NCBI GenBank assembly: GCA_017640785.1
Contig: JAEPPZ010000011.1
Coordinates: 62,001-126,000, forward strand
Direction: 5' to 3'
Source: Balneola sp.
GTDB taxonomy: Bacteria; Bacteroidota; Rhodothermia; Balneolales; Balneolaceae
Length of the DNA stretch: 64,000 nt
This document shows, one piece after another, positions 1-64,000 of this stretch (positions are counted from its first letter, which is position 1; every line of letters starts with the position of its first letter). Below the pieces are notes generated by a model. The model saw nothing but the letters and a program-made list of their open reading frames with translations. It was not told where the DNA came from and made no database searches. The position numbers were made by a program, and so were the translations under genes.

Positions 1-315
1 GGACAATTCCTTTTTTGCAGCATTAAAAAGAGCTTTATTGCGGCGTATTTTCCACGGGTTTCCGGGTCTGAACCTAAGAGCATACTGTTGATCCTCTAAA
101 GTAAATTCGTCGTTGCTGTATCGAAATTCCAGATCTTCTACAACGGGCAGGCGGTAATTTCGTGGAGAAATAAAATCAATAGATGCGTCGTACCCTTGCG
201 TATTAATATCTTCAAAGGCTGTTAGTAAAAAATCGGATACTGTAGTTTGGCCAAAAACCGTATTCCATCCTGAGAAAAGAAAAACTAAAATAAAAAATGT
301 AATACGTTTTGCCAT
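1..315 (-). CDS. TolC-like outer-membrane protein, N-terminal part (runs off window)
   Basis: Only the first 105 codons are in the window; the gene continues past base 1. It begins MAKRITFFILVFLFSG and has a signal peptide apparently ending at VFG before Gln. The next residues (a helix-like TTVSDFLLTAFEDIN stretch, then ISPRNYRLPVVEDLEFRY) resemble the start of TolC-type efflux proteins, but the diagnostic barrel and coiled coil lie outside. Its ATG overlaps the stop of the HlyD-like gene by one base (TAATG), so the two are translationally coupled. An adaptor followed by an outer-membrane channel is the normal layout of export systems, which is the main support for the call. TolC-like is an inference from context and a short N-terminus. 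Confidence 0.5.
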   Translation of the reverse strand, partial: MAKRITFFILVFLFSGWNTVFGQTTVSDFLLTAFEDINTQGYDASIDFISPRNYRLPVVEDLEFRYSNDEFTLEDQQYALRFRPGNPWKIRRNKALFNAAKKELS

Positions 316-1295
316 TACTTAACGATGATCTGCTCACCCACTACAAGTGGGTTATCCTCAGGAATTTCAATAAAGATCTCCAGCCCGAAAGTAGTAAGAG
401 AATTATCCTTTTCCATAATTTGTGGAAGTTCCACAACCGCACCAAATCCGATGATCTTTCCCTGAATTTGCAGGTTGGGCTGTTCCAGAGATTTCACCGT
501 AACAATTTCGCCCAGTTCTCTGTCTCGTTCTTTTTTACCAACTAAGTACCCAACAACTGATGTTGGATGTTTAGGGTTTATAGAAACCAGCGATGTAAAA
601 GCTTCTACTTCTTCTCCTTCTTTAACGTATACATTTTCAATAACGCCGGAAAAAGTAGCGAATTTATTGAGTCGTCTTTCTTCACGAAGTTTCCACTCCA
701 GTTCCTCATTTGCCAGTTCAATTTTAGACTGAATTTGAGACTGATCGAATTCGTCTTCCTGCTTAAGATCCAGAATTCGAATATCTAAACCCTGAAGTTC
801 CAGATTTCCCTTTTCCCGTATAGACTTGATCTGAAGTTTAAGAGCGGTTAAAGAATCAGTGGGAATATCTTTAGAGATGGTTTGTGTAAGCTTGTTGTTA
901 AGATCAATTTCATTTTGAATAAGTCTTATATCATTTTCAATTTCGCCTTTGAGGATAGATTTTTCAGACTCTAAAAGCTTTATTTTTGAATCAAGTAAGG
1001 CTTTTTTTTCTCTTTTTTCTGATTTGAAGAGCTCAATTTCTTTTCTGAGTTTCTGGATATCCAGATTTAATTGCGGGCTTTCTACTTCAATGAGTTTGTC
1101 ACCTTTTTGGACTTCCTGCCCGGGGACTACTAAAAGGTTATTTATGATGCCTGATTTCTCTGCATTGATCTTATATGCTTTGGCATAAGTTACTCCAAGA
1201 AAAGAGCTGCTTCCTTTGAAGTAAAAGGAATTGACAGTCATAAGCGTTACAAACGCCAGAAAAATGAAAACATAAAAGGAGTTTACTCTAGACAT
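315..1295 (-). CDS. HlyD-family periplasmic adaptor (membrane fusion) protein
   Basis: 326 residues. One N-terminal membrane segment (about residues 7-25) anchors it in the inner membrane. A lipoyl-like half-motif follows (INAEKSGIINNLLVVPGQEV, about 43-62), then a long charged coiled coil (about 75-205), then the second lipoyl half (FSGVIENVYVKEGEEVEAF, about 215-235) and a C-terminal beta domain. This is the standard hairpin layout of adaptors joining an inner-membrane pump to TolC. GAGG lies 8 bases before the ATG. It is 8 bp downstream of the DUF4956 gene and overlaps the TolC-like gene, so the three form one operon. No ABC or RND pump is nearby; whether the DUF4956 protein fills that role is open. 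Confidence 0.85.
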   Translation of the reverse strand: MSRVNSFYVFIFLAFVTLMTVNSFYFKGSSSFLGVTYAKAYKINAEKSGIINNLLVVPGQEVQKGDKLIEVESPQLNLDIQKLRKEIELFKSEKREKKALLDSKIKLLESEKSILKGEIENDIRLIQNEIDLNNKLTQTISKDIPTDSLTALKLQIKSIREKGNLELQGLDIRILDLKQEDEFDQSQIQSKIELANEELEWKLREERRLNKFATFSGVIENVYVKEGEEVEAFTSLVSINPKHPTSVVGYLVGKKERDRELGEIVTVKSLEQPNLQIQGKIIGFGAVVELPQIMEKDNSLTTFGLEIFIEIPEDNPLVVGEQIIVK

Positions 1296-1303
1296 AATTA
1301 CCT

Positions 1304-1987
1304 CTAATTAGTTTCCTGAATATTTTTGAAGGTAACACGAACTCTAGTAATAGATTCAATTTGCTGGAGCTCCGTCAAAAAAGCTGTATTGTCAGCATCC
1401 AGATTCATCTCGATTTCATATTCATAGTCAAAACGGCCGGAATTTCTGGAAGTAACTTCAACATCATGAAAATCTGCACAGTACTTTCCGATTACGCCGG
1501 TAACTTCCGCTAGTTTTGTAGGGTCAGAATCACTGAGCCTGAAAAGCAAACGCCCGCGCATCCCGGTTTTGGTGCTGAAAGGGGTAAAATGTAGAATTAA
1601 CGCCATCGTACAGTAGATAATGGTGCCGGCAAATGCGATCGTATATCCAAAAATACCAATTGCCAAACCCACACTTAAAGCTGCAAATATAAAAAGGATG
1701 TTTCTGGCATCCTGGATTCTGGTTCTGAAACGAATAATAGCCAGTGCACCAAATGCTCCAAGACCACGAGCTAAGCTATCCCCAATGGCCATCATAACCA
1801 TTGCAGAAACAATTGAGCCTAACGCCAACGCTTGAAAAAAGTTTTTAGGATACTGATGTCCTGTAAAAGTTACTTTGTGAGTAATAGCAATGATTGATGA
1901 AAGCACAAATGCCCAAATCAAAGAATATGTTACATTCAGTAATGTAGGATAGTCATAGACCGGTTGATCCGGAAACAATTCAAACAT
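1304..1987 (-). CDS. DUF4956 family integral membrane protein
   Basis: 227 residues with about four membrane segments in the first 135, then a soluble C-terminal domain of about 90 residues with a beta-alpha-beta, ACT/ferredoxin-like look. The central motif GALAIIRFRTRIQDARNILF with SVGLAIGIFGY after it is the hallmark of DUF4956. The family is often found beside VTC-type polyphosphate polymerase or CotH genes, but none is visible here. It is first in an operon with the HlyD-like and TolC-like genes, which suggests an envelope transport or assembly role. Its function is not established. Confidence 0.8.
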   Translation of the reverse strand: MFELFPDQPVYDYPTLLNVTYSLIWAFVLSSIIAITHKVTFTGHQYPKNFFQALALGSIVSAMVMMAIGDSLARGLGAFGALAIIRFRTRIQDARNILFIFAALSVGLAIGIFGYTIAFAGTIIYCTMALILHFTPFSTKTGMRGRLLFRLSDSDPTKLAEVTGVIGKYCADFHDVEVTSRNSGRFDYEYEIEMNLDADNTAFLTELQQIESITRVRVTFKNIQETN

Positions 1988-2014
1988 CTAAAAGAGGTTA
2001 TGCTGATCTTATAG

Positions 2015-2045
2015 TTAACTCAAAGAGTATAACACTCTTTTTGAC
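2015..2045. terminator. AAAGAGT-N5-ACTCTTT hairpin
   Basis: A perfect 7-bp stem (2022-2028 with 2034-2040) lies between the DUF6580 and DUF4956 genes, both on the minus strand. The T-run follows on the plus side only, so for minus-strand transcripts it would be a weak terminator or attenuator. Confidence 0.35.
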
Positions 2046-2054
2046 TTTAAGAAA

Positions 2055-2603
2055 CTATGCTACTTTTAATTCCGGAACTTTATATTTAGCAAACTCAAAG
2101 AGCCCAAAAAGAACGCCGCAATAAAATAAATCTCCTAATACGGTCATATGGAAAAAGGGAATAGCTGCTACATAACAAGCAATGAAGCCTGAGAGAGTCA
2201 GGTCATATGCAGGAGTGCTTATCCAGACTCCGAAATTTGAGATTATAAAGAATAGGACAGAAGCAGAAAGAGCACCACCTATAACTCTTTTGAAGTTCAC
2301 TTTTTTGAGAATAAAAATACCTGCAATTACAATTGCTATCATAGCACCGTATGTCCAGTAAAAGCCCGGAGAGATCAATACAAAACTAGAGTAATAGTCA
2401 GCATAGAGTATATTATTTACTAACAGATCACTTACAAAAAAAGCTAATAAAGGAAGTATGAAGGCTAATCTTTTATTAGAAAAATAAGCCGCTCCGAATA
2501 ACGACATTGCTCCTATAGGCGCAAAATTATACGGGTGAGGAATCATCCTTGAAATTGCAGCTAATAGTAAAAGTCCGGTAATTATAAGTAATCGCTTATT
2601 CAT
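2055..2603 (-). CDS. DUF6580 family putative membrane transporter
   Basis: 182 residues, almost wholly hydrophobic, with five to six membrane segments. The N-terminus (LLLLAAISRMIPHPYNFAPI, then GAMSLFGAAYFSNKR) matches the conserved opening of the DUF6580 family, proteins that resemble ECF-transporter substrate-binding (S) components. Residues R19, P22, H23, P24, N26 and the GAMSLFG motif are typical. No ATPase or T component is adjacent, so the substrate is unknown. Transport is inferred from topology and family resemblance only. Confidence 0.7.
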   Translation of the reverse strand: MNKRLLIITGLLLLAAISRMIPHPYNFAPIGAMSLFGAAYFSNKRLAFILPLLAFFVSDLLVNNILYADYYSSFVLISPGFYWTYGAMIAIVIAGIFILKKVNFKRVIGGALSASVLFFIISNFGVWISTPAYDLTLSGFIACYVAAIPFFHMTVLGDLFYCGVLFGLFEFAKYKVPELKVA

Positions 2604-2628
2604 ATAAATTTTTTTAGGTGTTCCCCTA

Positions 2629-2664
2629 AAATAAAAAAAAGCATCGTCTCAATGAAACGATGCT
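2629..2664 (-). terminator. Rho-independent terminator of the YceI gene
   Basis: GCATCGT (2641-2647) pairs with ACGATGC (2657-2663) and the stem extends by AAA/TTT. On the minus strand the stem is followed by about eight T residues (the A-run at 2633-2640). It starts about 25 bp after the YceI stop. Confidence 0.85.
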
Positions 2665-2687
2665 TTCAATTCTTTTAAAAAAATTGA

Positions 2688-3275
2688 TTACTTGCTGTTC
2701 AACTCAAGATTTAATGTAGCTGTTACTTCCTTTCCAATTACTGCGTCTGAAACAAAGTCACCTGTTCCAACACCATAAGCATTACGGTCGATTACAAATT
2801 CAGATGTGATTCCCGCTACTTTACCGCCTCTAGGGTGATCCATAACGCCCAATAAAGTGAAAGGCATTTCGATTTTTTTGGTTACATCTTTAATGGTTAA
2901 ATCACCATGAGCTACAAATTTATTGTCTCCCTTAGATTCAATTTTAGAGCTTTTGAAAGTGATGCTTGGATATTTTTCTGCATCAAAGAAGTCGGCTGTT
3001 CTTAAATGACCATTTCTTCTTTCATTTTTTGTGTCAATACTAGTTACCATAATTTCTACATCGATCATACTTTCTTCAAGATTCGCAGGATCAAAATTTA
3101 CGGTAGCAGTATAATCGTGAAATGTTCCGTCAACCGGTGTAAAGAAATGACGAACTTCGAAATTTATGTTACTGTGAGCTTTGTCAATCGTCCACTCAGT
3201 AGCTATATAATTAACTGCTGCAGTAGATATTAGTCCAAAAAGTACTAAAGATAAAAGTTTAATTGCCTTGTTCAT
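2688..3275 (-). CDS. YceI family periplasmic lipid-binding-like protein
   Basis: 195 residues from the ATG at 3275. A longer reading frame goes back to 3344 but adds a non-signal-like 23-residue tail, whereas MNKAIKLLSLVLFGLISTAA is a clear signal peptide. The mature protein starts TEWTIDKAHSNINFEVRHFF, the classic YceI opening, with IEVMVTS-like strands, the RNGHLRTADFFDAEKYPSI motif and the GDLTIKDVTKKIEMPF motif of this lipocalin-like barrel. YceI proteins bind isoprenoid-type lipids; the exact ligand here is unknown. Monocistronic, with a strong terminator downstream. Confidence 0.9.
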   Translation of the reverse strand: MNKAIKLLSLVLFGLISTAAVNYIATEWTIDKAHSNINFEVRHFFTPVDGTFHDYTATVNFDPANLEESMIDVEIMVTSIDTKNERRNGHLRTADFFDAEKYPSITFKSSKIESKGDNKFVAHGDLTIKDVTKKIEMPFTLLGVMDHPRGGKVAGITSEFVIDRNAYGVGTGDFVSDAVIGKEVTATLNLELNSK

Positions 3276-3407
3276 TGTTCTATAATTTAAATTGATATTG
3301 ATTTCAGTATTAAAACCAAAAGGAGTTTTGAATAATTCATTCAATGTTAAACTATTTTTAAGTTAAACGTTAATTAGTTGTAGCTATACAGCTGATAGAG
3401 ATAAGCA

Positions 3408-4016
3408 TTACTTTGCAGGACTGGTAAACTTGTTTCCCTTAATTCTGAATCGCCAAGGTAGTTTTGCGTCTTCTCCGGCATAATCAACACCAACTCTTGG
3501 GCTGGAAATGATATCGGATGTCTTTACAGAAATTCCTCTATCTTCAATCCAAATAAGATCGCCTTGAAGATCTTCACCGTAGTTTTTGGTAGTGATCCCC
3601 AAAGCCTGAGATACAATTCCGGGACCGCCACCTACTGAGCGTTCCAGTTTTGATTTTCCCCTTCGCTCAAGAATCGTATCTACTCCATCTAAAGGATCTA
3701 TTCCACGGATCAAAATGGCATCTGCATTTCCTTCCGTATTAGTTACCACATTAAAAAGGTGATGAATTCCGTAGCACAAATAAACATAAGCGATACCGGG
3801 TTCACCAAACATGACCTTGGTTCGTTCCGTCTTTCCATGAATATGAGAATGGCAGGCATTATCTGTTCGTCCGTTGTATGCCTCTGTCTCAACGATCATT
3901 CCTGAAGTAAGAACTCCATCAAAGTTTGTGCAGAGAACTTTCCCCAAAAGATCTTTGGCTATTGGAACAGGATCATTTCCTGAATAAAATTTTTGGTCTA
4001 GTTTACTAGCTGACAT
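3408..4016 (-). CDS. DNA-3-methyladenine glycosylase (AAG/MPG family)
   Basis: 202 residues. It excises alkylated purines (3-methyladenine, 7-methylguanine, hypoxanthine) in base-excision repair. Seen motifs: KDLLGKVLCTNF near the start; the IVETEAYNG motif (catalytic Glu and neighbours); HSHIHGKTERTKVMFGEPGIAYVYLCYGIHHLFNVVT, which carries the intercalating Tyr region; and the C-terminal GPGIVSQALGIT. The ATG at 4016 overlaps the TGA of the upstream YihY gene (TGATG); a TTG one codon earlier is also possible. Length is normal for bacterial AAG. Confidence 0.93.
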   Translation of the reverse strand: MSASKLDQKFYSGNDPVPIAKDLLGKVLCTNFDGVLTSGMIVETEAYNGRTDNACHSHIHGKTERTKVMFGEPGIAYVYLCYGIHHLFNVVTNTEGNADAILIRGIDPLDGVDTILERRGKSKLERSVGGGPGIVSQALGITTKNYGEDLQGDLIWIEDRGISVKTSDIISSPRVGVDYAGEDAKLPWRFRIKGNKFTSPAK

Positions 4017-4945
4017 CAATCCAAATCAGCGTATGGATTATCAACCACAGTTGGTTTGTGGCTCTTGTAGGTATCATAATAGGCTTTCGCAATGGTAGCA
4101 GACAATACAAAAAGAAAGGCGCTGTAGAATATCCAGATACCGATAACAATAGCAATGGCGTATCCCTGATAAAAATACCTGTACGAACTAAAAGCATATT
4201 CTAAATAACCGCTGATTATAAAGCGTGCAATTTCAAAAAGGAGAGTATATGCCAGAGCTCCAATTAATGAAATATTACGGTCAATTTTGCGCTCGCTCAG
4301 ATATCGAAATACGATATACATAACCACAAAAGAAAAAAGTATGGGTACAAGAAAGTTTAAGAAATCATAGATCCAGGGTAATTCAATTACTATTTCAGTA
4401 AATGGGACTTCAAATTCACTCAAATTGATAAACGATACGAAAGAGATTATCAGGGTCAGGAAGAAAATTAACGCTCCGAAAATTCCGAACCAGAAAAAGT
4501 TATATACAACCTGCATCAAAGGGTGTTTGCGTTCTTCAATATCAAAAACATCAAATAGTACATGTTTAACTGCATGCATTAAGCCCTGAGTAAAGAAAAG
4601 CAATACAACCGTACCCACTATCCCGAAAACCTGTCTTGCACTTACCAATGGGTTTAATATGTTTTCAATAGTCTGTGACCCTTGAATCACATCAGATGTT
4701 TCAGCTTCATAAGAAAAGGTGGGTAAAAACTCGCTTCCATATTGAATGATCATGTTGAGAGCTTCGTCATAACTGAGCACATATCCAATGATCGAGATCA
4801 GTATAAGCACAAACGGAATAGAGCAGATAAAGAGATTGAATGTGATAGCTGAGGCGCTGAAGAAAAGATCTTTCCTACCTACTATCTTTAATAATCTATT
4901 CCAGAAGTCTTTGAGATTTTGCAAGCTAAACAAGTTCGTTATCAA
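4016..4945 (-). CDS. YihY/BrkB family inner-membrane protein
   Basis: 309 residues with six membrane segments. Motifs fit the YihY/BrkB (virulence factor BrkB) family: LFFSASAITFNLFICSIPFVL near residue 30, the LFFTQGLMHAVKHVLFDVFDIEERKHPL loop, and the final GYAIAIVIGIWIFYSAFLFVLSA helix. The family was once misnamed RNase BN; its biochemical role is not settled. The start is a TTG at 4945 with AAGG upstream; no ATG lies nearby. It is translationally coupled to the downstream glycosylase gene. Confidence 0.85.
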   Translation of the reverse strand: MITNLFSLQNLKDFWNRLLKIVGRKDLFFSASAITFNLFICSIPFVLILISIIGYVLSYDEALNMIIQYGSEFLPTFSYEAETSDVIQGSQTIENILNPLVSARQVFGIVGTVVLLFFTQGLMHAVKHVLFDVFDIEERKHPLMQVVYNFFWFGIFGALIFFLTLIISFVSFINLSEFEVPFTEIVIELPWIYDFLNFLVPILFSFVVMYIVFRYLSERKIDRNISLIGALAYTLLFEIARFIISGYLEYAFSSYRYFYQGYAIAIVIGIWIFYSAFLFVLSATIAKAYYDTYKSHKPTVVDNPYADLD

Positions 4946-5087
4946 AGGGATACCTTCGAATCTTAAAATATACGTGTTACATTTCTAATTCAAAGCAAGA
5001 ATGTGTCGTAGTTTTTAATTCAATTCATTGGTATGTTCCAAGCCCGAATTTTTATTAAAAGTTAGCACAGGAATAGTTTAAACACCA

Positions 5088-7757
5088 ATGGCAGCAAAGA
5101 AGCAAACCCCTTTAATGAAGCAGTACTTTGAGATCAAGGATGAACATCCGGGTACTATTTTACTGTTCAGAGTGGGAGATTTTTACGAAACCTTTGCAGA
5201 TGATGCCGTTTTGGTGAGTAAAGAATTGGGAATCACGCTTACAAAAAGGAATAACGGAGGAGATCAAACTCCATTAGCGGGCTTCCCTTTTCATTCTTTG
5301 GACAGTTATCTGCCAAAGTTGGTAAAGAAAGGCTATAAAGTGGCTGTTTGTGACCAGACTGAAAGCCCTGATGAAGCCAAAAAAGCAGGTCGAAAGATCG
5401 TAACTCGTGAAGTGACTGAAATAACCACTCCGGGAGTAACGCTTTCCGAAAAACTACTGGAGCACAAACGAAATAACTATATCGTATCACTTCACTGGAC
5501 AAAAGACAGAGTCGGTGTAGCATTTTCTGATATCTCAACCGGAGAATTTGGATTAAGCGAAGTAAGCGAAAGGCAACTGGATAGTTTGTTGGCAGCTATT
5601 CAGCCTTCAGAAGTTTTGGTTTCTACAAAATTGAAGAACAAACTCGAAGATGCATTCCTGAAGTTCAATATCACTTATATCGAAGATTGGGTATATGAAG
5701 GTGATTACGGATATAAGATCTTAACTGAGCATTTTGAAGTTCATTCGTTAAAGGGATTTGGCGTTGAGGAACTGAAAACAGCCCATGTTGCCGCCGGTTC
5801 TTTGATGCATTATATGCAGGAAACTCAAAAAGCGTATTTGAGACATCTGAGGAGATTATATGCGTATGAGAGCAATGAGTATATGTCCCTTGATCCTGCT
5901 ACGAAAAGAAATTTAGAGCTTACAGCTAGTATTCAGGATGGAAATGTAGAAGGGACGTTGATCTCGATCATGGATAAGACTTGTACTGCCATGGGTGGTC
6001 GACTTCTTCGAAGATGGATCATGCGACCGCTTAAAAGATTGAAGCCCATTCAACAGCGGCTGGATTCTGTTGAGATTTTCTATTCCAAACATGATGTAAG
6101 ATCTCAACTTCGGGAAGAATTGGAACAGGTTGGAGATCTTGAACGACTGATTTCCAGAATTTGTGTAGGCAGAACCAATGCACGAGATATCGTTCAACTG
6201 AAGCTTTCTCTGGCACAGATTCCGGTTATCAAAAGTCAGTTTTCCGGTTTTGATGATCCATTGCTGAAAGACATTTCGGGGAGATTGAAATTATTGATCG
6301 ATCTTCAGGAGCATATCACTAAGACACTAGCTGAAGAACCTCCGGCAAGTATTCGGGATGGAAATATGATCCGCGATGGATACAATGAAGAGCTGGATGA
6401 ACTGCGTGATATTGCAAAGAACGGAAAGAAATACATAGCCCAGATCAAAGATAAGCTGGCAAAAGATTCCGGAATTGCATCGCTGAAGATCGGTTACAAT
6501 AAAGTGTTCGGCTATTATATTGAAGTGACGAATGCTCATAAAGACAAAGTACCTGAGCATTTCATCAGAAAGCAGACGTTGGTTAATGCTGAGCGTTACA
6601 TTACTCCGGAGCTTAAGGAAATTGAAGAGAAGATCTTATCAGCGGAAGAACGTAGTAAAACGCTCGAATATGAACTGTTTGAAGAAGTAAGATTATACGT
6701 TTCTGAGTTTGCAGATGATATCCAGCAAATAGCTTTTGCACTTGCTGAACTGGATTGTATTCAGTGTTTTGCTGAAGTAGCTTTCAAAAATAATTATGCA
6801 AAACCGGAAGTAAGAGATTCTGAAGAGATCTCTATCAAGAAAGGTCGACATCCTGTGGTGGAAGAAACTTTGCCGATGGGCGAACCTTTTATTCCGAATG
6901 ACATCGAACTGAATAACTCTGATCAACAGATCATGATCATTACCGGACCGAATATGGCTGGTAAGAGTATCATACTTCGACAAACAGGATTGATCGTTTT
7001 GCTTGCACAGGTTGGAAGTTTTGTGCCGGCTGAGGCTGCTACCATCGGGATGGTTGATAAGATATTTACAAGAGTCGGCGCTTCGGATAATTTAGCTGCC
7101 GGAGAAAGTACATTTTTGGTTGAAATGAACGAGGCGGCAAACATTCTGAATAATGCCACACCAAGATCGCTCATTCTGCTTGATGAAGTGGGGCGCGGAA
7201 CCAGCACATTTGATGGATTGAGTATTGCCTGGTCTTTGGCAGAATATTTACATAATCATGCTCCTGTTGCCGCAAAGACATTATTCGCTACTCATTATCA
7301 TGAATTGAATGAGCTGGAACAAATGTATGATCGCACCAAGAACTTCAATGTTCAGGTAAAAGAGCATGACGGAAAAGTGATCTTTTTGAGGAAATTGGTG
7401 CGTGGCGGCGCTGATCACAGCTATGGAATTCAGGTAGCGAATATGGCCGGACTTCCGCAGATCGTGATCGATCGGGCAAAAGATATTTTGAAGAATCTGG
7501 AAAGTCACAGTCTGGACATCACCAATAAAAATGGTTCTCTGGAAGGGAAGGCATCCGCACAAAAAGATGCTGCAAAAAACTTATCAGACAAAATTGAAAA
7601 GCAGGATGAGATAGAGCAGATGAATTTATTTGCCACTCATGTGGATCCCAGATTGGAAACGGTACTCAATAAACTGGAAGCCAGCGATCCAAACCGAATG
7701 ACACCGATCGAAGCCCTGATGATGATCACAGAATTGAAGAAAATAGTTGACCGCTGA
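5088..7757 (+). CDS. mutS: DNA mismatch repair protein MutS
   Basis: 889 residues. It recognises mismatches and small loops and starts mismatch repair with MutL. Domain I begins TPLMKQYFEIKDEHPG, and GDFYETF holds the mismatch-wedging Phe-x-Glu (F32, E34). Connector and lever domains follow. The ATPase has Walker A GPNMAGKS (about 620-627), the ST motif with GRGTSTFDG, LLDEVGRGTSTFDGLSIAWS, and ATHYHEL. The C-terminus DPNRMTPIEALMMI is the usual MutS tail. Length and order are those of standard bacterial MutS. It is transcribed divergently from the YihY gene. Confidence 0.98.
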   Translation: MAAKKQTPLMKQYFEIKDEHPGTILLFRVGDFYETFADDAVLVSKELGITLTKRNNGGDQTPLAGFPFHSLDSYLPKLVKKGYKVAVCDQTESPDEAKKAGRKIVTREVTEITTPGVTLSEKLLEHKRNNYIVSLHWTKDRVGVAFSDISTGEFGLSEVSERQLDSLLAAIQPSEVLVSTKLKNKLEDAFLKFNITYIEDWVYEGDYGYKILTEHFEVHSLKGFGVEELKTAHVAAGSLMHYMQETQKAYLRHLRRLYAYESNEYMSLDPATKRNLELTASIQDGNVEGTLISIMDKTCTAMGGRLLRRWIMRPLKRLKPIQQRLDSVEIFYSKHDVRSQLREELEQVGDLERLISRICVGRTNARDIVQLKLSLAQIPVIKSQFSGFDDPLLKDISGRLKLLIDLQEHITKTLAEEPPASIRDGNMIRDGYNEELDELRDIAKNGKKYIAQIKDKLAKDSGIASLKIGYNKVFGYYIEVTNAHKDKVPEHFIRKQTLVNAERYITPELKEIEEKILSAEERSKTLEYELFEEVRLYVSEFADDIQQIAFALAELDCIQCFAEVAFKNNYAKPEVRDSEEISIKKGRHPVVEETLPMGEPFIPNDIELNNSDQQIMIITGPNMAGKSIILRQTGLIVLLAQVGSFVPAEAATIGMVDKIFTRVGASDNLAAGESTFLVEMNEAANILNNATPRSLILLDEVGRGTSTFDGLSIAWSLAEYLHNHAPVAAKTLFATHYHELNELEQMYDRTKNFNVQVKEHDGKVIFLRKLVRGGADHSYGIQVANMAGLPQIVIDRAKDILKNLESHSLDITNKNGSLEGKASAQKDAAKNLSDKIEKQDEIEQMNLFATHVDPRLETVLNKLEASDPNRMTPIEALMMITELKKIVDR

Positions 7758-7770
7758 AGCGGGATTAAGA

Positions 7771-7944
7771 ATGAACGATAAAGATTTGAGATCTGAAGCA
7801 AATAGATTAGAAGAAATTCTTAAGGACAAAACTATAAATAAAGTCTATAGAAATAGGTCGAATGAAGTAGTAATTGAATTTAACGACGGGACAAGATTCT
7901 TTATCGAAATTGATGGAAAAGAATTAGAATTTAGTATTACTTAG
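7771..7944 (+). CDS. small hypothetical protein
   Basis: 57 residues from the ATG at 7771; an upstream in-frame start at 7747 would overlap mutS. It has an N-terminal amphipathic helix (DLRSEANRLEEILKDK) and a beta-hairpin-like C-terminal half (VVIEFNDGTRFFIEIDG). It lies 13 bp after mutS on the same strand and just before the DUF559 element. I do not recognise a family. The regular alternation of residues and normal codon use suggest it is real. Confidence 0.5.
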   Translation: MNDKDLRSEANRLEEILKDKTINKVYRNRSNEVVIEFNDGTRFFIEIDGKELEFSIT

Positions 7945-7951
7945 AATTCAA

Positions 7952-8433
7952 GTCCCCTCTTGAGAGGGGATTTAGGGGTGTGTCAGAAGTTGCAACAAGC
8001 TATATTGAGCTATCATGCCAAGAAGAAAAATAATACCATATAATCCCGCACTTAAAGAACTTGCAAGAAAACTTCGCAATAATGCTACAAAAGCTGAACG
8101 AGTTCTATGGCACTCTCTTAGTGGAAAGCAATGTTTCGGTTATGACTTTCATCGCCAAAAACCAATTGGGAATTATATAGTTGATTTCTTTTGTCAGGAA
8201 TTAATGTTGGCTATTGAAGTTGATGGTGTGTCTCATAATCAGGAATCAGTTCAAATTAAAGATCGACAAAAAGAAGAGTTTTTAAAAAGCATTGGAATTG
8301 ATGTTCTTAGGTTTCAGGATTCTGATATTTATCCTGAAAATAGAGATGCTTTAAGGGCAATTGAGGAGTATGTGATAGAATTTGAGAAGATAAACAAGAT
8401 TGACACACCCCCAACCCCCTCTCAAGAGGGGAC
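7952..8433. mobile_element. DUF559 gene bracketed by 33-34 bp inverted repeats
   Basis: Left arm 7952-7985 and right arm 8401-8433 are near-perfect inverted copies, differing only in a few bases around the centre. Each arm's outer part is itself a palindrome of the CCCCTC-TT-GAGGGG type. The right arm is read through by the DUF559 ORF and encodes its TPPTPSQEG tail. No target-site duplication is evident. Mobility is inferred from the layout and from a second DUF559 locus at 62.8-63.5 kb with its own palindromic flanks. Confidence 0.6.
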
Positions 8434-8476
8434 GAGTAACTTTTCTGCGAAAAGTTCTAATCATATAAAAAAGTAG
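8015..8476 (+). CDS. DUF559 domain protein (Vsr-like PD-(D/E)XK endonuclease fold)
   Basis: 153 residues. The core (residues 3-125) matches DUF559: IIPYNPALKELARKLRNNAT, then AERVLWHSL, HRQKPIGNYIVDFFCQELML, AIEVDGVSH and a C-terminal helix-strand block with IDVLRFQD. The Asp of VDFF and the E-x-D of IEVDG are the presumed metal-binding acids of this Vsr/restriction-endonuclease-related fold. The last 25 residues (TPPTPSQEG onward) come from the flanking repeat. It is similar along its length to the DUF559 protein at 62.9 kb. The cellular role is unproven. Confidence 0.85.
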   Translation: MPRRKIIPYNPALKELARKLRNNATKAERVLWHSLSGKQCFGYDFHRQKPIGNYIVDFFCQELMLAIEVDGVSHNQESVQIKDRQKEEFLKSIGIDVLRFQDSDIYPENRDALRAIEEYVIEFEKINKIDTPPTPSQEGTSNFSAKSSNHIKK

Positions 8477-8516
8477 TGCGATTGTATTTTTTAAATAGAG
8501 ATATTGATAACAAATA

Positions 8517-8544
8517 GACTTAAATCTTACATCTAAAAATTGAA
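8517..8544. repeat. degenerate 7-nt-period array before the GntR gene
   Basis: Four consecutive units of 7 nt (GACTTAA, ATCTTAC, then two more A/T-rich units) run into the TTG start codon of the regulator at 8540. Two weaker units may precede them. Confidence 0.45.
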
Positions 8545-9433
8545 AACCTCCGCTAAACATATCGCTGATCGAATTCGATTGATGATCTCCACCAAGCAAT
8601 TTCAGGTAGGGGAAGTGTTGCCGTCTACCCGGGAATTGGGGCAACAGCTGGAAGCTAGTTTTCATACCGTTCGCAAAGCGTATCATATTCTGGAAGAAGA
8701 AGGATTGATAAAAGGTGAGCAGGGAAGAGGCTTTACGGTTACTAAACAGACTTCCATGCTGGATAAAGCTGAACGTCTGGAAATTGGTGGTGGAAAAGTT
8801 CAAGCTTTAATTGAGGAATTGGTTGGATATGGGCTTGATGATTCTGAAATAGAACTGCTGTTTCAGGAGCAACTGGATTTTATGGAGTGGCCGGAGCGAA
8901 TTCAGTCATGTGCTACCGTTGGTGATAACAAAGAAATGGCTTCGATGCTTTCCAGTGCGATTAAGAAACAGGTTGGAGTAAAAAGCAGTGTTCTGGATAT
9001 TAACGAAATTGAAAAAGCAGCTTCCTATGATGCGCTGTTTGTGCCGATAAAATTTATGAATAAGTTCAGAAGCTTGAGCGAGACGATGATGATCATTCCC
9101 ATCGTGCATATGTTCGATCCGGAAACACTGTATAAAATTACAGAACTTGCAGCGATTCAAACCATCGGTTTAGTAACTTCTGATGATGAAAGTATATCGA
9201 AGATCATCAATGAATTGAAATTGATGATTCCTTTTGAAGGATCGTTTGTTGCAGGAAGTATTTATGGGCGATCATTACCGCTTTTTGTTAGGGAGACAGA
9301 TCTTATCTTATACACTCAGGAAAGTGCGAAGCTGGTAGAGCAGAAAGTACCGGAGAAAAGCAGGATCCAGTTAAATTATAAGCTTTCAGATCGAAGTGCA
9401 GAAATGATTCGCTCGGAGCTTTGGGATCAGTAA
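8540..9433 (+). CDS. GntR-family transcriptional regulator
   Basis: 297 residues from a TTG start. Residues 1-70 form a GntR winged helix (AKHIADRIRLMISTKQFQVG, LPSTRELGQQLEAS, then TVRKAYHILEEEGLIKGEQG). The remaining 220 residues do not look like the FadR or MocR effector domain. They contain VPIKFMNKFRSLSETMMII and a DDESISKIINELKL segment that could be a periplasmic-binding-protein-like sensor. Targets are unknown. The next gene, an SF1 helicase, follows on the same strand across an 80-bp palindrome. Confidence 0.82.
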   Translation: MKTSAKHIADRIRLMISTKQFQVGEVLPSTRELGQQLEASFHTVRKAYHILEEEGLIKGEQGRGFTVTKQTSMLDKAERLEIGGGKVQALIEELVGYGLDDSEIELLFQEQLDFMEWPERIQSCATVGDNKEMASMLSSAIKKQVGVKSSVLDINEIEKAASYDALFVPIKFMNKFRSLSETMMIIPIVHMFDPETLYKITELAAIQTIGLVTSDDESISKIINELKLMIPFEGSFVAGSIYGRSLPLFVRETDLILYTQESAKLVEQKVPEKSRIQLNYKLSDRSAEMIRSELWDQ

Positions 9434-9434
9434 A

Positions 9435-9469
9435 AACAATTAAGAATTTTAGAATTAGGAATGAGCAAT
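9435..9469. repeat. degenerate 7-nt-period array after the GntR gene
   Basis: Five 7-nt units (for example AAGAATT and TAGGAAT) begin one base after the GntR stop codon. On the other side of the 80-bp palindrome, the array at 9564-9598 is a rough inverted copy. Confidence 0.5.
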
Positions 9470-9475
9470 ATATTT

Positions 9476-9555
9476 TGTCATTTCGAGTGAATACGAGAAA
9501 TCTAAATTTATACTTCGAAGAGATTTTTAGATTTCTCTCTCCGCTCGAAATGACA
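9476..9555. repeat. 80-bp palindromic repeat, left copy
   Basis: Begins TGTCATTTCGAG and ends CTCGAAATGACA, with further pairing inside (GAGAAATCTAAA against TTTAGATTTCTC). A second 80-bp copy in the same orientation lies at 11561-11640, so the helicase gene is bracketed. The GTCATTTCGAG type of repeat is widespread in intergenic DNA of Bacteroidota relatives. Confidence 0.8.
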
Positions 9556-9563
9556 GAGATGTC

Positions 9564-9598
9564 CATTCTTAATTCTTCATTGAATCATTGATAATTGA
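9564..9598. repeat. degenerate 7-nt-period array before the helicase gene
   Basis: Five 7-nt units (CATTCTT, AATTCTT, then three ending in TTGA-like steps) run into the TTG start at 9595. Confidence 0.45.
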
Positions 9599-11514
9599 AT
9601 ATCAAAAAGACTATAAAAAAGGCTATTGCGGCCATTGAGAAAGAGATAGAAGCGGTACGGGAGACTCCATCCAATGACGTGCTGACAAACGGAGTTCTAC
9701 AAAAGCAATCCGAGAGCCATATCTATGTTTTTGAAACCACGAATCAGGGATTGCGATTTGCAGAAGAGATCAGAGCCAAGCTTCGAAGTAAAGATCTGGA
9801 AGTTCATGAAATAGATTTTAAGGATGGGAAAGTATGGCTGGATTTCCCGGAAGATTTTGGTCCAACGATCGATGAAGTTTATTTGGAGTGGGAAAATGAT
9901 TTCGTGCTCAAGAAAATGGAAGAGCATTTATATACGCTGGAAGACAAGTTTAAGAAAGTCGACCAGCTGAAATCACTGTTAGAGCCGGCGAAGCATTTCA
10001 AAGAAAACAGTTCCGGTTATTCAATTAAAGTGGATGAACTTAGAAATGATTCTCAAACTGAAGCGATCGAAAAGGCAGTAAAAAATAATGTACTGTATGT
10101 TTGGGGACCTCCGGGAACGGGGAAAACAGCTACGCTTGGATTTATAGTTGCCAATCTTTTAAGAGAAGGAAAGCGTGTTCTTTTTGTATCTAATACCAAC
10201 CGAGCTGTAGATGTTGGTTTGATGAATGTGATCGAAGCGTTGTATGAGATCGAGCCGATGTTCGATCTTCAGCAAACAACCAGGTTTGGAGAAGCCGCTC
10301 TTCAGGATGATCGCCTGGAAAGTATTTTGTTTGAGAATCAGGTAAAGATAAAATTGGACGGAAGAAAAGCAGATGCCGTGCAGTTGAGTACATCATTGGA
10401 GAATTACAAAAAGCTTCAGGCTCAGATAGACAAAATGATGTTGGAGGATGAAGAGATTCCTCAAAAAATGGACTTGGAATGCCAGCTTCTTGGTGAGAAA
10501 GTAGATCGGGAAGGCGGAATCGATGCTATGGAAGAAAAGATCGATAAACTGCTGAATTTGAATGAGCGCTATGAGCTGAAGAAAAAGCAACTGGTTGCAA
10601 CAACAATGGCGAAAGTGTGCACTTCAGAACTATTTTGGAATCTCAGTTATGATGCCGTGGTAGTTGATGAAGCGTCGATGGCGGGCGTTCCATATTTATT
10701 GTTGATGGCAGCTAAAAGTAAGCAACATTTAGTTATTGCCGGTGATCCGATGCAGCTTCCACCTATTGCAATTACAAATAATCCTGAATCCAGAGCTTTT
10801 TTAGAGCAGGATATTTTTACTTTTGTTTCCGGCGCCGAAACAACGGAAGATCTGTTCCAGTGGCATGATGAAAACCCGGATTTTACTTGTTTCTTTGATA
10901 CCCAATATCGTTTAAGATCCGACTTGGCCGGAGTGATCAGTTCGGTTTTCTACGACGGAAGGCTGAAATCCGGAGAAAAAATTCTGGAGCGAGGTACCAA
11001 CAAAAACTCGGTGGCATTGGTGGATTCTTCCAAATACGGACCATACATCGAGCAGGAAAAAGGAGGGAGAAGTTTTAATCCGTCAAATGAAGTTCATTTA
11101 AAGCTCATCGAGCAAAGCGTTAAAAAACTTTCTTTGAAGTATGCTGATGACAGCATCGGTGTGATCGTCCCATTCCGAAGCAGTGTATATACCGTTCGGA
11201 ATCATTTGAGAGAGGAAGGTTATCGATATGTGGAAGTTGGAACCATTCACACCTTTCAGGGAAGAGAAAAAGAGGTGATCATTTTTGATACTGTGATGAG
11301 TGGTGAACTTCAGAACGGAGCTTTACGCCATTATTCTGTTCGTCCTTTTGATGAAACCAAAAACGGATTGAGCGTTCCAAGGTTACTGAATGTGGCGTTT
11401 TCCAGAAGTAAAGAATTGCTGGTGATCATTGCTGACCTTCAACACGTAGAAAGAGTGTACGGAAATAAATTTCTGGGCAAGCTGCTTGGTTCGGTTAAGG
11501 AGATATCGCTTTAG
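9595..11514 (+). CDS. SF1 (UPF1/IGHMBP2-like) AAA_11/AAA_12 helicase
   Basis: 639 residues from a TTG start. Motifs in order: Q-motif region with RNDSQTEAI; Walker A WGPPGTGKTAT (about 170); VVVDEASMAGVP (motif II, about 356); IAGDPMQLPPIA (motif III); DTQYRLRSDL (motif IV region); GTIHTFQGREKEVIIFD (motif V); and LLNVAFSRSKELLVII (motif VI). These mark a Upf1-like superfamily 1B RNA/DNA helicase. The first 150 residues are charged and partly coiled coil. No nuclease domain is fused. The gene stands between two copies of an 80-bp palindrome. Substrate and role are unknown; a nucleic-acid unwinding function is well supported. Confidence 0.88.
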   Translation: MNIKKTIKKAIAAIEKEIEAVRETPSNDVLTNGVLQKQSESHIYVFETTNQGLRFAEEIRAKLRSKDLEVHEIDFKDGKVWLDFPEDFGPTIDEVYLEWENDFVLKKMEEHLYTLEDKFKKVDQLKSLLEPAKHFKENSSGYSIKVDELRNDSQTEAIEKAVKNNVLYVWGPPGTGKTATLGFIVANLLREGKRVLFVSNTNRAVDVGLMNVIEALYEIEPMFDLQQTTRFGEAALQDDRLESILFENQVKIKLDGRKADAVQLSTSLENYKKLQAQIDKMMLEDEEIPQKMDLECQLLGEKVDREGGIDAMEEKIDKLLNLNERYELKKKQLVATTMAKVCTSELFWNLSYDAVVVDEASMAGVPYLLLMAAKSKQHLVIAGDPMQLPPIAITNNPESRAFLEQDIFTFVSGAETTEDLFQWHDENPDFTCFFDTQYRLRSDLAGVISSVFYDGRLKSGEKILERGTNKNSVALVDSSKYGPYIEQEKGGRSFNPSNEVHLKLIEQSVKKLSLKYADDSIGVIVPFRSSVYTVRNHLREEGYRYVEVGTIHTFQGREKEVIIFDTVMSGELQNGALRHYSVRPFDETKNGLSVPRLLNVAFSRSKELLVIIADLQHVERVYGNKFLGKLLGSVKEISL

Positions 11515-11556
11515 AGAATTGAGAATTAAAAATGTAAGATTAAAGATGAAAATGGT
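11515..11556. repeat. degenerate 7-nt-period array at the helicase stop
   Basis: Six 7-nt units start on the base after the TAG stop: AGAATTG, AGAATTA, then AAAATGT-like and AAGATxA-like units. The end of the convergent DAHP synthase gene (11641-11664) carries similar words on the opposite strand. Confidence 0.55.
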
Positions 11557-11560
11557 TCTC

Positions 11561-11640
11561 TGTCATTTCGAATGAATATGAGAAATCTAAGTATCTCGTT
11601 GTTAGCAATTTTTAGATATCTCGCTCAGCTCGATATGACA
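11561..11640. repeat. 80-bp palindromic repeat, right copy
   Basis: Begins TGTCATTTCGAA and ends TCGATATGACA. Same length and orientation as the copy at 9476-9555, with the arms conserved and the centre diverged. It lies between convergent genes and could also act as a bidirectional terminator. Confidence 0.8.
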
Positions 11641-11664
11641 AAAGGAAATTTTTCATCTTTAATT

Positions 11665-13023
11665 CTACAAATAGCTTTGTTTCCACTCTTTGGCGATCAG
11701 GAATGCAAGTTCCAGACTTTGCTGATAGTTCAGTCTTGGATCGCAGAATGTTTCATAATTATGACCTAAGCCCGATTCGTTCAACCCTTCAGCTCCACCT
11801 ACACATTCGGTAACATTGTCGCCGGTCATTTCGAGGTGAACACCTCCTAAATAACTTCCTTCAGCGCGATGGATCACGAATGAAGATTTGATCTCTTCCA
11901 GTATATGATCAAAGTTTCTTGTTTTGATTGAATCTTCAGTTGAGAATGTATTTCCGTGCATCGGATCTGAACTCCAAACTACGGGAAAGCCTTCTTTTCG
12001 GATAGCTCTGATCAAAGGTGGTAATTGATCTTCAATTTTGTCTTTTCCAAAACGCCCAATGAGCACGATCTTTCCGGCTTCATGAGTAGGATTTAAAGTT
12101 TCGATCAAGCGTAATGTTTCGTCGACTGTGAAAGGAGGTCCAACTTTCACGCCAATCGGGTTCTGAATTCCACGGAAATATTCCACATGAGCACCATCCA
12201 GGTCACGGGTACGATTTCCTAACCAAACCATATGGGCACTAAGATTAAAAAATCCGGTTTTACGAGGTACCTGCCTGGTTTGGGCGGAATCGTAATACAA
12301 ATTTAGTGCCTCGTGTGAAGTGTAAAAATCAGCTTTTTGAAGATTATTCACTCTGGTTGGTGAAATAGATTCCATAAAACGCACGGCTTTGGTGATGGAA
12401 TCAACCATAGCTTCATATTCTTTGTAATACTCATTATTGAGCATGAAATCCATTTCCCATTGTTCGGGATGGCGCAGATCTGCAAAGCCCTCATCAGCGA
12501 GAGCGCGGAGAAAATTAAGAGTTAAGCCTGCTTTATGATATCCTTCTATCAATCGGTTAGAATCCGGCATACGAGCTTCTTCAGTAGCTTCAAAACGGTT
12601 TATAAGGTCACCGCGGTAGCTGTGAATTTCTTTTCCGTTTACATTCTCAAAATCATTTGATCTTGGTTTAGCATACTGCCCGGCTATTCTTCCAACTCGA
12701 TGAACCGGAACGCCCATTTCATGGATCAGGATAAAGCTCATTTGCAGCATTACCTTCAGCATATTTACGATCTTAGGCGAAGTTACGAGATCGAAACTTT
12801 CAGCACAGTCGCCACCCTGAAGTAAAAAACTTTTTCCTGCAGAAACTTCTGCAAGTTTGGCTTTAAGCGCTTCGATCTCCCATGATGTAACCAGTGGAGG
12901 GAGTCCTTTTAGCTGAGAATAATTCTCTTCCAGAAGCTCAGAATTACTGTATGTTGGTAATTGTTTTACTGTTTTCTCCTTCCAGGAGGTTGGAGACCAA
13001 GTGTTTTTGATTGTCTTTTCCAT
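11665..13023 (-). CDS. class II 3-deoxy-7-phosphoheptulonate (DAHP) synthase
   Basis: 452 residues. It condenses phosphoenolpyruvate with erythrose 4-phosphate, the first step of the shikimate pathway. Type II (plant/mycobacterial AroG-like) signatures are clear: WSPTSWKEK at the start, LLQGGDCAESF, GRIAGQYAKPRS, HVEYFRGIQNPIGVKVGP, LIGRFGKDKI, VVWSSDPMHGNT, GGVHLEMTGDNVTECVGG and DPRLNYQQSLELAF. I chose the ATG at 13023 (MEKTIKN); earlier starts at 13041 or 13044 add a short non-conserved tail. No other aromatic-pathway gene is adjacent. Confidence 0.95.
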   Translation of the reverse strand: MEKTIKNTWSPTSWKEKTVKQLPTYSNSELLEENYSQLKGLPPLVTSWEIEALKAKLAEVSAGKSFLLQGGDCAESFDLVTSPKIVNMLKVMLQMSFILIHEMGVPVHRVGRIAGQYAKPRSNDFENVNGKEIHSYRGDLINRFEATEEARMPDSNRLIEGYHKAGLTLNFLRALADEGFADLRHPEQWEMDFMLNNEYYKEYEAMVDSITKAVRFMESISPTRVNNLQKADFYTSHEALNLYYDSAQTRQVPRKTGFFNLSAHMVWLGNRTRDLDGAHVEYFRGIQNPIGVKVGPPFTVDETLRLIETLNPTHEAGKIVLIGRFGKDKIEDQLPPLIRAIRKEGFPVVWSSDPMHGNTFSTEDSIKTRNFDHILEEIKSSFVIHRAEGSYLGGVHLEMTGDNVTECVGGAEGLNESGLGHNYETFCDPRLNYQQSLELAFLIAKEWKQSYL

Positions 13024-13150
13024 GAAATAATTATTATACATCAAAGGTATAAGAAATTTTAAGCTAATGCTTTCTAAATAATCCCTAACGCAAACGAAAT
13101 TAAAATATCTATATATTCTAAAAAATTAGTTCAATAAGAGTTGTTACTTG

Positions 13151-14449
13151 ATGATAGAAACAAAATATAGAATACTTGTTGTAGATGATCATCCTGCACT
13201 GGTTACATTAATAAAACACAAGCTTATTCACAGATGCTTTGAAGTGCTGACAGCGCAAAACGGTGAGGATGCATTTGAGCTTGTAGAGCAAGAGAGTCCG
13301 GACTTGGTAATAACCGATGTTGAGATGCCGGTTATGAATGGCTATCGATTATGTTCCAGTATAAAGGAAGATGAGAGATACAACCACATACCTGTAATTC
13401 TGGTTACATCTTTAGTAACAACAGACTCATTAATGAAAGGAATCTCAGCTGGTGCAGATAACTACCTTACGAAACCATATGATGATTATACACTGTTTAA
13501 AAAAGTAGATGATCTGTTAAAGCAACCACTCTCAAAGATCAGTGAAAGAGAACATGTTAAAGTTGGAGTAGAAGGCAAAGAATATGAAATAAAAGCGGAT
13601 GTAGAACATTTAATAAATTTATTGGTTTCTACGTATAAAAATACGCTTGCTCAGAATGTGGAACTAGAAACGATAAAACAAAAGCTGAAGGCAATAAATC
13701 AGGAGCTAGAGTTGTCGAAAAATGAGCACCTGGATCTGTTGCAAAATATTTTTCCTGATAAAATAGCTGAAAGTTTATTGGCTTATGGAACGGTTACCCC
13801 GGAGCGTTTTAAAAATGTGACTATCATGTTTACTGATTTTGATGGATTCAGTAAGGTTGTTCCAAGCTTAAGCCCTGAAGAATTGATCCGAAGCCTCTCT
13901 TTTTATTTTGATAAATACGATGAGTTTTCCGAAGAAAATAATCTCATAAAGATCAAAACCATTGGTGATAGTTATATGGCTGTTGGTGGTCTTCCTGAAG
14001 CTAACAATACTCACGCCATTGATTCGGTGCTTACAGCTTTAAAGATGAAAAAATTCATGAGTCAATTCCATACAGATAAAGATGACTCTATTCCGGTTTT
14101 TCCATTAAGGATTGGAATTCACACAGGCTCAGCAGTAGTAGGCGTTATCGGTAAAAAACGCTTTGCATATGATATTTGGGGTGATGCAGTAAATCTTGCC
14201 TCGCGTATGGAGCAAAGTGCAGATCAGGAATACATCAATATTTCAGAAAGTACCTATAATGAAGTGAAAGAATATTTTGTCTGTGAAAACCGAGGAAATA
14301 TTGAAGTCAAAAATATGGGTACAGTTCCTATGTATAATTTGAAGAGGATAAAACCTGAATATTCAGAAGATGAGGAAGGTTTTGTACCTAATAGAATGTT
14401 TGTACGTGATTATAGAACTCTGGGACAGAAATTCGAAAGTATAAACTAA
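13151..14449 (+). CDS. response regulator with class III adenylate cyclase output domain
   Basis: 432 residues. The receiver domain (about 5-122) has the acidic pair DDH, phospho-acceptor Asp in LVITDVEMPVMNGY, the conserved Thr/Ser and Lys in YLTKPYD. A linker with a coiled coil follows. The cyclase homology domain (about 215-400) has FTDFDGFSK and IKTIGDSYMAVGG (metal-binding Asp residues and an adenine-contacting Lys), then GIHTGSAVVGVIG and FAYDIWGDAVNLASRM. The Lys/Asp pattern favours ATP over GTP, so cAMP is the likely product. No cognate histidine kinase is adjacent; its input is unknown. The start is the ATG at 13151 (a TTG is one codon earlier). Confidence 0.88.
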   Translation: MIETKYRILVVDDHPALVTLIKHKLIHRCFEVLTAQNGEDAFELVEQESPDLVITDVEMPVMNGYRLCSSIKEDERYNHIPVILVTSLVTTDSLMKGISAGADNYLTKPYDDYTLFKKVDDLLKQPLSKISEREHVKVGVEGKEYEIKADVEHLINLLVSTYKNTLAQNVELETIKQKLKAINQELELSKNEHLDLLQNIFPDKIAESLLAYGTVTPERFKNVTIMFTDFDGFSKVVPSLSPEELIRSLSFYFDKYDEFSEENNLIKIKTIGDSYMAVGGLPEANNTHAIDSVLTALKMKKFMSQFHTDKDDSIPVFPLRIGIHTGSAVVGVIGKKRFAYDIWGDAVNLASRMEQSADQEYINISESTYNEVKEYFVCENRGNIEVKNMGTVPMYNLKRIKPEYSEDEEGFVPNRMFVRDYRTLGQKFESIN

Positions 14450-14529
14450 CCTTCTGAAAATTGAATGAAGGTTCTCTGTAATCTGTTTCGTATACTTCAA
14501 GTTGGCTTAAACCCTAAAAGTAGAGTTCA

Positions 14530-17370
14530 TTGCAGCAGAATATTATTGTCAGAGGCGCACGAGAGCATAATCTTAAAAATTTTGATATAGACATTCCCCG
14601 GGATCAGTTTGTAGTGATTACGGGTTTGTCGGGCTCCGGAAAATCATCCCTGGCCTTTGACACTATTTATGCTGAAGGACAACGCAGATTTTTGGAATCA
14701 CTTTCTGCTTATGCCCGCCAGTTTTTAGGAATGATGGAGCGCCCTGAAGTAGATTTTATAGACGGACTTTCTCCGGTAATTTCCATCGATCAAAAAACTA
14801 CGAACCGTAATCCACGCTCAACGGTAGGTACGGTTACCGAGATCTACGACTTTCTCCGATTGCTTTATGCCCGAGTCGGTATTCCTTATTCTTATGTTTC
14901 TGGAAACAAGATGGAAAAGCAATCAGCGGATCAGGTTGTAGCTTCGGTGATGGATATGCCTGAAGGAAGCAAAGTTTATTGTTTAGCTCCGGTTGTACGT
15001 GGACGAAAAGGGCATTACAGAGAGTTATTTGAGCAGACCATCAAGCAAGGGTTTTTAACTGCCAGAGTTGATGGAGAGTTGGTTGAGTTGGAGGAAGGCT
15101 TAAAGCTTGATCGATACAAAACTCACAATATTGAAGTGGTCGTCGACCGGTTTGTGATCAGCCCTAAAAGTGAAAAGAGAATTTCGGAGAGTATCCGTCT
15201 TGCACTGGAAATGGCTGACGGAAATGTAATCCTTGCCACTAAAAAGGGCGATGATTTTGAAGATCGGTTATTTTCTCAGAAGTTGTTCGATGCAGAAAGT
15301 GGAATCGCTTATGAAGATCCTGCCCCAAATCTTTTTTCATTCAATTCCCCGTATGGTGCTTGTCAAACTTGTGATGGGCTGGGAAGTACTTATGATGTCA
15401 GTTGGGAGCTGTTGGTTCCGAATAACGAACAGTCGATCGAAGATGGCGGTCTCAGATATTTAGGTGCTCCAAGAGATGTGTTTGTGTTCAAACAATTGAA
15501 AGCTGTTTTGGAAAGCATCAACAAAGATTTCGAAACACCTTTCAAAAAGTACTCCAAAGAAGATCTTGATCTGTTGATGAATGGAGGCGGAGATCATAAA
15601 TATTCAGTCAGCTATGAGTTCAAAGACAGTAATGTAACCTACAAGCATAAGTTTGAAGGATTGCGAAAGATGATCATTGATCAGTATGAAAACAGCAAGT
15701 CTCCGAAGCAAAGAGACAAAGCTAAAGCATACATGAGTAAGATCACTTGTCCGAAATGTGGGGGCGGACGATTAAATCAGGAAGCACTTTCGTACAAGAT
15801 CGATGGATATAATATTCACGACCTGGTACAAATGGATATTGACGGAATTCGGGACACGCTGTATGGAATCAAACTTAGCGAACGACAGCAGCTCATTGGT
15901 AGTCAAGTATTAAAAGAGATCAGAGACCGACTGGATTTCTTGCTCAATGTAGGACTGGATTATTTAAATCTGGACAGAGAAGCACAGACCCTCAGTGGTG
16001 GAGAAGCACAGCGTATCAGATTGGCAACCCAGATTGGAACGCAGCTTGTAGGAGTTCTCTATATTTTGGATGAGCCGAGTATTGGTTTACATCAAAGAGA
16101 TAATATCAAACTGATCAAATCTTTAGAAATGCTCCGTGATCTTGGAAACAGTGTGCTTGTAGTTGAGCATGATCGGGAAACGATTGAACATGCTGACTTT
16201 GTAGTTGATATGGGGCCGGGAGCAGGAGTAAATGGCGGACATATTGTTTCTGCAGGAACACCGGATGAATTGGCCAAAGACTCGATGACTGCTAAGTTTC
16301 TCCGTGATGAAGAGATCATCGAACTCCCTGAAAAGTATCGAAAAGGCAATAAGAAAAAGATCACTATAAAGAATGCCCGGGGACACAATCTTCAGAATGT
16401 TGATCTGAAAGTGCCTCTTGGGAAATTCATTTCCGTAACCGGAGTAAGTGGTAGCGGAAAAAGTTCATTGATCAATCAAACATTGGTTCCGATTCTTTCT
16501 AATCATTTTTATAAATCCAAAAGTGTTCCCCTTCCTTATGATACGGTGGATGGATTGGACAATATTGACAAGATCATTTCTATAGATCAAAGTCCGATCG
16601 GCAGAACTCCAAGATCAAATCCGGGAACGTACACCAAAGTGTTTGATCATATCAGAAGATTGTACGCCGAGCTTCCGGAATCTAAGATTCGGGGATACGA
16701 TCAGGGAAGGTTTTCTTTCAACGTAAAAGGCGGAAGATGTGAAACTTGTCAAGGGGATGGAGTTCGAAAGATCGAAATGAACTTCCTTCCTGATGTTTAC
16801 GTGACTTGTGAAACCTGTAATGGAAAACGATATAATCGCGAAACGCTGGAGATCTTTTATAAAGGAAAAAGTATTTCTGATGTGTTGAAGATGCCAATTT
16901 CCGAATCTGCAGAATTTTTTGATGCACAACCGGCAATCAGCAGAATTTTAAAAACGCTCACTTCTGTTGGATTGGGATATTTAACACTCGGTCAATCCAG
17001 TACTACACTTTCAGGAGGAGAGGCACAACGTATAAAACTGGCAAGAGAGCTTTCCAAGATTGGCACCGGAGATACCCTTTATGTGATGGATGAGCCAACT
17101 ACAGGATTACATTTTCAGGATGTTCGAATGTTAGTGAATGTTATCCAGAAGTTAGTAGACAAGGGAAATACGGTAATGGTGATTGAGCATAACCTTGATC
17201 TCATTAAAGCAGCAGACTGGATCATAGATCTTGGTCCGGAAGGCGGAAAAAGCGGTGGAGAAATTATCGCGGAAGGAACTCCGGATAAAATAGCTAAAGT
17301 TGAAAAATCACATACCGGCAGATTTTTGAAGCAGGAGTTTGAGAGACTCAATAAGGCTGTTGCAGTGTAA
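14530..17370 (+). CDS. uvrA: excinuclease ABC subunit A (UvrA)
   Basis: 946 residues from a TTG start, which places [20 protein letters not shown] exactly at the usual UvrA N-terminus. It is the damage-recognising ABC ATPase of nucleotide excision repair. Walker A motifs are [20 protein letters not shown] and [14 protein letters not shown]. Signatures are [14 protein letters not shown] and [16 protein letters not shown], with the Walker B motifs after each. The C-terminal zinc module CETCQGDG with CETCNGKRY is present. In the first half [10 protein letters not shown] is present, but the partner Cys-x-x-Cys expected about 20 residues earlier is replaced by a stretch without Cys ([11 protein letters not shown]). 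Confidence 0.98.
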
Positions 17371-17461
17371 GAAATAAATCTTCAATTTTTTTCACTCGCA
17401 CTTCTTTTGAATTTCGGAACCTTTTTCGTTTTTTGTGCTGATTAAAAAATTACGGGGATTT

Positions 17462-19369
17462 ATGAAGGGGTATAAGAAGCTACTCGCACTAAGTGTGTTT
17501 ATGGTTATTGCTTTTCCAAGTTTGGGGCAATCGATAGTTAATTATGAATCTTATTTTGATAATTATCTTGTTCGAAATATTGATAGAGAAGATGGTCTTT
17601 ATAGAGATGAAGTATATGATACCTATCAAGATTCTCTGGGTTTTATTTGGATAGCTAACTACGCTTTTCTTTTTAGGTATGATGGTATAACCCTTAAACA
17701 GTATCAATATGATATTGACCGAATGGGAGTATTTACCGAGTTCAAAGAAGACAACTCAGGAAATGTTTGGATTCCAGGAACTGGGCAAGGGTTGAGAAGA
17801 ATAAACTCTGATAAATCGTCAACTACTTACGATGAAAGTAATGGAATAACCGGTACATCACTTAGAAATGTCGCATTTACAAAAGGTGACTCGGTGGTCA
17901 TTGGCGATTTTCTAAACGGTATATTCATTATGCATGAAGATACGGTATTAACAAACCTAAAAGTTGAAAATGGCTTAGCCGGCAATCGTGTTTATAAAAT
18001 TATAAATGACTCAAAAAACAGAATTTGGGTAGGAACCGATAAAGGTCTTTCCATTTTATACAAAAATGAGATTATAAATTTTGATTCAAATAATGGGTTA
18101 GGGGAAAATTCTGTTTTAAGCATTTATGAAATGCAAAACGGGGAAGTTTGGGTAGGAACCGACGGAGGCGGAATTACAATTTTTAGTGATTATAAACCAA
18201 AAGAAAATTTAGACCTGTCTGATGGAATAAATTATATGTCGACCGAATTTATTACTGAAAGAATTAGTGATAAATCGATATGGTTAGGTCATAGTGGAGG
18301 AGGTATTGATAAGATTACTGAAAATAAAGTCGAAAATCTTTCAACAGAGAATGGACTCCTTTCAGATTATGTATCGTCAATTAAGTTTGGTGAAGCAGGC
18401 AATATATATGTAGGCACAGAATTTGGTTTATCTATTCTGATTCCAAAAAAGATGAAATTTAAACCTGTACTAGATGATGACTTCAGTAATGCTGCAATCA
18501 ATGGAGTAGCAGAAGATCTTAATAATAATCTTTGGGTTACTACAGCAGGTGATGGGATATATGTAAATCAAAACAGTAAATGGAAACAACTTCCAAGTAC
18601 CCAAAATCTTGGAGCTTTGACAATTCTCCCAATTACATCTGAAAAAATAATAATAGGGACTGTAGGTGACGGTATCTATTTAATTGAAAATGATGAAGTT
18701 GTTAAGCGAGTAAATTCCGAAAATGGGTTGTTGGGAGATGAAATTACATGTTTGGCTCAAGACCTTTATAACAATGTTTGGGTAGGAACTTTTTACGGTA
18801 TCGCTGTTTTTGATACAAATTTGCAGAAGCTTCAGTCGTTTACAGAAGAAAGTGGACTACCCGGTCAGGAATGCCTTCAAATGATAAGTGACAAAAAAGG
18901 TAACGTATGGGTTGGTACACTTAATGATGGTATTCTAAAGTTTAAAGAGGACAAGCTTGTTTCACAAATTGATACATCGAATGGATTAGTAAATAACAGA
19001 ATATTTGGGCTTTATGAGAATATAAAAGGGGAAATTGTTGCAACAACAATTGATTATGGCTTTCATTTTATTGAAAATGAAAAAGTAACACCTATTCCCG
19101 GAATACCTGATACGTTTGTTGGGATTAATCAAGATAAGTTTGGAGATTATTGGTTTACTTCGAATGGCTTTATAGTAAAATTAGAAGAAAAAGATTTAGA
19201 ACTATACTTTGATGGAGAGATCACACGTCCACTTTATAAAAAATACACTACTGAAGATGGGCTGCCTCAAACCAGATTTGCATATGGGAACAGTTCGGTT
19301 TCGGAGATAAGCTCTACAGGTGAGATACTTTTTGCTGCAAAAAAAGGAATTATAGCAATCGATCCCTAA
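17462..19369 (+). CDS. periplasmic two-component-regulator propeller (N-terminal half of split sensor kinase)
   Basis: 635 residues from the ATG at 17462; a GTG at 17435 is in frame but the ATG gives a clean signal peptide ending at SLGQ. Repeated units such as DSLGFIWIA, NRIWVGTDKGLSIL, GEVWVGTDGGGITIF, NVWVGTFYGIAVFD and NVWVGTLNDGILKF are Reg_prop blades forming two seven-bladed propellers. In intact homologues these sense an extracytoplasmic signal. If translation ends at the TAA, the product is a soluble periplasmic propeller without Y_Y_Y, membrane or kinase parts. Confidence 0.7.
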   Translation: MKGYKKLLALSVFMVIAFPSLGQSIVNYESYFDNYLVRNIDREDGLYRDEVYDTYQDSLGFIWIANYAFLFRYDGITLKQYQYDIDRMGVFTEFKEDNSGNVWIPGTGQGLRRINSDKSSTTYDESNGITGTSLRNVAFTKGDSVVIGDFLNGIFIMHEDTVLTNLKVENGLAGNRVYKIINDSKNRIWVGTDKGLSILYKNEIINFDSNNGLGENSVLSIYEMQNGEVWVGTDGGGITIFSDYKPKENLDLSDGINYMSTEFITERISDKSIWLGHSGGGIDKITENKVENLSTENGLLSDYVSSIKFGEAGNIYVGTEFGLSILIPKKMKFKPVLDDDFSNAAINGVAEDLNNNLWVTTAGDGIYVNQNSKWKQLPSTQNLGALTILPITSEKIIIGTVGDGIYLIENDEVVKRVNSENGLLGDEITCLAQDLYNNVWVGTFYGIAVFDTNLQKLQSFTEESGLPGQECLQMISDKKGNVWVGTLNDGILKFKEDKLVSQIDTSNGLVNNRIFGLYENIKGEIVATTIDYGFHFIENEKVTPIPGIPDTFVGINQDKFGDYWFTSNGFIVKLEEKDLELYFDGEITRPLYKKYTTEDGLPQTRFAYGNSSVSEISSTGEILFAAKKGIIAIDP

Positions 19370-19579
19370 GAAGCTTTATTAAATACAGAATATTTTTTTC
19401 CATATATAGACTATTTAAAAATAAATGGAGAATCGGTACCTATTGATAAAACTTCGGATCTAAGATTCGATCCATCGGCTACTAAGTTTGAAATTTCATA
19501 TTCAGCACTAAATCTTAATGCTCCTGAAAAAACTGAGTTTTTTATTCAACTGGAGGGGGTTGATCAAGATTGGGTTTCC

Positions 19580-20461
19580 ATGGAGGATAGAAAGACCGTC
19601 TATTATGACTTTCTGCCCGATGGTGATTATACATTTATAGTTTCGGCTATTGGTCCCGACGGACAATGGAGTGATAAAACAGCGAGTATCAGTTTTACAG
19701 TTCTTCCTCCTTTTTACAAAACCTGGTGGTTTATGTCGCTAGGCTTGCTGGGCTTTATAGCTATTGGCGCAGGCGGTGTTCAAATTCGTTCAAATATGAA
19801 GCTTCAAAAGCTAAACAGGGAGTTGGAAACACAACAAAAAATACAGAAAGAAAGAGAAAGAATATCCAGAGAGCTACACGATAATGTGGGCTCACAGATC
19901 ACTAATTTGATAACCGGAATTGAAGTAAGTAATCTTCATGTAAAAAAGAATCAACAAGACGAAGCTCTTTCATTATTAGAAAATCTGGATAGTGACGCGA
20001 GAGGTGCGATGACTGATTTGCGAGAAACCATCTGGCTGCTTGATAAGGAGATGGTTGAGTTTGGAGCCTTTGTTGAACATCTGAATGGTTATTTAAATCG
20101 CCAAAAACGTTATTTAAAGGGCTTAGAAATAAAGCTAAACTCCTCAATTGATAATGGGTGTGTGCTAGAACCCGGACAATCGATGAATCTTACCCGCATA
20201 ATTCAGGAAGCTTTAAATAATTCCAGAAAGTATGCAAAGGCTAGCGAGTTTATCATTTCTTTTAGATTAGAAAACCAAAAACTCTATGTTAGTTTAGTTG
20301 ATGATGGTAAGGGAATGGATCTTGATGAAGAGATCAATAAAGGGAATGGAATAAAAAACATGTCCCACCGAGCAGAAGAAATGGATGCCAAATTTCAAAT
20401 AAAATCTGATGGAGCTTCGGGAGTTGAAATTGAAATGTCTTTCGAGGTAAAAATACCCTGA
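19580..20461 (+). CDS. Y_Y_Y C-terminus plus HisKA_3 histidine kinase (C-terminal half of split sensor kinase)
   Basis: Up to 293 residues from the first ATG after the stop, which lies inside the Y_Y_Y domain, so this is not a natural gene start. It contains the end of Y_Y_Y (DGDYTFIVSAIGPDGQW), a membrane helix (WWFMSLGLLGFIAIGAGG), HisKA_3 with phospho-acceptor His in ISRELHDNVGSQ, and HATPase boxes NNSRKYAKA (N box) and DDGKGMD with GNGIKNMSHRA. The kinase core is very close to that of the TPR kinase at 21245-23053. If expressed by re-initiation, it would be an unregulated kinase fragment. Confidence 0.6.
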   Translation: MEDRKTVYYDFLPDGDYTFIVSAIGPDGQWSDKTASISFTVLPPFYKTWWFMSLGLLGFIAIGAGGVQIRSNMKLQKLNRELETQQKIQKERERISRELHDNVGSQITNLITGIEVSNLHVKKNQQDEALSLLENLDSDARGAMTDLRETIWLLDKEMVEFGAFVEHLNGYLNRQKRYLKGLEIKLNSSIDNGCVLEPGQSMNLTRIIQEALNNSRKYAKASEFIISFRLENQKLYVSLVDDGKGMDLDEEINKGNGIKNMSHRAEEMDAKFQIKSDGASGVEIEMSFEVKIP

Positions 20462-20470
20462 TAAGGGTAT
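20453..20470. promoter_or_regulatory. ATACCC-N6-GGGTAT inverted repeat (NarL-like 7-2-7 site)
   Basis: A perfect inverted repeat with spacer TGATAA spans the end of the kinase gene and lies 34 bp before the response-regulator ATG. Written as heptamers it is TACCCTG-AT-AAGGGTA, the 7-2-7 spacing of NarL-family boxes. The same hexamer pair occurs twice more, at 25817 and 25856. Autoregulation is inferred. Confidence 0.6.
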
Positions 20471-20503
20471 TCTGTTTTCTGTTGGTTTTTAGTTTCTTAA
20501 AAT

Positions 20504-21172
20504 ATGAGTATAAAAATAGCCATAGTTGAAGACCAGCAGAAGATCATCGATCGTCTTATACAAAGACTTTCTTTTTTTGATGATATTGAAATCCTTTTCA
20601 CAGCCTCAGGAGGTAAACAGGCAATGGAATATCTGGAGAAACTTTCTCCTGCTGATTTGCCTAAAGTGATTTTAATGGATATCGAAATGCCCGGAAAATC
20701 GGGAATAGAGTTAACCGCTATAATCAAACAGCACTATCCGGAGATCGATATTTTGATTCAGACAGTGTTTGAGAATGACGAAAAAATATTCAAATCTATT
20801 CAGGTTGGTGCTTCCGGTTATTTATTAAAAGACGACCCTATTCAGAAGTATGTAAATGCTATTCATGAGCTGGCGGACGGAAAGGCAGCATTATCTCCAC
20901 TAATAGCTTCAAAGGTGATGAATTTTGTAAAAAAGTCTACTCAATCTAAAGAAGAACAGGCAAAGGAAACACAACAAGAATTCTCATTAACAGATAGAGA
21001 AATAGATATTCTGAAAGGCATTGTTGAAGATTTAACTGAACATCAAATTGGTGAAAAACTTTTTATCAGTCATCATACGGTTAGAACTCATATCAAGAAT
21101 ATCTACAAAAAATTGCACGTCCACTCAAGAGCATCCGCTGTAAGATTTGCCATTTCTAAAGGACTGGTTTAA
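20504..21172 (+). CDS. NarL/FixJ-family response regulator
   Basis: 222 residues. The receiver domain (1-120) has IVEDQQK, the phospho-acceptor Asp59 in ILMDIEMPGKSG, and YLLKDDP. The LuxR-type helix-turn-helix (about 155-220) has LTDREIDILKGI, HQIGEKLFISHHTVRTHIKNIYKKL and a typical tail. It sits between two histidine kinases of the matching HisKA_3 class, which are its likely partners. A 7-2-7 inverted repeat lies in its own promoter region, and two more lie between the divergent OmpA-like and T9SS-cargo genes, which suggests it controls itself and surface proteins. Confidence 0.92.
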   Translation: MSIKIAIVEDQQKIIDRLIQRLSFFDDIEILFTASGGKQAMEYLEKLSPADLPKVILMDIEMPGKSGIELTAIIKQHYPEIDILIQTVFENDEKIFKSIQVGASGYLLKDDPIQKYVNAIHELADGKAALSPLIASKVMNFVKKSTQSKEEQAKETQQEFSLTDREIDILKGIVEDLTEHQIGEKLFISHHTVRTHIKNIYKKLHVHSRASAVRFAISKGLV

Positions 21173-21244
21173 AACTGATTTTCAATTTGAAAATGTAGAC
21201 TCTTTTTTTATTTTTTTTCCAAAATTAAAGGGGTTTACAGGAAA

Positions 21245-23053
21245 ATGAGGAAAAAAGTACTATTGGGATGGTTGATTCTGTTTGTTTCAACATCCTTTTG
21301 TAAAACAGTATTGGGGCAAAGCCGATCTGATATCGAATCTAAAATTGACTCAATTGCAAACATAGGCTTTGTTGAATTGACCTCCTCTCCACAGAAATAT
21401 GAAGCACTATTTTTAAAAGCATTAAGCGACGCAGATTCCCTTAATTTAACTCATCACTCTGCTGTATTGAATTCTCAACTTTCTACAATTTATTCTTATT
21501 TAGGAAAGGCAGGTTTAAAAATCGAGTATAAATTAAATTCAATCCGTTTATATGAAGAACTTGACTCGTTGAAAAAAGCCGGATATGAATATGCGGAATT
21601 AGCATGGATGTTGAGAAAATCTGATTTAGATAAATCGGTTCAATACATGCGAAAAGGGTTAGCCATATTATCAGGATACGCGGGGTCTATTGAACAAGCT
21701 AATGCATTTAATAATTACGGGTTAATAAAACTGTCAAAGAAAGAGCCGGACAGTGCATTATATTTTATAAATAGGTCATTAAACATAAAGGAGAGCTTGA
21801 ATGACACCCTGGGAATAGCCTATTCACATAGCTATATAGCTAATGTATATATGGAAACGGGACAGTTTCAAGAAGCAATAAATAAGCTTGATCAAGCAAT
21901 TGAAATAAGGAATACTATCAATGATAAATCAGGAATTAGTATTGATCTGGTAAATGCCGGGATGTCTTATATGACAATTGGGGAGCTTGAAAAAGCACTT
22001 AAATATTTAAAAAGATCATTATTGCTTGCATACGAAACTGAGAATATAGGTTTAGCTTCGTTTGCCTTTAATACCATATCGAATACATTCGAAGAACAAG
22101 GCAGGTATGATTCAGCACTAGTCTATTATAAATCCTTTAACAACTTTAGTGATAGCCTTGATGAAGCTAAGTACAATGAAAGGATCGCTGAATTAGAGGT
22201 GCAGTTCCGCACTGAGGAAAACGAGAAAGAGCTTGCCCAAAAAGAAGCAGAATTAACTCAGGAACAATTAAAGGTTAAAAGAAGAAGTTGGACTACTGGC
22301 ATATTTGGACTTTTATTTTTTTCAATAAGCTTCATTTCAATTCTATTTATCAGGCAACAAAAAATAAAGAGAGAGAACCTGATCAAAGAAAAGGATTTAA
22401 AGTTAAAATTAGCCAGTGCAGAGCTAGAAAATAAAATCCATCAGGAGAAAGAAAGAATATCTCGTGATCTACACGACAATGTGGGCTCTCAGATCACCAA
22501 TTTGATTACTGGAATAGAGATCAGCAATATGCACATAGCAAAGGGGCAACAAGAACAAGCCGGAATGCTGTTAAAAAATTTAGATGAGGATGCTCGAAAC
22601 ACAATGACGGACCTCAGAGAGACGATTTGGTTGTTGGATAAAGAAAAGGTGAGATATCAGGATTTTGAGAAACACTTGAAGGCATATATCCAACGACAGG
22701 AACGCTATTTCCATAATTTGGAAGTAATAATAGAATCAAAAGTACAAGAAGATTTGGTTTTTGACCCTTCCATATCATTAAACCTGATGAGAATTATTCA
22801 GGAAGCTTTAAATAATGCAAGAAAATATTCAGAAGCGAATGAGATCTTGATATCATTAATTTCAATTGAAAACCAGTTTGAAGTTGCAATAAAAGACAAT
22901 GGAAAAGGGATGGAATTAGATAAAGAATTGAATAAGGGTAATGGATTAGAAAATATGTTTTCCAGAGCAAAAGAAATGAAAGCAAAGTTTGATATTATTT
23001 CTTCTCCACAAAAAGGAACGGAAGTAAAGTTATCCTTTGAGTATGAAATCTGA
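21245..23053 (+). CDS. tetratricopeptide-repeat sensor histidine kinase (HisKA_3)
   Basis: 602 residues. Signal peptide (about 1-25), then TPR repeats across about 60-310 (AFNNYGLIKLSKKEPDSALY, YSHSYIANVYMETGQFQEAI and similar), a coiled coil, one membrane helix (about 353-370, TGIFGLLFFSISFISILF), then HisKA_3 with His in ISRDLHDNVGSQITNLITGI and a HATPase domain (NNARKYSEA, DNGKGMELD, GNGLENMFSRA). The kinase core is closely paralogous to the kinase at 19.9 kb. TPRs in the periplasm suggest sensing of a protein or peptide. It follows the response regulator by 72 bp and may be its only intact kinase. Confidence 0.9.
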   Translation: MRKKVLLGWLILFVSTSFCKTVLGQSRSDIESKIDSIANIGFVELTSSPQKYEALFLKALSDADSLNLTHHSAVLNSQLSTIYSYLGKAGLKIEYKLNSIRLYEELDSLKKAGYEYAELAWMLRKSDLDKSVQYMRKGLAILSGYAGSIEQANAFNNYGLIKLSKKEPDSALYFINRSLNIKESLNDTLGIAYSHSYIANVYMETGQFQEAINKLDQAIEIRNTINDKSGISIDLVNAGMSYMTIGELEKALKYLKRSLLLAYETENIGLASFAFNTISNTFEEQGRYDSALVYYKSFNNFSDSLDEAKYNERIAELEVQFRTEENEKELAQKEAELTQEQLKVKRRSWTTGIFGLLFFSISFISILFIRQQKIKRENLIKEKDLKLKLASAELENKIHQEKERISRDLHDNVGSQITNLITGIEISNMHIAKGQQEQAGMLLKNLDEDARNTMTDLRETIWLLDKEKVRYQDFEKHLKAYIQRQERYFHNLEVIIESKVQEDLVFDPSISLNLMRIIQEALNNARKYSEANEILISLISIENQFEVAIKDNGKGMELDKELNKGNGLENMFSRAKEMKAKFDIISSPQKGTEVKLSFEYEI

Positions 23054-23063
23054 ATTCCAGAAA

Positions 23064-23095
23064 TAAAAAAGGCCACAGACTACTAATCTGTGACC
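23064..23095 (-). terminator. terminator of the OmpA-propeller gene
   Basis: On the minus strand GGTCACAGA pairs with TCTGTGGCC (one mismatch) and is followed by TTTTTT. A second perfect hairpin, AGTGACC-AAAA-GGTCACT (23104-23121), lies between it and the stop codon. The pair also insulates the convergent TPR kinase gene. Confidence 0.8.
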
Positions 23096-23137
23096 TATTC
23101 AGGAGTGACCAAAAGGTCACTTTACTATGTTTAGTAT

Positions 23138-25726
23138 TTAGAATGCCAAACCTGCTCTCAGCATGACGCCGGTTCCTGCATCACTGTTTTGTAAAGAAAG
23201 ACCACCCGTTATAAACTTGAAACGAGCACGGGCTCCTAGTTCCAGCCAATTTTGCGCTTCAGCCATACCAGTTGTAATGTTTCCGTTACCATCCGTTTCA
23301 GTATTAGGTTCAATGTCCAATAGACTAAAAAGGTTATAGTTGTAAGAAGCATAAGGGGAAATTTTGATATCAGAAACTACAAGGTTGTATCTGACTCTGG
23401 CCATCAAAGGAACGCCAATGCCCGATCTGTAAATGGTTTGAGTAGCTGTATTACCGCCTCCGGTGTCAATGGTGTTTTCTTCCTTGTTAAAAACAAGATA
23501 TGCACTTAATCCATAATCAAAAGAAAGAGGCAGGCTGGTTAATTCACTCAAATCTGAATATTTGTTCCACTCTATTCCACCACCTACAGCATCACCCAGA
23601 AAGTAAGCCCAAATGTTTCTTTCGCCGTTTACATCTCCACTGTAAAAAGCTACACCGGCTCCGCTTACATTGGGATAACCATGTGCACCTTTACCGGAAT
23701 GGGTAATAAAACCAATGCTACTACCGGTAAAAGCGTTGTCAGCAACTTCAATAGAAGAATTGCCGCCGGTAGTTACTCTTACATTTCCCGGAATGTCACC
23801 ATAGCACGCTGATCTGGCTGGTATTCCTCCACGGAATGCAGCATTTCTATATAATTGATACAGATTTTCTTGGATCACTTCCTCCTCTTCGGATTGGCTA
23901 AGGTCGATATTTCCATCATCCAAGACGTCGCCTGTTCCTTCACGTTGGTAATTATTACTAAGCACTTTTATTTCTACACGACGGTTTTCTTGTCGTCCTT
24001 CTTCTGTTTCGTTATCGGCAATTGGTTCTGATTCTCCATATCCTTTCGCCTGAATACGTTCTTCAGCGATTCCACGATCAATTACATAGGTGCGAACTGC
24101 TTCAGCGCGAGATTGGCTCAGACGTTCGTTGGAGTCTTCTCTTCCTACATTATCGGTATGCCCACCAATTTCGATTACTAAACCGGATTTCTCCATAATA
24201 TCGAACAATCGATTCAATTCTTCTTGGCTTTCATCTCGGAGGTTTGCACTACCGGTATCAAAGTAAATATTGCGTAGTACGATGCGGGCACCTTCTGTAG
24301 CTTCATTTAGCTGGAGGTCTTTTTTAACTTCCGAAGATCCGTCTTCAGAATCTGCACCTTCTCTCAAATCAAGTACTTGGGTTTGGAAGAGATAGCCTTT
24401 TTGATTTGCAGTAATCAAGTATCTTTTTCCATACGGTAGAGTAACCAAATATTCCCCGTTTACAGCGTCGCTAGTGATGTAGCCTAGCTGTTCGTTAGTG
24501 TCAAGGTCGCTCCAGAAAAGTGTAGCTTTAATGGGTTCATTATCTTGATTTGTAATAACACCTGAAATATTAACTACAGGTTCAGGACGGAATTCCTGAG
24601 GGATTGGCATTCTGAACAAATCACTTTCTCCATAGCCGTCGTTGTTGTTTCCAGTCGTATTTCGGTTAAAATAAAGATAAGAGCCAGATGACGGCACAGA
24701 AATGTATAGGTCATTTAGTACAGTGTTAACTTCTTTACCCATGTTTTCGGGTGTGGTCCAATTATCCCAACCATCACCAATTCTACGGGTTATAAATAAA
24801 TCATACCCTCCAAAGCTCGCATGACCTGTAGAAGAAAAATATAATGTCCGTCCGTCAGAGCTCAAATATGCTCCACGTTGATTACTTTTTTGCAGGTTAA
24901 TACTCGAAGGAAGTTTCTTTGGGGTTGTCCATGCACCATTTATAAGTTGGCTAATATAGATGTCGTAGTGATCGCCACTTCCGCGGCCAACTCGATTTTC
25001 TTCTGAAGTAAATAAAAGAGTTTTTCCATCTGGCGAGATAGTTACATCGGCTTCAAAGTATTTGGAATTAATTCCGCCGCCCATATTACAAGGTGTTGTC
25101 CAGCGGTTACCTTGATTGTAGCTGTAAAATAAATCGCCACCACCGAAATAGCCGTCGTAGTTTCCAAAAAGGATCATCATATTTCCATCATTGCTGATAA
25201 TCTCCGGAGCTTCATTTCCGGTTGTAGTTATTGGGGAAGGCATCAAAGAAGGTCGTTGCCATTCTCCATTTGCTCCACGATTAGAAACCCAAACGTCTTC
25301 TCCACCTCGTCCTCCGGGTCGGTCGCTTGAGAAAAAATAGAGCCTGTTGCCGTCAGCACTGATTCGCGGACTGCTTTCTCCGTATTGAGAATTTATCCCA
25401 TCACCAAGGTTTTCTACTTTAATATCTTCTATTGGTTTGCGAAGAATAGAAATGAGTTCATTTACCTGGGCTTTATTTGCTGATTTAAAACCATCACGAT
25501 AAGCTTCATACATTTCAATTGCTTTATCCCAATTTTTTAGAGCAACATAACTTTTTGCAGCCCATAGGTAGTATTCGGGATCGTCTGCCGCTGCTCGTTC
25601 ATATCTGACAGCTGCCTGGTCATATTTTCCGTCATTGTAAAGATCTGCTGTTGATTGGGCACTTACTTCAATTGTAAGATATCCGGTAAACAGTATCAGA
25701 ACTGATAGGTATTTTAAGATTTTCAT
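23138..25726 (-). CDS. TPR-PD40 propeller-OmpA outer-membrane protein with C-terminal barrel-like extension
   Basis: 862 residues. Signal peptide ending near VSAQ; TPR-like N-terminus (about 25-110, YDQAAVRYERAAADDPEYYLW); PD40 WD40-like propeller (about 120-390, ISADGNRLYFFSSDRPGGRG, ISPDGKTLLFTSEENRVGRG); a carboxypeptidase-regulatory-like domain (about 400-460); OmpA peptidoglycan-binding domain (about 480-590) with GGHTDNVGRED, LSQSRAEAVRTYVIDRGI and RRVEIKVL. This is the order of the T9SS component PorE. The last 260 residues are extra: Gly-rich alternating strands ending in Phe (MLRAGLAF), like an outer-membrane barrel. There is no lipoprotein Cys. It is divergent from the T9SS cargo gene and shares its promoter region. 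Confidence 0.85.
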   Translation of the reverse strand: MKILKYLSVLILFTGYLTIEVSAQSTADLYNDGKYDQAAVRYERAAADDPEYYLWAAKSYVALKNWDKAIEMYEAYRDGFKSANKAQVNELISILRKPIEDIKVENLGDGINSQYGESSPRISADGNRLYFFSSDRPGGRGGEDVWVSNRGANGEWQRPSLMPSPITTTGNEAPEIISNDGNMMILFGNYDGYFGGGDLFYSYNQGNRWTTPCNMGGGINSKYFEADVTISPDGKTLLFTSEENRVGRGSGDHYDIYISQLINGAWTTPKKLPSSINLQKSNQRGAYLSSDGRTLYFSSTGHASFGGYDLFITRRIGDGWDNWTTPENMGKEVNTVLNDLYISVPSSGSYLYFNRNTTGNNNDGYGESDLFRMPIPQEFRPEPVVNISGVITNQDNEPIKATLFWSDLDTNEQLGYITSDAVNGEYLVTLPYGKRYLITANQKGYLFQTQVLDLREGADSEDGSSEVKKDLQLNEATEGARIVLRNIYFDTGSANLRDESQEELNRLFDIMEKSGLVIEIGGHTDNVGREDSNERLSQSRAEAVRTYVIDRGIAEERIQAKGYGESEPIADNETEEGRQENRRVEIKVLSNNYQREGTGDVLDDGNIDLSQSEEEEVIQENLYQLYRNAAFRGGIPARSACYGDIPGNVRVTTGGNSSIEVADNAFTGSSIGFITHSGKGAHGYPNVSGAGVAFYSGDVNGERNIWAYFLGDAVGGGIEWNKYSDLSELTSLPLSFDYGLSAYLVFNKEENTIDTGGGNTATQTIYRSGIGVPLMARVRYNLVVSDIKISPYASYNYNLFSLLDIEPNTETDGNGNITTGMAEAQNWLELGARARFKFITGGLSLQNSDAGTGVMLRAGLAF

Positions 25727-25816
25727 ATTGTACTCCTGAAAGTATACCTCGCAGTAAATTTTTGCGAAGTGGTTAAAATTGATATAGAAATATGCCTGTA
25801 AATCAGAAGTGTAGAA

Positions 25817-25834
25817 ATACCCGACTCAGGGTAT
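25817..25834. promoter_or_regulatory. ATACCC-N6-GGGTAT inverted repeat, site 2
   Basis: Spacer GACTCA. It lies 91 bp before the OmpA-like start (minus) and 117 bp before the T9SS-cargo start (plus), with its centre 39 bp from site 3. As heptamers: TACCCGA-CT-CAGGGTA. Confidence 0.6.
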
Positions 25835-25855
25835 AATCGATTGAAAATCAGAAAA

Positions 25856-25873
25856 ATACCCCGAACAGGGTAT
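25856..25873. promoter_or_regulatory. ATACCC-N6-GGGTAT inverted repeat, site 3
   Basis: Spacer CGAACA. It lies 78 bp before the T9SS-cargo ATG and 130 bp before the OmpA-like ATG. As heptamers: TACCCCG-AA-CAGGGTA. With site 2 it forms a tandem pair in the divergent promoter, a common layout for NarL-family control. Confidence 0.6.
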
Positions 25874-25950
25874 GTATTGTAAATGACATGTACGGTTAAT
25901 TGTGGCACCCTAAATAGGGAGGAGTGACTATTAAATTAAAACAAACTGTT

Positions 25951-28900
25951 ATGAAGCATTACTACAGAAAACTCAAGAAGAACATACTTTTAATTACAGG
26001 TTTAATGCTGCTTTCGGCGATTACACACACAGAGCTAAAAGCTCAGGTTGTTGCCGGAGTAGATACACTAAGCAAAATTTCAGGAACTTGGCAGTATTAT
26101 GATTTTACAAGCCAAAAAGCTTTTTCAATTGAAGACACCGCAACATACACGCCCGATTTTTGGGGCAGTAGTAACGAAGGAGTAAACTTTGGAAAAGAGT
26201 TCTCATCATTAATTCCGGGAAAAAGAGTATTGCTTTTAGGATCCGGAAATATTGATACCGTAACAACAGTGCCAACCTGGACAGATGCCGCTCCTTGGGT
26301 TGATACAAGTTGGGACTTTACAAATGGTACCCAAGGTCAGCCAATTTCACCGGGACAACTTTGGGTAGTTTATACCAGCGAAGGTTTATACGCTGTGATG
26401 CAAATAGATGCTTTGCCGGGAGGGAATTTTGGAGATAGTTTTGTTTTTAAATACAAGTATATGAGCGAAGGTGGTACCACTTTAGATGAAACAAATTTGA
26501 ATTCATCTGACCAATTAGTTGGTTCTGCAACCAGTAGTTCAGGAAACGGTTTTGACCTGTCTGGAGAGATATCAGGTGAGCTTGAAGATGCCGGAGATTA
26601 TTTACCTGATTTTGTCTTTGTAAATAATGAAGGAGTCAATTTCGGTAATGAGGGAAGTACCTCACTTTCTTCCACAGGTAGAAGATTTATGCTTTTAGGA
26701 ACTGGAAATTTAGATACACTCAAATCAGTTCCTGCTAGAACCGATGCAGCACCTTGGGTAAGTGTCTCATATGACTTTTCAGATGGAACAGGAGGCCAGC
26801 CTATTGCTGTAGGACAATTATGGGGAATTTATACCAGAGAAGGAAATTATGCTGCAATTGAAATAACTGCATTACCGGGAGGTAATTTTGGAAGCTCTTT
26901 TGATTTCAACTACAAATATCAACCGGATGGGAGTCGGTTTTTTGAAGAATCCGAATTTCAAGATCCTGATCCGGTTCTGTCGATCGCAATTGAAAGTGGG
27001 AATAATCAAACAGCCGATCTAAGTTCACAACCTGCAAATCCAATTGTAGTATTGATCACTGATCAGGATGGAGCAGTTGTAAGTGGTGAGACCGTTAATT
27101 TTGAAATTACTAACGATCCGATAGGAGTAAATGAAGAGGGAACAGTTACCCCGTCTGATGTGAGCGATGCTTCAGGTTTAGCAGAAGCAACTGTTACTGT
27201 AGGGGACAAAGAAGGTATTTATACTGTAAAAGCATCTTTAGCTTCAGATGATACCAAGTTTGTGGAATTCGCAATAATCGCAGAGGAAGAAGTGACCGGA
27301 CCGCAGCCAACTACACTTGTGATTACGGGTGGACAAAATCAGGTAACGGTATTGGGAGATACCATTGCAACTTCTTTAGAGGTTGTTGTGATCGATGATA
27401 TCGGCGAACCAATGAATGGCATCACGGTAACATTCGAAGAAGAGACTATTCCAGATGGAGCAGTTTCAGGCAGCTTTTTTACACCGGATGGAATAAATGT
27501 AAATCAGGCTACAACATTTAATAATCGTGCATACATGGATTATTCATTAGGCGACAAACAAGGTGATTATCTGATCAAAGCATATCTGGCCAATTATCCT
27601 GCCGTTGATTCAGTCGTATTTACAGTTTCAGGAGAGCTGGTAAAAGCGCCAATGAACTTTACTGCTAATGCCCAATCAGGAGTAATAGATTTGATGTGGG
27701 ATGTTGCTGAGGGGGCTAAAGAATACAACATTTACAGAGCATTGAATGATGATAATCCTGCGAGTGCATCATTGTTAGCGACCATTTCCGGTAATGTGTC
27801 AACAGACGATAATGTAACCCCGGGGGAGACCTATTTTTACCGTGTATTCAGTGTAGATGCGTTTGGGAATGAAAGTGAGCTTGGAGCCGGACCAGTTAGT
27901 GCAACTCCTGAAGTTGTGGGTGATGTAGTAATGGGAACAGCAACTATCATCAAAGATGAAGGAGCGTGGCAGTTTTTCGATTTCTCTACTCAATCAGTGT
28001 CAAACCAAGAAGAAAATGGTGGATTTGTTGCTGATTTCAGAGGAACAAGTAATGAAGGTGTAAACTTTGGGAGAGAAGGAGCTCCATCTATTTCAGGAAA
28101 CCGGATCATTCTTCTTTCTGGAGAAAATCTAGAAAGTGTTTCAGAAATTCCATCTTGGACAAACGAAGAACCTTGGATTGGAACTACGTGGGACTTCTCA
28201 AACGGAACAGGTGGGCAGCCAATATCAGTTGGTCAGCTTTGGGGAGTTTATACCAGTGAAGGACATTATGCAGCTATGGAAATTACAGAAGTACCCGAAG
28301 CATTTGGTACCAGTTTTTCTTTCAAATATAAGTACCAACCTAGTGGTTCAAATCAATTTGAGGAAGTAGAGCCGTTGATCCCAAGTGCATTATTAAAAAT
28401 TTCCGGAGATGAGCAGATCGGAAATCCTGAAAAAGCACTGGCTCAACCATTAATGGTGCAAGTAGTGGATGAAAATGAAACTCCTGTAGAAGGTATATCA
28501 GTAAATTTTGCCGTAACTAAGCTTCCCGAAGCAGCAATGAGCTGGGGGCTAAGCGCGAACTCTGTAATTACAAATTCAGAAGGGCAAGCCAGAGTTATAC
28601 TTACACTCGGAGACAAATTAGGAGAATACGAAGTTACCGCCTCTGTTGATGAACTTGAGTCTGTGGTATTCAGCTCTTCCGCAGTTGAAATTCCTGCCCC
28701 TGATGCTGTGACCTTACTTGAGGTCAGGGATGGTTTCCGGGCAAACAGCTTGATGCCTCTTTGGACGCAAAGTAATAGCGAAAATTTCCTTAGATATCGC
28801 ATATATATGAGTACTGAAGGTGGAGAATTGATGCTAGTTGATTCAACTCGTACAGGAAATCTGTTCACACAGGACACTGCTAAAACTATAAATGATTTGA

Positions 28901-30993
28901 CGGCACTTCAGGATTATTCATTTGCAGTAACAGTAGTGAATGCGGATCTGCAGGAAAGTGAGTTGTCCAACATACTAACTAATTTCCCAAAACCGGTTCC
29001 TGATCAACCTAAAGATGTAGTTGCAACAGCAGGCGACAAAGCCGTTCAATTAAGTTGGGCAGCAAACGACAGTGCTTACTTTGATTATTACTATGTGTAT
29101 TCAGGACTAGATGGATTCGGTGTTTTTGCAAACGATACTTTGTATGGATACAATAATACAAGTCTCGTGATCAGCGGATTAGAAAATGATCAAACATATC
29201 AATTCTATGTAATTGCTGTAAACAGATTCGGGCAGGAAAGTAGTTTTCCTGAAAAGATAACAGCTATTCCGACTTCTACATACGAGGAGGAAGAAACAAC
29301 ACTTCCGAATTTGATAAACGGGATCTCTTCCTGGGCTGATACCGATAATGATGGAGATTTAGATCTATTGATCACCGGTCAGGAAGGCAATGATGAAGAC
29401 CCGCAAACACTTTTACTAACAAATGATGGTACAGGCGAACTTACAAATTCAGACCAAACATTTGAAGGAGTTGCCAATAGCACCGTATTTTGGTTCGATA
29501 TCGATCAAAACGGGTATGTTGACTTGGTACTCTCAGGTGAATCAGCAACTGGTCCGGTTACTAAAGTGTATCTGAATAACGAAGGTACATTTACGGACTC
29601 TGGATTTTCTTTACCCGGATTCGAGGATGGAATAGTTTCCCCGGCTGATTATGACAGTGATGGCGATATAGACTTTCTTGCTGCGGGGACCGTCGATGGG
29701 AACCCTCAAACTTCGCTTATTAAAAATATGGGTTCCGGCATATTTGAGCCTGTTGCCTTTGGCTTCGCAGGTTTTAGTATGCCCGCTGCAAGTTGGGGAG
29801 ATGCTAATGCTGATGGAAAGCCTGATCTATTTATCACAGGAGCTGATTCTGACGGAAATATTGATGCTATCTTATATATGAACTTAGGGAGTGACTCTTT
29901 TGTAGCGTCTGAGTCCGTTTTTCAGGGTGTCATAAACGGTACAGTAGCATTCACCGACTTTGACTTAGATACAGATCAGGATATTCTGATTACGGGTTAT
30001 ACTGATGCAGCTGAAACAAATTTGTTTACAGGCTTCTATGAAAACACAGGAACAGGATTCGATCTGTTCTATTCAACCAACTCAAATCAGTCGGATAAAA
30101 GAAAGGTTGGCGGACTTTTGAAAAGCCGGGCTGTTGTTGGGGATTACGACAATGATGGTGATCCGGATGTGTTGATCAGCGCTGAAGGTGAAGCAACTAT
30201 ATTTAATAACAACCGTGGCGATATCAACGAAGAAAAACTGAATGTATCAGGCGCAGGCTCAGTAACATGGGTAGATTATGATGGCGACGGTGATTTGGAT
30301 ATAGTTATATCAGGAGCCAGCTCAAAAGTCCTTTCAAATAACACTTCCATTAAAAATACTGCACCATCTGTGCCAGAAGGTTTAATGTTTACTACTGCCG
30401 GGGATACTGTTAATTTAATTTGGAACGCCTCTTTAGATGCGCAAACTCCAACTAAATCCTTAACATATAACGTTCGAATTGGTACAAGTCCCGGAACTTC
30501 TGATGTGCTTTCCGCTAATTCTGATCTTAGCACAGGAAAGCTAAGAACTCAGGCAAATGGAAATGCAGGCTACAAAACTTCATTATCCTTAAGAGGTTTG
30601 CCAAATGGTACTTATTATTGGCAGGTTCAGGCAGTTGATAATGGATTTATGGGATCAATGTTTTCTCAAGAACAACAATTTGATGTGACACTGAGTACCG
30701 TTTCGAATGAAAACGAACAAGTTATTCCTTTAACAACAGAGTTAGCTCAAAACTATCCGAATCCTTTTAATCCAAGCACTACTATAAATTATACGCTTAA
30801 AAATGCCGGTCCGGTAAATATAAGAGTGTACAATGTTACAGGGCGTTTGGTACAGGAACTCGTTAATGATAGAAAGAGCGCGGGCGAACATGTTGTAAGC
30901 TTTGATGCCAGTAATTTAGCCAGCGGTATATATATCTATAGGCTACAAGCCGAAGGGAAAGTTCTAATAAGAAAGATGACACTCATAAAGTGA
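25951..30993 (+). CDS. giant T9SS-secreted protein with triple repeat, Ig-like, FN3 and FG-GAP domains
   Basis: 1,680 residues from the ATG at 25951 (a GTG at 25924 is in frame but abuts GGAGG with no spacing). The signal peptide ends at LKAQ. Three copies of a 120-residue module (nt about 26060-26475, 26550-26935, 27935-28350) share NEGVNFG, LLLGSGN, APW, GQPIS-GQLW and VYTSEG words. Bacterial Ig-like (invasin type) domains with VNFEITNDPIG and a LGDKxGxY motif alternate with fibronectin III domains. An FG-GAP/VCBS region (nt about 29330-30350) has Ca-binding DTDNDGDLDLLITG loops. The C-terminus is a type A sorting domain (NYPNPFNPSTTI, VYNVTGRLV, LASGIYIYRLQ). It is probably a surface adhesin or matrix protein; the 120-residue module is unnamed to me. 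Confidence 0.85.
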   Translation: MKHYYRKLKKNILLITGLMLLSAITHTELKAQVVAGVDTLSKISGTWQYYDFTSQKAFSIEDTATYTPDFWGSSNEGVNFGKEFSSLIPGKRVLLLGSGNIDTVTTVPTWTDAAPWVDTSWDFTNGTQGQPISPGQLWVVYTSEGLYAVMQIDALPGGNFGDSFVFKYKYMSEGGTTLDETNLNSSDQLVGSATSSSGNGFDLSGEISGELEDAGDYLPDFVFVNNEGVNFGNEGSTSLSSTGRRFMLLGTGNLDTLKSVPARTDAAPWVSVSYDFSDGTGGQPIAVGQLWGIYTREGNYAAIEITALPGGNFGSSFDFNYKYQPDGSRFFEESEFQDPDPVLSIAIESGNNQTADLSSQPANPIVVLITDQDGAVVSGETVNFEITNDPIGVNEEGTVTPSDVSDASGLAEATVTVGDKEGIYTVKASLASDDTKFVEFAIIAEEEVTGPQPTTLVITGGQNQVTVLGDTIATSLEVVVIDDIGEPMNGITVTFEEETIPDGAVSGSFFTPDGINVNQATTFNNRAYMDYSLGDKQGDYLIKAYLANYPAVDSVVFTVSGELVKAPMNFTANAQSGVIDLMWDVAEGAKEYNIYRALNDDNPASASLLATISGNVSTDDNVTPGETYFYRVFSVDAFGNESELGAGPVSATPEVVGDVVMGTATIIKDEGAWQFFDFSTQSVSNQEENGGFVADFRGTSNEGVNFGREGAPSISGNRIILLSGENLESVSEIPSWTNEEPWIGTTWDFSNGTGGQPISVGQLWGVYTSEGHYAAMEITEVPEAFGTSFSFKYKYQPSGSNQFEEVEPLIPSALLKISGDEQIGNPEKALAQPLMVQVVDENETPVEGISVNFAVTKLPEAAMSWGLSANSVITNSEGQARVILTLGDKLGEYEVTASVDELESVVFSSSAVEIPAPDAVTLLEVRDGFRANSLMPLWTQSNSENFLRYRIYMSTEGGELMLVDSTRTGNLFTQDTAKTINDLTALQDYSFAVTVVNADLQESELSNILTNFPKPVPDQPKDVVATAGDKAVQLSWAANDSAYFDYYYVYSGLDGFGVFANDTLYGYNNTSLVISGLENDQTYQFYVIAVNRFGQESSFPEKITAIPTSTYEEEETTLPNLINGISSWADTDNDGDLDLLITGQEGNDEDPQTLLLTNDGTGELTNSDQTFEGVANSTVFWFDIDQNGYVDLVLSGESATGPVTKVYLNNEGTFTDSGFSLPGFEDGIVSPADYDSDGDIDFLAAGTVDGNPQTSLIKNMGSGIFEPVAFGFAGFSMPAASWGDANADGKPDLFITGADSDGNIDAILYMNLGSDSFVASESVFQGVINGTVAFTDFDLDTDQDILITGYTDAAETNLFTGFYENTGTGFDLFYSTNSNQSDKRKVGGLLKSRAVVGDYDNDGDPDVLISAEGEATIFNNNRGDINEEKLNVSGAGSVTWVDYDGDGDLDIVISGASSKVLSNNTSIKNTAPSVPEGLMFTTAGDTVNLIWNASLDAQTPTKSLTYNVRIGTSPGTSDVLSANSDLSTGKLRTQANGNAGYKTSLSLRGLPNGTYYWQVQAVDNGFMGSMFSQEQQFDVTLSTVSNENEQVIPLTTELAQNYPNPFNPSTTINYTLKNAGPVNIRVYNVTGRLVQELVNDRKSAGEHVVSFDASNLASGIYIYRLQAEGKVLIRKMTLIK

Positions 30994-31012
30994 TATAGTT
31001 AATATAAACTAC

Positions 31013-31055
31013 AAAAAGGCTCCTTGAATAAAACTCAGGGAGCCTTTTGTTTTTC
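31013..31055 (+). terminator. terminator of the T9SS-cargo gene
   Basis: AAAAGGCTCC pairs with GGAGCCTTTT around a 15-nt loop, followed by a T-rich tail. It begins about 20 bp after the stop codon. Confidence 0.85.
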
Positions 31056-31102
31056 AAGAAAAATATTGATTAAAGCCTTTCAATGTATATATATTAAACA
31101 CT

Positions 31103-31648
31103 GTGAAAATTTTCAGAACACATACCACTAAAACATACAGTCTGGTAGTAATACTACTTGGATTTGCGCTTCATTTTGTTGCTCCTATTCAGGAAAGTAA
31201 AACTCATTCAGAATTTACTTCATGGTTGGATGCCAAAGTAAAATCTGAAGAGAATGTCGAGATCAGAAAGCTTATTTCAGATTTAGCTGATGACGCAGAC
31301 GAATTGGATTCAGTGATAAGGAAAGCTTCAGAGATCGTATCAAAAAACAGCGAAGATTTTGAACTTCCATTTGGTAAATCAGATGACTCGAATGTTTTAG
31401 AAGTGATTATTGATGAGTGGAAAGCTTATCAGAGTTCTTCTAATGGGATGGGCAAGGCGGTTGTGATTGAAAACATTAAACCGAATGCTGTTTCTCAAAA
31501 AGAAGCTTCTTCTCTGAAAAAAGGGACAAACTCTGTTTCTGAGTCTTGTCTGAACAATCTGGTTTCAATTGAATCCGGATGGGATACATTTTCACAAAAT
31601 ACTTCTTACACACCTTTCTTATCAGGGGTAGCGATAAACGCACCTTAG
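31103..31648 (+). CDS. hypothetical secreted protein
   Basis: 181 residues from a GTG start. An N-terminal hydrophobic segment (about 12-29, YSLVVILLGFALHFVAP) looks like a signal peptide or anchor. The rest is hydrophilic and acidic-helical (IRKLISDLADDADELDSVIRKASEIV), then Ser/Lys-rich with a lone Cys (SVSESCLNNLV). I recognise no family. It stands alone between a strong terminator and secD; reading-frame length and composition suggest a real gene. Confidence 0.55.
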   Translation: MKIFRTHTTKTYSLVVILLGFALHFVAPIQESKTHSEFTSWLDAKVKSEENVEIRKLISDLADDADELDSVIRKASEIVSKNSEDFELPFGKSDDSNVLEVIIDEWKAYQSSSNGMGKAVVIENIKPNAVSQKEASSLKKGTNSVSESCLNNLVSIESGWDTFSQNTSYTPFLSGVAINAP

Positions 31649-31745
31649 TACATCAGGGACGAAAATCCCAACTTTCAAATTCCAAACAACAATTTTAAAG
31701 AATTCTTTTTTTGAATTCTACTGAGACTAAGAGTAGATGATTTAT

Positions 31746-31801
31746 CTCAATTCTTATGTCTTAAATCTAATATCTAATTAAAAACATCTAAAATCTAATC
31801 T
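31746..31801. repeat. degenerate 7-nt-period array before secD
   Basis: Eight consecutive 7-nt units, most following CT-N-A-N-N-T (for example CTTATGT and CTAATAT), end one base before the secD ATG. Only one unit (AAAACAT) breaks the pattern. Confidence 0.6.
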
Positions 31802-31802
31802 C

Positions 31803-33620
31803 ATGCAAGGAAACGGATTTAAAATTGGTCTCATATTCGCCTTTTTGGCTTTGACATTATGGTACCTCTTCCCAACCATCCAGTATAATCTGGAACAGAA
31901 ACAAATAAGTGACCTTTCTCCATCTGACAGTGCTCAATATGTAGATGAGAACAGAGAAAAGTTAGCAAGCCTTAAAGAGCGAACACTAAACCTTGGTCTT
32001 GATCTGCAAGGTGGAATGTACGTTATGCTTGAAGTAGGAACGCCACAGTTGATTCTTGAACTGGCTGGTGAAAACAGAGACGAGGAATTGGAGCAAGTAG
32101 TTGCCAGTGCAAGAACAACAGCTTTGGCAAACGACACTGACTTCATCGATGAAATGGCTACAGAATTTCAATCACAAGGAGAAGGAGCCAGATTAAGTCG
32201 CTATTTCAGAAATGATGCGGCAGAAATTACTCGTCGTTCTACCAACGAAGAGATCATTACGTTCTTAAAAGCGCAAAGAACAGAAGCGCTGGACAGAGCT
32301 ATTGAAATTATCCGTACTCGTGTGGATAGATTCGGTGTAACTGAACCATCCATTGTAAAACAAGGAACGGACAGAATCGTAGTTGAGCTTCCTGGTGTAG
32401 ATGATAAAGAACGAGTTCGTAATCTTCTGAAAGGAACCGCCCGTCTGGAATTCAGATTGGCAGCCAACGCTAATGATTTCAGTTCTTTCATCAATCAGGT
32501 ATATGATTATTTCGATCAAAAAGCTGCCGGTGAAGAAGGTGATTCTTTGGATACAATTCAGCCAAATGCTCTGTTGGAAGTTCTTATTCCAAGTCAGGGA
32601 AGCCCATATGTTCTTGGATATGCTGAAGAACAAGACACCGCAGAAGTAAATGCGCTATTAAACGATCCGGAAATTGATCGTATGCTACCAAGGAATACAA
32701 CCATTATGTGGAGCGCAAATACGCAGCCATATACTCAGGGTGGAGCTGAGGTTTTTTCTCTTTATGGAGTAAAAACGGATATTGAAATGACCGGTGATGT
32801 TATTGAAGAAGCAAGCGTTCAGTTTGATCCTACAACTAACGTTCCTGAAGTTTCAATGACTATGAATGCAGAAGGAGCCAGAGATTGGGCAAGAATTACA
32901 GGAGCCAATATCGGTAAACCTGTGGCAATTGTTCTGGACGGTTTTATATACACCTATCCAAATGTGATTTCCAAGATAAGTAACGGTCGTTCATCTATTA
33001 CCGGCGTTGAAAATGTTGGCGAAGCCGATGACTTGGTAAACATTCTGCTTTCAGGTGCGCTTCCTGCTCCGTTAGAGATTGTTGAAGAGCGTACTGTTGG
33101 TGCTTCACTTGGTCAGGCTTCCATTGATGCGAGTTTAAACTCTGTATTAATTGGTTTATCGATCGTGGCAATTTTTATGATCGTGTATTACCGAACAGGT
33201 GGTGCAGTTGCTGACTTGGCATTGTTACTGAATATCGTGTTCATCTTAGGAATTTTAGCAGGCTTCAAAGCTACATTAACACTTCCCGGAATGGCAGGTA
33301 TCGTTCTGACTATTGGTATGGCGGTAGATGCAAACGTGCTGATCTTTGATCGTATTCGTGAGGAGCAACGCACAGGAAAAACTATCAAAGCTGCAATTTC
33401 AGCAGGATATTCTAATGCGATGAGTGCTATTATTGATGCGAACATTACAACTGGTTTTGTAGCATTAGTTCTTTTGAGTTTCGGAGTTGGTCCGATCAAA
33501 GGATTCGCTGTAACACTGCTTGCAGGTATCTGTTGTTCATTATTTAGTGCAATTATTATCACTCGTGTAGTGGTAGACTATTTGACTCGCGCTAAATCTG
33601 ACGCAGTAAACTTCGGTTAA
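31803..33620 (+). CDS. secD: protein translocase subunit SecD
   Basis: 605 residues. It is part of the SecDF complex that uses the proton gradient to help SecYEG export. N-terminal helix, then LGLDLQGGMYVMLEV (signature), a long periplasmic P1 domain with IIRTRVDRFGVTEPSIVKQG and DRIVVELPGVDD, and the six-helix C-terminal part with RTVGASLGQASIDAS, MAGIVLTIGMAVDANVLIFDRIREE and the final membrane block. P1 is longer than in E. coli SecD. secF follows after 37 bp. Confidence 0.97.
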   Translation: MQGNGFKIGLIFAFLALTLWYLFPTIQYNLEQKQISDLSPSDSAQYVDENREKLASLKERTLNLGLDLQGGMYVMLEVGTPQLILELAGENRDEELEQVVASARTTALANDTDFIDEMATEFQSQGEGARLSRYFRNDAAEITRRSTNEEIITFLKAQRTEALDRAIEIIRTRVDRFGVTEPSIVKQGTDRIVVELPGVDDKERVRNLLKGTARLEFRLAANANDFSSFINQVYDYFDQKAAGEEGDSLDTIQPNALLEVLIPSQGSPYVLGYAEEQDTAEVNALLNDPEIDRMLPRNTTIMWSANTQPYTQGGAEVFSLYGVKTDIEMTGDVIEEASVQFDPTTNVPEVSMTMNAEGARDWARITGANIGKPVAIVLDGFIYTYPNVISKISNGRSSITGVENVGEADDLVNILLSGALPAPLEIVEERTVGASLGQASIDASLNSVLIGLSIVAIFMIVYYRTGGAVADLALLLNIVFILGILAGFKATLTLPGMAGIVLTIGMAVDANVLIFDRIREEQRTGKTIKAAISAGYSNAMSAIIDANITTGFVALVLLSFGVGPIKGFAVTLLAGICCSLFSAIIITRVVVDYLTRAKSDAVNFG

Positions 33621-33657
33621 TCAACAAAGAAATTTAAAAGAGTAAAAGGATATAATT

Positions 33658-34566
33658 ATGAGATGGTTTGAAACACCAAATTTTGATTTCGTTAGTAAAC
33701 GAAAGATAGCTTATGTGATCTCCGGGATATTGCTAGCAATTTCCATTGGAGCGATTTTAACGAAAGGTCTGCAGTACGGTATCGACTTTAAAGGCGGTAA
33801 AGAAATAGTATTGAAGTTCGAGAAAGCTGTAGATGTAACTGAGATCAGGTCCAGTTTATCTGATCCGTTAGGTTCAACTCCGGAAGTGAAACTTTTCGGA
33901 TCTGAATCTGAAGTGTTGATCAGAACAGACAACACAAACACAATTGAAGAGATCGAGACGGTAGTTCGCTCTACAATGGCGCAGCTTTATCCTGATAATC
34001 AGGCTGAAACTGAAAAAACTGACAGTGTGGGTCCAAGAATAGCCGAAGATCTGAAATCAGGTGGATTGCAGGCTGTGATCTATTCTATGATCATTATCTT
34101 TGTATATATTCTTGCCAGATTCCGTAAATGGACATTCTCGGCCGGAGCCGTTGCAGCATTGTTTCATGATGTGATCATAACGCTTGGTGCATTCACATTG
34201 TTAAGTGATGTGGTAAACTTCAGCTTACTGATCGATCAAAATATTATTGCAGCATTTTTAACTATTGTAGGTTATTCTTTGAATGATACGGTGGTAGTTT
34301 TTGACCGTATTCGTGAGAACAGTATCGTACATAAAGGCATGGAATTTATTCCAATGGTAAATAAAAGCTTGAATGATACGCTAAGTAGAACTATTATCAC
34401 TTCGGTTACCACCTTGTTTGTGGTTGCTGTGCTGTTTATTTTTGGCGGCGAAGTGTTAAAAGGTTTTTCTTTTGCACTGTTAATTGGTATTGTACTTGGT
34501 ACGTATAGTTCGTTATTTGTTGCCAGCTCTTTGGTAGTAGAATTAGACTCCAAAACCAATAAATAA
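33658..34566 (+). CDS. secF: protein translocase subunit SecF
   Basis: 302 residues. Partner of SecD. It has the N-terminal helix, GLQYGIDFKGGKEIVLKF (P4/domain signature), DSVGPRIAEDLKSGG, YILARFRKWTFSAGAVAALFHDV, and LTIVGYSLNDTVVVFDRIREN with the closing helices. Order and spacing to secD are the usual operon; SecD and SecF are separate here rather than fused. Confidence 0.97.
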   Translation: MRWFETPNFDFVSKRKIAYVISGILLAISIGAILTKGLQYGIDFKGGKEIVLKFEKAVDVTEIRSSLSDPLGSTPEVKLFGSESEVLIRTDNTNTIEEIETVVRSTMAQLYPDNQAETEKTDSVGPRIAEDLKSGGLQAVIYSMIIIFVYILARFRKWTFSAGAVAALFHDVIITLGAFTLLSDVVNFSLLIDQNIIAAFLTIVGYSLNDTVVVFDRIRENSIVHKGMEFIPMVNKSLNDTLSRTIITSVTTLFVVAVLFIFGGEVLKGFSFALLIGIVLGTYSSLFVASSLVVELDSKTNK

Positions 34567-34587
34567 TAAGTTTTAAATAATAGGATT

Positions 34588-34932
34588 ATGAGCTTTAATA
34601 CATCAGAACGCTACAGTAGCGTTGTTATCGAATTTAAAGGTAACGTAATGGGTGGACCCGACGCGGTTAGCCTGAACGAAAAACTTCATGAGCTAATTGA
34701 TGCGGGAAAAACCAACATTGTAGTTGATCTCGGGAAAGTAAAGTTCATGAATTCATCCGGACTTGGAATGTTAATCGGCGCGCTTACAACTATGCGCAAA
34801 GCAGGTGGTGATCTGAGGATCGCTAATGCTACTGATAAGATTGAGAGTTTGTTGATCGTTACAAAATTGATCACAGTTTTCAAGCACTACAAATCAGTAG
34901 AAGAAGCAGCCGAATCATTCAACGAAGGTTGA
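34588..34932 (+). CDS. STAS-domain anti-sigma-factor antagonist-like protein
   Basis: 114 residues forming a single STAS domain: VVIEFKGNVMGGPDAVSLNEKLHELI, IVVDLGKVKFMNSSGLGMLIGAL and KIESLLIVTKLITVF. The Ser pair in MNSSGLG is the position phosphorylated in SpoIIAA/RsbV. No anti-sigma kinase or SpoIIE phosphatase is nearby. It is 21 bp after secF and ends at a strong terminator, so it is co-transcribed with secDF; the link to export is not obvious. Confidence 0.88.
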   Translation: MSFNTSERYSSVVIEFKGNVMGGPDAVSLNEKLHELIDAGKTNIVVDLGKVKFMNSSGLGMLIGALTTMRKAGGDLRIANATDKIESLLIVTKLITVFKHYKSVEEAAESFNEG

Positions 34933-34956
34933 AAAGTGTTTTCTAAATAGAACCTG

Positions 34957-34990
34957 AAAGGGGTGTAGATAACTACACCCCTTTTTTATT
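34957..34990 (+). terminator. terminator of the secD-secF-STAS operon
   Basis: AAAGGGGTGTAG pairs perfectly with CTACACCCCTTT around a 4-nt loop, followed by six T. Confidence 0.92.
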
Positions 34991-34998
34991 GTTAATAG

Positions 34999-36291
<1,293 letters not shown>

Positions 36292-36340
36292 AGTTGAGAT
36301 AAAAGACTTAAGATGTAAGATTTGAGACATGAGATATCTG
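36292..36340. repeat. 7-nt-period array at the purA stop codon
   Basis: Begins on the base after the TAG. Six units share the form A-N-N-N-N-A-G or close to it (AGTTGAG, ATAAAAG, then four more), with a seventh partial match. Confidence 0.65.
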
Positions 36341-36418
36341 CTTTCTTAATCGTGCTCTCATTTTGACCAAATGAGAGAATCTTGAAGATTATTTAAGATT
36401 TTGAAGACTCTGTAAATT

Positions 36419-36470
36419 CCTCCCTCGAGGGAGGTGCGGTTTTCGGCTTGCCGAAAAAGCGGAGGGTGTA
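36419..36470. repeat. hairpin cluster in the purA-amidohydrolase gap
   Basis: CCTCCCTC-GAGGGAGG (36419-36434) is followed by TTTTCGGC-TT-GCCGAAAA (36440-36457) and a GCGGAGGGTGT tail. The first hairpin resembles the arms around the DUF559 gene at 8 kb. The rest of the 354-bp gap shows no gene. Confidence 0.55.
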
Positions 36471-36645
36471 AGTAAAACTCAATGATCCCAAAGCCTCAAT
36501 CAATCTCCATCAAAGGGCGATTGTTCTCAGTTTTTAAAAACCAGCAGCCAAATCACATTTACGATTGCTAACAACCCTCTGCTTTTCATTACCACTTTTA
36601 TTTAGTAAATAGAGCTACTAACTATTACTAACTACATGGTGTACT

Positions 36646-39600
36646 ATGAATAAGAGCAATATGAGATTATTGGGTACGGCTATTTTTGCATTTCTGATAG
36701 CGATCCCGGCACAGTTAATAGGACAGGATAAAAGCAAAGAAAAAGAAAAGTGGGATGTAACCGAGCCAAGAGGTGAAACCAGAGAAATTTCATTCTCAAC
36801 AGATGAAGGTACCTGGATGACGCTGGATATTTCCCCGGATAATAAATGGCTTTATTTTGATCTGATGGGGCATATTTACAGAATCTCCGCAGATGGCGGA
36901 AAAGCTGAAAACCTGACGGACAGTTCCGGAATTGCTCTTAATTTCCATCCTGCCATCTCACCTGATGGCTCACAAATTGCTTTTATTTCAGATCGATCGG
37001 GTCAAAGTAATCTTTGGATCATGGATGCTGACGGATCTAATCCTAAACAGGTTTTTAAAGAGGGAATGGTTCGGGCAGTAACACCGGAGTGGACAAATGA
37101 CGGTGAATATATCTTAGTGAGAAGACAAAGTCTTTCAGGCGGTGGAAGCGGAATATGGATGTATCATAAAGATGGCGGTCAGGGAATTGAAGTAGCAAAT
37201 GGAAGCTGGCCTTCCGTATCTGATGTGGATTCTTATCTGTATTACTATGAAGCAGTTGGTCCACGACAAGGAGTTGGTATGAACGACGCTCTGAAGGGAT
37301 ATAACCAACTTCGCAGAAAAGATCTTAAAACCGGAGATGTGATCGAAATCACAAACGGTGTCGCCGGACAACAGATCAGAAGCTCTAGTGGTGGTGGTTA
37401 TGCCGGAGAAGTTTCACCGGATGGCAGATATTTAGCTTTTGCTCGTCAAATACCGAGTGGTACCATAAATTACAGAGGACATGAATTTGGTCCGAGAACA
37501 GCGCTTTGGTTGCGGGATCTCCATACCGGTTCGGAGCGAATTATAATGGATCCTATCGACATAGATATGACGGAAACCATTAAAGTTCTTCGCGTTCTTC
37601 CGGGATATAGCTGGACGAGCGACAGCAAGCATATCTTTATCTCTCAGGGTGGAAAGATCAGAAAGCTTGATGTTAAGTCAGGACAGGTAGAAACAATACC
37701 GTTTGAGGCTGACATTCATCGTACTATTTCAGAACAAGCCTATCACAAGTTTGAAGTTCCTTTCGATGAGTTTAAAGCAAGATTTTTAAGATGGTATGCA
37801 CTTTCGCCCGATGGTAAAAAGGCGGCATTTCAGGCTATAGGTAGAATTTGGGTGATGGAAGTTCCAAATGGTACTCCTAAACGTTTAACCAAAGATTTTG
37901 AGTCGTTCGAATTTGCACCAAGTTGGTCGCCGGATAGTAAATTTATCGCATTTTCAAGTTGGCATGATACTGATGGAGGCGAATTATGGAAAGCTGAAGT
38001 CAGGAATTCAAGATTAACAAAACTAACTAAAGAGCCCGGCGAATATCTTCATCCTAACTGGAGCGAAGATGGCTCAAAAATAGTAGCTATAAAAGGATCA
38101 GGTACTACAAACCGGGGAAGAACCTGGGCTTGGAATCCGTGGTATGATGTAGTTGAAGTAAATTCGAAAGGAAGTGATGCGAGGCAAATTATCAGAATTG
38201 AAACAGGTGGCGGATCGCGTTCTCAACTGGCCCGACCTTTTTACGGTCCCGAAAACAGGATCTTTTTTCAGGAGCCGGAAGATGGAAATTATGCCCTTAA
38301 ATCTGTCCGAAAAGATGGATCAGATGAAATAGTTCATGTGTCTATTGAAGATGGAGATGAAATTATGCTTTCTCCTGACGGCAATCACGTAGCAATCACC
38401 GAAGGGATGAATGTTTACTTAATGCCGCTGCCATACTTGAGAACTAATAATGAAAGCATCAACATCAACAAAAAGAATGGAAAATTTCCGGTGAAGCAAT
38501 TATCGAAAACCGGAGGATTTTTTCCAACTTGGATCAGCGAAAATGAAGTGACCTTTGGAAGTGCTGATAGGATGTATAAGTATGATCTGGTTTCAGAAAA
38601 AACAGATAGTATTTCGATCAATCTAACGGTGAAAAAAGAAAAAGCTTCAGGCTCGATCGCCATGACAAATGCAAGGATCATCACTGTAAATGAAAATGAT
38701 GATGTGATTGAATCGGGAAGTATAGTTGCTGTAGATGGGAGAATAACCTGTGTAGGAGATTGCGATACTTCAGGAGTGGATGAAGTTATAGATGCCTCCG
38801 GAAAAACCATTATGCCCGGTCTTATTGATATGCACGCGCATCATTATCGTGAGTATCGCGGGATTATGCCAAAGAAAAACTTTGAAACAGCTATTTATCT
38901 GGCGTTTGGAGTAACCACTAATTTAGACAATTCCATGTGGTCTCATAATGTATTTCCAACCGCAGAATTAATCGATGCAGGGGAAATTTTAGGTCCCAGA
39001 ACTTTCAGCACAGGAGATCCCTTATATCGAGGTGACGGAACGAATCAAAATGAATTATCCAGTTATGAAGTAGCGGAGGAAAATATCGAAAGATTGAAAT
39101 CCTTTGGGGCGGTTTCTTTAAAGCAGTATCTGCAGCCACGTCGAGATCAACGACAATGGGTTACAGATATAGCCCGAAGAGAAGGTTTAATGGTTACTAC
39201 AGAAGGAAGTGATCTTATGTATAATCTAGGTCTTACACTGGACGGACACACTGCTTTTGAACACCCAATGAGCTATGGTATTATTTATAAAGATGCATCT
39301 ATGTTTTTCGGGAAGGCGAAAATGGTGTATTCACCAACATTTATGGTAGGTGGAATGGGGCCTTGGAATGAGGAATACTATTATCAAAGAGAAGATGTTT
39401 GGAAGAATGAGAAGATGCAGCGTTTTCTTCCCTGGAGACAACTACTTCCACACACAAGAAGACGCATGCTACGCCCTGAATCTGATTACGGATTTCCGCT
39501 AATTGCAGAATCACTGAAAGATGTAATTGAAGCAGGTGGTTATGGAGCTATTGGATCTCATGGTCAAATCCATGGTATTTCCAGTCATTGGGAACTTTGG

Positions 39601-39924
39601 ATGACCGCGGCAGGGATGAGTAATCTCCAAGCTATTCGGGTCGCGACTTATCATGGAGCGTATTTTTTAGGTATGCAGGATGACTTGGGTTCATTGGAAG
39701 AAGGGAAAATTGCTGACCTGTTGGTGATCAATTCCAATCCTTTAGATGATATCGAGAACACTCTTGATATGATGTATGTGATGAAAGATGGAAAACTATA
39801 TGAAGCAGCGACTCTTAACGAAGTATGGCCCGAAAAGAAAAAGTATGGCCCATATTATTGGGTTGATGAAGATGCTTTAAAATCAGACTCTATTCCTATG
39901 GACTATTGGGATAGAAATAAATAG
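36646..39924 (+). CDS. secreted PD40 propeller-amidohydrolase
   Basis: 1,092 residues. Signal peptide ending near LIGQ. Residues about 45-650 carry PD40/TolB-type repeats (ISPDGSQIAFISDRSGQSNLW, LSPDGKKAAFQAIGRIWVME, WSPDSKFIAFSSW). Residues about 670-1060 are an amidohydrolase: entry strand DASGKTIMPGLIDMHAHHY (metal-binding H-x-H), later His residues in DGHTAFEHPM and GSHGQIHG, and the closing EEGKIADLLVINSNPL. The family acts on imidazolone-, peptide- or amide-like bonds in the periplasm; the substrate cannot be told. It is alone between gaps. Confidence 0.9.
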   Translation: MNKSNMRLLGTAIFAFLIAIPAQLIGQDKSKEKEKWDVTEPRGETREISFSTDEGTWMTLDISPDNKWLYFDLMGHIYRISADGGKAENLTDSSGIALNFHPAISPDGSQIAFISDRSGQSNLWIMDADGSNPKQVFKEGMVRAVTPEWTNDGEYILVRRQSLSGGGSGIWMYHKDGGQGIEVANGSWPSVSDVDSYLYYYEAVGPRQGVGMNDALKGYNQLRRKDLKTGDVIEITNGVAGQQIRSSSGGGYAGEVSPDGRYLAFARQIPSGTINYRGHEFGPRTALWLRDLHTGSERIIMDPIDIDMTETIKVLRVLPGYSWTSDSKHIFISQGGKIRKLDVKSGQVETIPFEADIHRTISEQAYHKFEVPFDEFKARFLRWYALSPDGKKAAFQAIGRIWVMEVPNGTPKRLTKDFESFEFAPSWSPDSKFIAFSSWHDTDGGELWKAEVRNSRLTKLTKEPGEYLHPNWSEDGSKIVAIKGSGTTNRGRTWAWNPWYDVVEVNSKGSDARQIIRIETGGGSRSQLARPFYGPENRIFFQEPEDGNYALKSVRKDGSDEIVHVSIEDGDEIMLSPDGNHVAITEGMNVYLMPLPYLRTNNESININKKNGKFPVKQLSKTGGFFPTWISENEVTFGSADRMYKYDLVSEKTDSISINLTVKKEKASGSIAMTNARIITVNENDDVIESGSIVAVDGRITCVGDCDTSGVDEVIDASGKTIMPGLIDMHAHHYREYRGIMPKKNFETAIYLAFGVTTNLDNSMWSHNVFPTAELIDAGEILGPRTFSTGDPLYRGDGTNQNELSSYEVAEENIERLKSFGAVSLKQYLQPRRDQRQWVTDIARREGLMVTTEGSDLMYNLGLTLDGHTAFEHPMSYGIIYKDASMFFGKAKMVYSPTFMVGGMGPWNEEYYYQREDVWKNEKMQRFLPWRQLLPHTRRRMLRPESDYGFPLIAESLKDVIEAGGYGAIGSHGQIHGISSHWELWMTAAGMSNLQAIRVATYHGAYFLGMQDDLGSLEEGKIADLLVINSNPLDDIENTLDMMYVMKDGKLYEAATLNEVWPEKKKYGPYYWVDEDALKSDSIPMDYWDRNK

Positions 39925-39931
39925 AAGAATT

Positions 39932-39960
39932 AAGGAGCCTGTTAAAGGCTCCTATTTTCT
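39932..39960 (+). terminator. terminator of the amidohydrolase gene
   Basis: AGGAGCCT pairs with AGGCTCCT around a 5-nt loop, followed by ATTTTCT. It starts about 8 bp after the stop. Confidence 0.75.
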
Positions 39961-39988
39961 ATAGGACAAAAGTGAAACAAGGATTTAG

Positions 39989-40291
39989 CTACAAAAAGTT
40001 TTTTATATCTCTGCTTACATGAAGAATACGAATTATCCTGATTCTATCTTCCAATACACGATAGAATATGACATGTGATTCCTGAACAATACTTATCAAT
40101 CCGAATTTAATTTCATCACGTTTTCTACCTAGCTCTGGGGATTTAACTAAATCGGTAAAAATAGTATCAAGTTCCGTGATGTACTTTAGAGCTTGATCAA
40201 AGCCGAATTCTTGATCTATATAATCGAATATTTTTTCAATATCAGAATCTGCTGCTAAAGAAAGCTCGTAAGATTTAATCTTAGAATTCAC
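39989..40291 (-). CDS. ParE/RelE-family toxin
   Basis: 100 residues with the RelE/ParE plan: LAADSDIEKIFDYIDQEFG helix, ALKYITELDTIFTDLV, SPELGRKRDEIKFGLISIVQESHVIFYRV and IRIIRILHVSRDI at the end. ParE toxins poison DNA gyrase and RelE toxins cut ribosome-bound mRNA; the ParD-like partner favours ParE. The start overlaps the antitoxin stop by 4 bases. Confidence 0.9.
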   Translation of the reverse strand: MNSKIKSYELSLAADSDIEKIFDYIDQEFGFDQALKYITELDTIFTDLVKSPELGRKRDEIKFGLISIVQESHVIFYRVLEDRIRIIRILHVSRDIKNFL

Positions 40292-40524
40292 TCAGTAGCT
40301 TCCTGAAGCTTTTTAGATTGTAGAATATCCTGAACTGTTCTGGTACTCGCCGGACCTTCCCAGCCTTGCTCAATTGCTAACTTAAGATCGTCCAAAACTT
40401 TATAGCGATAGAATTGATGCAATCTTAAAGCGTCTCGAACTACTTCACTGGCATTCTGAAAATCACCTGAATCTATTTGATCGGCAATATATTTCTCTTG
40501 TTTGTTGGTAAAACTGACATTCAT
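40288..40524 (-). CDS. ParD-like (CC2985 type) antitoxin
   Basis: 78 residues. The N-terminal ribbon-helix-helix (MNVSFTNKQEKYIADQIDSG, then SEVVRDALRLHQ) binds operator DNA, and the C-terminal acidic part would wrap the toxin. It precedes the toxin and overlaps it, as expected for an autoregulated pair. Confidence 0.9.
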   Translation of the reverse strand: MNVSFTNKQEKYIADQIDSGDFQNASEVVRDALRLHQFYRYKVLDDLKLAIEQGWEGPASTRTVQDILQSKKLQEATE

Positions 40525-40544
40525 AAAATCATTTTTCTATAAAT

Positions 40545-40832
40545 TCACTTCCCGCAAAAGAAATGATGGTGGTGATGACCAAATACTGCATGACTTACAT
40601 ACGGCTCAGCATAAGCGGTAGCAGTTGCCAGTAGCAAAACAATGATCAATGCACTTTTTTTGTACTTAGGATTTTCAGAGTTTTTGAGTTTCCAGGCTAC
40701 AAAACCAAGAATGGCTGTTAAAAGTATTTTAAAAAGTCTGGCTTCCCAACCTATGTAAGGACTAAATCCACCGATGATCCAAAAGAACAGCAGAACTGAT
40801 CCGGTGAAAAAGAAGGCTTTTGAATTTTTCAT
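40545..40832 (-). CDS. small membrane protein with C-terminal His cluster
   Basis: 95 residues with three hydrophobic segments (about 7-27, 34-46, 61-75). The tail reads AVFGHHHHHFFCGK, five His then Cys, which could bind a metal. I recognise no family. It lies 20 bp upstream of the ParD start on the same strand, but that linkage may be chance. Confidence 0.5.
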   Translation of the reverse strand: MKNSKAFFFTGSVLLFFWIIGGFSPYIGWEARLFKILLTAILGFVAWKLKNSENPKYKKSALIIVLLLATATAYAEPYVSHAVFGHHHHHFFCGK

Positions 40833-41199
40833 GATCTCCCCATTTAACTAACAGTGACTGTAATAACACGGATAGTTTTCGTATTGGTTTCATCTGCGAG
40901 GAACGAATGTGACGAAGCAGTGTCCTAATAATTGCCGGTTTAAATTGTAATATTTTGACCCCATCTGTCTTCCCCTTGAATAAGGGGAAGGACTCGTTGA
41001 TCAAGAACTTGAGTATGTTTAGAAATTCCCCTCCTTTTGAAAGGAGTGAGTTGATCAAGGAGTTTACTTCGCTATCACTCGTAAATGAGGTTTTTTAAAA
41101 AGGTCAGGATAAATTTCCAAATGGAAGTAAAAATTCGAAATGCTCTAATGAGAATTCAATTCAATTTGGTATCATCAACTGCACAAAAAAATACTTGTT
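40833..41199. other. 367-bp gap with DUF559-type hairpins
   Basis: Holds TTCCCCTT-GAAT-AAGGGGAA (40970-40989) and CTCCTTTTGAAAGGAG (41031-41046), each followed by a GTTGATCAAG word. These resemble the arms of the DUF559 loci but no gene is between them. No credible coding frame was seen. Confidence 0.5.
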
Positions 41200-42816
41200 A
41201 TGAAAAAGCTTTTACTGATCACTTTCTTATCGATTTTATCAACTTCTGTGTATGCACAATGGCCGGCTGAATTGATAACCACTCCTGAGAAAACCAATTA
41301 TCAGGAAACGTCTACCTATGCAGATGTAATGAACTTCATCAAAGCACTTCAACCTAAAACAGATCTGATGCATCTGGAATACATGGGGAAGAGTTTAGAA
41401 GGAAAGGATATTCCTGTAGTTGTGATGGCAGATCCAAAAGTGATTTCTCCTGAAGAAGCAGAGCAATCCGGAAAGCCGGTGATGTATATTCAGGGAAATA
41501 TCCATTCGGGAGAAGTAGAAGGAAAAGAAATTCTTCAGATCCTGATGAGGGAAATTCTTCTTGGTGATAAAAAGTACCTCTTGGAGAATCAGGTCATCGT
41601 TTTTGCCCCGATCTACAACACAGATTCTAACGATAAAATGGATGTGCAAGTTCGGCGGTCACAGGAAGGAAGCCCACAGAAAACAGGAATTCGGGCAAAC
41701 AGTCAGGGTTGGGATCTGAACAGAGACGGAATGAAAATGGAAGCACTGGAAACCAACGCGATGATCCAAAATGTCATTTTGAAATGGGATCCTGAAATAT
41801 TCGTTGACCTGCATACTACAAATGGAACATGGCATGGTTATTCGTTGACCTGGGCTCCGAGCTATCACTCTGCGGGTGAAAAAGCTCCTTATGATCTTAC
41901 CTGGAACGAAATGCTACCTCAGGTTACGCAAAAAGTTAAAGAAGAGTACGACGTGTATTTGGGACCTTACGGCGGTTACAGCTTACGACAAGGATGGCCT
42001 CCTAAAGCATTGTACACCTACAATCATCATCCAAGATATTTGGTCAACCAAATGGGATTACGAAATAAGATCGGGATTTTAAGTGAAGCATTTGCTCACG
42101 AGAGATTGTACCAAAGAATGAACTCAACCAAAGCTTTCGTGACGGAAATTCTGGAGTATACCAATGAGAATGGAAAACGAATCGCTCAAATTAACGACAA
42201 TGCAACTCAATCTGCTATTCAAAATGTATTGGATAATTCAGGAAAGAAAAAGAAGGGCGTTCGGTTCCAAATGGTTCCTCTTGAAGACACTTTTACGCTC
42301 CGAACTTACAACTACATTTCTTATGTAACAGCAGAAGGCGATACAAGCTACATCAGGTCCGGTGAGATCATAGAAGTTCCTGATGTGCAGAATTACAGCA
42401 AGTTTGAAGCAACAGTTGAAAGTACGATTCCAAGGGGGTATATCATCCCAAAAGAAATGAAAGCAATTGCAGATCATTTAAAAAAGCAGGGAGTGCTTGT
42501 CTCAGAGATCAAAAATCGAAAAGAATACGAAGGGGAAGTTTTTGAGATCACAAAATTCGAGAAGTCGCAGCGACAGTTTGAAGGTCACAATATGGCAATG
42601 GTAGAAGGTGAATTTAAAGAATCTACTAAGACGGCAAACGAAGGAGATTTTTTAGTGGATATGGCTCAGCCGCTCACCAATCTGATCTTTTATATGTTGG
42701 AGCCTCAATCAGATGATGGACTGGTTACCTGGAATTTCTTTGATGAGTATTTCGAGAAGAATGAAGTAAATGAAAAGAATGTGATCTATCCGGTGTTCAA
42801 ATATTATGAGGACTAG
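41200..42816 (+). CDS. M14 family secreted zinc carboxypeptidase
   Basis: 538 residues. Signal peptide 1-20 (ends VYAQ). The zinc site is seen as H102-S-G-E105 in QGNIHSGEVEGKE and H205 in DLHTTNG. WDLNRDGMKME supplies the Asn-Arg substrate-binding motif. The M14 domain covers about 25-330; the rest is a beta-rich C-terminal region. It likely trims peptides in the periplasm or outside. Degenerate heptamers start exactly at its TAG stop. Confidence 0.9.
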   Translation: MKKLLLITFLSILSTSVYAQWPAELITTPEKTNYQETSTYADVMNFIKALQPKTDLMHLEYMGKSLEGKDIPVVVMADPKVISPEEAEQSGKPVMYIQGNIHSGEVEGKEILQILMREILLGDKKYLLENQVIVFAPIYNTDSNDKMDVQVRRSQEGSPQKTGIRANSQGWDLNRDGMKMEALETNAMIQNVILKWDPEIFVDLHTTNGTWHGYSLTWAPSYHSAGEKAPYDLTWNEMLPQVTQKVKEEYDVYLGPYGGYSLRQGWPPKALYTYNHHPRYLVNQMGLRNKIGILSEAFAHERLYQRMNSTKAFVTEILEYTNENGKRIAQINDNATQSAIQNVLDNSGKKKKGVRFQMVPLEDTFTLRTYNYISYVTAEGDTSYIRSGEIIEVPDVQNYSKFEATVESTIPRGYIIPKEMKAIADHLKKQGVLVSEIKNRKEYEGEVFEITKFEKSQRQFEGHNMAMVEGEFKESTKTANEGDFLVDMAQPLTNLIFYMLEPQSDDGLVTWNFFDEYFEKNEVNEKNVIYPVFKYYED

Positions 42817-42886
42817 ATTTTAGTAGCTAGATATTAGATGTTAGAAAAGATTTACTCAATTCTAACATCTAAATACTAAAATCTAA
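42814..42886. repeat. inverted pair of 7-nt-period arrays between convergent genes
   Basis: Plus-strand units TAGATTT, TAGTAGC, TAGATAT, TAGATGT, TAGAAAA (42814-42848) begin with the stop codon itself. At 42852-42886 the minus strand reads five similar units after the stop of the convergent VOC gene. The two arrays pair into a long imperfect stem, perhaps serving as a two-way terminator. Confidence 0.7.
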
Positions 42887-42887
42887 C

Positions 42888-43316
42888 TCAGCTACTCCTA
42901 TTCACATCATCTTCGTTCAGCATTTCTTCATAGGGTCCGTCGAAGGGCTCCCATAGTTCGATCTTGTAACCGTTGGGATCCATGATCCAGCCGAATTTTC
43001 CATAATCTTCAACCTGCATTTCTCCCACTATTTCTACTCCTTCTTCTTTTAGAACTTTGAGCAGAGCTTCCAGATCTTCCACCCGATAGTTGATCATAGC
43101 ATCTTTCTTACTCGGGTTTGTGTAGGTCGTGTCATTCTTGAAAATACTCCATGCTGTATAGCCCATTTTCTCCTTGTCTTCAGCGTGTCGCCAAATGAAC
43201 GTTCCACCCCACTGTCCGGATTTAATTCCCAGATGCTTATCATACCATTCATTCGTTGCTTTCGGATCTTGTGCTTTCAAGAAAACCCCGCCAATGCCTG
43301 TCACTCTTTTTTTCAT
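42888..43316 (-). CDS. VOC-family (glyoxalase/dioxygenase fold) protein
   Basis: 142 residues, one VOC repeat pair: VTGIGGVFLKAQDPKATNEWYDKHLG, then MINYRVEDLEALLKVLKEEG and the closing IMDPNGYKIELWEPF (metal-ligand Glu). Substrate unknown. Two VOC genes and a DUF1801 gene are stacked on this strand, a common cluster in Bacteroidota with poorly defined roles. Confidence 0.88.
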   Translation of the reverse strand: MKKRVTGIGGVFLKAQDPKATNEWYDKHLGIKSGQWGGTFIWRHAEDKEKMGYTAWSIFKNDTTYTNPSKKDAMINYRVEDLEALLKVLKEEGVEIVGEMQVEDYGKFGWIMDPNGYKIELWEPFDGPYEEMLNEDDVNRSS

Positions 43317-43341
43317 ATTAATCTAAATTAAATATTCATTT

Positions 43342-43380
43342 TTGGATGTTGGATGTTGGATGTTGGATGTTGGATGTTGG
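43342..43380. repeat. exact tandem heptamer TTGGATG, 5.5 copies
   Basis: Perfect copies that end on the base next to the minus-strand stop codon of the VOC gene at 43381. On the coding strand the unit is a cyclic form of CCAACAT. Confidence 0.9.
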
Positions 43381-43749
43381 TTAGTCATTATGCTGATCAA
43401 ACAAGATCTGATTCCCATCCGGATCTTCAATACAAAAATGACACGGTCCTTTTTCTTCTTGTAGTGATTCCGATTCCATCAGGAATTTGACGTTATCATC
43501 TTTTTTGAGCTTCTTGTACTCCGATCGTGCATCTGTTGGATTAAAAGTGATGATATTCTCCTCAAACATTCCCTGAAACAGGCCGATCTTAGAATGCCCA
43601 TTTTCCATGATGATCCAATTATGCTCAATCGGTCCGGTTCCTTCAACGGTAGTAAATCCGAGCTTTTCGTAAAACGCTTTTGAGGCACGAATATCTTTCA
43701 CTGCTAGCGAAAGAGAATGATTATTTGGGTTAACTGATTCTGTACTCAT
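43381..43749 (-). CDS. VOC-family protein
   Basis: 122 residues from the ATG at 43749 (MSTESVNPNNHSLSLAVKDI); a longer frame to 43788 overlaps the DUF1801 gene and is unlikely. Glyoxalase-like features: ASKAFYEKLGF near the start, WIIMENGHSKIGLF, and ending FCIEDPDGNQILFDQ. A single VOC module that would act as a dimer. Substrate unknown. Confidence 0.85.
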   Translation of the reverse strand: MSTESVNPNNHSLSLAVKDIRASKAFYEKLGFTTVEGTGPIEHNWIIMENGHSKIGLFQGMFEENIITFNPTDARSEYKKLKKDDNVKFLMESESLQEEKGPCHFCIEDPDGNQILFDQHND

Positions 43750-43765
43750 AATATATCTATATAGG

Positions 43766-44221
43766 TTATTTTTTGATTGCAGATTCATACTTATCGATCC
43801 AGTCCTGAACCGACATCTTTTGCACTAATTCTGCAATTAATTCATAAGGAATTTGATCTGGTTTTTTGAAACGGATACAGCTCTTTCCCATATCAAGTTT
43901 CGTTTTTACATGATTGGGATATTCTGAAGTAAACCAATTCAACAGTTTTTCATCAGAATAAATACCCATATGATATAGCCCGATAAAGTTCTTTTGCGAA
44001 GCAATACTTAAAAATGGAAGTGGCAATTCAGGAGAACAATGATAACCGTCCGGATAAATGGAAAGAGGAACTACATAGCCGATCATTCCATAGCTCATGG
44101 TTTCCTCAAAGCCTTCGGGAAGATTATCATTTATGGTTTTACGGAGTTTTTTCATCGCCGAAACCCGTTCTTCGGGAAGTTCTGAGATGTATTCGTCAGG
44201 GGAAGTTGCTTTGCTTTGCAT
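43766..44221 (-). CDS. DUF1801 domain protein
   Basis: 151 residues: SPDEYISELPEERVSAMKKLRKTIND, then FEETMSYGMIGYVVPLSIYP, FIGLYHMGIYSD and LDMGKSCIRFKKPDQIPYELI, the usual DUF1801 (YdhG-like) sequence with the fold related to frataxin-like proteins. Function is unknown. It is 16 bp before the second VOC gene on the same strand and likely co-transcribed. Confidence 0.85.
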   Translation of the reverse strand: MQSKATSPDEYISELPEERVSAMKKLRKTINDNLPEGFEETMSYGMIGYVVPLSIYPDGYHCSPELPLPFLSIASQKNFIGLYHMGIYSDEKLLNWFTSEYPNHVKTKLDMGKSCIRFKKPDQIPYELIAELVQKMSVQDWIDKYESAIKK

Positions 44222-44233
44222 GATAAAATACTT

Positions 44234-44785
44234 TTAAGCGGTTGTTTCTTCTTTTTGGGAAGAGAGGAAATTTTGATTTCTAAAAAGTGCCGCACTGATC
44301 AGTGATAGTAGTAATCCAACCGGAAATATTTCAGTAAATGTAAGAGGAAGTCTGTACCAGGGATTATCATATTTTCTTTCCATTTCTTCCATTTGCTCAA
44401 TAGTTGCTTCCAGTTCTTGAGCTGATGCTCCTGACTCTCTGGCACTATTAATAATAGAATCAGTGTATTCACTAATGAACTCATAATCAGTCAGATAAAG
44501 ATTGATTTCCCAAACAATGACATACACGACACCTGCCATCAATGAAATTCCCAGGCCTATCTTTAAAGCGGTACCGAATTTTATAATGCCACCAAGATCT
44601 TCATCTCTGTATTTCTTGGTCGCGACAAAGATCATAGAAAAACCGATAAGCATGATGGAGTAGCCAAGGGCTTCGGAAGAAAAGAAAGCGTTGCCTCCAT
44701 ATTTGGCTACATAGATTCCCAGAGTCATGCTAAGAATGATAACTGCTCCGGTGATGGAACCATAAACAAGGATGATTTTTTTCAT
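44234..44785 (-). CDS. DUF4199 family membrane protein
   Basis: 183 residues with four membrane segments, GFSMIFVATKKYRDEDLGGIIKFGTALKIGLGISL in the middle, and the TEIFPVGLLLSLISAALFRN ending common to DUF4199. The loop after the third helix is acidic. In Bacteroidota this family often sits next to a small LuxR-type regulator, as here at 45.0 kb. Function unknown. Confidence 0.82.
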   Translation of the reverse strand: MKKIILVYGSITGAVIILSMTLGIYVAKYGGNAFFSSEALGYSIMLIGFSMIFVATKKYRDEDLGGIIKFGTALKIGLGISLMAGVVYVIVWEINLYLTDYEFISEYTDSIINSARESGASAQELEATIEQMEEMERKYDNPWYRLPLTFTEIFPVGLLLSLISAALFRNQNFLSSQKEETTA

Positions 44786-44898
44786 AATGTGATTAGTTGG
44801 AGTTAATGTACACCAAAAGAGTAAGCAATTAACAGAAAACGGTAATCACCCGAAAGTATGATTTTGCAAAAATCGTAGGAATGGGTGAGCTATCTATC

Positions 44899-45008
44899 GT
44901 CATCTTGAACTTGTTTCAGGATCTTATGAAGGGGCTTTGATTTATATCTATGCTTAGATAAGTTTTAAAAACCTCACAAAGATTCCGATCCGCCAGCTGG
45001 CGGACGGA
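44899..45008. repeat. two palindromic intergenic repeats
   Basis: CGTCATCTTGAACTTG with TTTCAGGATCTT (from 44899) matches a second copy at 54614. TCCGCCAG-CTGGCGGA (44989-45004) is a perfect palindrome. The rest of the 234-bp gap has no gene. Confidence 0.6.
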
Positions 45009-45019
45009 ATGACCCAAAA

Positions 45020-45448
45020 TCACTCAATAATCTTCAAAGACTTCGCTTTTTCTACCGCTTGGGTTCGGCGTTTTACGTCCAGTTTTTCGTAGAGATGAGA
45101 GAGATGGGTTTTGGTTGTGTTTACAGAGACAAAGAGTTTGTCGGAGATCTGCTTATTAGATAATCCTTGAGCAACCAATTCCAATACTTCCAGTTCCCGC
45201 TCGCTGATCTTTAAATAGCGGATGGCTTTTTCATTTTGCTCAAAAGGTGGAGGTTCTATTTTAGTTTGATTGGTCAGCTTTTTCCCGGCCCACAATCCAA
45301 GTCCTGTAAAGATAATTGCAATCAGAAAAACGAAAACTTCGGTAGAAAGTTCATGTACAAAATACCGATACTCGAAATACTCCAACAAGAAAACAAGTAC
45401 TGCTAATGAAAGACCATATATGAGGATGGTTTTTTTCAAGTCAAACAA
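45020..45448 (-). CDS. membrane-anchored LuxR-type transcriptional regulator
   Basis: 142 residues from a TTG start. Two membrane segments (about 8-23 and 37-54) are followed by a short linker and a GerE/LuxR helix-turn-helix (ISERELEVLELVAQGLSNKQ, then VSVNTTKTHLSHLYEKLDV). There is no receiver domain, so it is not phosphorylation-controlled in the classical way. Linkage to DUF4199 is recurrent in the phylum. The start overlaps the upstream gene's end by 8 bases. Confidence 0.85.
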   Translation of the reverse strand: MFDLKKTILIYGLSLAVLVFLLEYFEYRYFVHELSTEVFVFLIAIIFTGLGLWAGKKLTNQTKIEPPPFEQNEKAIRYLKISERELEVLELVAQGLSNKQISDKLFVSVNTTKTHLSHLYEKLDVKRRTQAVEKAKSLKIIE

Positions 45449-45887
45449 AAAAAGCTTTATAAATAATTATAGAGAGTAGTATCAATAGTTCAAATATTAA
45501 TAAATAGTCAACAGTTTTTTCTCTAATTGCCCTAAGTTTGAACTCTGTAACACCCTTCATTTTAAAGTTATCTCTTTCCTCTTCTGACATATTTCTAAAA
45601 TCTTCAATTTGAAGTTTTCCGAGTTCAAAATAAGTGTCTCTGACACTTTTGAAATTGAATAAGATTAAGATAATAGAAAGTACGCAGTATGATATTACAC
45701 CAAAAGCTACAAATCTTAGAAAATCATTTGTTTCGAGTATTTCTAGAGAAAAAAGAGCGATTATGATACCATTAACAGTAAGCTCAGATGCCCAATATGA
45801 AGTACTGCTACTAAACCTCAAATCATTATAGCGTTCTTGTTGAGCTTGTAGTTTTTCCTTAATGTCAAGATCCATTTCTTCACTCAT
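45441..45887 (-). CDS. hypothetical membrane protein
   Basis: 148 residues. A charged N-terminal helix (DLDIKEKLQAQQERYNDLR) is followed by two hydrophobic segments (about 32-50 and 59-76), a charged loop (FRNMSEEERDNFKMKGV) and a final membrane helix (about 126-147). No family recognised. It overlaps the M29 gene upstream by 4 bases (ATGA) and the LuxR gene downstream by 8, so the three form a compact unit. Confidence 0.6.
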   Translation of the reverse strand: MSEEMDLDIKEKLQAQQERYNDLRFSSSTSYWASELTVNGIIIALFSLEILETNDFLRFVAFGVISYCVLSIILILFNFKSVRDTYFELGKLQIEDFRNMSEEERDNFKMKGVTEFKLRAIREKTVDYLLIFELLILLSIIIYKAFFV

Positions 45888-46987
45888 TTCAATAACTCTT
45901 CCGGATTCAATCCCTTTAAATCATCTGTTACATATTTTCTTCCTTTACGGATGAGTTCTCCATCTAGAAATACATCGGCGCCAATACAAACCAGATCCCA
46001 ATGAATATTGCTGGAATTTCCATTTGGTGCGATCTCATAATCTTTGCCAAGCGTTAAATGATTGGAACCATAGATCTTTTCATCAAATAGAATATCGTAC
46101 ATAGGTTTTTCGATCACCGGATTGGTTCCAAAGCTGAATTCCCCAAATCGACGAGCGCCTTCATCAGTATCCAAAATATCTTTCAATGCATCATTGTTGG
46201 ATGAATCAAAATCCACAACCACACCGTTTTCTACAACCAGTTTCACAAACTCGAACGGCTTTCCCTGATATACTGATGGAGCATAGGTAATGTGACCATT
46301 TACAGAATCAAGGATCGGTGAAGTAAAGATCTCTCCATCAGGAATGTTGTGAGCACCAAAGCAAGGAACCCAATTCTGTCCTTTTACCGAAAACTTGATA
46401 TCTGTTCCCTCGCCTTTCAAATTAATTTCATCAGTGGCACGTAATCTTTTTTCCAAAGGCTCCATAGCTGATTTCAGCTTGGCATAATCAACTAAACAAG
46501 CATCATAATAAAATTTGGTAAACTCACGGGTTGGGAGTTTGGCATTCATCGCAAAAGCCGGAGATGGATAACGCATGATACACCACTTGGTGTTATTCAC
46601 TCTTTCATCAAAATGAACAGGCTTAAGGAAGTTTTCTGAATATGCTTTGTTTGCGTCTTTACTTGCCTGTGAGTTCTCATAGATATTTTCAGAAGCACGA
46701 ATTCCGATAAAAATATCCATCTGCTTCATAAGTGGGAGTTGATCCACAGAAGCCTGATTCTGCCAAAAACCGGTGTCGCCTTTCTCAACTAACAAACGCT
46801 GCGTTTCTGTGTCTTCGATCTGTACAAAGGGATGCGAACCTTTATCACGGATCTGTTCCACCAAAGCTCTTAACAAATTAATTCCGTTTAAGCCGATGAG
46901 TTGAACCATTACATTCTCACCTTTCTGAAGTTGAGTGCTGTGTTCAAGAATAAGCGTTGCGAGGTCCTGGTCTTTTTGTGAAATCAA
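45884..46987 (-). CDS. M29-family aminopeptidase
   Basis: 367 residues from a TTG start. Peptidase family M29 (aminopeptidase T/AmpS-like): LATLILEHSTQLQKGENVMVQ at the start, IFIGIRASENIYE, TREFTKFYYDACLVDY, then the metal-site region with PDGEIFTSPI (Glu), RRFGEFSFGTNP (Glu) and HLTLGKDYE and SNIHWDLVC (His, Asp). It would release N-terminal residues from cytosolic peptides. Degenerate heptamers start just upstream of the start codon. Confidence 0.88.
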   Translation of the reverse strand: MISQKDQDLATLILEHSTQLQKGENVMVQLIGLNGINLLRALVEQIRDKGSHPFVQIEDTETQRLLVEKGDTGFWQNQASVDQLPLMKQMDIFIGIRASENIYENSQASKDANKAYSENFLKPVHFDERVNNTKWCIMRYPSPAFAMNAKLPTREFTKFYYDACLVDYAKLKSAMEPLEKRLRATDEINLKGEGTDIKFSVKGQNWVPCFGAHNIPDGEIFTSPILDSVNGHITYAPSVYQGKPFEFVKLVVENGVVVDFDSSNNDALKDILDTDEGARRFGEFSFGTNPVIEKPMYDILFDEKIYGSNHLTLGKDYEIAPNGNSSNIHWDLVCIGADVFLDGELIRKGRKYVTDDLKGLNPEELLK

Positions 46988-46994
46988 AGCGGAA

Positions 46995-47036
46995 GTTATT
47001 AGTGATTAGATTTTAGTTAATAGTTGAACTTAGTTA
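46995..47036. repeat. 7-nt-period array upstream of the M29 gene
   Basis: Six 7-nt units, mostly G-N-N-N-N-N-A (GTTATTA, GTGATTA, GATTTTA and so on), start 8 bp from the minus-strand start codon. It is roughly the inverted partner of the array at 47084. Confidence 0.55.
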
Positions 47037-47083
47037 GTTTCAGAGTCAAAGTCATGTAAACCAAATCTGGCTCGCTAAAAGTT

Positions 47084-47118
47084 AATGCAAAAACCATTAA
47101 CAAATAACTAATAACCAA
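47084..47118. repeat. 7-nt-period array overlapping the ABC ATPase stop
   Basis: On the minus strand: TTGGTTA, TTAGTTA, TTTGTTA, ATGGTTT, then a weaker unit. The first unit and part of the second encode the protein's last residues and stop (LGY-stop). The unit TTGGTTA is the same word as the exact array at 60.2 kb. Confidence 0.6.
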
Positions 47119-47725
47119 GAGCCAATACTTCGTCACAAAGAGCAATTTCATCAGGATCATTGGAAGCCAGAAAGACCAGGCAACCTTTTTCTTTTTGTTC
47201 TTGAAGTAAACGCTGAACCAAAGCATGTCCGTTTGAATCCAGATTAGAGCCGGGTTCATCCCAAAACAACACTTCAGGATCTCGGATCAGGGAAGAAGCC
47301 AGCTTCACACGCTGTTGTTGTCCCGTAGAAAGAGATTTGTACAACTTGTTTTTAAGGGATTGGGTTTCTGTTTTGCTGAGTAATTGCTGAATGTCCGATT
47401 CGTTCAGATGTTGCTGACTTACTTCAGAAAGGAATTCCAGATTTTCGAGAACAGTAAGTTCTTCATACAAAGAGATATACGGAGCAGCATAACCGATGTG
47501 ATCTTTAAGTTCGGTTTGGGATAGCAGGTCGCCGTTCAGTTTCCACTCAATGGTTCCTGAGTTAGGTCTGAGTAATCCTGCCAGACATTTCATCAAGGTG
47601 GATTTTCCACTTCCATTTGAGCCTGAAATACCCAAAATCCCGGAATTATGCCCGAATTGAACATCCTCAAAAACCGTTTTCCGATTATATTTTTTGGTAA
47701 GACCTGTGACCGAAAGTGAAATCAT
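47108..47725 (-). CDS. orphan ABC transporter ATP-binding protein (CcmA-like)
   Basis: 205 residues: Walker A in GISGSNGSGKSTLMK, Q-loop region AAPYISLYEELTV, signature LSTGQQQRVKLASSL, Walker B EVLFWDEPGSNLD and the switch Asn/Asp in FLASNDPDEI (the usual H-loop His is Asn). The small size and signature resemble the heme-exporter ATPase CcmA. No permease (CcmB/CcmC) is adjacent, so the partner must be elsewhere. Annotation as CcmA is tentative. Confidence 0.75.
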   Translation of the reverse strand: MISLSVTGLTKKYNRKTVFEDVQFGHNSGILGISGSNGSGKSTLMKCLAGLLRPNSGTIEWKLNGDLLSQTELKDHIGYAAPYISLYEELTVLENLEFLSEVSQQHLNESDIQQLLSKTETQSLKNKLYKSLSTGQQQRVKLASSLIRDPEVLFWDEPGSNLDSNGHALVQRLLQEQKEKGCLVFLASNDPDEIALCDEVLALGY

Positions 47726-47833
47726 GCGCTAAAGGTAGAAAGTATAATGCAAAAATATACTATGATGGAAAGATTCGTGTTGTAATGCCACTTTCTAGGC
47801 TTTATTTTCGTTCACCAAAATCATCTTACTTCC

Positions 47834-49498
47834 ATGCAAAAGGTCATTGACCAAATTACCGATAAATTTATAGGACAGATCGGAACAGAGCGTCCGTTTT
47901 ACTCACCTCAACAACTATTGAAGGCAGAAATACCTGTCTACATTGTAGAAAGAATTCGCCTTTTACTTGAAGACAAAGTGCTGTCAGATCTTAAAAAGAC
48001 AGATTCTGTTTGGGTGGATACGGAAAATAAGTTGTTCGTTAGTGCTCAAAACGATTTTGAAAATGCGGCCATAAGCTGCTCCGTTATACCGCACCAAAAG
48101 TTGTATGATATTCTACATGCTACGGTTAGCGATATAGTTTCTGTTCTTGTTGAACCTCGAAAGAACATCGCTCCTTATATTTTTCGGGAAGAAACTGTGC
48201 TTTCGTTTGAGGAAGTAAGTAAGCGTTGTGCCAGACTGATGGTTTACAAACATTTCGGAACTGCGATTCCTCTTTATATGAAGAAAAGAGAGCTGGATGA
48301 ATTGACTATAGAACGCTGCCAAAGTCTGGTTTCAAATTTAGATGCCAGAATCGTATCTGATTATACCGCCGAAAACTGGTCTCAAAAACTGGAAATGCTT
48401 TTTTCTCTTTGTGGAGGAAAACTCGCTCCGGAGCTTTTACAAAGATTCTTCAGAGATAAAGGTTTCGATAACACCGCTGAAATTTTCTCTTCTATTGATG
48501 TAGCCGTTACGCAAAGTACCTTTATCGAAATGCTTTCGACTGAGAATTTCAAAATGGAATTGATAAAAGAGCAGGAAAGTGAGACTAAGCCAGTATCGGA
48601 ACCGGTAAAACCGGCTGAAGAAGCAAAGGAAGAAATTCCGGAAGAGGCAGAAAAAGAAGAAAATTTAGCAAGCTTGTTTCAGTCAGAAGCTGTAGAGCCG
48701 GATATCAACGAGATTCTTGGAGATATTGAACAGGAAGAAACTCTGGTATTCGACAATGTGGATGATTCGGAATCTTTGAATAATATTTTCTTAAGTGAAG
48801 ATGAAAATGCAGAAGAAGAAGAAGAAGAAGAAGAAGAGCATTCCGAACCGATCAGTAATCAAAAAGAAGAAAATCAGGCATTCAAATCCAACCTGACCTC
48901 TATTTTGGATCAAGCTAAGGATTCTTATGAAGGAGTAGTTCAGGGCGATGAAGAATTTGAAAGTGAGTTGATAGAGGAAGACGATCTTATTCAAGATGCT
49001 TTCCAACCCGACGAAGAAACAAAAGATCCGATTCTGGAAGAATATATTGGTTCTGAAGAAGAGGAAAACTCAGAAGATGAAGAAGAAAAGCCGATGTGGG
49101 CTCAGTTTTTGAGTGAAGATCAGATGGAAGTGATGATGGCTTCAAGAGAAGAAGAGGAAGAACCTGAATCTGAACCCACGTTCAATACACTGCTCGTTGA
49201 AGATGAAGACGATGAGATTTTTGTAGAAGAAGAGGCAATTGAAGACAGTTCAGCCACTATGGAATTGAATGAGTATCTTATGGACAGCGAGGAACGTTGG
49301 GTAAGCGATGTATTTTCCGGAAAACAGAAAGCATACGACCGGGGAATCAATGAGCTGGGACAATTTGATAATTGGAACGAAGCCTCTGTATTTTTACAAC
49401 AAGAAATTTTCAGCAAACAAAAAGTAGATATGTTCTCGGAAGAGGCCATCGAATTTATTGATACGTTGCAATCCTATTTTAAAGAGTATAAATCCTGA
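47834..49498 (+). CDS. large acidic hypothetical protein with Glu-rich middle
   Basis: 554 residues. The N-terminal 225 look folded (LLKAEIPVYIVERIRLLLED, VWVDTENKLFVSAQ and a helical block). Residues about 235-460 are highly acidic and low-complexity, including a run of about nine Glu encoded by a GAA repeat near 48814-48838. The C-terminal 90 residues are folded again (MELNEYLMDSEERWVSDVFS, then NWNEASVFLQQEIFSKQKVD). I recognise no domain. It lies 10 bp before pccB and is probably co-transcribed with it. Confidence 0.7.
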   Translation: MQKVIDQITDKFIGQIGTERPFYSPQQLLKAEIPVYIVERIRLLLEDKVLSDLKKTDSVWVDTENKLFVSAQNDFENAAISCSVIPHQKLYDILHATVSDIVSVLVEPRKNIAPYIFREETVLSFEEVSKRCARLMVYKHFGTAIPLYMKKRELDELTIERCQSLVSNLDARIVSDYTAENWSQKLEMLFSLCGGKLAPELLQRFFRDKGFDNTAEIFSSIDVAVTQSTFIEMLSTENFKMELIKEQESETKPVSEPVKPAEEAKEEIPEEAEKEENLASLFQSEAVEPDINEILGDIEQEETLVFDNVDDSESLNNIFLSEDENAEEEEEEEEEHSEPISNQKEENQAFKSNLTSILDQAKDSYEGVVQGDEEFESELIEEDDLIQDAFQPDEETKDPILEEYIGSEEEENSEDEEEKPMWAQFLSEDQMEVMMASREEEEEPESEPTFNTLLVEDEDDEIFVEEEAIEDSSATMELNEYLMDSEERWVSDVFSGKQKAYDRGINELGQFDNWNEASVFLQQEIFSKQKVDMFSEEAIEFIDTLQSYFKEYKS

Positions 49499-49508
49499 TT
49501 AACTAACT

Positions 49509-51059
49509 ATGGAAAAGAACGAAAAAGTAGAACGTCTTGAAAAACTACGTGAGCAATCGAAACTGGGTGGTGGAAAAGCCCGCATCGAAAAGCAACACGA
49601 GAAAGGAAAACTTACTGCAAGAGAACGCATCGACCTGCTTCTCGATAAAGGTTCGTTCGATGAAATAGATGCTTTTGTAACGCACCGTAGCACCGCTTTT
49701 GGTCTGGATGAGCAACGATTTCTGGGAGACGGTGTTGTAACCGGTCACGGAAAGATCCACGGCAAGCCGGTGTATGTATTCAGTCAGGATTTTACGGTAT
49801 TTGGTGGTTCTCTTTCCGAAACACATGCTGAGAAAATTTGTAAAGTGATGGATCTGGCGCTCAAGAACGGCGTTCCAGTAATCGGTTTGAATGATTCAGG
49901 CGGAGCAAGAATTCAGGAAGGCGTTTCTTCACTCGGCGGTTATGCAGAAGTATTCTGGAGAAATAGTATGGCTTCCGGTGTGATTCCTCAGATCTCTGCG
50001 ATCATGGGACCATGTGCAGGAGGAGCGGTTTACAGTCCGGCGCTTACGGATTTCATTTACATGGTAGAAAATACCAGTTATATGTTCGTGACAGGCCCAA
50101 ATGTGGTAAAAACTGTTACGCATGAAGAAGTAACTTCGGAAGAACTGGGTGGGGCAATGACGCACAACTCAAAATCAGGTGTGGCACATTTTGCAACTCC
50201 TAATGACGCGGTTTGTTTACAGGATATCCGAACGTTGATGTCGTATATCCCGCAAAACTGCGAAGAGAAAGTGCCGATGATCGAATCCAAAGAACCGGAT
50301 TCTGCCAAAGCAAAAGCACTGCATGATATTGTGCCGTTGAATCCAAACAAACCTTACGATATCAAAGATGTGATCGAAGGAATTGTTGATAAAGAGAGTT
50401 TCTACGAAGTACACAAAGAATATGCTGAAAATATCGTAGTTGGTTTTGCCCGTTTGGGTGGTAGAAGCATCGGAATTGTAGCGAATCAACCGCTTGCGAT
50501 GGCAGGTGTGTTGGATATCAATTCTTCCAAAAAAGGGGCGCGATTTGTTCGTTTCTGTGATGCGTTCAATATTCCGTTGGTGGTATTTGAAGATGTTCCG
50601 GGATTCTTACCGGGCACCGATCAGGAATGGGGTGGAATTATCAAAGACGGTGCAAAACTACTGTATGCGTTCTGTGAAGCAACGGTTCCGAAAATGACGG
50701 TAATTACGCGTAAAGCATATGGCGGTGCATATGATGTGATGAACTCCAAGCATATCCGTGCCGACTACAACGTAGCATGGCCAACTTCTGAAATCGCAGT
50801 AATGGGAAGTAAAGGAGCGGTTGAGATCATTTTCCGAAGAGAAATTGCAAAAGCCGGCGATCCTGAAGCCAAGCAAAAAGAACTGGAAGCACAATATGCT
50901 GAAGAGTTTGCACATCCGTACCGAGCAGCAGCCCGAGGATTTATTGACGATGTGATCAAGCCGGAAGAAACCCGATCCAAACTGATCAAAGCTCTGGAAG
51001 TTTCACAAAACAAAGTGGATACCGTGCCGAAGAAGAAGCATGATAATTTGCCGTTGTAG
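49509..51059 (+). CDS. pccB: acyl-CoA carboxylase carboxyltransferase (propionyl-CoA carboxylase beta) subunit
   Basis: 516 residues. It moves carboxyl from biotin to propionyl-CoA (or acetyl-CoA). Crotonase-fold carboxyltransferase motifs: [72 protein letters not shown], and the C-terminal half with [39 protein letters not shown] and [12 protein letters not shown]. The alpha (biotin) subunit is not in the window. An exact heptamer array starts on the base after its stop. Confidence 0.95.
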
Positions 51060-51094
51060 GTGAAAGGTGAAAGGTGAAAGGTGAAAGGTGAAAT
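51060..51094. repeat. exact tandem heptamer GTGAAAG, five copies
   Basis: Five copies directly follow the TAG of pccB with no spacer; the last copy ends in T instead of G. Confidence 0.9.
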
Positions 51095-51243
51095 GGTCAT
51101 CCCTCGGCGAATGCCAGGGATCTGGATTTTGAAAAATTGCTAATTAGCATTTTTAACTAGTTTCAACGATGCTACCGGAATGAGTAATGAAAATCCTAGC
51201 TTAGGTATTAGTATATTATGTGGCAACTCTTAATTCTAATAAT

Positions 51244-52017
51244 ATGTCGAATTTTACAAGTTGGGATGCATATCAAATTTTTGAGAGAAAAGTATTAAAG
51301 AGTAGTAGATTCATATTTGATGAGAGGACTCAATTTTTTTTAGATACCGTAATTGCTACAGCTAAGAATAGAACAAAAAGTATTAAGAAGGATTCAATAC
51401 TTTGGCGCGCACAAAATGGTCATGATTACCGTCCCTTAGAAATTCAAGGAGAGGAAGACTCCATTGAAATTCCAGCACCATTCCTACCAGAAAGAATGTA
51501 TCCGTTTAAAGATAAAGCAAGTGAAGGAAGAGTTAATCCTAAGGGAATCCCTTCCTTGTACCTAAGTACAGATTACAAAACATGTATGGCAGAATTAAGA
51601 CCTTGGAAACATTCACTTATTTCAGTTGGTGAGTTCAGGATGAATAGAGAGCTTAAAATTATTGACTGTTCTATCAATCACAAAAAACCAATATACTTTC
51701 TGGATCCCCCCCAAGATCAAAATAGTATAAATAATGCCGTATGGTCCCACATTGACCATGCATTTTCAATTCCAGTTCAAAGAGATGAATTTGAAGCTAG
51801 GTATGCCCCAACTCAAATTATTTCTGAGTTATTTAAACAAGAAGGATTTGACGGGATTATGTATAAGAGCCATTTAGAAGAAGGCCATAATGTTGCCCTC
51901 TTCGATTTCGATGATGCAACAATCGTTCGTTGTAATTTATATAATCTCAAAAATGTTAATTATGAGTTCGATTTTGTAGGGGGAACATACAAAGCCAGAA
52001 GAATAAAGAATAAATAG
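51244..52017 (+). CDS. RES-domain protein (putative NAD+-degrading toxin family)
   Basis: 257 residues from the ATG at 51244 (a GTG at 51220 is possible). The RES fold is indicated by ILWRAQNGHD, GRVNPKGIPSLYLSTDYKTCMAELRPW (the Arg, Ser and Glu of the family name), and NAVWSHIDHAFS with PTQIISELFKQEGFDGIMYKS. RES toxins usually degrade NAD+ and are paired with an upstream Xre-type antitoxin; none is present here. It starts an AT-rich accessory stretch. A solitary RES protein could have another NAD-related role. Confidence 0.82.
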   Translation: MSNFTSWDAYQIFERKVLKSSRFIFDERTQFFLDTVIATAKNRTKSIKKDSILWRAQNGHDYRPLEIQGEEDSIEIPAPFLPERMYPFKDKASEGRVNPKGIPSLYLSTDYKTCMAELRPWKHSLISVGEFRMNRELKIIDCSINHKKPIYFLDPPQDQNSINNAVWSHIDHAFSIPVQRDEFEARYAPTQIISELFKQEGFDGIMYKSHLEEGHNVALFDFDDATIVRCNLYNLKNVNYEFDFVGGTYKARRIKNK

Positions 52018-52216
52018 TCTTAACCTCTCTCCCAAGCACCTGCTTGGGAGAAACGAACGGAGCACCTGCTCCGAGTGATTGTTTCTGCTAACGCCACTAA
52101 TCCAATTTTTCAATTAGCATGTTTACGAAGTTTCAGCGATGTTATCCGAACGAATAAGAAATTTTTTATTCGGATAATAATATTTCATACAACAGATAAA
52201 ATCTTAGGACTTAGCT
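52018..52216. repeat. twin perfect hairpins after the RES gene
   Basis: CTCCCAAGCA-CC-TGCTTGGGAG spans 52029-52050 and CGGAGCA-CC-TGCTCCG spans 52058-52073; both have the core GCA-CC-TGC. The block before them (from CTTAACCTCT) recurs after the next gene at 53242-53272. Bases 52110-52160 resemble 51140-51185 before the RES gene (shared AATTAGCAT and CGATG words). Confidence 0.6.
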
Positions 52217-53155
52217 ATGTTTAATCGTGATAAAAAAAATATGGATAAGTTATTTGAATATTTTGATAGAGATATTAAGGTTTTCAAGGAAAAAACTAAA
52301 CTTTTTACCTATAGTTTAAACCCTGATTTTTTAAATGTTTATTTATTTGAAATTCTAAGTTTTCTCAATAGTTGCCAGAGTATACAAATGTATTACTCGA
52401 AATATAATTTAATGACAAAGACTACTCTAGAATATGAATCACTTATGTTTATTTCGATGCGAGCAAAACTAGCCTTACATGAAGTTGACCTTGATATTTT
52501 TCATTATGGAAATTTAATTAAGGAGACAGCATATAAAATTTCAGGATTATGGATATATCATGTACAAGTTTTTGAAATGATCGTAAATGAATTGCTAAAA
52601 ACTAGATATAAAAGTTATACTAAAGAAGAATTACGAAGTGAATATTCTATCCGAACAAGCAAATTATGCAAAATACATCGATCAACTAATGAAATATTAT
52701 GGGCATGTTTTAATTTGATTGAAGAAGCCTTTAATTTTTTAGAAGTCAATGCAAAAAGGATAAATGAATTAGGTAAATCAAAAATATTAAAAGGTTTAGA
52801 TCTTCATAGTTATGATTTTATCGATCTTGGATATTTAAAACATTCTGAATATACAGAAAACATTGATTCCGGATTTGTCGATCCAGTTAGAAAATTAGTA
52901 GATGAGTATTTTTTGAAGAGATTGGATCTTAATATTAATGATTTAGTTTTAAAGAATAAAACTAGTAAATTACTTGAGTTCAGAATGGCAATTCAAGAGT
53001 CTTTAGACTTAAAATATAACTCTAGAGAATTAACAAAATTACATGCTTTGGAAACCACAAAAGAATTTAAAGGAAATACTATTCGTGGTTATATGAATGA
53101 GCTTGTATTTGAAGATAAATTTATTGACAAAATAAATTATAATTGGACTTTATAG
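52217..53155 (+). CDS. hypothetical protein in accessory stretch
   Basis: 312 residues, AT-rich codons, mostly alpha-helical by pattern (YHVQVFEMIVNELLKTRYKS, ILWACFNLIEEAFNFLEVNA). No membrane segment or signal peptide. No family recognised. It is flanked by repeat words similar to those around the RES gene. Composition unlike the neighbouring housekeeping genes suggests transfer. Confidence 0.6.
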   Translation: MFNRDKKNMDKLFEYFDRDIKVFKEKTKLFTYSLNPDFLNVYLFEILSFLNSCQSIQMYYSKYNLMTKTTLEYESLMFISMRAKLALHEVDLDIFHYGNLIKETAYKISGLWIYHVQVFEMIVNELLKTRYKSYTKEELRSEYSIRTSKLCKIHRSTNEILWACFNLIEEAFNFLEVNAKRINELGKSKILKGLDLHSYDFIDLGYLKHSEYTENIDSGFVDPVRKLVDEYFLKRLDLNINDLVLKNKTSKLLEFRMAIQESLDLKYNSRELTKLHALETTKEFKGNTIRGYMNELVFEDKFIDKINYNWTL

Positions 53156-53321
53156 GTTAATAATTAAATTAAGTGTAACCCCAACCTAACGAAAGCTGCC
53201 TTACTTGTGTGGGTTTAAATTGAATAGTTGTCCGAGCGAGACGCTTAACCTCTTTCCCAAGCTCCTGCTCCAAACAAGTATTTTTTTGCAGTCATATTCA
53301 GACATTCTCAAAATTTATTAA

Positions 53322-53662
53322 ATGAATAAAAACGTCTTATTTGTTTGTAGCCAGAATAAACTTCGTAGTCCAACTGCTGAACAAGTTTATGCCAGTAGAG
53401 ATGACTTGACGGTATCTTCTGCAGGGCTTAATAATAGCGCTAAAAATCGTGTGTCAGGAGAGCTGCTTGAATGGGCGGATATAATATTTGTGATGGAGAA
53501 AAATCACATCAATAGATTGCGAAAGAATTTCAGAGAATATTTAAAAGACCAAAAGACCAAAAGATCATTTGTTTAGATATCCCGGATATTTATGAATACA
53601 TGGAGCCGGCTTTAGTCGAAGTACTTCAAGCTAAACTGCCCAGATATCTGGGTTTTCCATGA
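53322..53662 (+). pseudogene. low-molecular-weight protein-tyrosine-phosphatase-like gene, frameshifted by an 8-bp duplication
   Basis: The reading frame opens VLFVCSQNKLRSPTAEQVYA, the Cys-x5-Arg-Ser phosphatase loop, and continues through SAGLNNSAKNRVSGELLEWADIIFVME. At 53547-53562 the octamer GACCAAAA is repeated twice in tandem. Frame 0 then meets a stop after 84 codons (53576). Removing one octamer restores frame into KIICLDIPDIYEYMEPALVE and a stop at 53662, giving 110 residues, the expected length. The final Asp region is therefore lost in the product as written. It may be a recent mutation or slip-prone site. Confidence 0.8.
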
Positions 53663-53760
53663 TCATAACCTACCGCAAGCCTCATACCGTTTGTTTGCGG
53701 TAAAGTAGACCTTAGTCTAAACTAGCAAAAAGTAATTTCTCGCAAGGAATTGATTTCATA

Positions 53761-53796
53761 ATCCGTAGGGACAATTCATGAATTGCCCCTACGGAT
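53761..53796. repeat. 36-bp palindrome
   Basis: ATCCGTAGGGACAATTC pairs with GAATTGCCCCTACGGAT around a short loop, one mismatch. This GTAGGGGCAATT-type palindrome is a known widespread bacterial intergenic repeat. It lies between the broken phosphatase gene and the YgjP-like gene. Confidence 0.8.
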
Positions 53797-53866
53797 TAAA
53801 TGTCCCATTCTTACGCTTGAACGAGAACGGTATTTCTATTTGAAGAGATAATTCCTATCGTCTGAA

Positions 53867-54589
53867 ATGTTCAGAAGAAAGAAAGCAGAAACTACCTACG
53901 AATTATTAGTTGACGGGAATAAAATTCAGGTCACCCGAAAGCGGATCAAGACCCTTAGATTGAAAGTGAATACCGTCACAAAAAAGATCCGGGTTTCTTG
54001 TCCGTTCAGAGTTTCCGAACAAGAGCTCATCGATTTTGTTCAATTCAAAAGAAGCTGGATCGAAAAACATCTCTCTAAAAAAATTCCCTCTGCCAAAAAA
54101 AAGCTTCCCACAAATTATGTAGAAGGAGATCGAATACCTTTCCGGGGAGAGGAGTATAAACTTCATCTCAGAACCGATGCTAAAAGGACTTTATTAAGGA
54201 TAGAAGATCAGGCAATGATTCTTGCTTCAAAGTCAGAACTGAACAAAGAAAAAAAAGAAAAGGCGATTCAGGAATTTTATCGAACCCACCTGAAAAATGA
54301 GATTCCTAAGCTGATTGAAAAATGGGAACCGATCATGAAGGTTTCGGTTAATGAGTTCGGCGTTAAAAAAATGAAAACCAGGTGGGGCACTTGTAATATC
54401 AGAGATAAACGAATCTGGTTGAGTTTAGAACTGGCTAAAAAATCTCCGGAGTTATTAGAATATGTGGTAGTTCACGAGATGGTTCATCTTCATGAACGTT
54501 TGCATAACCAGCGTTTCAAAAATTTTATGACTCAGTTTCTGCCAAACTGGAAAGAGCTACAAAAGAAGTTGAATGGCAGGATTGATTGA
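53867..54589 (+). CDS. YgjP-like (M48-related, DUF45) metallopeptidase
   Basis: 240 residues. N-terminal strand-rich part with KRIKTLRLKVNTVTKKIRVS, then the metal site in KKMKTRWGTCNIRDKRIWLSLELA and VVVHEMVHLHERLHNQRF (HExxH with a downstream Glu/His), characteristic of YgjP/DUF45. Some members are encoded with type I restriction systems, but none is seen here. A cytosolic zinc hydrolase; substrate unknown. Confidence 0.88.
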   Translation: MFRRKKAETTYELLVDGNKIQVTRKRIKTLRLKVNTVTKKIRVSCPFRVSEQELIDFVQFKRSWIEKHLSKKIPSAKKKLPTNYVEGDRIPFRGEEYKLHLRTDAKRTLLRIEDQAMILASKSELNKEKKEKAIQEFYRTHLKNEIPKLIEKWEPIMKVSVNEFGVKKMKTRWGTCNIRDKRIWLSLELAKKSPELLEYVVVHEMVHLHERLHNQRFKNFMTQFLPNWKELQKKLNGRID

Positions 54590-55230
54590 TTCATTAGTAA
54601 TAAAGTAGTAGTTCGTCATCCTGAACTTGTTTCAGGATCTTTGTAAGGTGTTGATTTTAAATCAGCTGTGACAATTCAAGAACAAAGACTCTGTATGCAT
54701 CTGTGTTGGAAACGGACCTCCCCGGTTCACAAGCAAATTTTTGGGTTCTGAGTAGTTCGCCCCTCCTTGGATAAGGAGGGGAATTCAAGAGTTGAATCTG
54801 AATTTTATCAGCGAGTCATCCTCCTATAGCAGGAGTCTGCCTTTGTCGGCAGACAGGGAGACAGAGGAGGTTTTTTCTACTTCAAAATCGTGAACACAAC
54901 TATTTGGTTCTTCGTACTTTTGTATGGACAAAAGTACCAAAAACCACCAGAAAACATAAAGATTTCGCTTTTACAAGTCGTTGATTAAAAAATAGCTTAG
55001 GATTCTATCTTTCTTCAAGTTTACTAATACCCATGTTTTCTGGAAGCTTTAAATTATCAAATTAATTTTTTCAAAGCCCTATATCTAAAGCTTTAAGATT
55101 ATGAAATATTACTAGAATTCCTTCCCTTAAGGGGAGAACTTTACAAACGCCCAAATACAAATTTTAAACACATTAGAGCTCATATTTAATTATTCTAAGC
55201 CACTAACTATCAGAAATCAATCAGATTAAG
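54590..55230. other. 641-bp gap with several repeats, no gene seen
   Basis: Holds CGTCATCCTGAACTTG with TTTCAGGATCTT (from 54614; copy at 44899), CCCCTCCTT-GGAT-AAGGAGGGG (54760-54781), a CCTTTGTCGGCAGACAGGG palindrome, and a weak CTTCCCTTAAGGGGAG stem (55121-55136). The hairpins resemble DUF559-associated arms. Nothing codes convincingly. Confidence 0.6.
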
Positions 55231-58200
55231 ATGAAACGATTTACTTCCTTACTTACCCTTGTGTTGATGATCAGCGCAACATCACTTTTTGCCCAAAGAT
55301 CAGATAAAGACTCCCGTTACGATATTGCCTGGAATAGCCTTGAATTCAGAAGCATTGGACCGGCTTTTACTTCCGGAAGGATCTCAGATTTTGCTGTAAA
55401 TCCTGACAACCACAGTGAGTTTTATATTGCAACGGCATCAGGTGGAGTTTGGAAAACGGAGAATGGCGGTATTAGTCTTAAGCCGGTTTTTGATAACGAA
55501 GGCTCTTACTCCATCGGTTTTGTAGCGATGGATCCAAACAATCACAATGTGGTTTGGGTTGGAACGGGAGAAAATAACAATCAGCGAAGTGTGGCTTACG
55601 GCGATGGAGTATACAAATCCATTGATGGTGGCAAAAGCTGGAAGCATATGGGGTTGAAGAATTCTGAGCATATCGGAATGATAGAAATTGATCCCAGAGA
55701 TTCGGATGTGGTTTATGTAGCAGCAACGGGACCGCTTTGGAGTTCCGGTGGAGATCGTGGACTGTATAAAACTACGGACGGTGGTGAGAGTTGGGAGAAA
55801 GTATTGGAGATCAGCGAGCATACCGGAGTAAATGAAGTTCATATGGATCCAAGAGATCCTGATGTGTTGTATGCAACGGCTCATCAGCGAAGAAGAAGAG
55901 TATTTACATATATCAGTGGGGGACCTGAATCTGCAGTTTATAAATCTACGGATGCCGGAAAAACATGGAAGAAAACTATGAGAGGAATGCCAAGCGGAGA
56001 CATCGGAAGAATCGGAATGGATATCTCACCGGCCAACCCAGATGTGATTTACGCTTCTGTGGAGGCGGAATCAGGAAAAAGTGGGTTTTATCGTTCTGAT
56101 GACAGAGGAGAATCGTGGGAAAAGCAGAGTAATTATTCATCAAGCGGAAATTATTATCAGGAAGTGATTGCGGATCCTGTGGATGTGGATTTGGTGTATG
56201 TAATGAACACATATTCCGGCGTTTCTGAAGATGGTGGAAAGACGTTCAACAACGTAGGCGAGAAGAATAAGCATATTGATAATCATGCTTTATGGATCAA
56301 CCCAGATAATCCAAGTCACTTGTTGAATGGGAATGATGGTGGAGTTTATGAGTCGTTTGACCGTGGAAAGACGTGGAGATTTTTCACTAATCTTCCGGTA
56401 ACTCAATTTTATAAAGTAGCCGCTGATAATGCAGAGCCTTTTTATAATATCTACGGCGGAACTCAGGATAACTTCACTTTGGGTGGACCTTCCCGAACAA
56501 ACGCCACAACCGGAATCAACGATGATGAATGGTTTGTAACCGTACTTGGTGATGGATTTGAACCGCATGTTGATCCAACCAATCCGAATATTGTGTATGC
56601 ACAATCGCAGTATGGTGGATTAGCACGGTTTGACAAGCAAAGTGGTGAACAGCAGAATATCAGGCCGCAAGCTCCTGATGCTGATTATGATTATAACTGG
56701 AACTGGGATTCTCCTTTTTTTATAAGTACTCATGATAATAAGAGACTTTATTTTGCATCCGATCGTGTTCTCAGAAGTGATGATATGGGACAAAATTGGA
56801 GAGAAGTTAGTGGCGACCTTACGCGCCAACTGGATCGAAATACATTCGAAGTGATGGATAAAGTGTGGCCGATGGACGCTATCGCGAAAAATGCTTCTAC
56901 TTCAGTGTATGGAAGTATTGTTGCACTTGCAGAATCTCCTCTGGATGAAAACCTATTGTACGCCGGAACCGATGACGGATTGGTTCATGTATCAGAAGAT
57001 GGTGGCGAAACCTGGATGAAATACGATAAATTTCCGGGAGTGCCTGATATGGTGTATGTAAATGAGTTGATCGCATCAGAGCACGACAGAAATACCGTTT
57101 ATGTAGCATTTAATAATCACAAGAACGGCGATTTTAAGCCGTACATTTTAAAAAGTACAAACTTAGGTAAGTCGTGGAAATCAATAGCGAATAATCTGCC
57201 GGAAAGAGGTTCAGTGTATTCTATTGCAGAAGATTTTGAAACAGGGAATCTGTTATTCGTTGGAACAGAATTCAGCTTGTTTGCTTCCATAGATGGTGGT
57301 GACTACTGGAAAGAATTGAACAAAGGATTGCCAACTGTAGCCGTTCGCGATATTGATATCCAGAAAAGGGAGAATGATCTGGTTTTAGGTACTTTCGGTC
57401 GTAGTTTTTACGTGATGGATGATTATTCTGCTCTTCAGGAATTATCAAAAGAAGTTGCAGACAAAGAAGCTCATTTATTTTCTACAAGATATGCTTATCA
57501 ATACCAGCCGTACAGCAGAATTGCAGCAAGTAATACCATCAGTTGGTTGGGACCAAAAGGATTTCAGGGCGAGGATTATTTTTTGGGTGAAAACCCTGAG
57601 TTCGGAGCGGCATTTACTTATTACTTGAAAGACGGATACAAAACTAAAAAAGCTATTCGTGAAGCAGAAGAAGCCAAGAAACGAAAAGACGGAGAGACAG
57701 TTTATTATCCAGCCTACGAACAGTTGAAGGCGGAAGAAGAGGAAGAGGCACCATTCCTGATCTTTACAGTTAAGGATGCCAATGGAGAAGTAGTTCGCGA
57801 ATTAAAAACCTCTCCAAGAAAAGGGATCAACAGAATTTACTGGGATCTCACATACCCACAGATCACAAGATTAAATACCAGAGACGCTGATCAGTCTAAA
57901 GATTTCAGTTCAGGTTTGATGGTTCTTCCGGGAATGTATACTGTTGAATTATCAAAAAATATTGATGGAGAAGTTACTCAACTAACCGAAGCACAGAGCT
58001 TTGAAGTAAGATCTTTAGGTAATGTGACTTTACCGGCAGAAGATCCTGAAGCGATGCTGGCTTTTCACAAGCAACTAAATCAGCTCTCAAAAGCAGCCAA
58101 TAGTGCAAGAAGTGCGGTAGGAGAAGCTCAGGAACGACTTCAATATTACAAAGGTGCATTAAAAGCTCTTGGTAGTGATGCACCATCCGGCTTAGCTTCA

Positions 58201-58518
58201 GATATTGAACAGTTGGAAGAAAAACTGGATGAAATTAATATGATCATGTTTGGTGATCGACTAGCGGGGCGCTTGGAAATTCAACGAGCTCCATCGTTAA
58301 ATTCCAGAATAAATAATGCGATTGGTGCAGGAACTTCATCCACATCTGATCCAACCGGTACATCAAAACGTGTTGCTGAAATAGCAAAGAAACAGCTAAA
58401 ACCTGTAATCGATATGTTGAAGGAGATCATGAATACTGATATTCTTGAAATTGATCGTATGCTAAATCAAACTAATGCACCATGGACGCCGGGAAGGATC
58501 TTAGAGATTGATTGGTAA
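55231..58518 (+). CDS. secreted BNR/Asp-box (VPS10-type) propeller protein
   Basis: 1,095 residues. Signal peptide ending at LFAQ. About ten Asp-box motifs (SxDxGxxW) are visible, such as SIDGGKSW, TTDGGESW, STDAGKTW, SDDRGESW, SFDRGKTW, SEDGGETW and STNLGKSW, forming a ten-bladed VPS10/sortilin-like propeller over about 40-730. The C-terminal 350 residues include an Ig-like block with an acidic hinge and a coiled coil. The family is common in Bacteroidota; catalytic activity is usually undefined. It has no T9SS domain. Confidence 0.88.
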   Translation: MKRFTSLLTLVLMISATSLFAQRSDKDSRYDIAWNSLEFRSIGPAFTSGRISDFAVNPDNHSEFYIATASGGVWKTENGGISLKPVFDNEGSYSIGFVAMDPNNHNVVWVGTGENNNQRSVAYGDGVYKSIDGGKSWKHMGLKNSEHIGMIEIDPRDSDVVYVAATGPLWSSGGDRGLYKTTDGGESWEKVLEISEHTGVNEVHMDPRDPDVLYATAHQRRRRVFTYISGGPESAVYKSTDAGKTWKKTMRGMPSGDIGRIGMDISPANPDVIYASVEAESGKSGFYRSDDRGESWEKQSNYSSSGNYYQEVIADPVDVDLVYVMNTYSGVSEDGGKTFNNVGEKNKHIDNHALWINPDNPSHLLNGNDGGVYESFDRGKTWRFFTNLPVTQFYKVAADNAEPFYNIYGGTQDNFTLGGPSRTNATTGINDDEWFVTVLGDGFEPHVDPTNPNIVYAQSQYGGLARFDKQSGEQQNIRPQAPDADYDYNWNWDSPFFISTHDNKRLYFASDRVLRSDDMGQNWREVSGDLTRQLDRNTFEVMDKVWPMDAIAKNASTSVYGSIVALAESPLDENLLYAGTDDGLVHVSEDGGETWMKYDKFPGVPDMVYVNELIASEHDRNTVYVAFNNHKNGDFKPYILKSTNLGKSWKSIANNLPERGSVYSIAEDFETGNLLFVGTEFSLFASIDGGDYWKELNKGLPTVAVRDIDIQKRENDLVLGTFGRSFYVMDDYSALQELSKEVADKEAHLFSTRYAYQYQPYSRIAASNTISWLGPKGFQGEDYFLGENPEFGAAFTYYLKDGYKTKKAIREAEEAKKRKDGETVYYPAYEQLKAEEEEEAPFLIFTVKDANGEVVRELKTSPRKGINRIYWDLTYPQITRLNTRDADQSKDFSSGLMVLPGMYTVELSKNIDGEVTQLTEAQSFEVRSLGNVTLPAEDPEAMLAFHKQLNQLSKAANSARSAVGEAQERLQYYKGALKALGSDAPSGLASDIEQLEEKLDEINMIMFGDRLAGRLEIQRAPSLNSRINNAIGAGTSSTSDPTGTSKRVAEIAKKQLKPVIDMLKEIMNTDILEIDRMLNQTNAPWTPGRILEIDW

Positions 58519-58531
58519 TTGATCATTTTCA

Positions 58532-58567
58532 ATATATAGGGACGTAGAATTTTACGTCCCTATATAT
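58532..58567. terminator. 15-bp perfect hairpin between convergent genes
   Basis: ATATATAGGGACGTA pairs with TACGTCCCTATATAT around a 6-nt loop. It is 13 bp after the propeller gene and 4 bp before the NhaC stop; probably a bidirectional terminator derived from a GGGACGTA-type repeat. Confidence 0.65.
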
Positions 58568-58571
58568 AAAA

Positions 58572-60122
58572 TCAAACAAAGAAAAATACCAGCGCTGAAT
58601 ACATCACAATAGCTAAACTGCCGGCAACCATTGCCAGTGGAAACTGTGTTTTCACATGATCCATAAGATCGCAACCGGTAGCTAAAGAAGATAAAATGGT
58701 TGTATCTGAAATAGGGGAACATTGATCACCAAACACGGAACCACCAATCACCGCTGAAAAGCACAATGTGAGAAAAAATGGGTCAGGAACTATTGCCCAA
58801 GCCAGAGGAACAGCTACGGGAAATACCACCGCATAGGTTCCCCATGAAGTTCCGGTGGAAAACGCGATGATCATACAGAAAACCATGAGCAATCCGGGAA
58901 GAATAATCGGGTTGATAATCCCACCTACTATATCAACTACATAAGCGGCGGTTCCAACGGCATCAGCGACTTCTTTAAGTGTAACGGCAAATGCCAGAAT
59001 AATGGCGCCAATGGTTACACCTTTACACCCATCCACAAAACCATCAATGGCATCTTGTAATTTCATGCCTTTGGCAACTGCTATTATAAGTCCTGCCAGG
59101 ACAGCTAAAACAAATGCTTCTGCGATTAACAGGGAAGCATTGTCGCCCAAATCAAGAACGAAGAATGTATAAAAGAAAGGGATGATAGCTACACCAAGTA
59201 GAGTACCAATTGGTCCGAAAAAATCTATCAATCCGGGTTTATAGCCTTCAGGAATTTTTTGTTCGGTGAGTTCATCTGCTGCCATAGGAGTTGCGCCATC
59301 ACGATCCAGTTTTCCCTCTTCACGTGACCTTTTGATTGCGTTTCTCATTTGCTTACCGGGAATCCAGGGAAGTTTTTCCCATGCAAAAAGAAGCGTCAGA
59401 ATGATGGAGAAGATCGCATAAAAATTGAACGGTAACGCAGATAAGAAAAAACTGATCCCATCCTGAGTAGTTTCAAAAAGTGCGTTGGTACCAATCACCA
59501 AACCAGCTACATAAATAGGCCATACATTAAACGGAATCAGCGTTGCGATCGGAGAAGCCGTTGAATCCACCACATAAGACAGTTCTTCATGAGAAACTTT
59601 GTGCTTGTCGGCGATTGGTCGAACAGTAGCTCCGGTTAAAATCGTACTTATTGTTCCGCCCTGATGGAATACTATTCCCATAAACCAGGTAAAGAGTTTT
59701 GCAGAAACAGGGCCTTTAACCATTTTCTCACTGGCCCATCGTGCGAATTTTTCTGCACCACCTGTCCTTGTCCAAATACCGATCAATCCACCTAATGCCC
59801 AGAGATAAACCAGAAGAATTAAGGCAAAACTCTCTGTTCCAATAGAGGGAATCAGGAATTCCTGAACAACATTGATTTTATTGGAAATAACGGCTCCAAG
59901 GCATATTCCCATAAATAGTGAACTGGCAACTTCTCCGGTATAAAAAGCAAGAAAGATGGCGAGCAATGGAGGAGTAATCGACCAAAACCCGAAATGACCA
60001 TTTTCCTGAACAAAGCCGTCAGAAAAATAAATCGCAATAACGGAGATGATAAATGTAAGAATGGCACCCTGAACAATTTTCTTTCTGATGTCAGGATTGG
60101 CGAATTTTTCTTTAATACTCAA
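58572..60122 (-). CDS. nhaC: NhaC-family Na+/H+ antiporter
   Basis: 516 residues from a TTG start, with about 11-12 membrane helices. Family motifs: GFWSITPPLLAIFLAFYTGE near the start, HQGGTISTILTGATVRPIADK, VDSTASPIATLIPFNVWPIYV, CMIIAFSTGTSWGTYAVVFP and SAVIGGSVFGDQCSPISDTTILSS. It likely extrudes Na+ in exchange for protons. Close relatives may move other substrates (malate-lactate), so the ion is inferred. Confidence 0.9.
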   Translation of the reverse strand: MSIKEKFANPDIRKKIVQGAILTFIISVIAIYFSDGFVQENGHFGFWSITPPLLAIFLAFYTGEVASSLFMGICLGAVISNKINVVQEFLIPSIGTESFALILLVYLWALGGLIGIWTRTGGAEKFARWASEKMVKGPVSAKLFTWFMGIVFHQGGTISTILTGATVRPIADKHKVSHEELSYVVDSTASPIATLIPFNVWPIYVAGLVIGTNALFETTQDGISFFLSALPFNFYAIFSIILTLLFAWEKLPWIPGKQMRNAIKRSREEGKLDRDGATPMAADELTEQKIPEGYKPGLIDFFGPIGTLLGVAIIPFFYTFFVLDLGDNASLLIAEAFVLAVLAGLIIAVAKGMKLQDAIDGFVDGCKGVTIGAIILAFAVTLKEVADAVGTAAYVVDIVGGIINPIILPGLLMVFCMIIAFSTGTSWGTYAVVFPVAVPLAWAIVPDPFFLTLCFSAVIGGSVFGDQCSPISDTTILSSLATGCDLMDHVKTQFPLAMVAGSLAIVMYSALVFFFV

Positions 60123-60199
60123 AATATCTGATTATTTACTGGGATTGAATACGAGCTAAATAAAAGACATTCTCTGTAAAAGAGCTAAAAGTATATTAT

Positions 60200-60234
60200 T
60201 TGGTTATTGGTTATTGGTTATTGGTTATTGGTTA
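60200..60234. repeat. exact tandem heptamer TTGGTTA, five copies
   Basis: Perfect copies ending 4 bp from the minus-strand stop codon of the ABC-F gene. Confidence 0.92.
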
Positions 60235-60238
60235 TTCA

Positions 60239-62122
60239 TCACGCTCGTTCCGCCAACTCCAGCCATCTAAACTCTTTTTCTTCCAATTCTTCCTTTAAAG
60301 CACTGAATGTTTCGGAAAGCTCCTGAAGTTTTTCATAATCAAGATCTGAATTGCTCATTTGGCGATGAATTGCAGATTTTTTCTTTTCCAGTTCTTCGAT
60401 CTCTTTTTCCAGCTTTTGATATTCTTTTCGTTCATTAAAACTGAGTTTCTCCGGATCAGAATTTGATGGTTTGGGATGATCTGATTTCTTGTTTTCTGAG
60501 GAACTGCTTTTTCCCTCACTTTCTTGTTCAGATTTTAAAGCTCTGTATTCAGAATACGTCCCGTTGAAATCATTAACCACCCCATTTCCTTCAAACACAA
60601 AATAGTGTTCCACCAAATTATCCATGAAATAACGATCATGAGATACAATGATCAAACAACCGCCAAAGTTGGAAAGAAATCCTTCCAGTTTTTCTAAAGT
60701 GATAAGATCAAGATCATTTGTAGGCTCATCAAGGATCAGGAAGTTTGGGTTTTTGATCAGAACCATCATCAAACCAAGGCGACGTTTCTCTCCACCGCTT
60801 AATTTTGAAACAGGAGTATACTGCATTTTGGAATCGAACATAAAATGCTCCAAAAACTGAGAAACAGAAATAGTATCACCGTTTGCCAATACGATCACTT
60901 CCGCAATCTCTTTGATCACATCGATCACTCGTTCTTTTTCTTTGATCTCAATACCGGATTGTTTGTAATGTCCGTAAACAATGGTTTGTCCGGTTTCAAC
61001 TTCTCCCGAATCAACAGGTTCTTCACCGGTAATGATCTTCAGGAATGTACTTTTACCAACTCCATTCTTTCCAATGATCCCGATTCGTTCTCCTTTGTTG
61101 AAAGAGTATTCGAAGTCTTTCAGAATAACCAGATTATCAAAGCTTTTGCTTACTTTTTTAAGTTCTAGAACCTGTCCACCAATGCGGGACATGTCTACTT
61201 CCAGTTTGACTTCTTGCTTTACTTTTCCTGATTTCGCTTTCTTTTCCGTTTGATAAAAAGCATCAATTCTGGATTTAGATTTAGTTGTTCTTGCTTTGGG
61301 CTGGCGACGCATCCACTCTTGCTCTTTCTTCATCAGCTTGCCGGCTTTGGCAATTTCGGTAGCGTACACTTCTTCTCGTTCAGCTTTTTTCTGCAGAAAA
61401 TACTCGTAATTCCCTTTATGGTGATAAAGCTGTCCGTCTTCGATTTCTAAAATGTGATTACATACTCTGTCTAGAAAATACCTGTCGTGAGTTACCATCA
61501 ATAGCGTCATGGTGCTTTTGGTAAGATAAGCTTCAAGCCACTCGATCATTTCCACATCCAGATGGTTGGTAGGCTCATCCAGGATCAAAAGGTCAGGATC
61601 ATCTAATAATGCAAAAGCCAAAGCCACACGCTTTCGCTGACCGCCTGAAAGAGAGCTAATATGCTGGTCCAGATCATGAATATTTAATACGCTTAAAATT
61701 TGATGAAGTCTTTGTTCATAATCCCAGGCATTTGCCGCGTCCATTTTTGCGAGCGCTTTATCAAAAGCTTCCTGAGTTTTCTCATTGTAATCTTCAGCTT
61801 GTGCTGCTACGGCTTTTTCGTATTGCTGAACAACTTTCACCATTTCATTTTCGCCATGCGAGATGAATTGGTTGATGGTCATGGAATCGTCAAGTTCAGG
61901 TTCTTGCTCAAGAATAGCTACTTTGATTCCGTTTCGAATCATTACCTCTCCTGAATCAGGAACTTCTTTTCCCGCTAATATTTTTAACAAAGTTGATTTT
62001 CCAACTCCATTTTGAGCAATGAGCGCAGTTTTGTCTCCTTTTGAGATACCAAAAGTGAGATCCTCGAATAAAAGTTTAAGGCCGTATTTTTTACCCAGAT
62101 TTTCTGTGGAGAGGTAGGTCAT
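60239..62122 (-). CDS. ABC-F ATPase (Uup-like)
   Basis: 627 residues, two ABC domains with Walker A AQNGVGKSTLLKILAG and GKNGVGKSTFLKIITG, signatures LSGGQRKRVALA and LSGGEKRRLGLM, and Walker B LLILDEPTNHLD and FLILDEPTNDLD. There is no membrane domain. A linker of about 80 residues joins the domains, and a Lys/Glu coiled coil of about 70 residues closes the protein, as in Uup. ABC-F proteins act on ribosomes or DNA; Uup assignment rests on the C-terminal domain. An ettA gene starts 1.5 kb away. Confidence 0.9.
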   Translation of the reverse strand: MTYLSTENLGKKYGLKLLFEDLTFGISKGDKTALIAQNGVGKSTLLKILAGKEVPDSGEVMIRNGIKVAILEQEPELDDSMTINQFISHGENEMVKVVQQYEKAVAAQAEDYNEKTQEAFDKALAKMDAANAWDYEQRLHQILSVLNIHDLDQHISSLSGGQRKRVALAFALLDDPDLLILDEPTNHLDVEMIEWLEAYLTKSTMTLLMVTHDRYFLDRVCNHILEIEDGQLYHHKGNYEYFLQKKAEREEVYATEIAKAGKLMKKEQEWMRRQPKARTTKSKSRIDAFYQTEKKAKSGKVKQEVKLEVDMSRIGGQVLELKKVSKSFDNLVILKDFEYSFNKGERIGIIGKNGVGKSTFLKIITGEEPVDSGEVETGQTIVYGHYKQSGIEIKEKERVIDVIKEIAEVIVLANGDTISVSQFLEHFMFDSKMQYTPVSKLSGGEKRRLGLMMVLIKNPNFLILDEPTNDLDLITLEKLEGFLSNFGGCLIIVSHDRYFMDNLVEHYFVFEGNGVVNDFNGTYSEYRALKSEQESEGKSSSSENKKSDHPKPSNSDPEKLSFNERKEYQKLEKEIEELEKKKSAIHRQMSNSDLDYEKLQELSETFSALKEELEEKEFRWLELAERA

Positions 62123-62286
62123 AAATCAGTTTGAACATTAAGTCTTGATGAAGAAGGTAATATACGGTAAATGTGAGCGAATCATGAATAATGATTATGT
62201 AAATTGCATTATATGAAGTGCTTTCTTGCAAAATTCAGAATCTATGTTTAATTGTATAGTACACTAACAATTTATCGGAGAATGCA

Positions 62287-62730
62287 ATGCTTGTTAAGAA
62301 TCTTCTGCAGAAAAAAGGAAATGTTATCTATTCTGTAAGTCCTGATAATTCGGTTTATCAGGCAATTGAAAAGATGGCTGAGTTGGATATTGGAGCGCTG
62401 GTTGTAATGAGCAATAATGTTCTGAAAGGAATTATATCCGAGAGAGATTATCGAAATAAAGTAATTCTAAAAGGAAGATCTTCCAAAACTACGGCTGTAA
62501 AACAGATAATGTCAGATAAAGTGGTGTGTGTAACTCCTGAAGATTCTGTGAACCTGTGTATGCAATTAATGACAAACAAAAGAATCCGTCATTTACCAGT
62601 TTTAGAAGATGAAAAACTTGTAGGTGTTATTTCCATAGGTGATGTGGTAAAGTCGGTTATCGAAAATCAGAAAAGCGAAATTGATTCTTTGAGAGATTAT
62701 ATCACTAGTGGCAGCGGGTATCCGGGGTAG
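62287..62730 (+). CDS. CBS-domain pair protein
   Basis: 147 residues with two CBS motifs: VYQAIEKMAELDIGALVVMSNNVLKGIISERDYRNKV and VNLCMQLMTNKRIRHLPVLEDEKLVGVISIGDVVKSV. CBS pairs bind adenine nucleotides and regulate a partner enzyme or channel. No partner domain is attached and the neighbours give no hint. A possible TATGTTTA -7 element lies at 62243, weakly supported. Confidence 0.9.
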   Translation: MLVKNLLQKKGNVIYSVSPDNSVYQAIEKMAELDIGALVVMSNNVLKGIISERDYRNKVILKGRSSKTTAVKQIMSDKVVCVTPEDSVNLCMQLMTNKRIRHLPVLEDEKLVGVISIGDVVKSVIENQKSEIDSLRDYITSGSGYPG

Positions 62731-62759
62731 TTTTCGTTTTTAAATTCGAGCTCGTAACC

Positions 62760-63495
62760 AAATCTCCCTTTGAATGATCCGAGGGATGTCGTGAGGTTTA
62801 TTAGTTAGTAAATTTTACAGCATCTCCGTTCTGATATCCCCCGCAAAATCTCTGGACGAGATTTTGAGCCCCCTTCGAAGGGGGATTTGGATGCTTTTCA
62901 TAAAATTATTGTAAGGAATGGCTTTGAATCTGTCTTACTTGGTATGGAAAGGAATATCATTATACCATATGATCCGAGATTAAGACGGAGAGCCAGAGAG
63001 TTAAGAAATAGTTCTACACTCGGCGAAGTAATGCTTTGGAAGGAGATAAATGGGAAGCAATTAGGAGTAGGATTCCATCGACAAGTACCGGTCAGTCATT
63101 TCATAGTAGATTTTTATTGCCATGAAATCATGTTAGCAATTGAGGTTGATGGAAGCATTCACAATACCATTCAACAAAAAGCCAAAGACATCGAACGTCA
63201 ATATCACCTTGAGCAACTTGGAGTTCGTTTTATCAGAATTAATGATGCTGATGTAAAAAAGAATATGGATTCTGTAATTCGATTTCTGAAATCCAAAATT
63301 AAAGAACTGAGCTGATCGAAAAAGAAGTCGAAAAATAAATCTCCCTTTGAAGGGAGATGATCATCCAAACGGTTCTTTGGATGATCCGAGGGATGTTGTG
63401 AGGTTTTTGAATTAGTAATCTTCACAACATCTCCGTTCGGACATCCCCCGCAAAATCTCTGGACGAGATTTTGAGCCCCTTTCGAAGGGAGATTT
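62760..63495. mobile_element. DUF559 gene between two long palindromic direct repeats
   Basis: Left copy 62760-62888 (129 bp) and right copy 63337-63495 (159 bp) share the same sequence in the same orientation; the right has about 30 bp more near its start. Both begin AAATCTCCCTTTG and end with its inverse (GGGxGATTT), so each copy is a long palindrome. They share GATCCGAGGGATG, ATCCCCCGCAAAATCTCTG and GACGAGATTTTGAGCCCC. The unit resembles the locus at 8 kb in plan though not in sequence. Confidence 0.65.
62944..63315 (+). CDS. DUF559 domain protein (Vsr-like PD-(D/E)XK fold), second copy
   Basis: 123 residues from the ATG at 62944; the longer frame from 62887 begins inside the left repeat. 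Alignment with the copy at 8 kb supports this start (IIPYDP against IIPYNP). Core motifs: RRRARELRNSSTLGEVMLWKEI, FHRQVPVSHFIVDFYCHEIM, AIEVDGSIH, and LGVRFIRINDADVKKN. The acids in VDFYC and IEVDG are the presumed metal ligands. Unlike the first copy, it stops before the flanking repeat. Confidence 0.85.
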   Translation: MERNIIIPYDPRLRRRARELRNSSTLGEVMLWKEINGKQLGVGFHRQVPVSHFIVDFYCHEIMLAIEVDGSIHNTIQQKAKDIERQYHLEQLGVRFIRINDADVKKNMDSVIRFLKSKIKELS

Positions 63496-63683
63496 ATCTA
63501 TTCAATAAATTTGGAAGTTCTCAAAATTCCACCCTTCAAAACTCCTTAACTCTCCGTACCTTTGGGTTCTTTCTCAAAGTCATTCTGAGGATACTTCCGA
63601 AGAATCTTCACATGCAGATTAATGTGTAGATCCTTCGCTGCCGCTCTGGATGACTTTAATACATAACAAACTACAAGTACAGT
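63316..63683. other. gap holding the right DUF559 repeat and one more repeat
   Basis: Contains the right arm (63337-63495) and then CAAAGTCATTCTGAGGATAC ... GGATGACTTT (about 63573-63658), a palindromic intergenic repeat of the GTCATTCTGAGG type. No gene. Confidence 0.6.
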
Positions 63684-64000
63684 GAGCGATCAAAAGATAA
63701 TTTTTTCGATGGTGGGCGTAAGCAAAGTCCACAAACCAAATAAAACCGTTTTAAAGGATATCTATCTTTCATTTTTCTACGGCGCCAAGATCGGTGTTCT
63801 GGGATTAAACGGTGCAGGAAAATCTACTTTATTACGATTGATCGCAGGTGTAGATCAGGATTATCAGGGAGAGATCAGTTCTCAAAAAGGAATTACATTT
63901 GGATATCTGGAACAAGAGCCAAAACTGGACCCGGAAAAAACAGTTAAAGAAATTGTAGAAGAAGGTGTTCAGGAAACGGTTGATCTCATCAATGAATACG
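63684..64000 (+). CDS. ettA: energy-dependent translational throttle protein EttA, N-terminal part (runs off window)
   Basis: First 105 codons, from a GTG start: MSDQKIIFSMVGVSKVHKPN, then Walker A GVLGLNGAGKSTLLRLIAGV and the FGYLEQEPKLDPEKTVKEIV stretch typical of EttA. EttA gates ribosome entry into elongation according to ATP/ADP ratio. The rest lies beyond the window. The match to the EttA N-terminus is close. Confidence 0.9.

Follow-up and report, generated by a model that had tools for sequence, protein, structure and literature searches.

The closest described counterpart of the regulatory elements considered here is the NarX/NarL system of Escherichia coli, in which the response regulator NarL binds, as a dimer, to 7-2-7 sites consisting of two inverted heptamers 2 bp apart (PMC4549865, PMC7419079). 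The consensus sequence of the NarL heptamer is TACYYMT (PMC4886647). At ogt, NarL acts as an activator through 7-2-7 sites at −44.5 and −77.5 (PMC7419079); at frdA, it acts as a repressor through one near the start (PMC4549865). In Bacteroidota, two-component control has been tied to type IX secretion (T9SS) through the PorXY-SigP system of Porphyromonas gingivalis (PMC4800418, PMC8265659). By its description, that system differs from the locus presented below: PorX/PorY and SigP control genes of the secretion machinery, whereas here a regulator with a NarL-type helix-turn-helix (HTH) domain adjoins, and probably controls, a single cargo gene and a gene for an OmpA-propeller protein. Little is known about how individual T9SS cargo genes are regulated. 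The open literature that we found deals with the control of the machinery by PorXY-SigP, and a search of it, with most subscription papers outside its scope, found neither a NarL-type regulator of T9SS cargo nor a TACCC operator in Bacteroidota. The type of operator and switch is known; the small circuit for T9SS cargo is, as far as we found, undescribed.

The locus is part of a 64,000-nucleotide stretch of Balneola sp. DNA, called the window below. It is flanked by frames encoding UvrA on the upstream side (14530-17370, Pfam) and SecD on the downstream side (31803-33620, NCBIfam). In the relatives, open reading frames (ORFs) of comparable size and with similar endings occupy the corresponding positions, their families being assigned from context. 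Its first component is a histidine kinase, in which a periplasmic sensor half with a Reg_prop β-propeller (17435..19369, + strand) is followed by a kinase half comprising the end of the Y_Y_Y domain, HisKA_3, and HATPase_c (19580..20461, +; both assigned with Pfam). The next gene (20504..21172, +) encodes a 222-residue response regulator that we termed RR-A. Its receiver (Response_reg, 69 bits) and GerE HTH (67 bits) domains are both above the Pfam cut-offs, making RR-A a NarL/FixJ-type regulator. Its relatives in the PDB include VraR, NarL, DesR, and DevR, and it aligns to the NarL, VraR, and DesR structures. RR-A scores below the cut-off of the NarL equivalog model NF007935 (117.5 bits vs 250).

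RR-A is followed by a second histidine kinase with TPR, HisKA_3, and HATPase_c domains (21245..23053, +; Pfam), whose best NCBIfam match is FimS at 113 bits, far under the FimS cut-off of 600. In the FimS-FimR system of P. gingivalis, a LuxR-type regulator controls surface structures; these are fimbriae, as opposed to the T9SS cargo of the present locus. The minus strand then encodes an envelope protein (23138..25726) with the TPR-PD40 propeller-CarboxypepD_reg-OmpA domain order of the PorE and CHU_0125 OmpA-propeller proteins (Pfam, NCBIfam). The initial annotation called this protein PorE-like. It is indeed related to PorE, but it lies far under the cut-off of the PorE model (T9SS_PorE NF052230, 183 bits vs 600) as well as that of CHU_0125_OmpA (228 bits vs 620), and it carries an extra C-terminal region past residue 590. 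Divergently transcribed from it is the gene of a 1680-residue T9SS type A cargo protein (25951..30993, +; FG-GAP, Big_1, fn3, Por_Secre_tail, assigned with Pfam), whose C-terminal sorting domain is above the cut-offs of both TIGR04183 (NCBIfam, 44.7 bits, cut-off 23) and PF18962 (49 bits, cut-off 27). As the start codon, the ATG at 25951 is more compatible with a signal peptide than is the GTG at 25924. The RR-A locus of genomes G028 and G020 lacks the OmpA and cargo genes.

Three copies of the palindrome ATACCC-N6-GGGTAT, to which no strand is assigned, are found in the window, and an exact search agrees with the initial annotation that there is no fourth. We refer to them as operators 1–3. 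Operator 1 (20453-20470; AAATACCC-TGATAA-GGGTATT), supported by the motif search and by conservation in orthologues, precedes the RR-A gene, where it is a putative autoregulation site, and overlaps the final codons of the upstream kinase frame including its stop codon. Operator 2 (25817-25834; ATACCC-GACTCA-GGGTAT) and operator 3 (25856-25873; ATACCC-CGAACA-GGGTAT) are located in the OmpA/cargo intergenic region, on the OmpA and cargo sides of the divergent promoter, respectively. The positions agree with the earlier description of the sites as adjoining either the response-regulator gene (operator 1) or the promoter region shared by the OmpA-propeller and cargo genes (operators 2 and 3).

When tested for its commonness at random positions, the site proved to be rare. 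Dinucleotide-preserving shuffles of the window contained no exact ATACCC-N6-GGGTAT, and the genome (3.39 Mb, 18 contigs) contains three exact copies, all of them at the RR-A locus. The 10-base core TACCC-N6-GGGTA is present four times genome-wide, with three copies at the RR-A locus and the fourth (C10:429363) within an ORF and without A/T flanks on both sides. A control pattern, the reversed sequence, had eight matches across the 92 Balneolaceae genomes and none in the Balneola sp. genome itself; because it is so rare, three sites within 5.4 kb greatly exceed chance expectation. Sites with two mismatches occur in the window at chance level (12 observed vs 10 expected from shuffles), and the signal thus resides in the near-perfect sites. 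A one-mismatch site at C1:111605 precedes a gene that is absent from all nine relatives searched.

All three operators fit TACCCNN-NN-NNGGGTA, i.e. inverted heptamers with a TACC core and 2-bp spacing. The engineered narG −89/−89 site used as an electrophoretic mobility shift (EMSA) oligonucleotide for E. coli NarL, TACCCCTAAAGGGGTA, is an exact instance of this pattern (PMC4549865). The layout had been described as exactly that bound by NarL/FixJ regulators, which is accurate for the 7-2-7 geometry and the TACCC core but not for heptamer positions 6 and 7. The half-sites (TACCCTG/TACCCTT, TACCCGA/TACCCTG, and TACCCCG/TACCCTG in operators 1, 2, and 3, respectively) do not match the full TACYYMT consensus, only the first five positions being reliable. 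The locus resembles NarX/NarL in having a NarL/FixJ regulator, inverted TACCC heptamers 2 bp apart, and paired sites as at ogt (PMC7419079). It differs in belonging to another phylum, in its targets, which are surface or secreted proteins, and in its sensor, which is a periplasmic propeller or TPR kinase.

Orthologues of RR-A are present in nine of the 92 Balneolaceae genomes, the genome under study included, and share 55–98% identity. In each of the nine, the site is found 34–35 bp ahead of the RR-A start, exact in eight cases and with one mismatch in G028, so that the predicted conservation next to the regulator extends to every RR-A orthologue found. In pairwise comparisons of eight orthologues, the ten-position core of operator 1 is 97.5% identical, compared to 30% for the preceding flank on the coding side and 44% for the downstream flank; the consensus reads AATACCCTGA..AGGGTATT. 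Members of the same genus that lack RR-A (G001, G003–G006) have no exact site. Regulators of Ignavibacteriae and Chlorobi with 48–50% identity carry a one-mismatch site 37–40 bp upstream. We refrain from proposing that an autoregulatory palindrome is universal in the family, since of 109 related regulators put to a palindrome test only 16 reached p ≤ 0.05, against about 5 expected, and the RR-A group was prominent among these 16.

The palindromes might alternatively act as RNA hairpins, in a terminator or attenuator, and not as protein-binding DNA. Any palindrome can fold, an interrupted T-rich stretch follows operator 1, and many exact matches inspected in other Balneolaceae resemble the stem of the tRNA-Ser variable arm. 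The core changes found across species (in G028, L068, L070, L071, site 2 of G078, and site 2 of G032) are, however, all one-sided and pair-breaking with none compensated. As the sequence was kept rather than the pairing, we regard the hairpin reading as very improbable. It also fits poorly with the location of two palindromes in a divergent promoter region and of one before an unlinked cargo gene, described below.

Exact sites in Balneolaceae genomes without RR-A were considered as a wider regulon, and this candidate was rejected. More than half of the 22 loci inspected share the nearly identical context CGAACCCTCGATACCC....GGGTATACTCCCTTAG, which looks like the long variable arm of tRNA-Ser, and the remainder are mostly within ORFs. 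The tRNA-Ser-like stems (L200, L206–L208, L211, L212, L214–L219, and L221) are false positives for motif scans.

At the divergent promoter, operators 2 and 3 are retained together in five species (G000, G002, G030, G078, and G032; G007 is nearly identical to G000), with a core identity of 0.94 for operator 2 and 1.00 for operator 3, and of 0.27–0.49 for the flanks. Their spacing from each other ranges from 39 to 46 bp among the species. Operator 3 is separated by a constant 20 bp from a GGTTAATTG/GGTTATTTG element (25894..25902, +), whose columns are invariant in the five species and which may represent a −33 element of the cargo promoter. Operator 2 is separated by a constant 23 bp from ATATTT on the OmpA side; this AT element (25789..25793, −; AATAT on the + strand) occupies columns −29 to −25 from operator 2, is likewise invariant in the five species, and is a possible promoter element. 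This arrangement suggests one operator per promoter in an activator position. Since each operator keeps a constant spacing to a conserved promoter-like element downstream of it, RR-A most likely functions as an activator at the divergent promoter, where the sequence makes activation more likely than repression. In G032, the OmpA gene is lost, yet a start-like sequence, apparently the OmpA start region, and both operators persist before the cargo gene (L147:17323-17549), as if the OmpA gene had been deleted.

At operator 1 the geometry is different. The 33-bp gap to the RR-A gene leaves little room for a promoter downstream of the operator, and RR-A may therefore act there by repression, or the transcript may be nearly leaderless. 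The operator, only 33 bp before the ATG and overlapping the kinase stop codon, could lie between promoter and start codon, and RR-A could repress at least its own gene, much as NarL represses frdA from a near-start 7-2-7 site (PMC4549865). Set against this are the fixed spacings upstream of promoter-like elements at the divergent promoter, which are as for an activator, and the activation of ogt by NarL from −44.5 and −77.5 (PMC7419079). On balance we consider RR-A acting as a repressor to be unlikely, if clearly worth keeping in mind, and favor activation at the divergent promoter, whereas either sign may apply at operator 1.

The association of the site with the cargo gene does not depend on linkage to RR-A. 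A homologue of the cargo protein is encoded in seven of the 92 genomes, every one of which has RR-A. In G020, the homologue (2803 residues) is on contig C8 and RR-A is on C4, and the cargo gene still carries an exact site, TACCCTGATCAGGGTA, 85 bp before its ATG. That genome has two A/T-flanked sites in total, one at RR-A and the other at the cargo homologue. In G028, where RR-A is present but a cargo homologue was not found at the threshold applied, the sole exact site precedes a different T9SS cargo gene. G024, G030, and G032 contain further exact sites in intergenic regions, roughly 56–69 bp before genes whose start codons were picked by eye; judging from their N-termini, the products are mostly lipoprotein- or envelope-like and constitute candidate members. 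The regulon is conserved across species in that the site is retained at orthologous genes, within otherwise diverged sequence, and also at a target that is not linked to RR-A.

The regulon is also small. The question of whether other T9SS cargo genes carry the site has a negative answer in the Balneola sp. genome: it encodes 48 T9SS cargo proteins above the cut-off, and the 47 others have no exact site, since all exact sites are at the RR-A locus. A T9SS sorting domain at C10:330288-330515 of this genome ends a 7440-codon open frame, which would encode an exceptionally large putative surface protein.

RR-A has a paralogue, which we termed RR-B (44–47% identity; C16:41390-42049 in the genome under study). 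Most of the examined genomes that have RR-A also encode RR-B, as do several other genomes; it lies in operons with the order kinase, RR-B, T9SS cargo (L155, L153, L154, L151, L189, L161, L157, and L158). Diverged 7-2-7-like sites of the TACC..TTCGGG type precede both RR-B (TACCAAATTCGGGGTA and variants) and its cargo gene (TACCCCATTCGGGCGATT and variants). The HTH of RR-B is very similar to that of RR-A, with a nearly identical recognition region, and, given the related sites, the two regulators may cross-bind. A third flavor of the motif, AATACCT-N6-AGGTATT, is located 50–64 bp before a conserved gene of a 368-residue outer-membrane protein (L195:4722-4737, equivalent to C11:133721 of the genome under study, and L241–L251). 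It is kept in most genomes checked, including genomes without RR-A, which implies that other regulators may read similar sites. Judging by these sequences, 7-2-7-like geometry is probably read by more than one regulator and, consequently, not every related site can be assigned to RR-A.

Operators 1–3 could thus be genuine and yet be read mainly by, or shared with, another NarL-type regulator such as RR-B, a reading to which the similarity of the recognition regions, the related sites of the RR-B operon, and the existence of a related operator in genomes without RR-A lend some weight. G001 and G003, however, possess RR-B and are devoid of RR-A, the cargo homologue, and the exact site alike, and in most RR-B operons the sites differ consistently from RR-A sites (TACCNCNTTCGGGYGAT-like). 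We therefore judge another main reader to be improbable and retain RR-A in this role.

An in-frame TAA (19367-19369) splits the propeller kinase (17435-20461) just before its Y_Y_Y region; in the relatives G007 and G002, this kinase is a single intact ORF. The initial annotation's view that a single two-component system operates here is too simple, as the propeller kinase is interrupted and a second, TPR kinase follows RR-A. With the propeller kinase broken in this genome, the TPR kinase may feed RR-A. Compared to the sister genome G007, the DNA of the locus is 96% identical from 19484 on and 95% identical up to 17558, but the intervening sensor segment (17559-19483) shows only about 34% protein identity. 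This segment is shared by G007 and the more distant G002 at 96%. The OmpA protein is similarly heterogeneous: its residues 1 to ~664 (23735-25726, −) are 41–73% identical between the genome under study and G002, compared to 83–100% for its C-terminal part and about 96% for the cargo protein. The N-terminal version of G002 is nearer to that of G030. The OmpA-propeller protein is a second mosaic propeller protein at the locus. The simplest reading of these sequence comparisons is that propeller modules have been exchanged between species by recombination over a fixed output; a chimeric assembly is the alternative.

Considering (i) the uniqueness of the palindromes in the genome, (ii) their conservation at RR-A and at the cargo gene, even where that gene is unlinked, (iii) the co-distribution with RR-A, and (iv) their likeness to NarL sites, we hold with considerable confidence that the three palindromes are operators of RR-A, bound by the phosphorylated dimer in the 7-2-7 manner, through which the regulator controls the OmpA and cargo genes as well as its own. 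The suggestion that the regulator sets the expression of a secreted and an envelope protein, as a putative regulon, is supported by these properties. We propose the following model. Upon phosphorylation, RR-A would bind each site as a dimer, as NarL does (TACCCNN-NN-NNGGGTA). Through operator 1 it would control its own gene, and through operators 2 and 3 the divergent OmpA-propeller and T9SS cargo promoters, with one operator for each. We infer from the sequence comparisons that RR-A itself is the binding protein, that its binding depends on phosphorylation, that activation prevails over repression, and that the signal would be sensed by the periplasmic propeller kinase, the TPR kinase, or both.

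In this locus, a small regulon is legible from sequence alone: an operator, a regulator, and three targets, two of them adjacent and one in trans. The motif provides a starting point for linking other NarL-type regulators of Bacteroidota to genes for surface proteins, and the sensor modules, apparently exchanged over an unchanged output, would offer a clean case for the study of two-component re-wiring. More tentatively, and with somewhat more doubt than belief, it may be supposed that Balneolaceae possess dedicated NarL-type systems, each paired with its own T9SS surface protein via drifting 7-2-7 operators (TACCC/GGGTA for RR-A and TACC..TTCGGGYGAT for RR-B), in which the regulator and operators are kept while the kinase and OmpA propeller modules recombine between species, and that this design perhaps extends more widely in the Bacteroidota-Chlorobi-Ignavibacteria. 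If true, this would amount to modular inputs feeding an unchanging surface-protein output.
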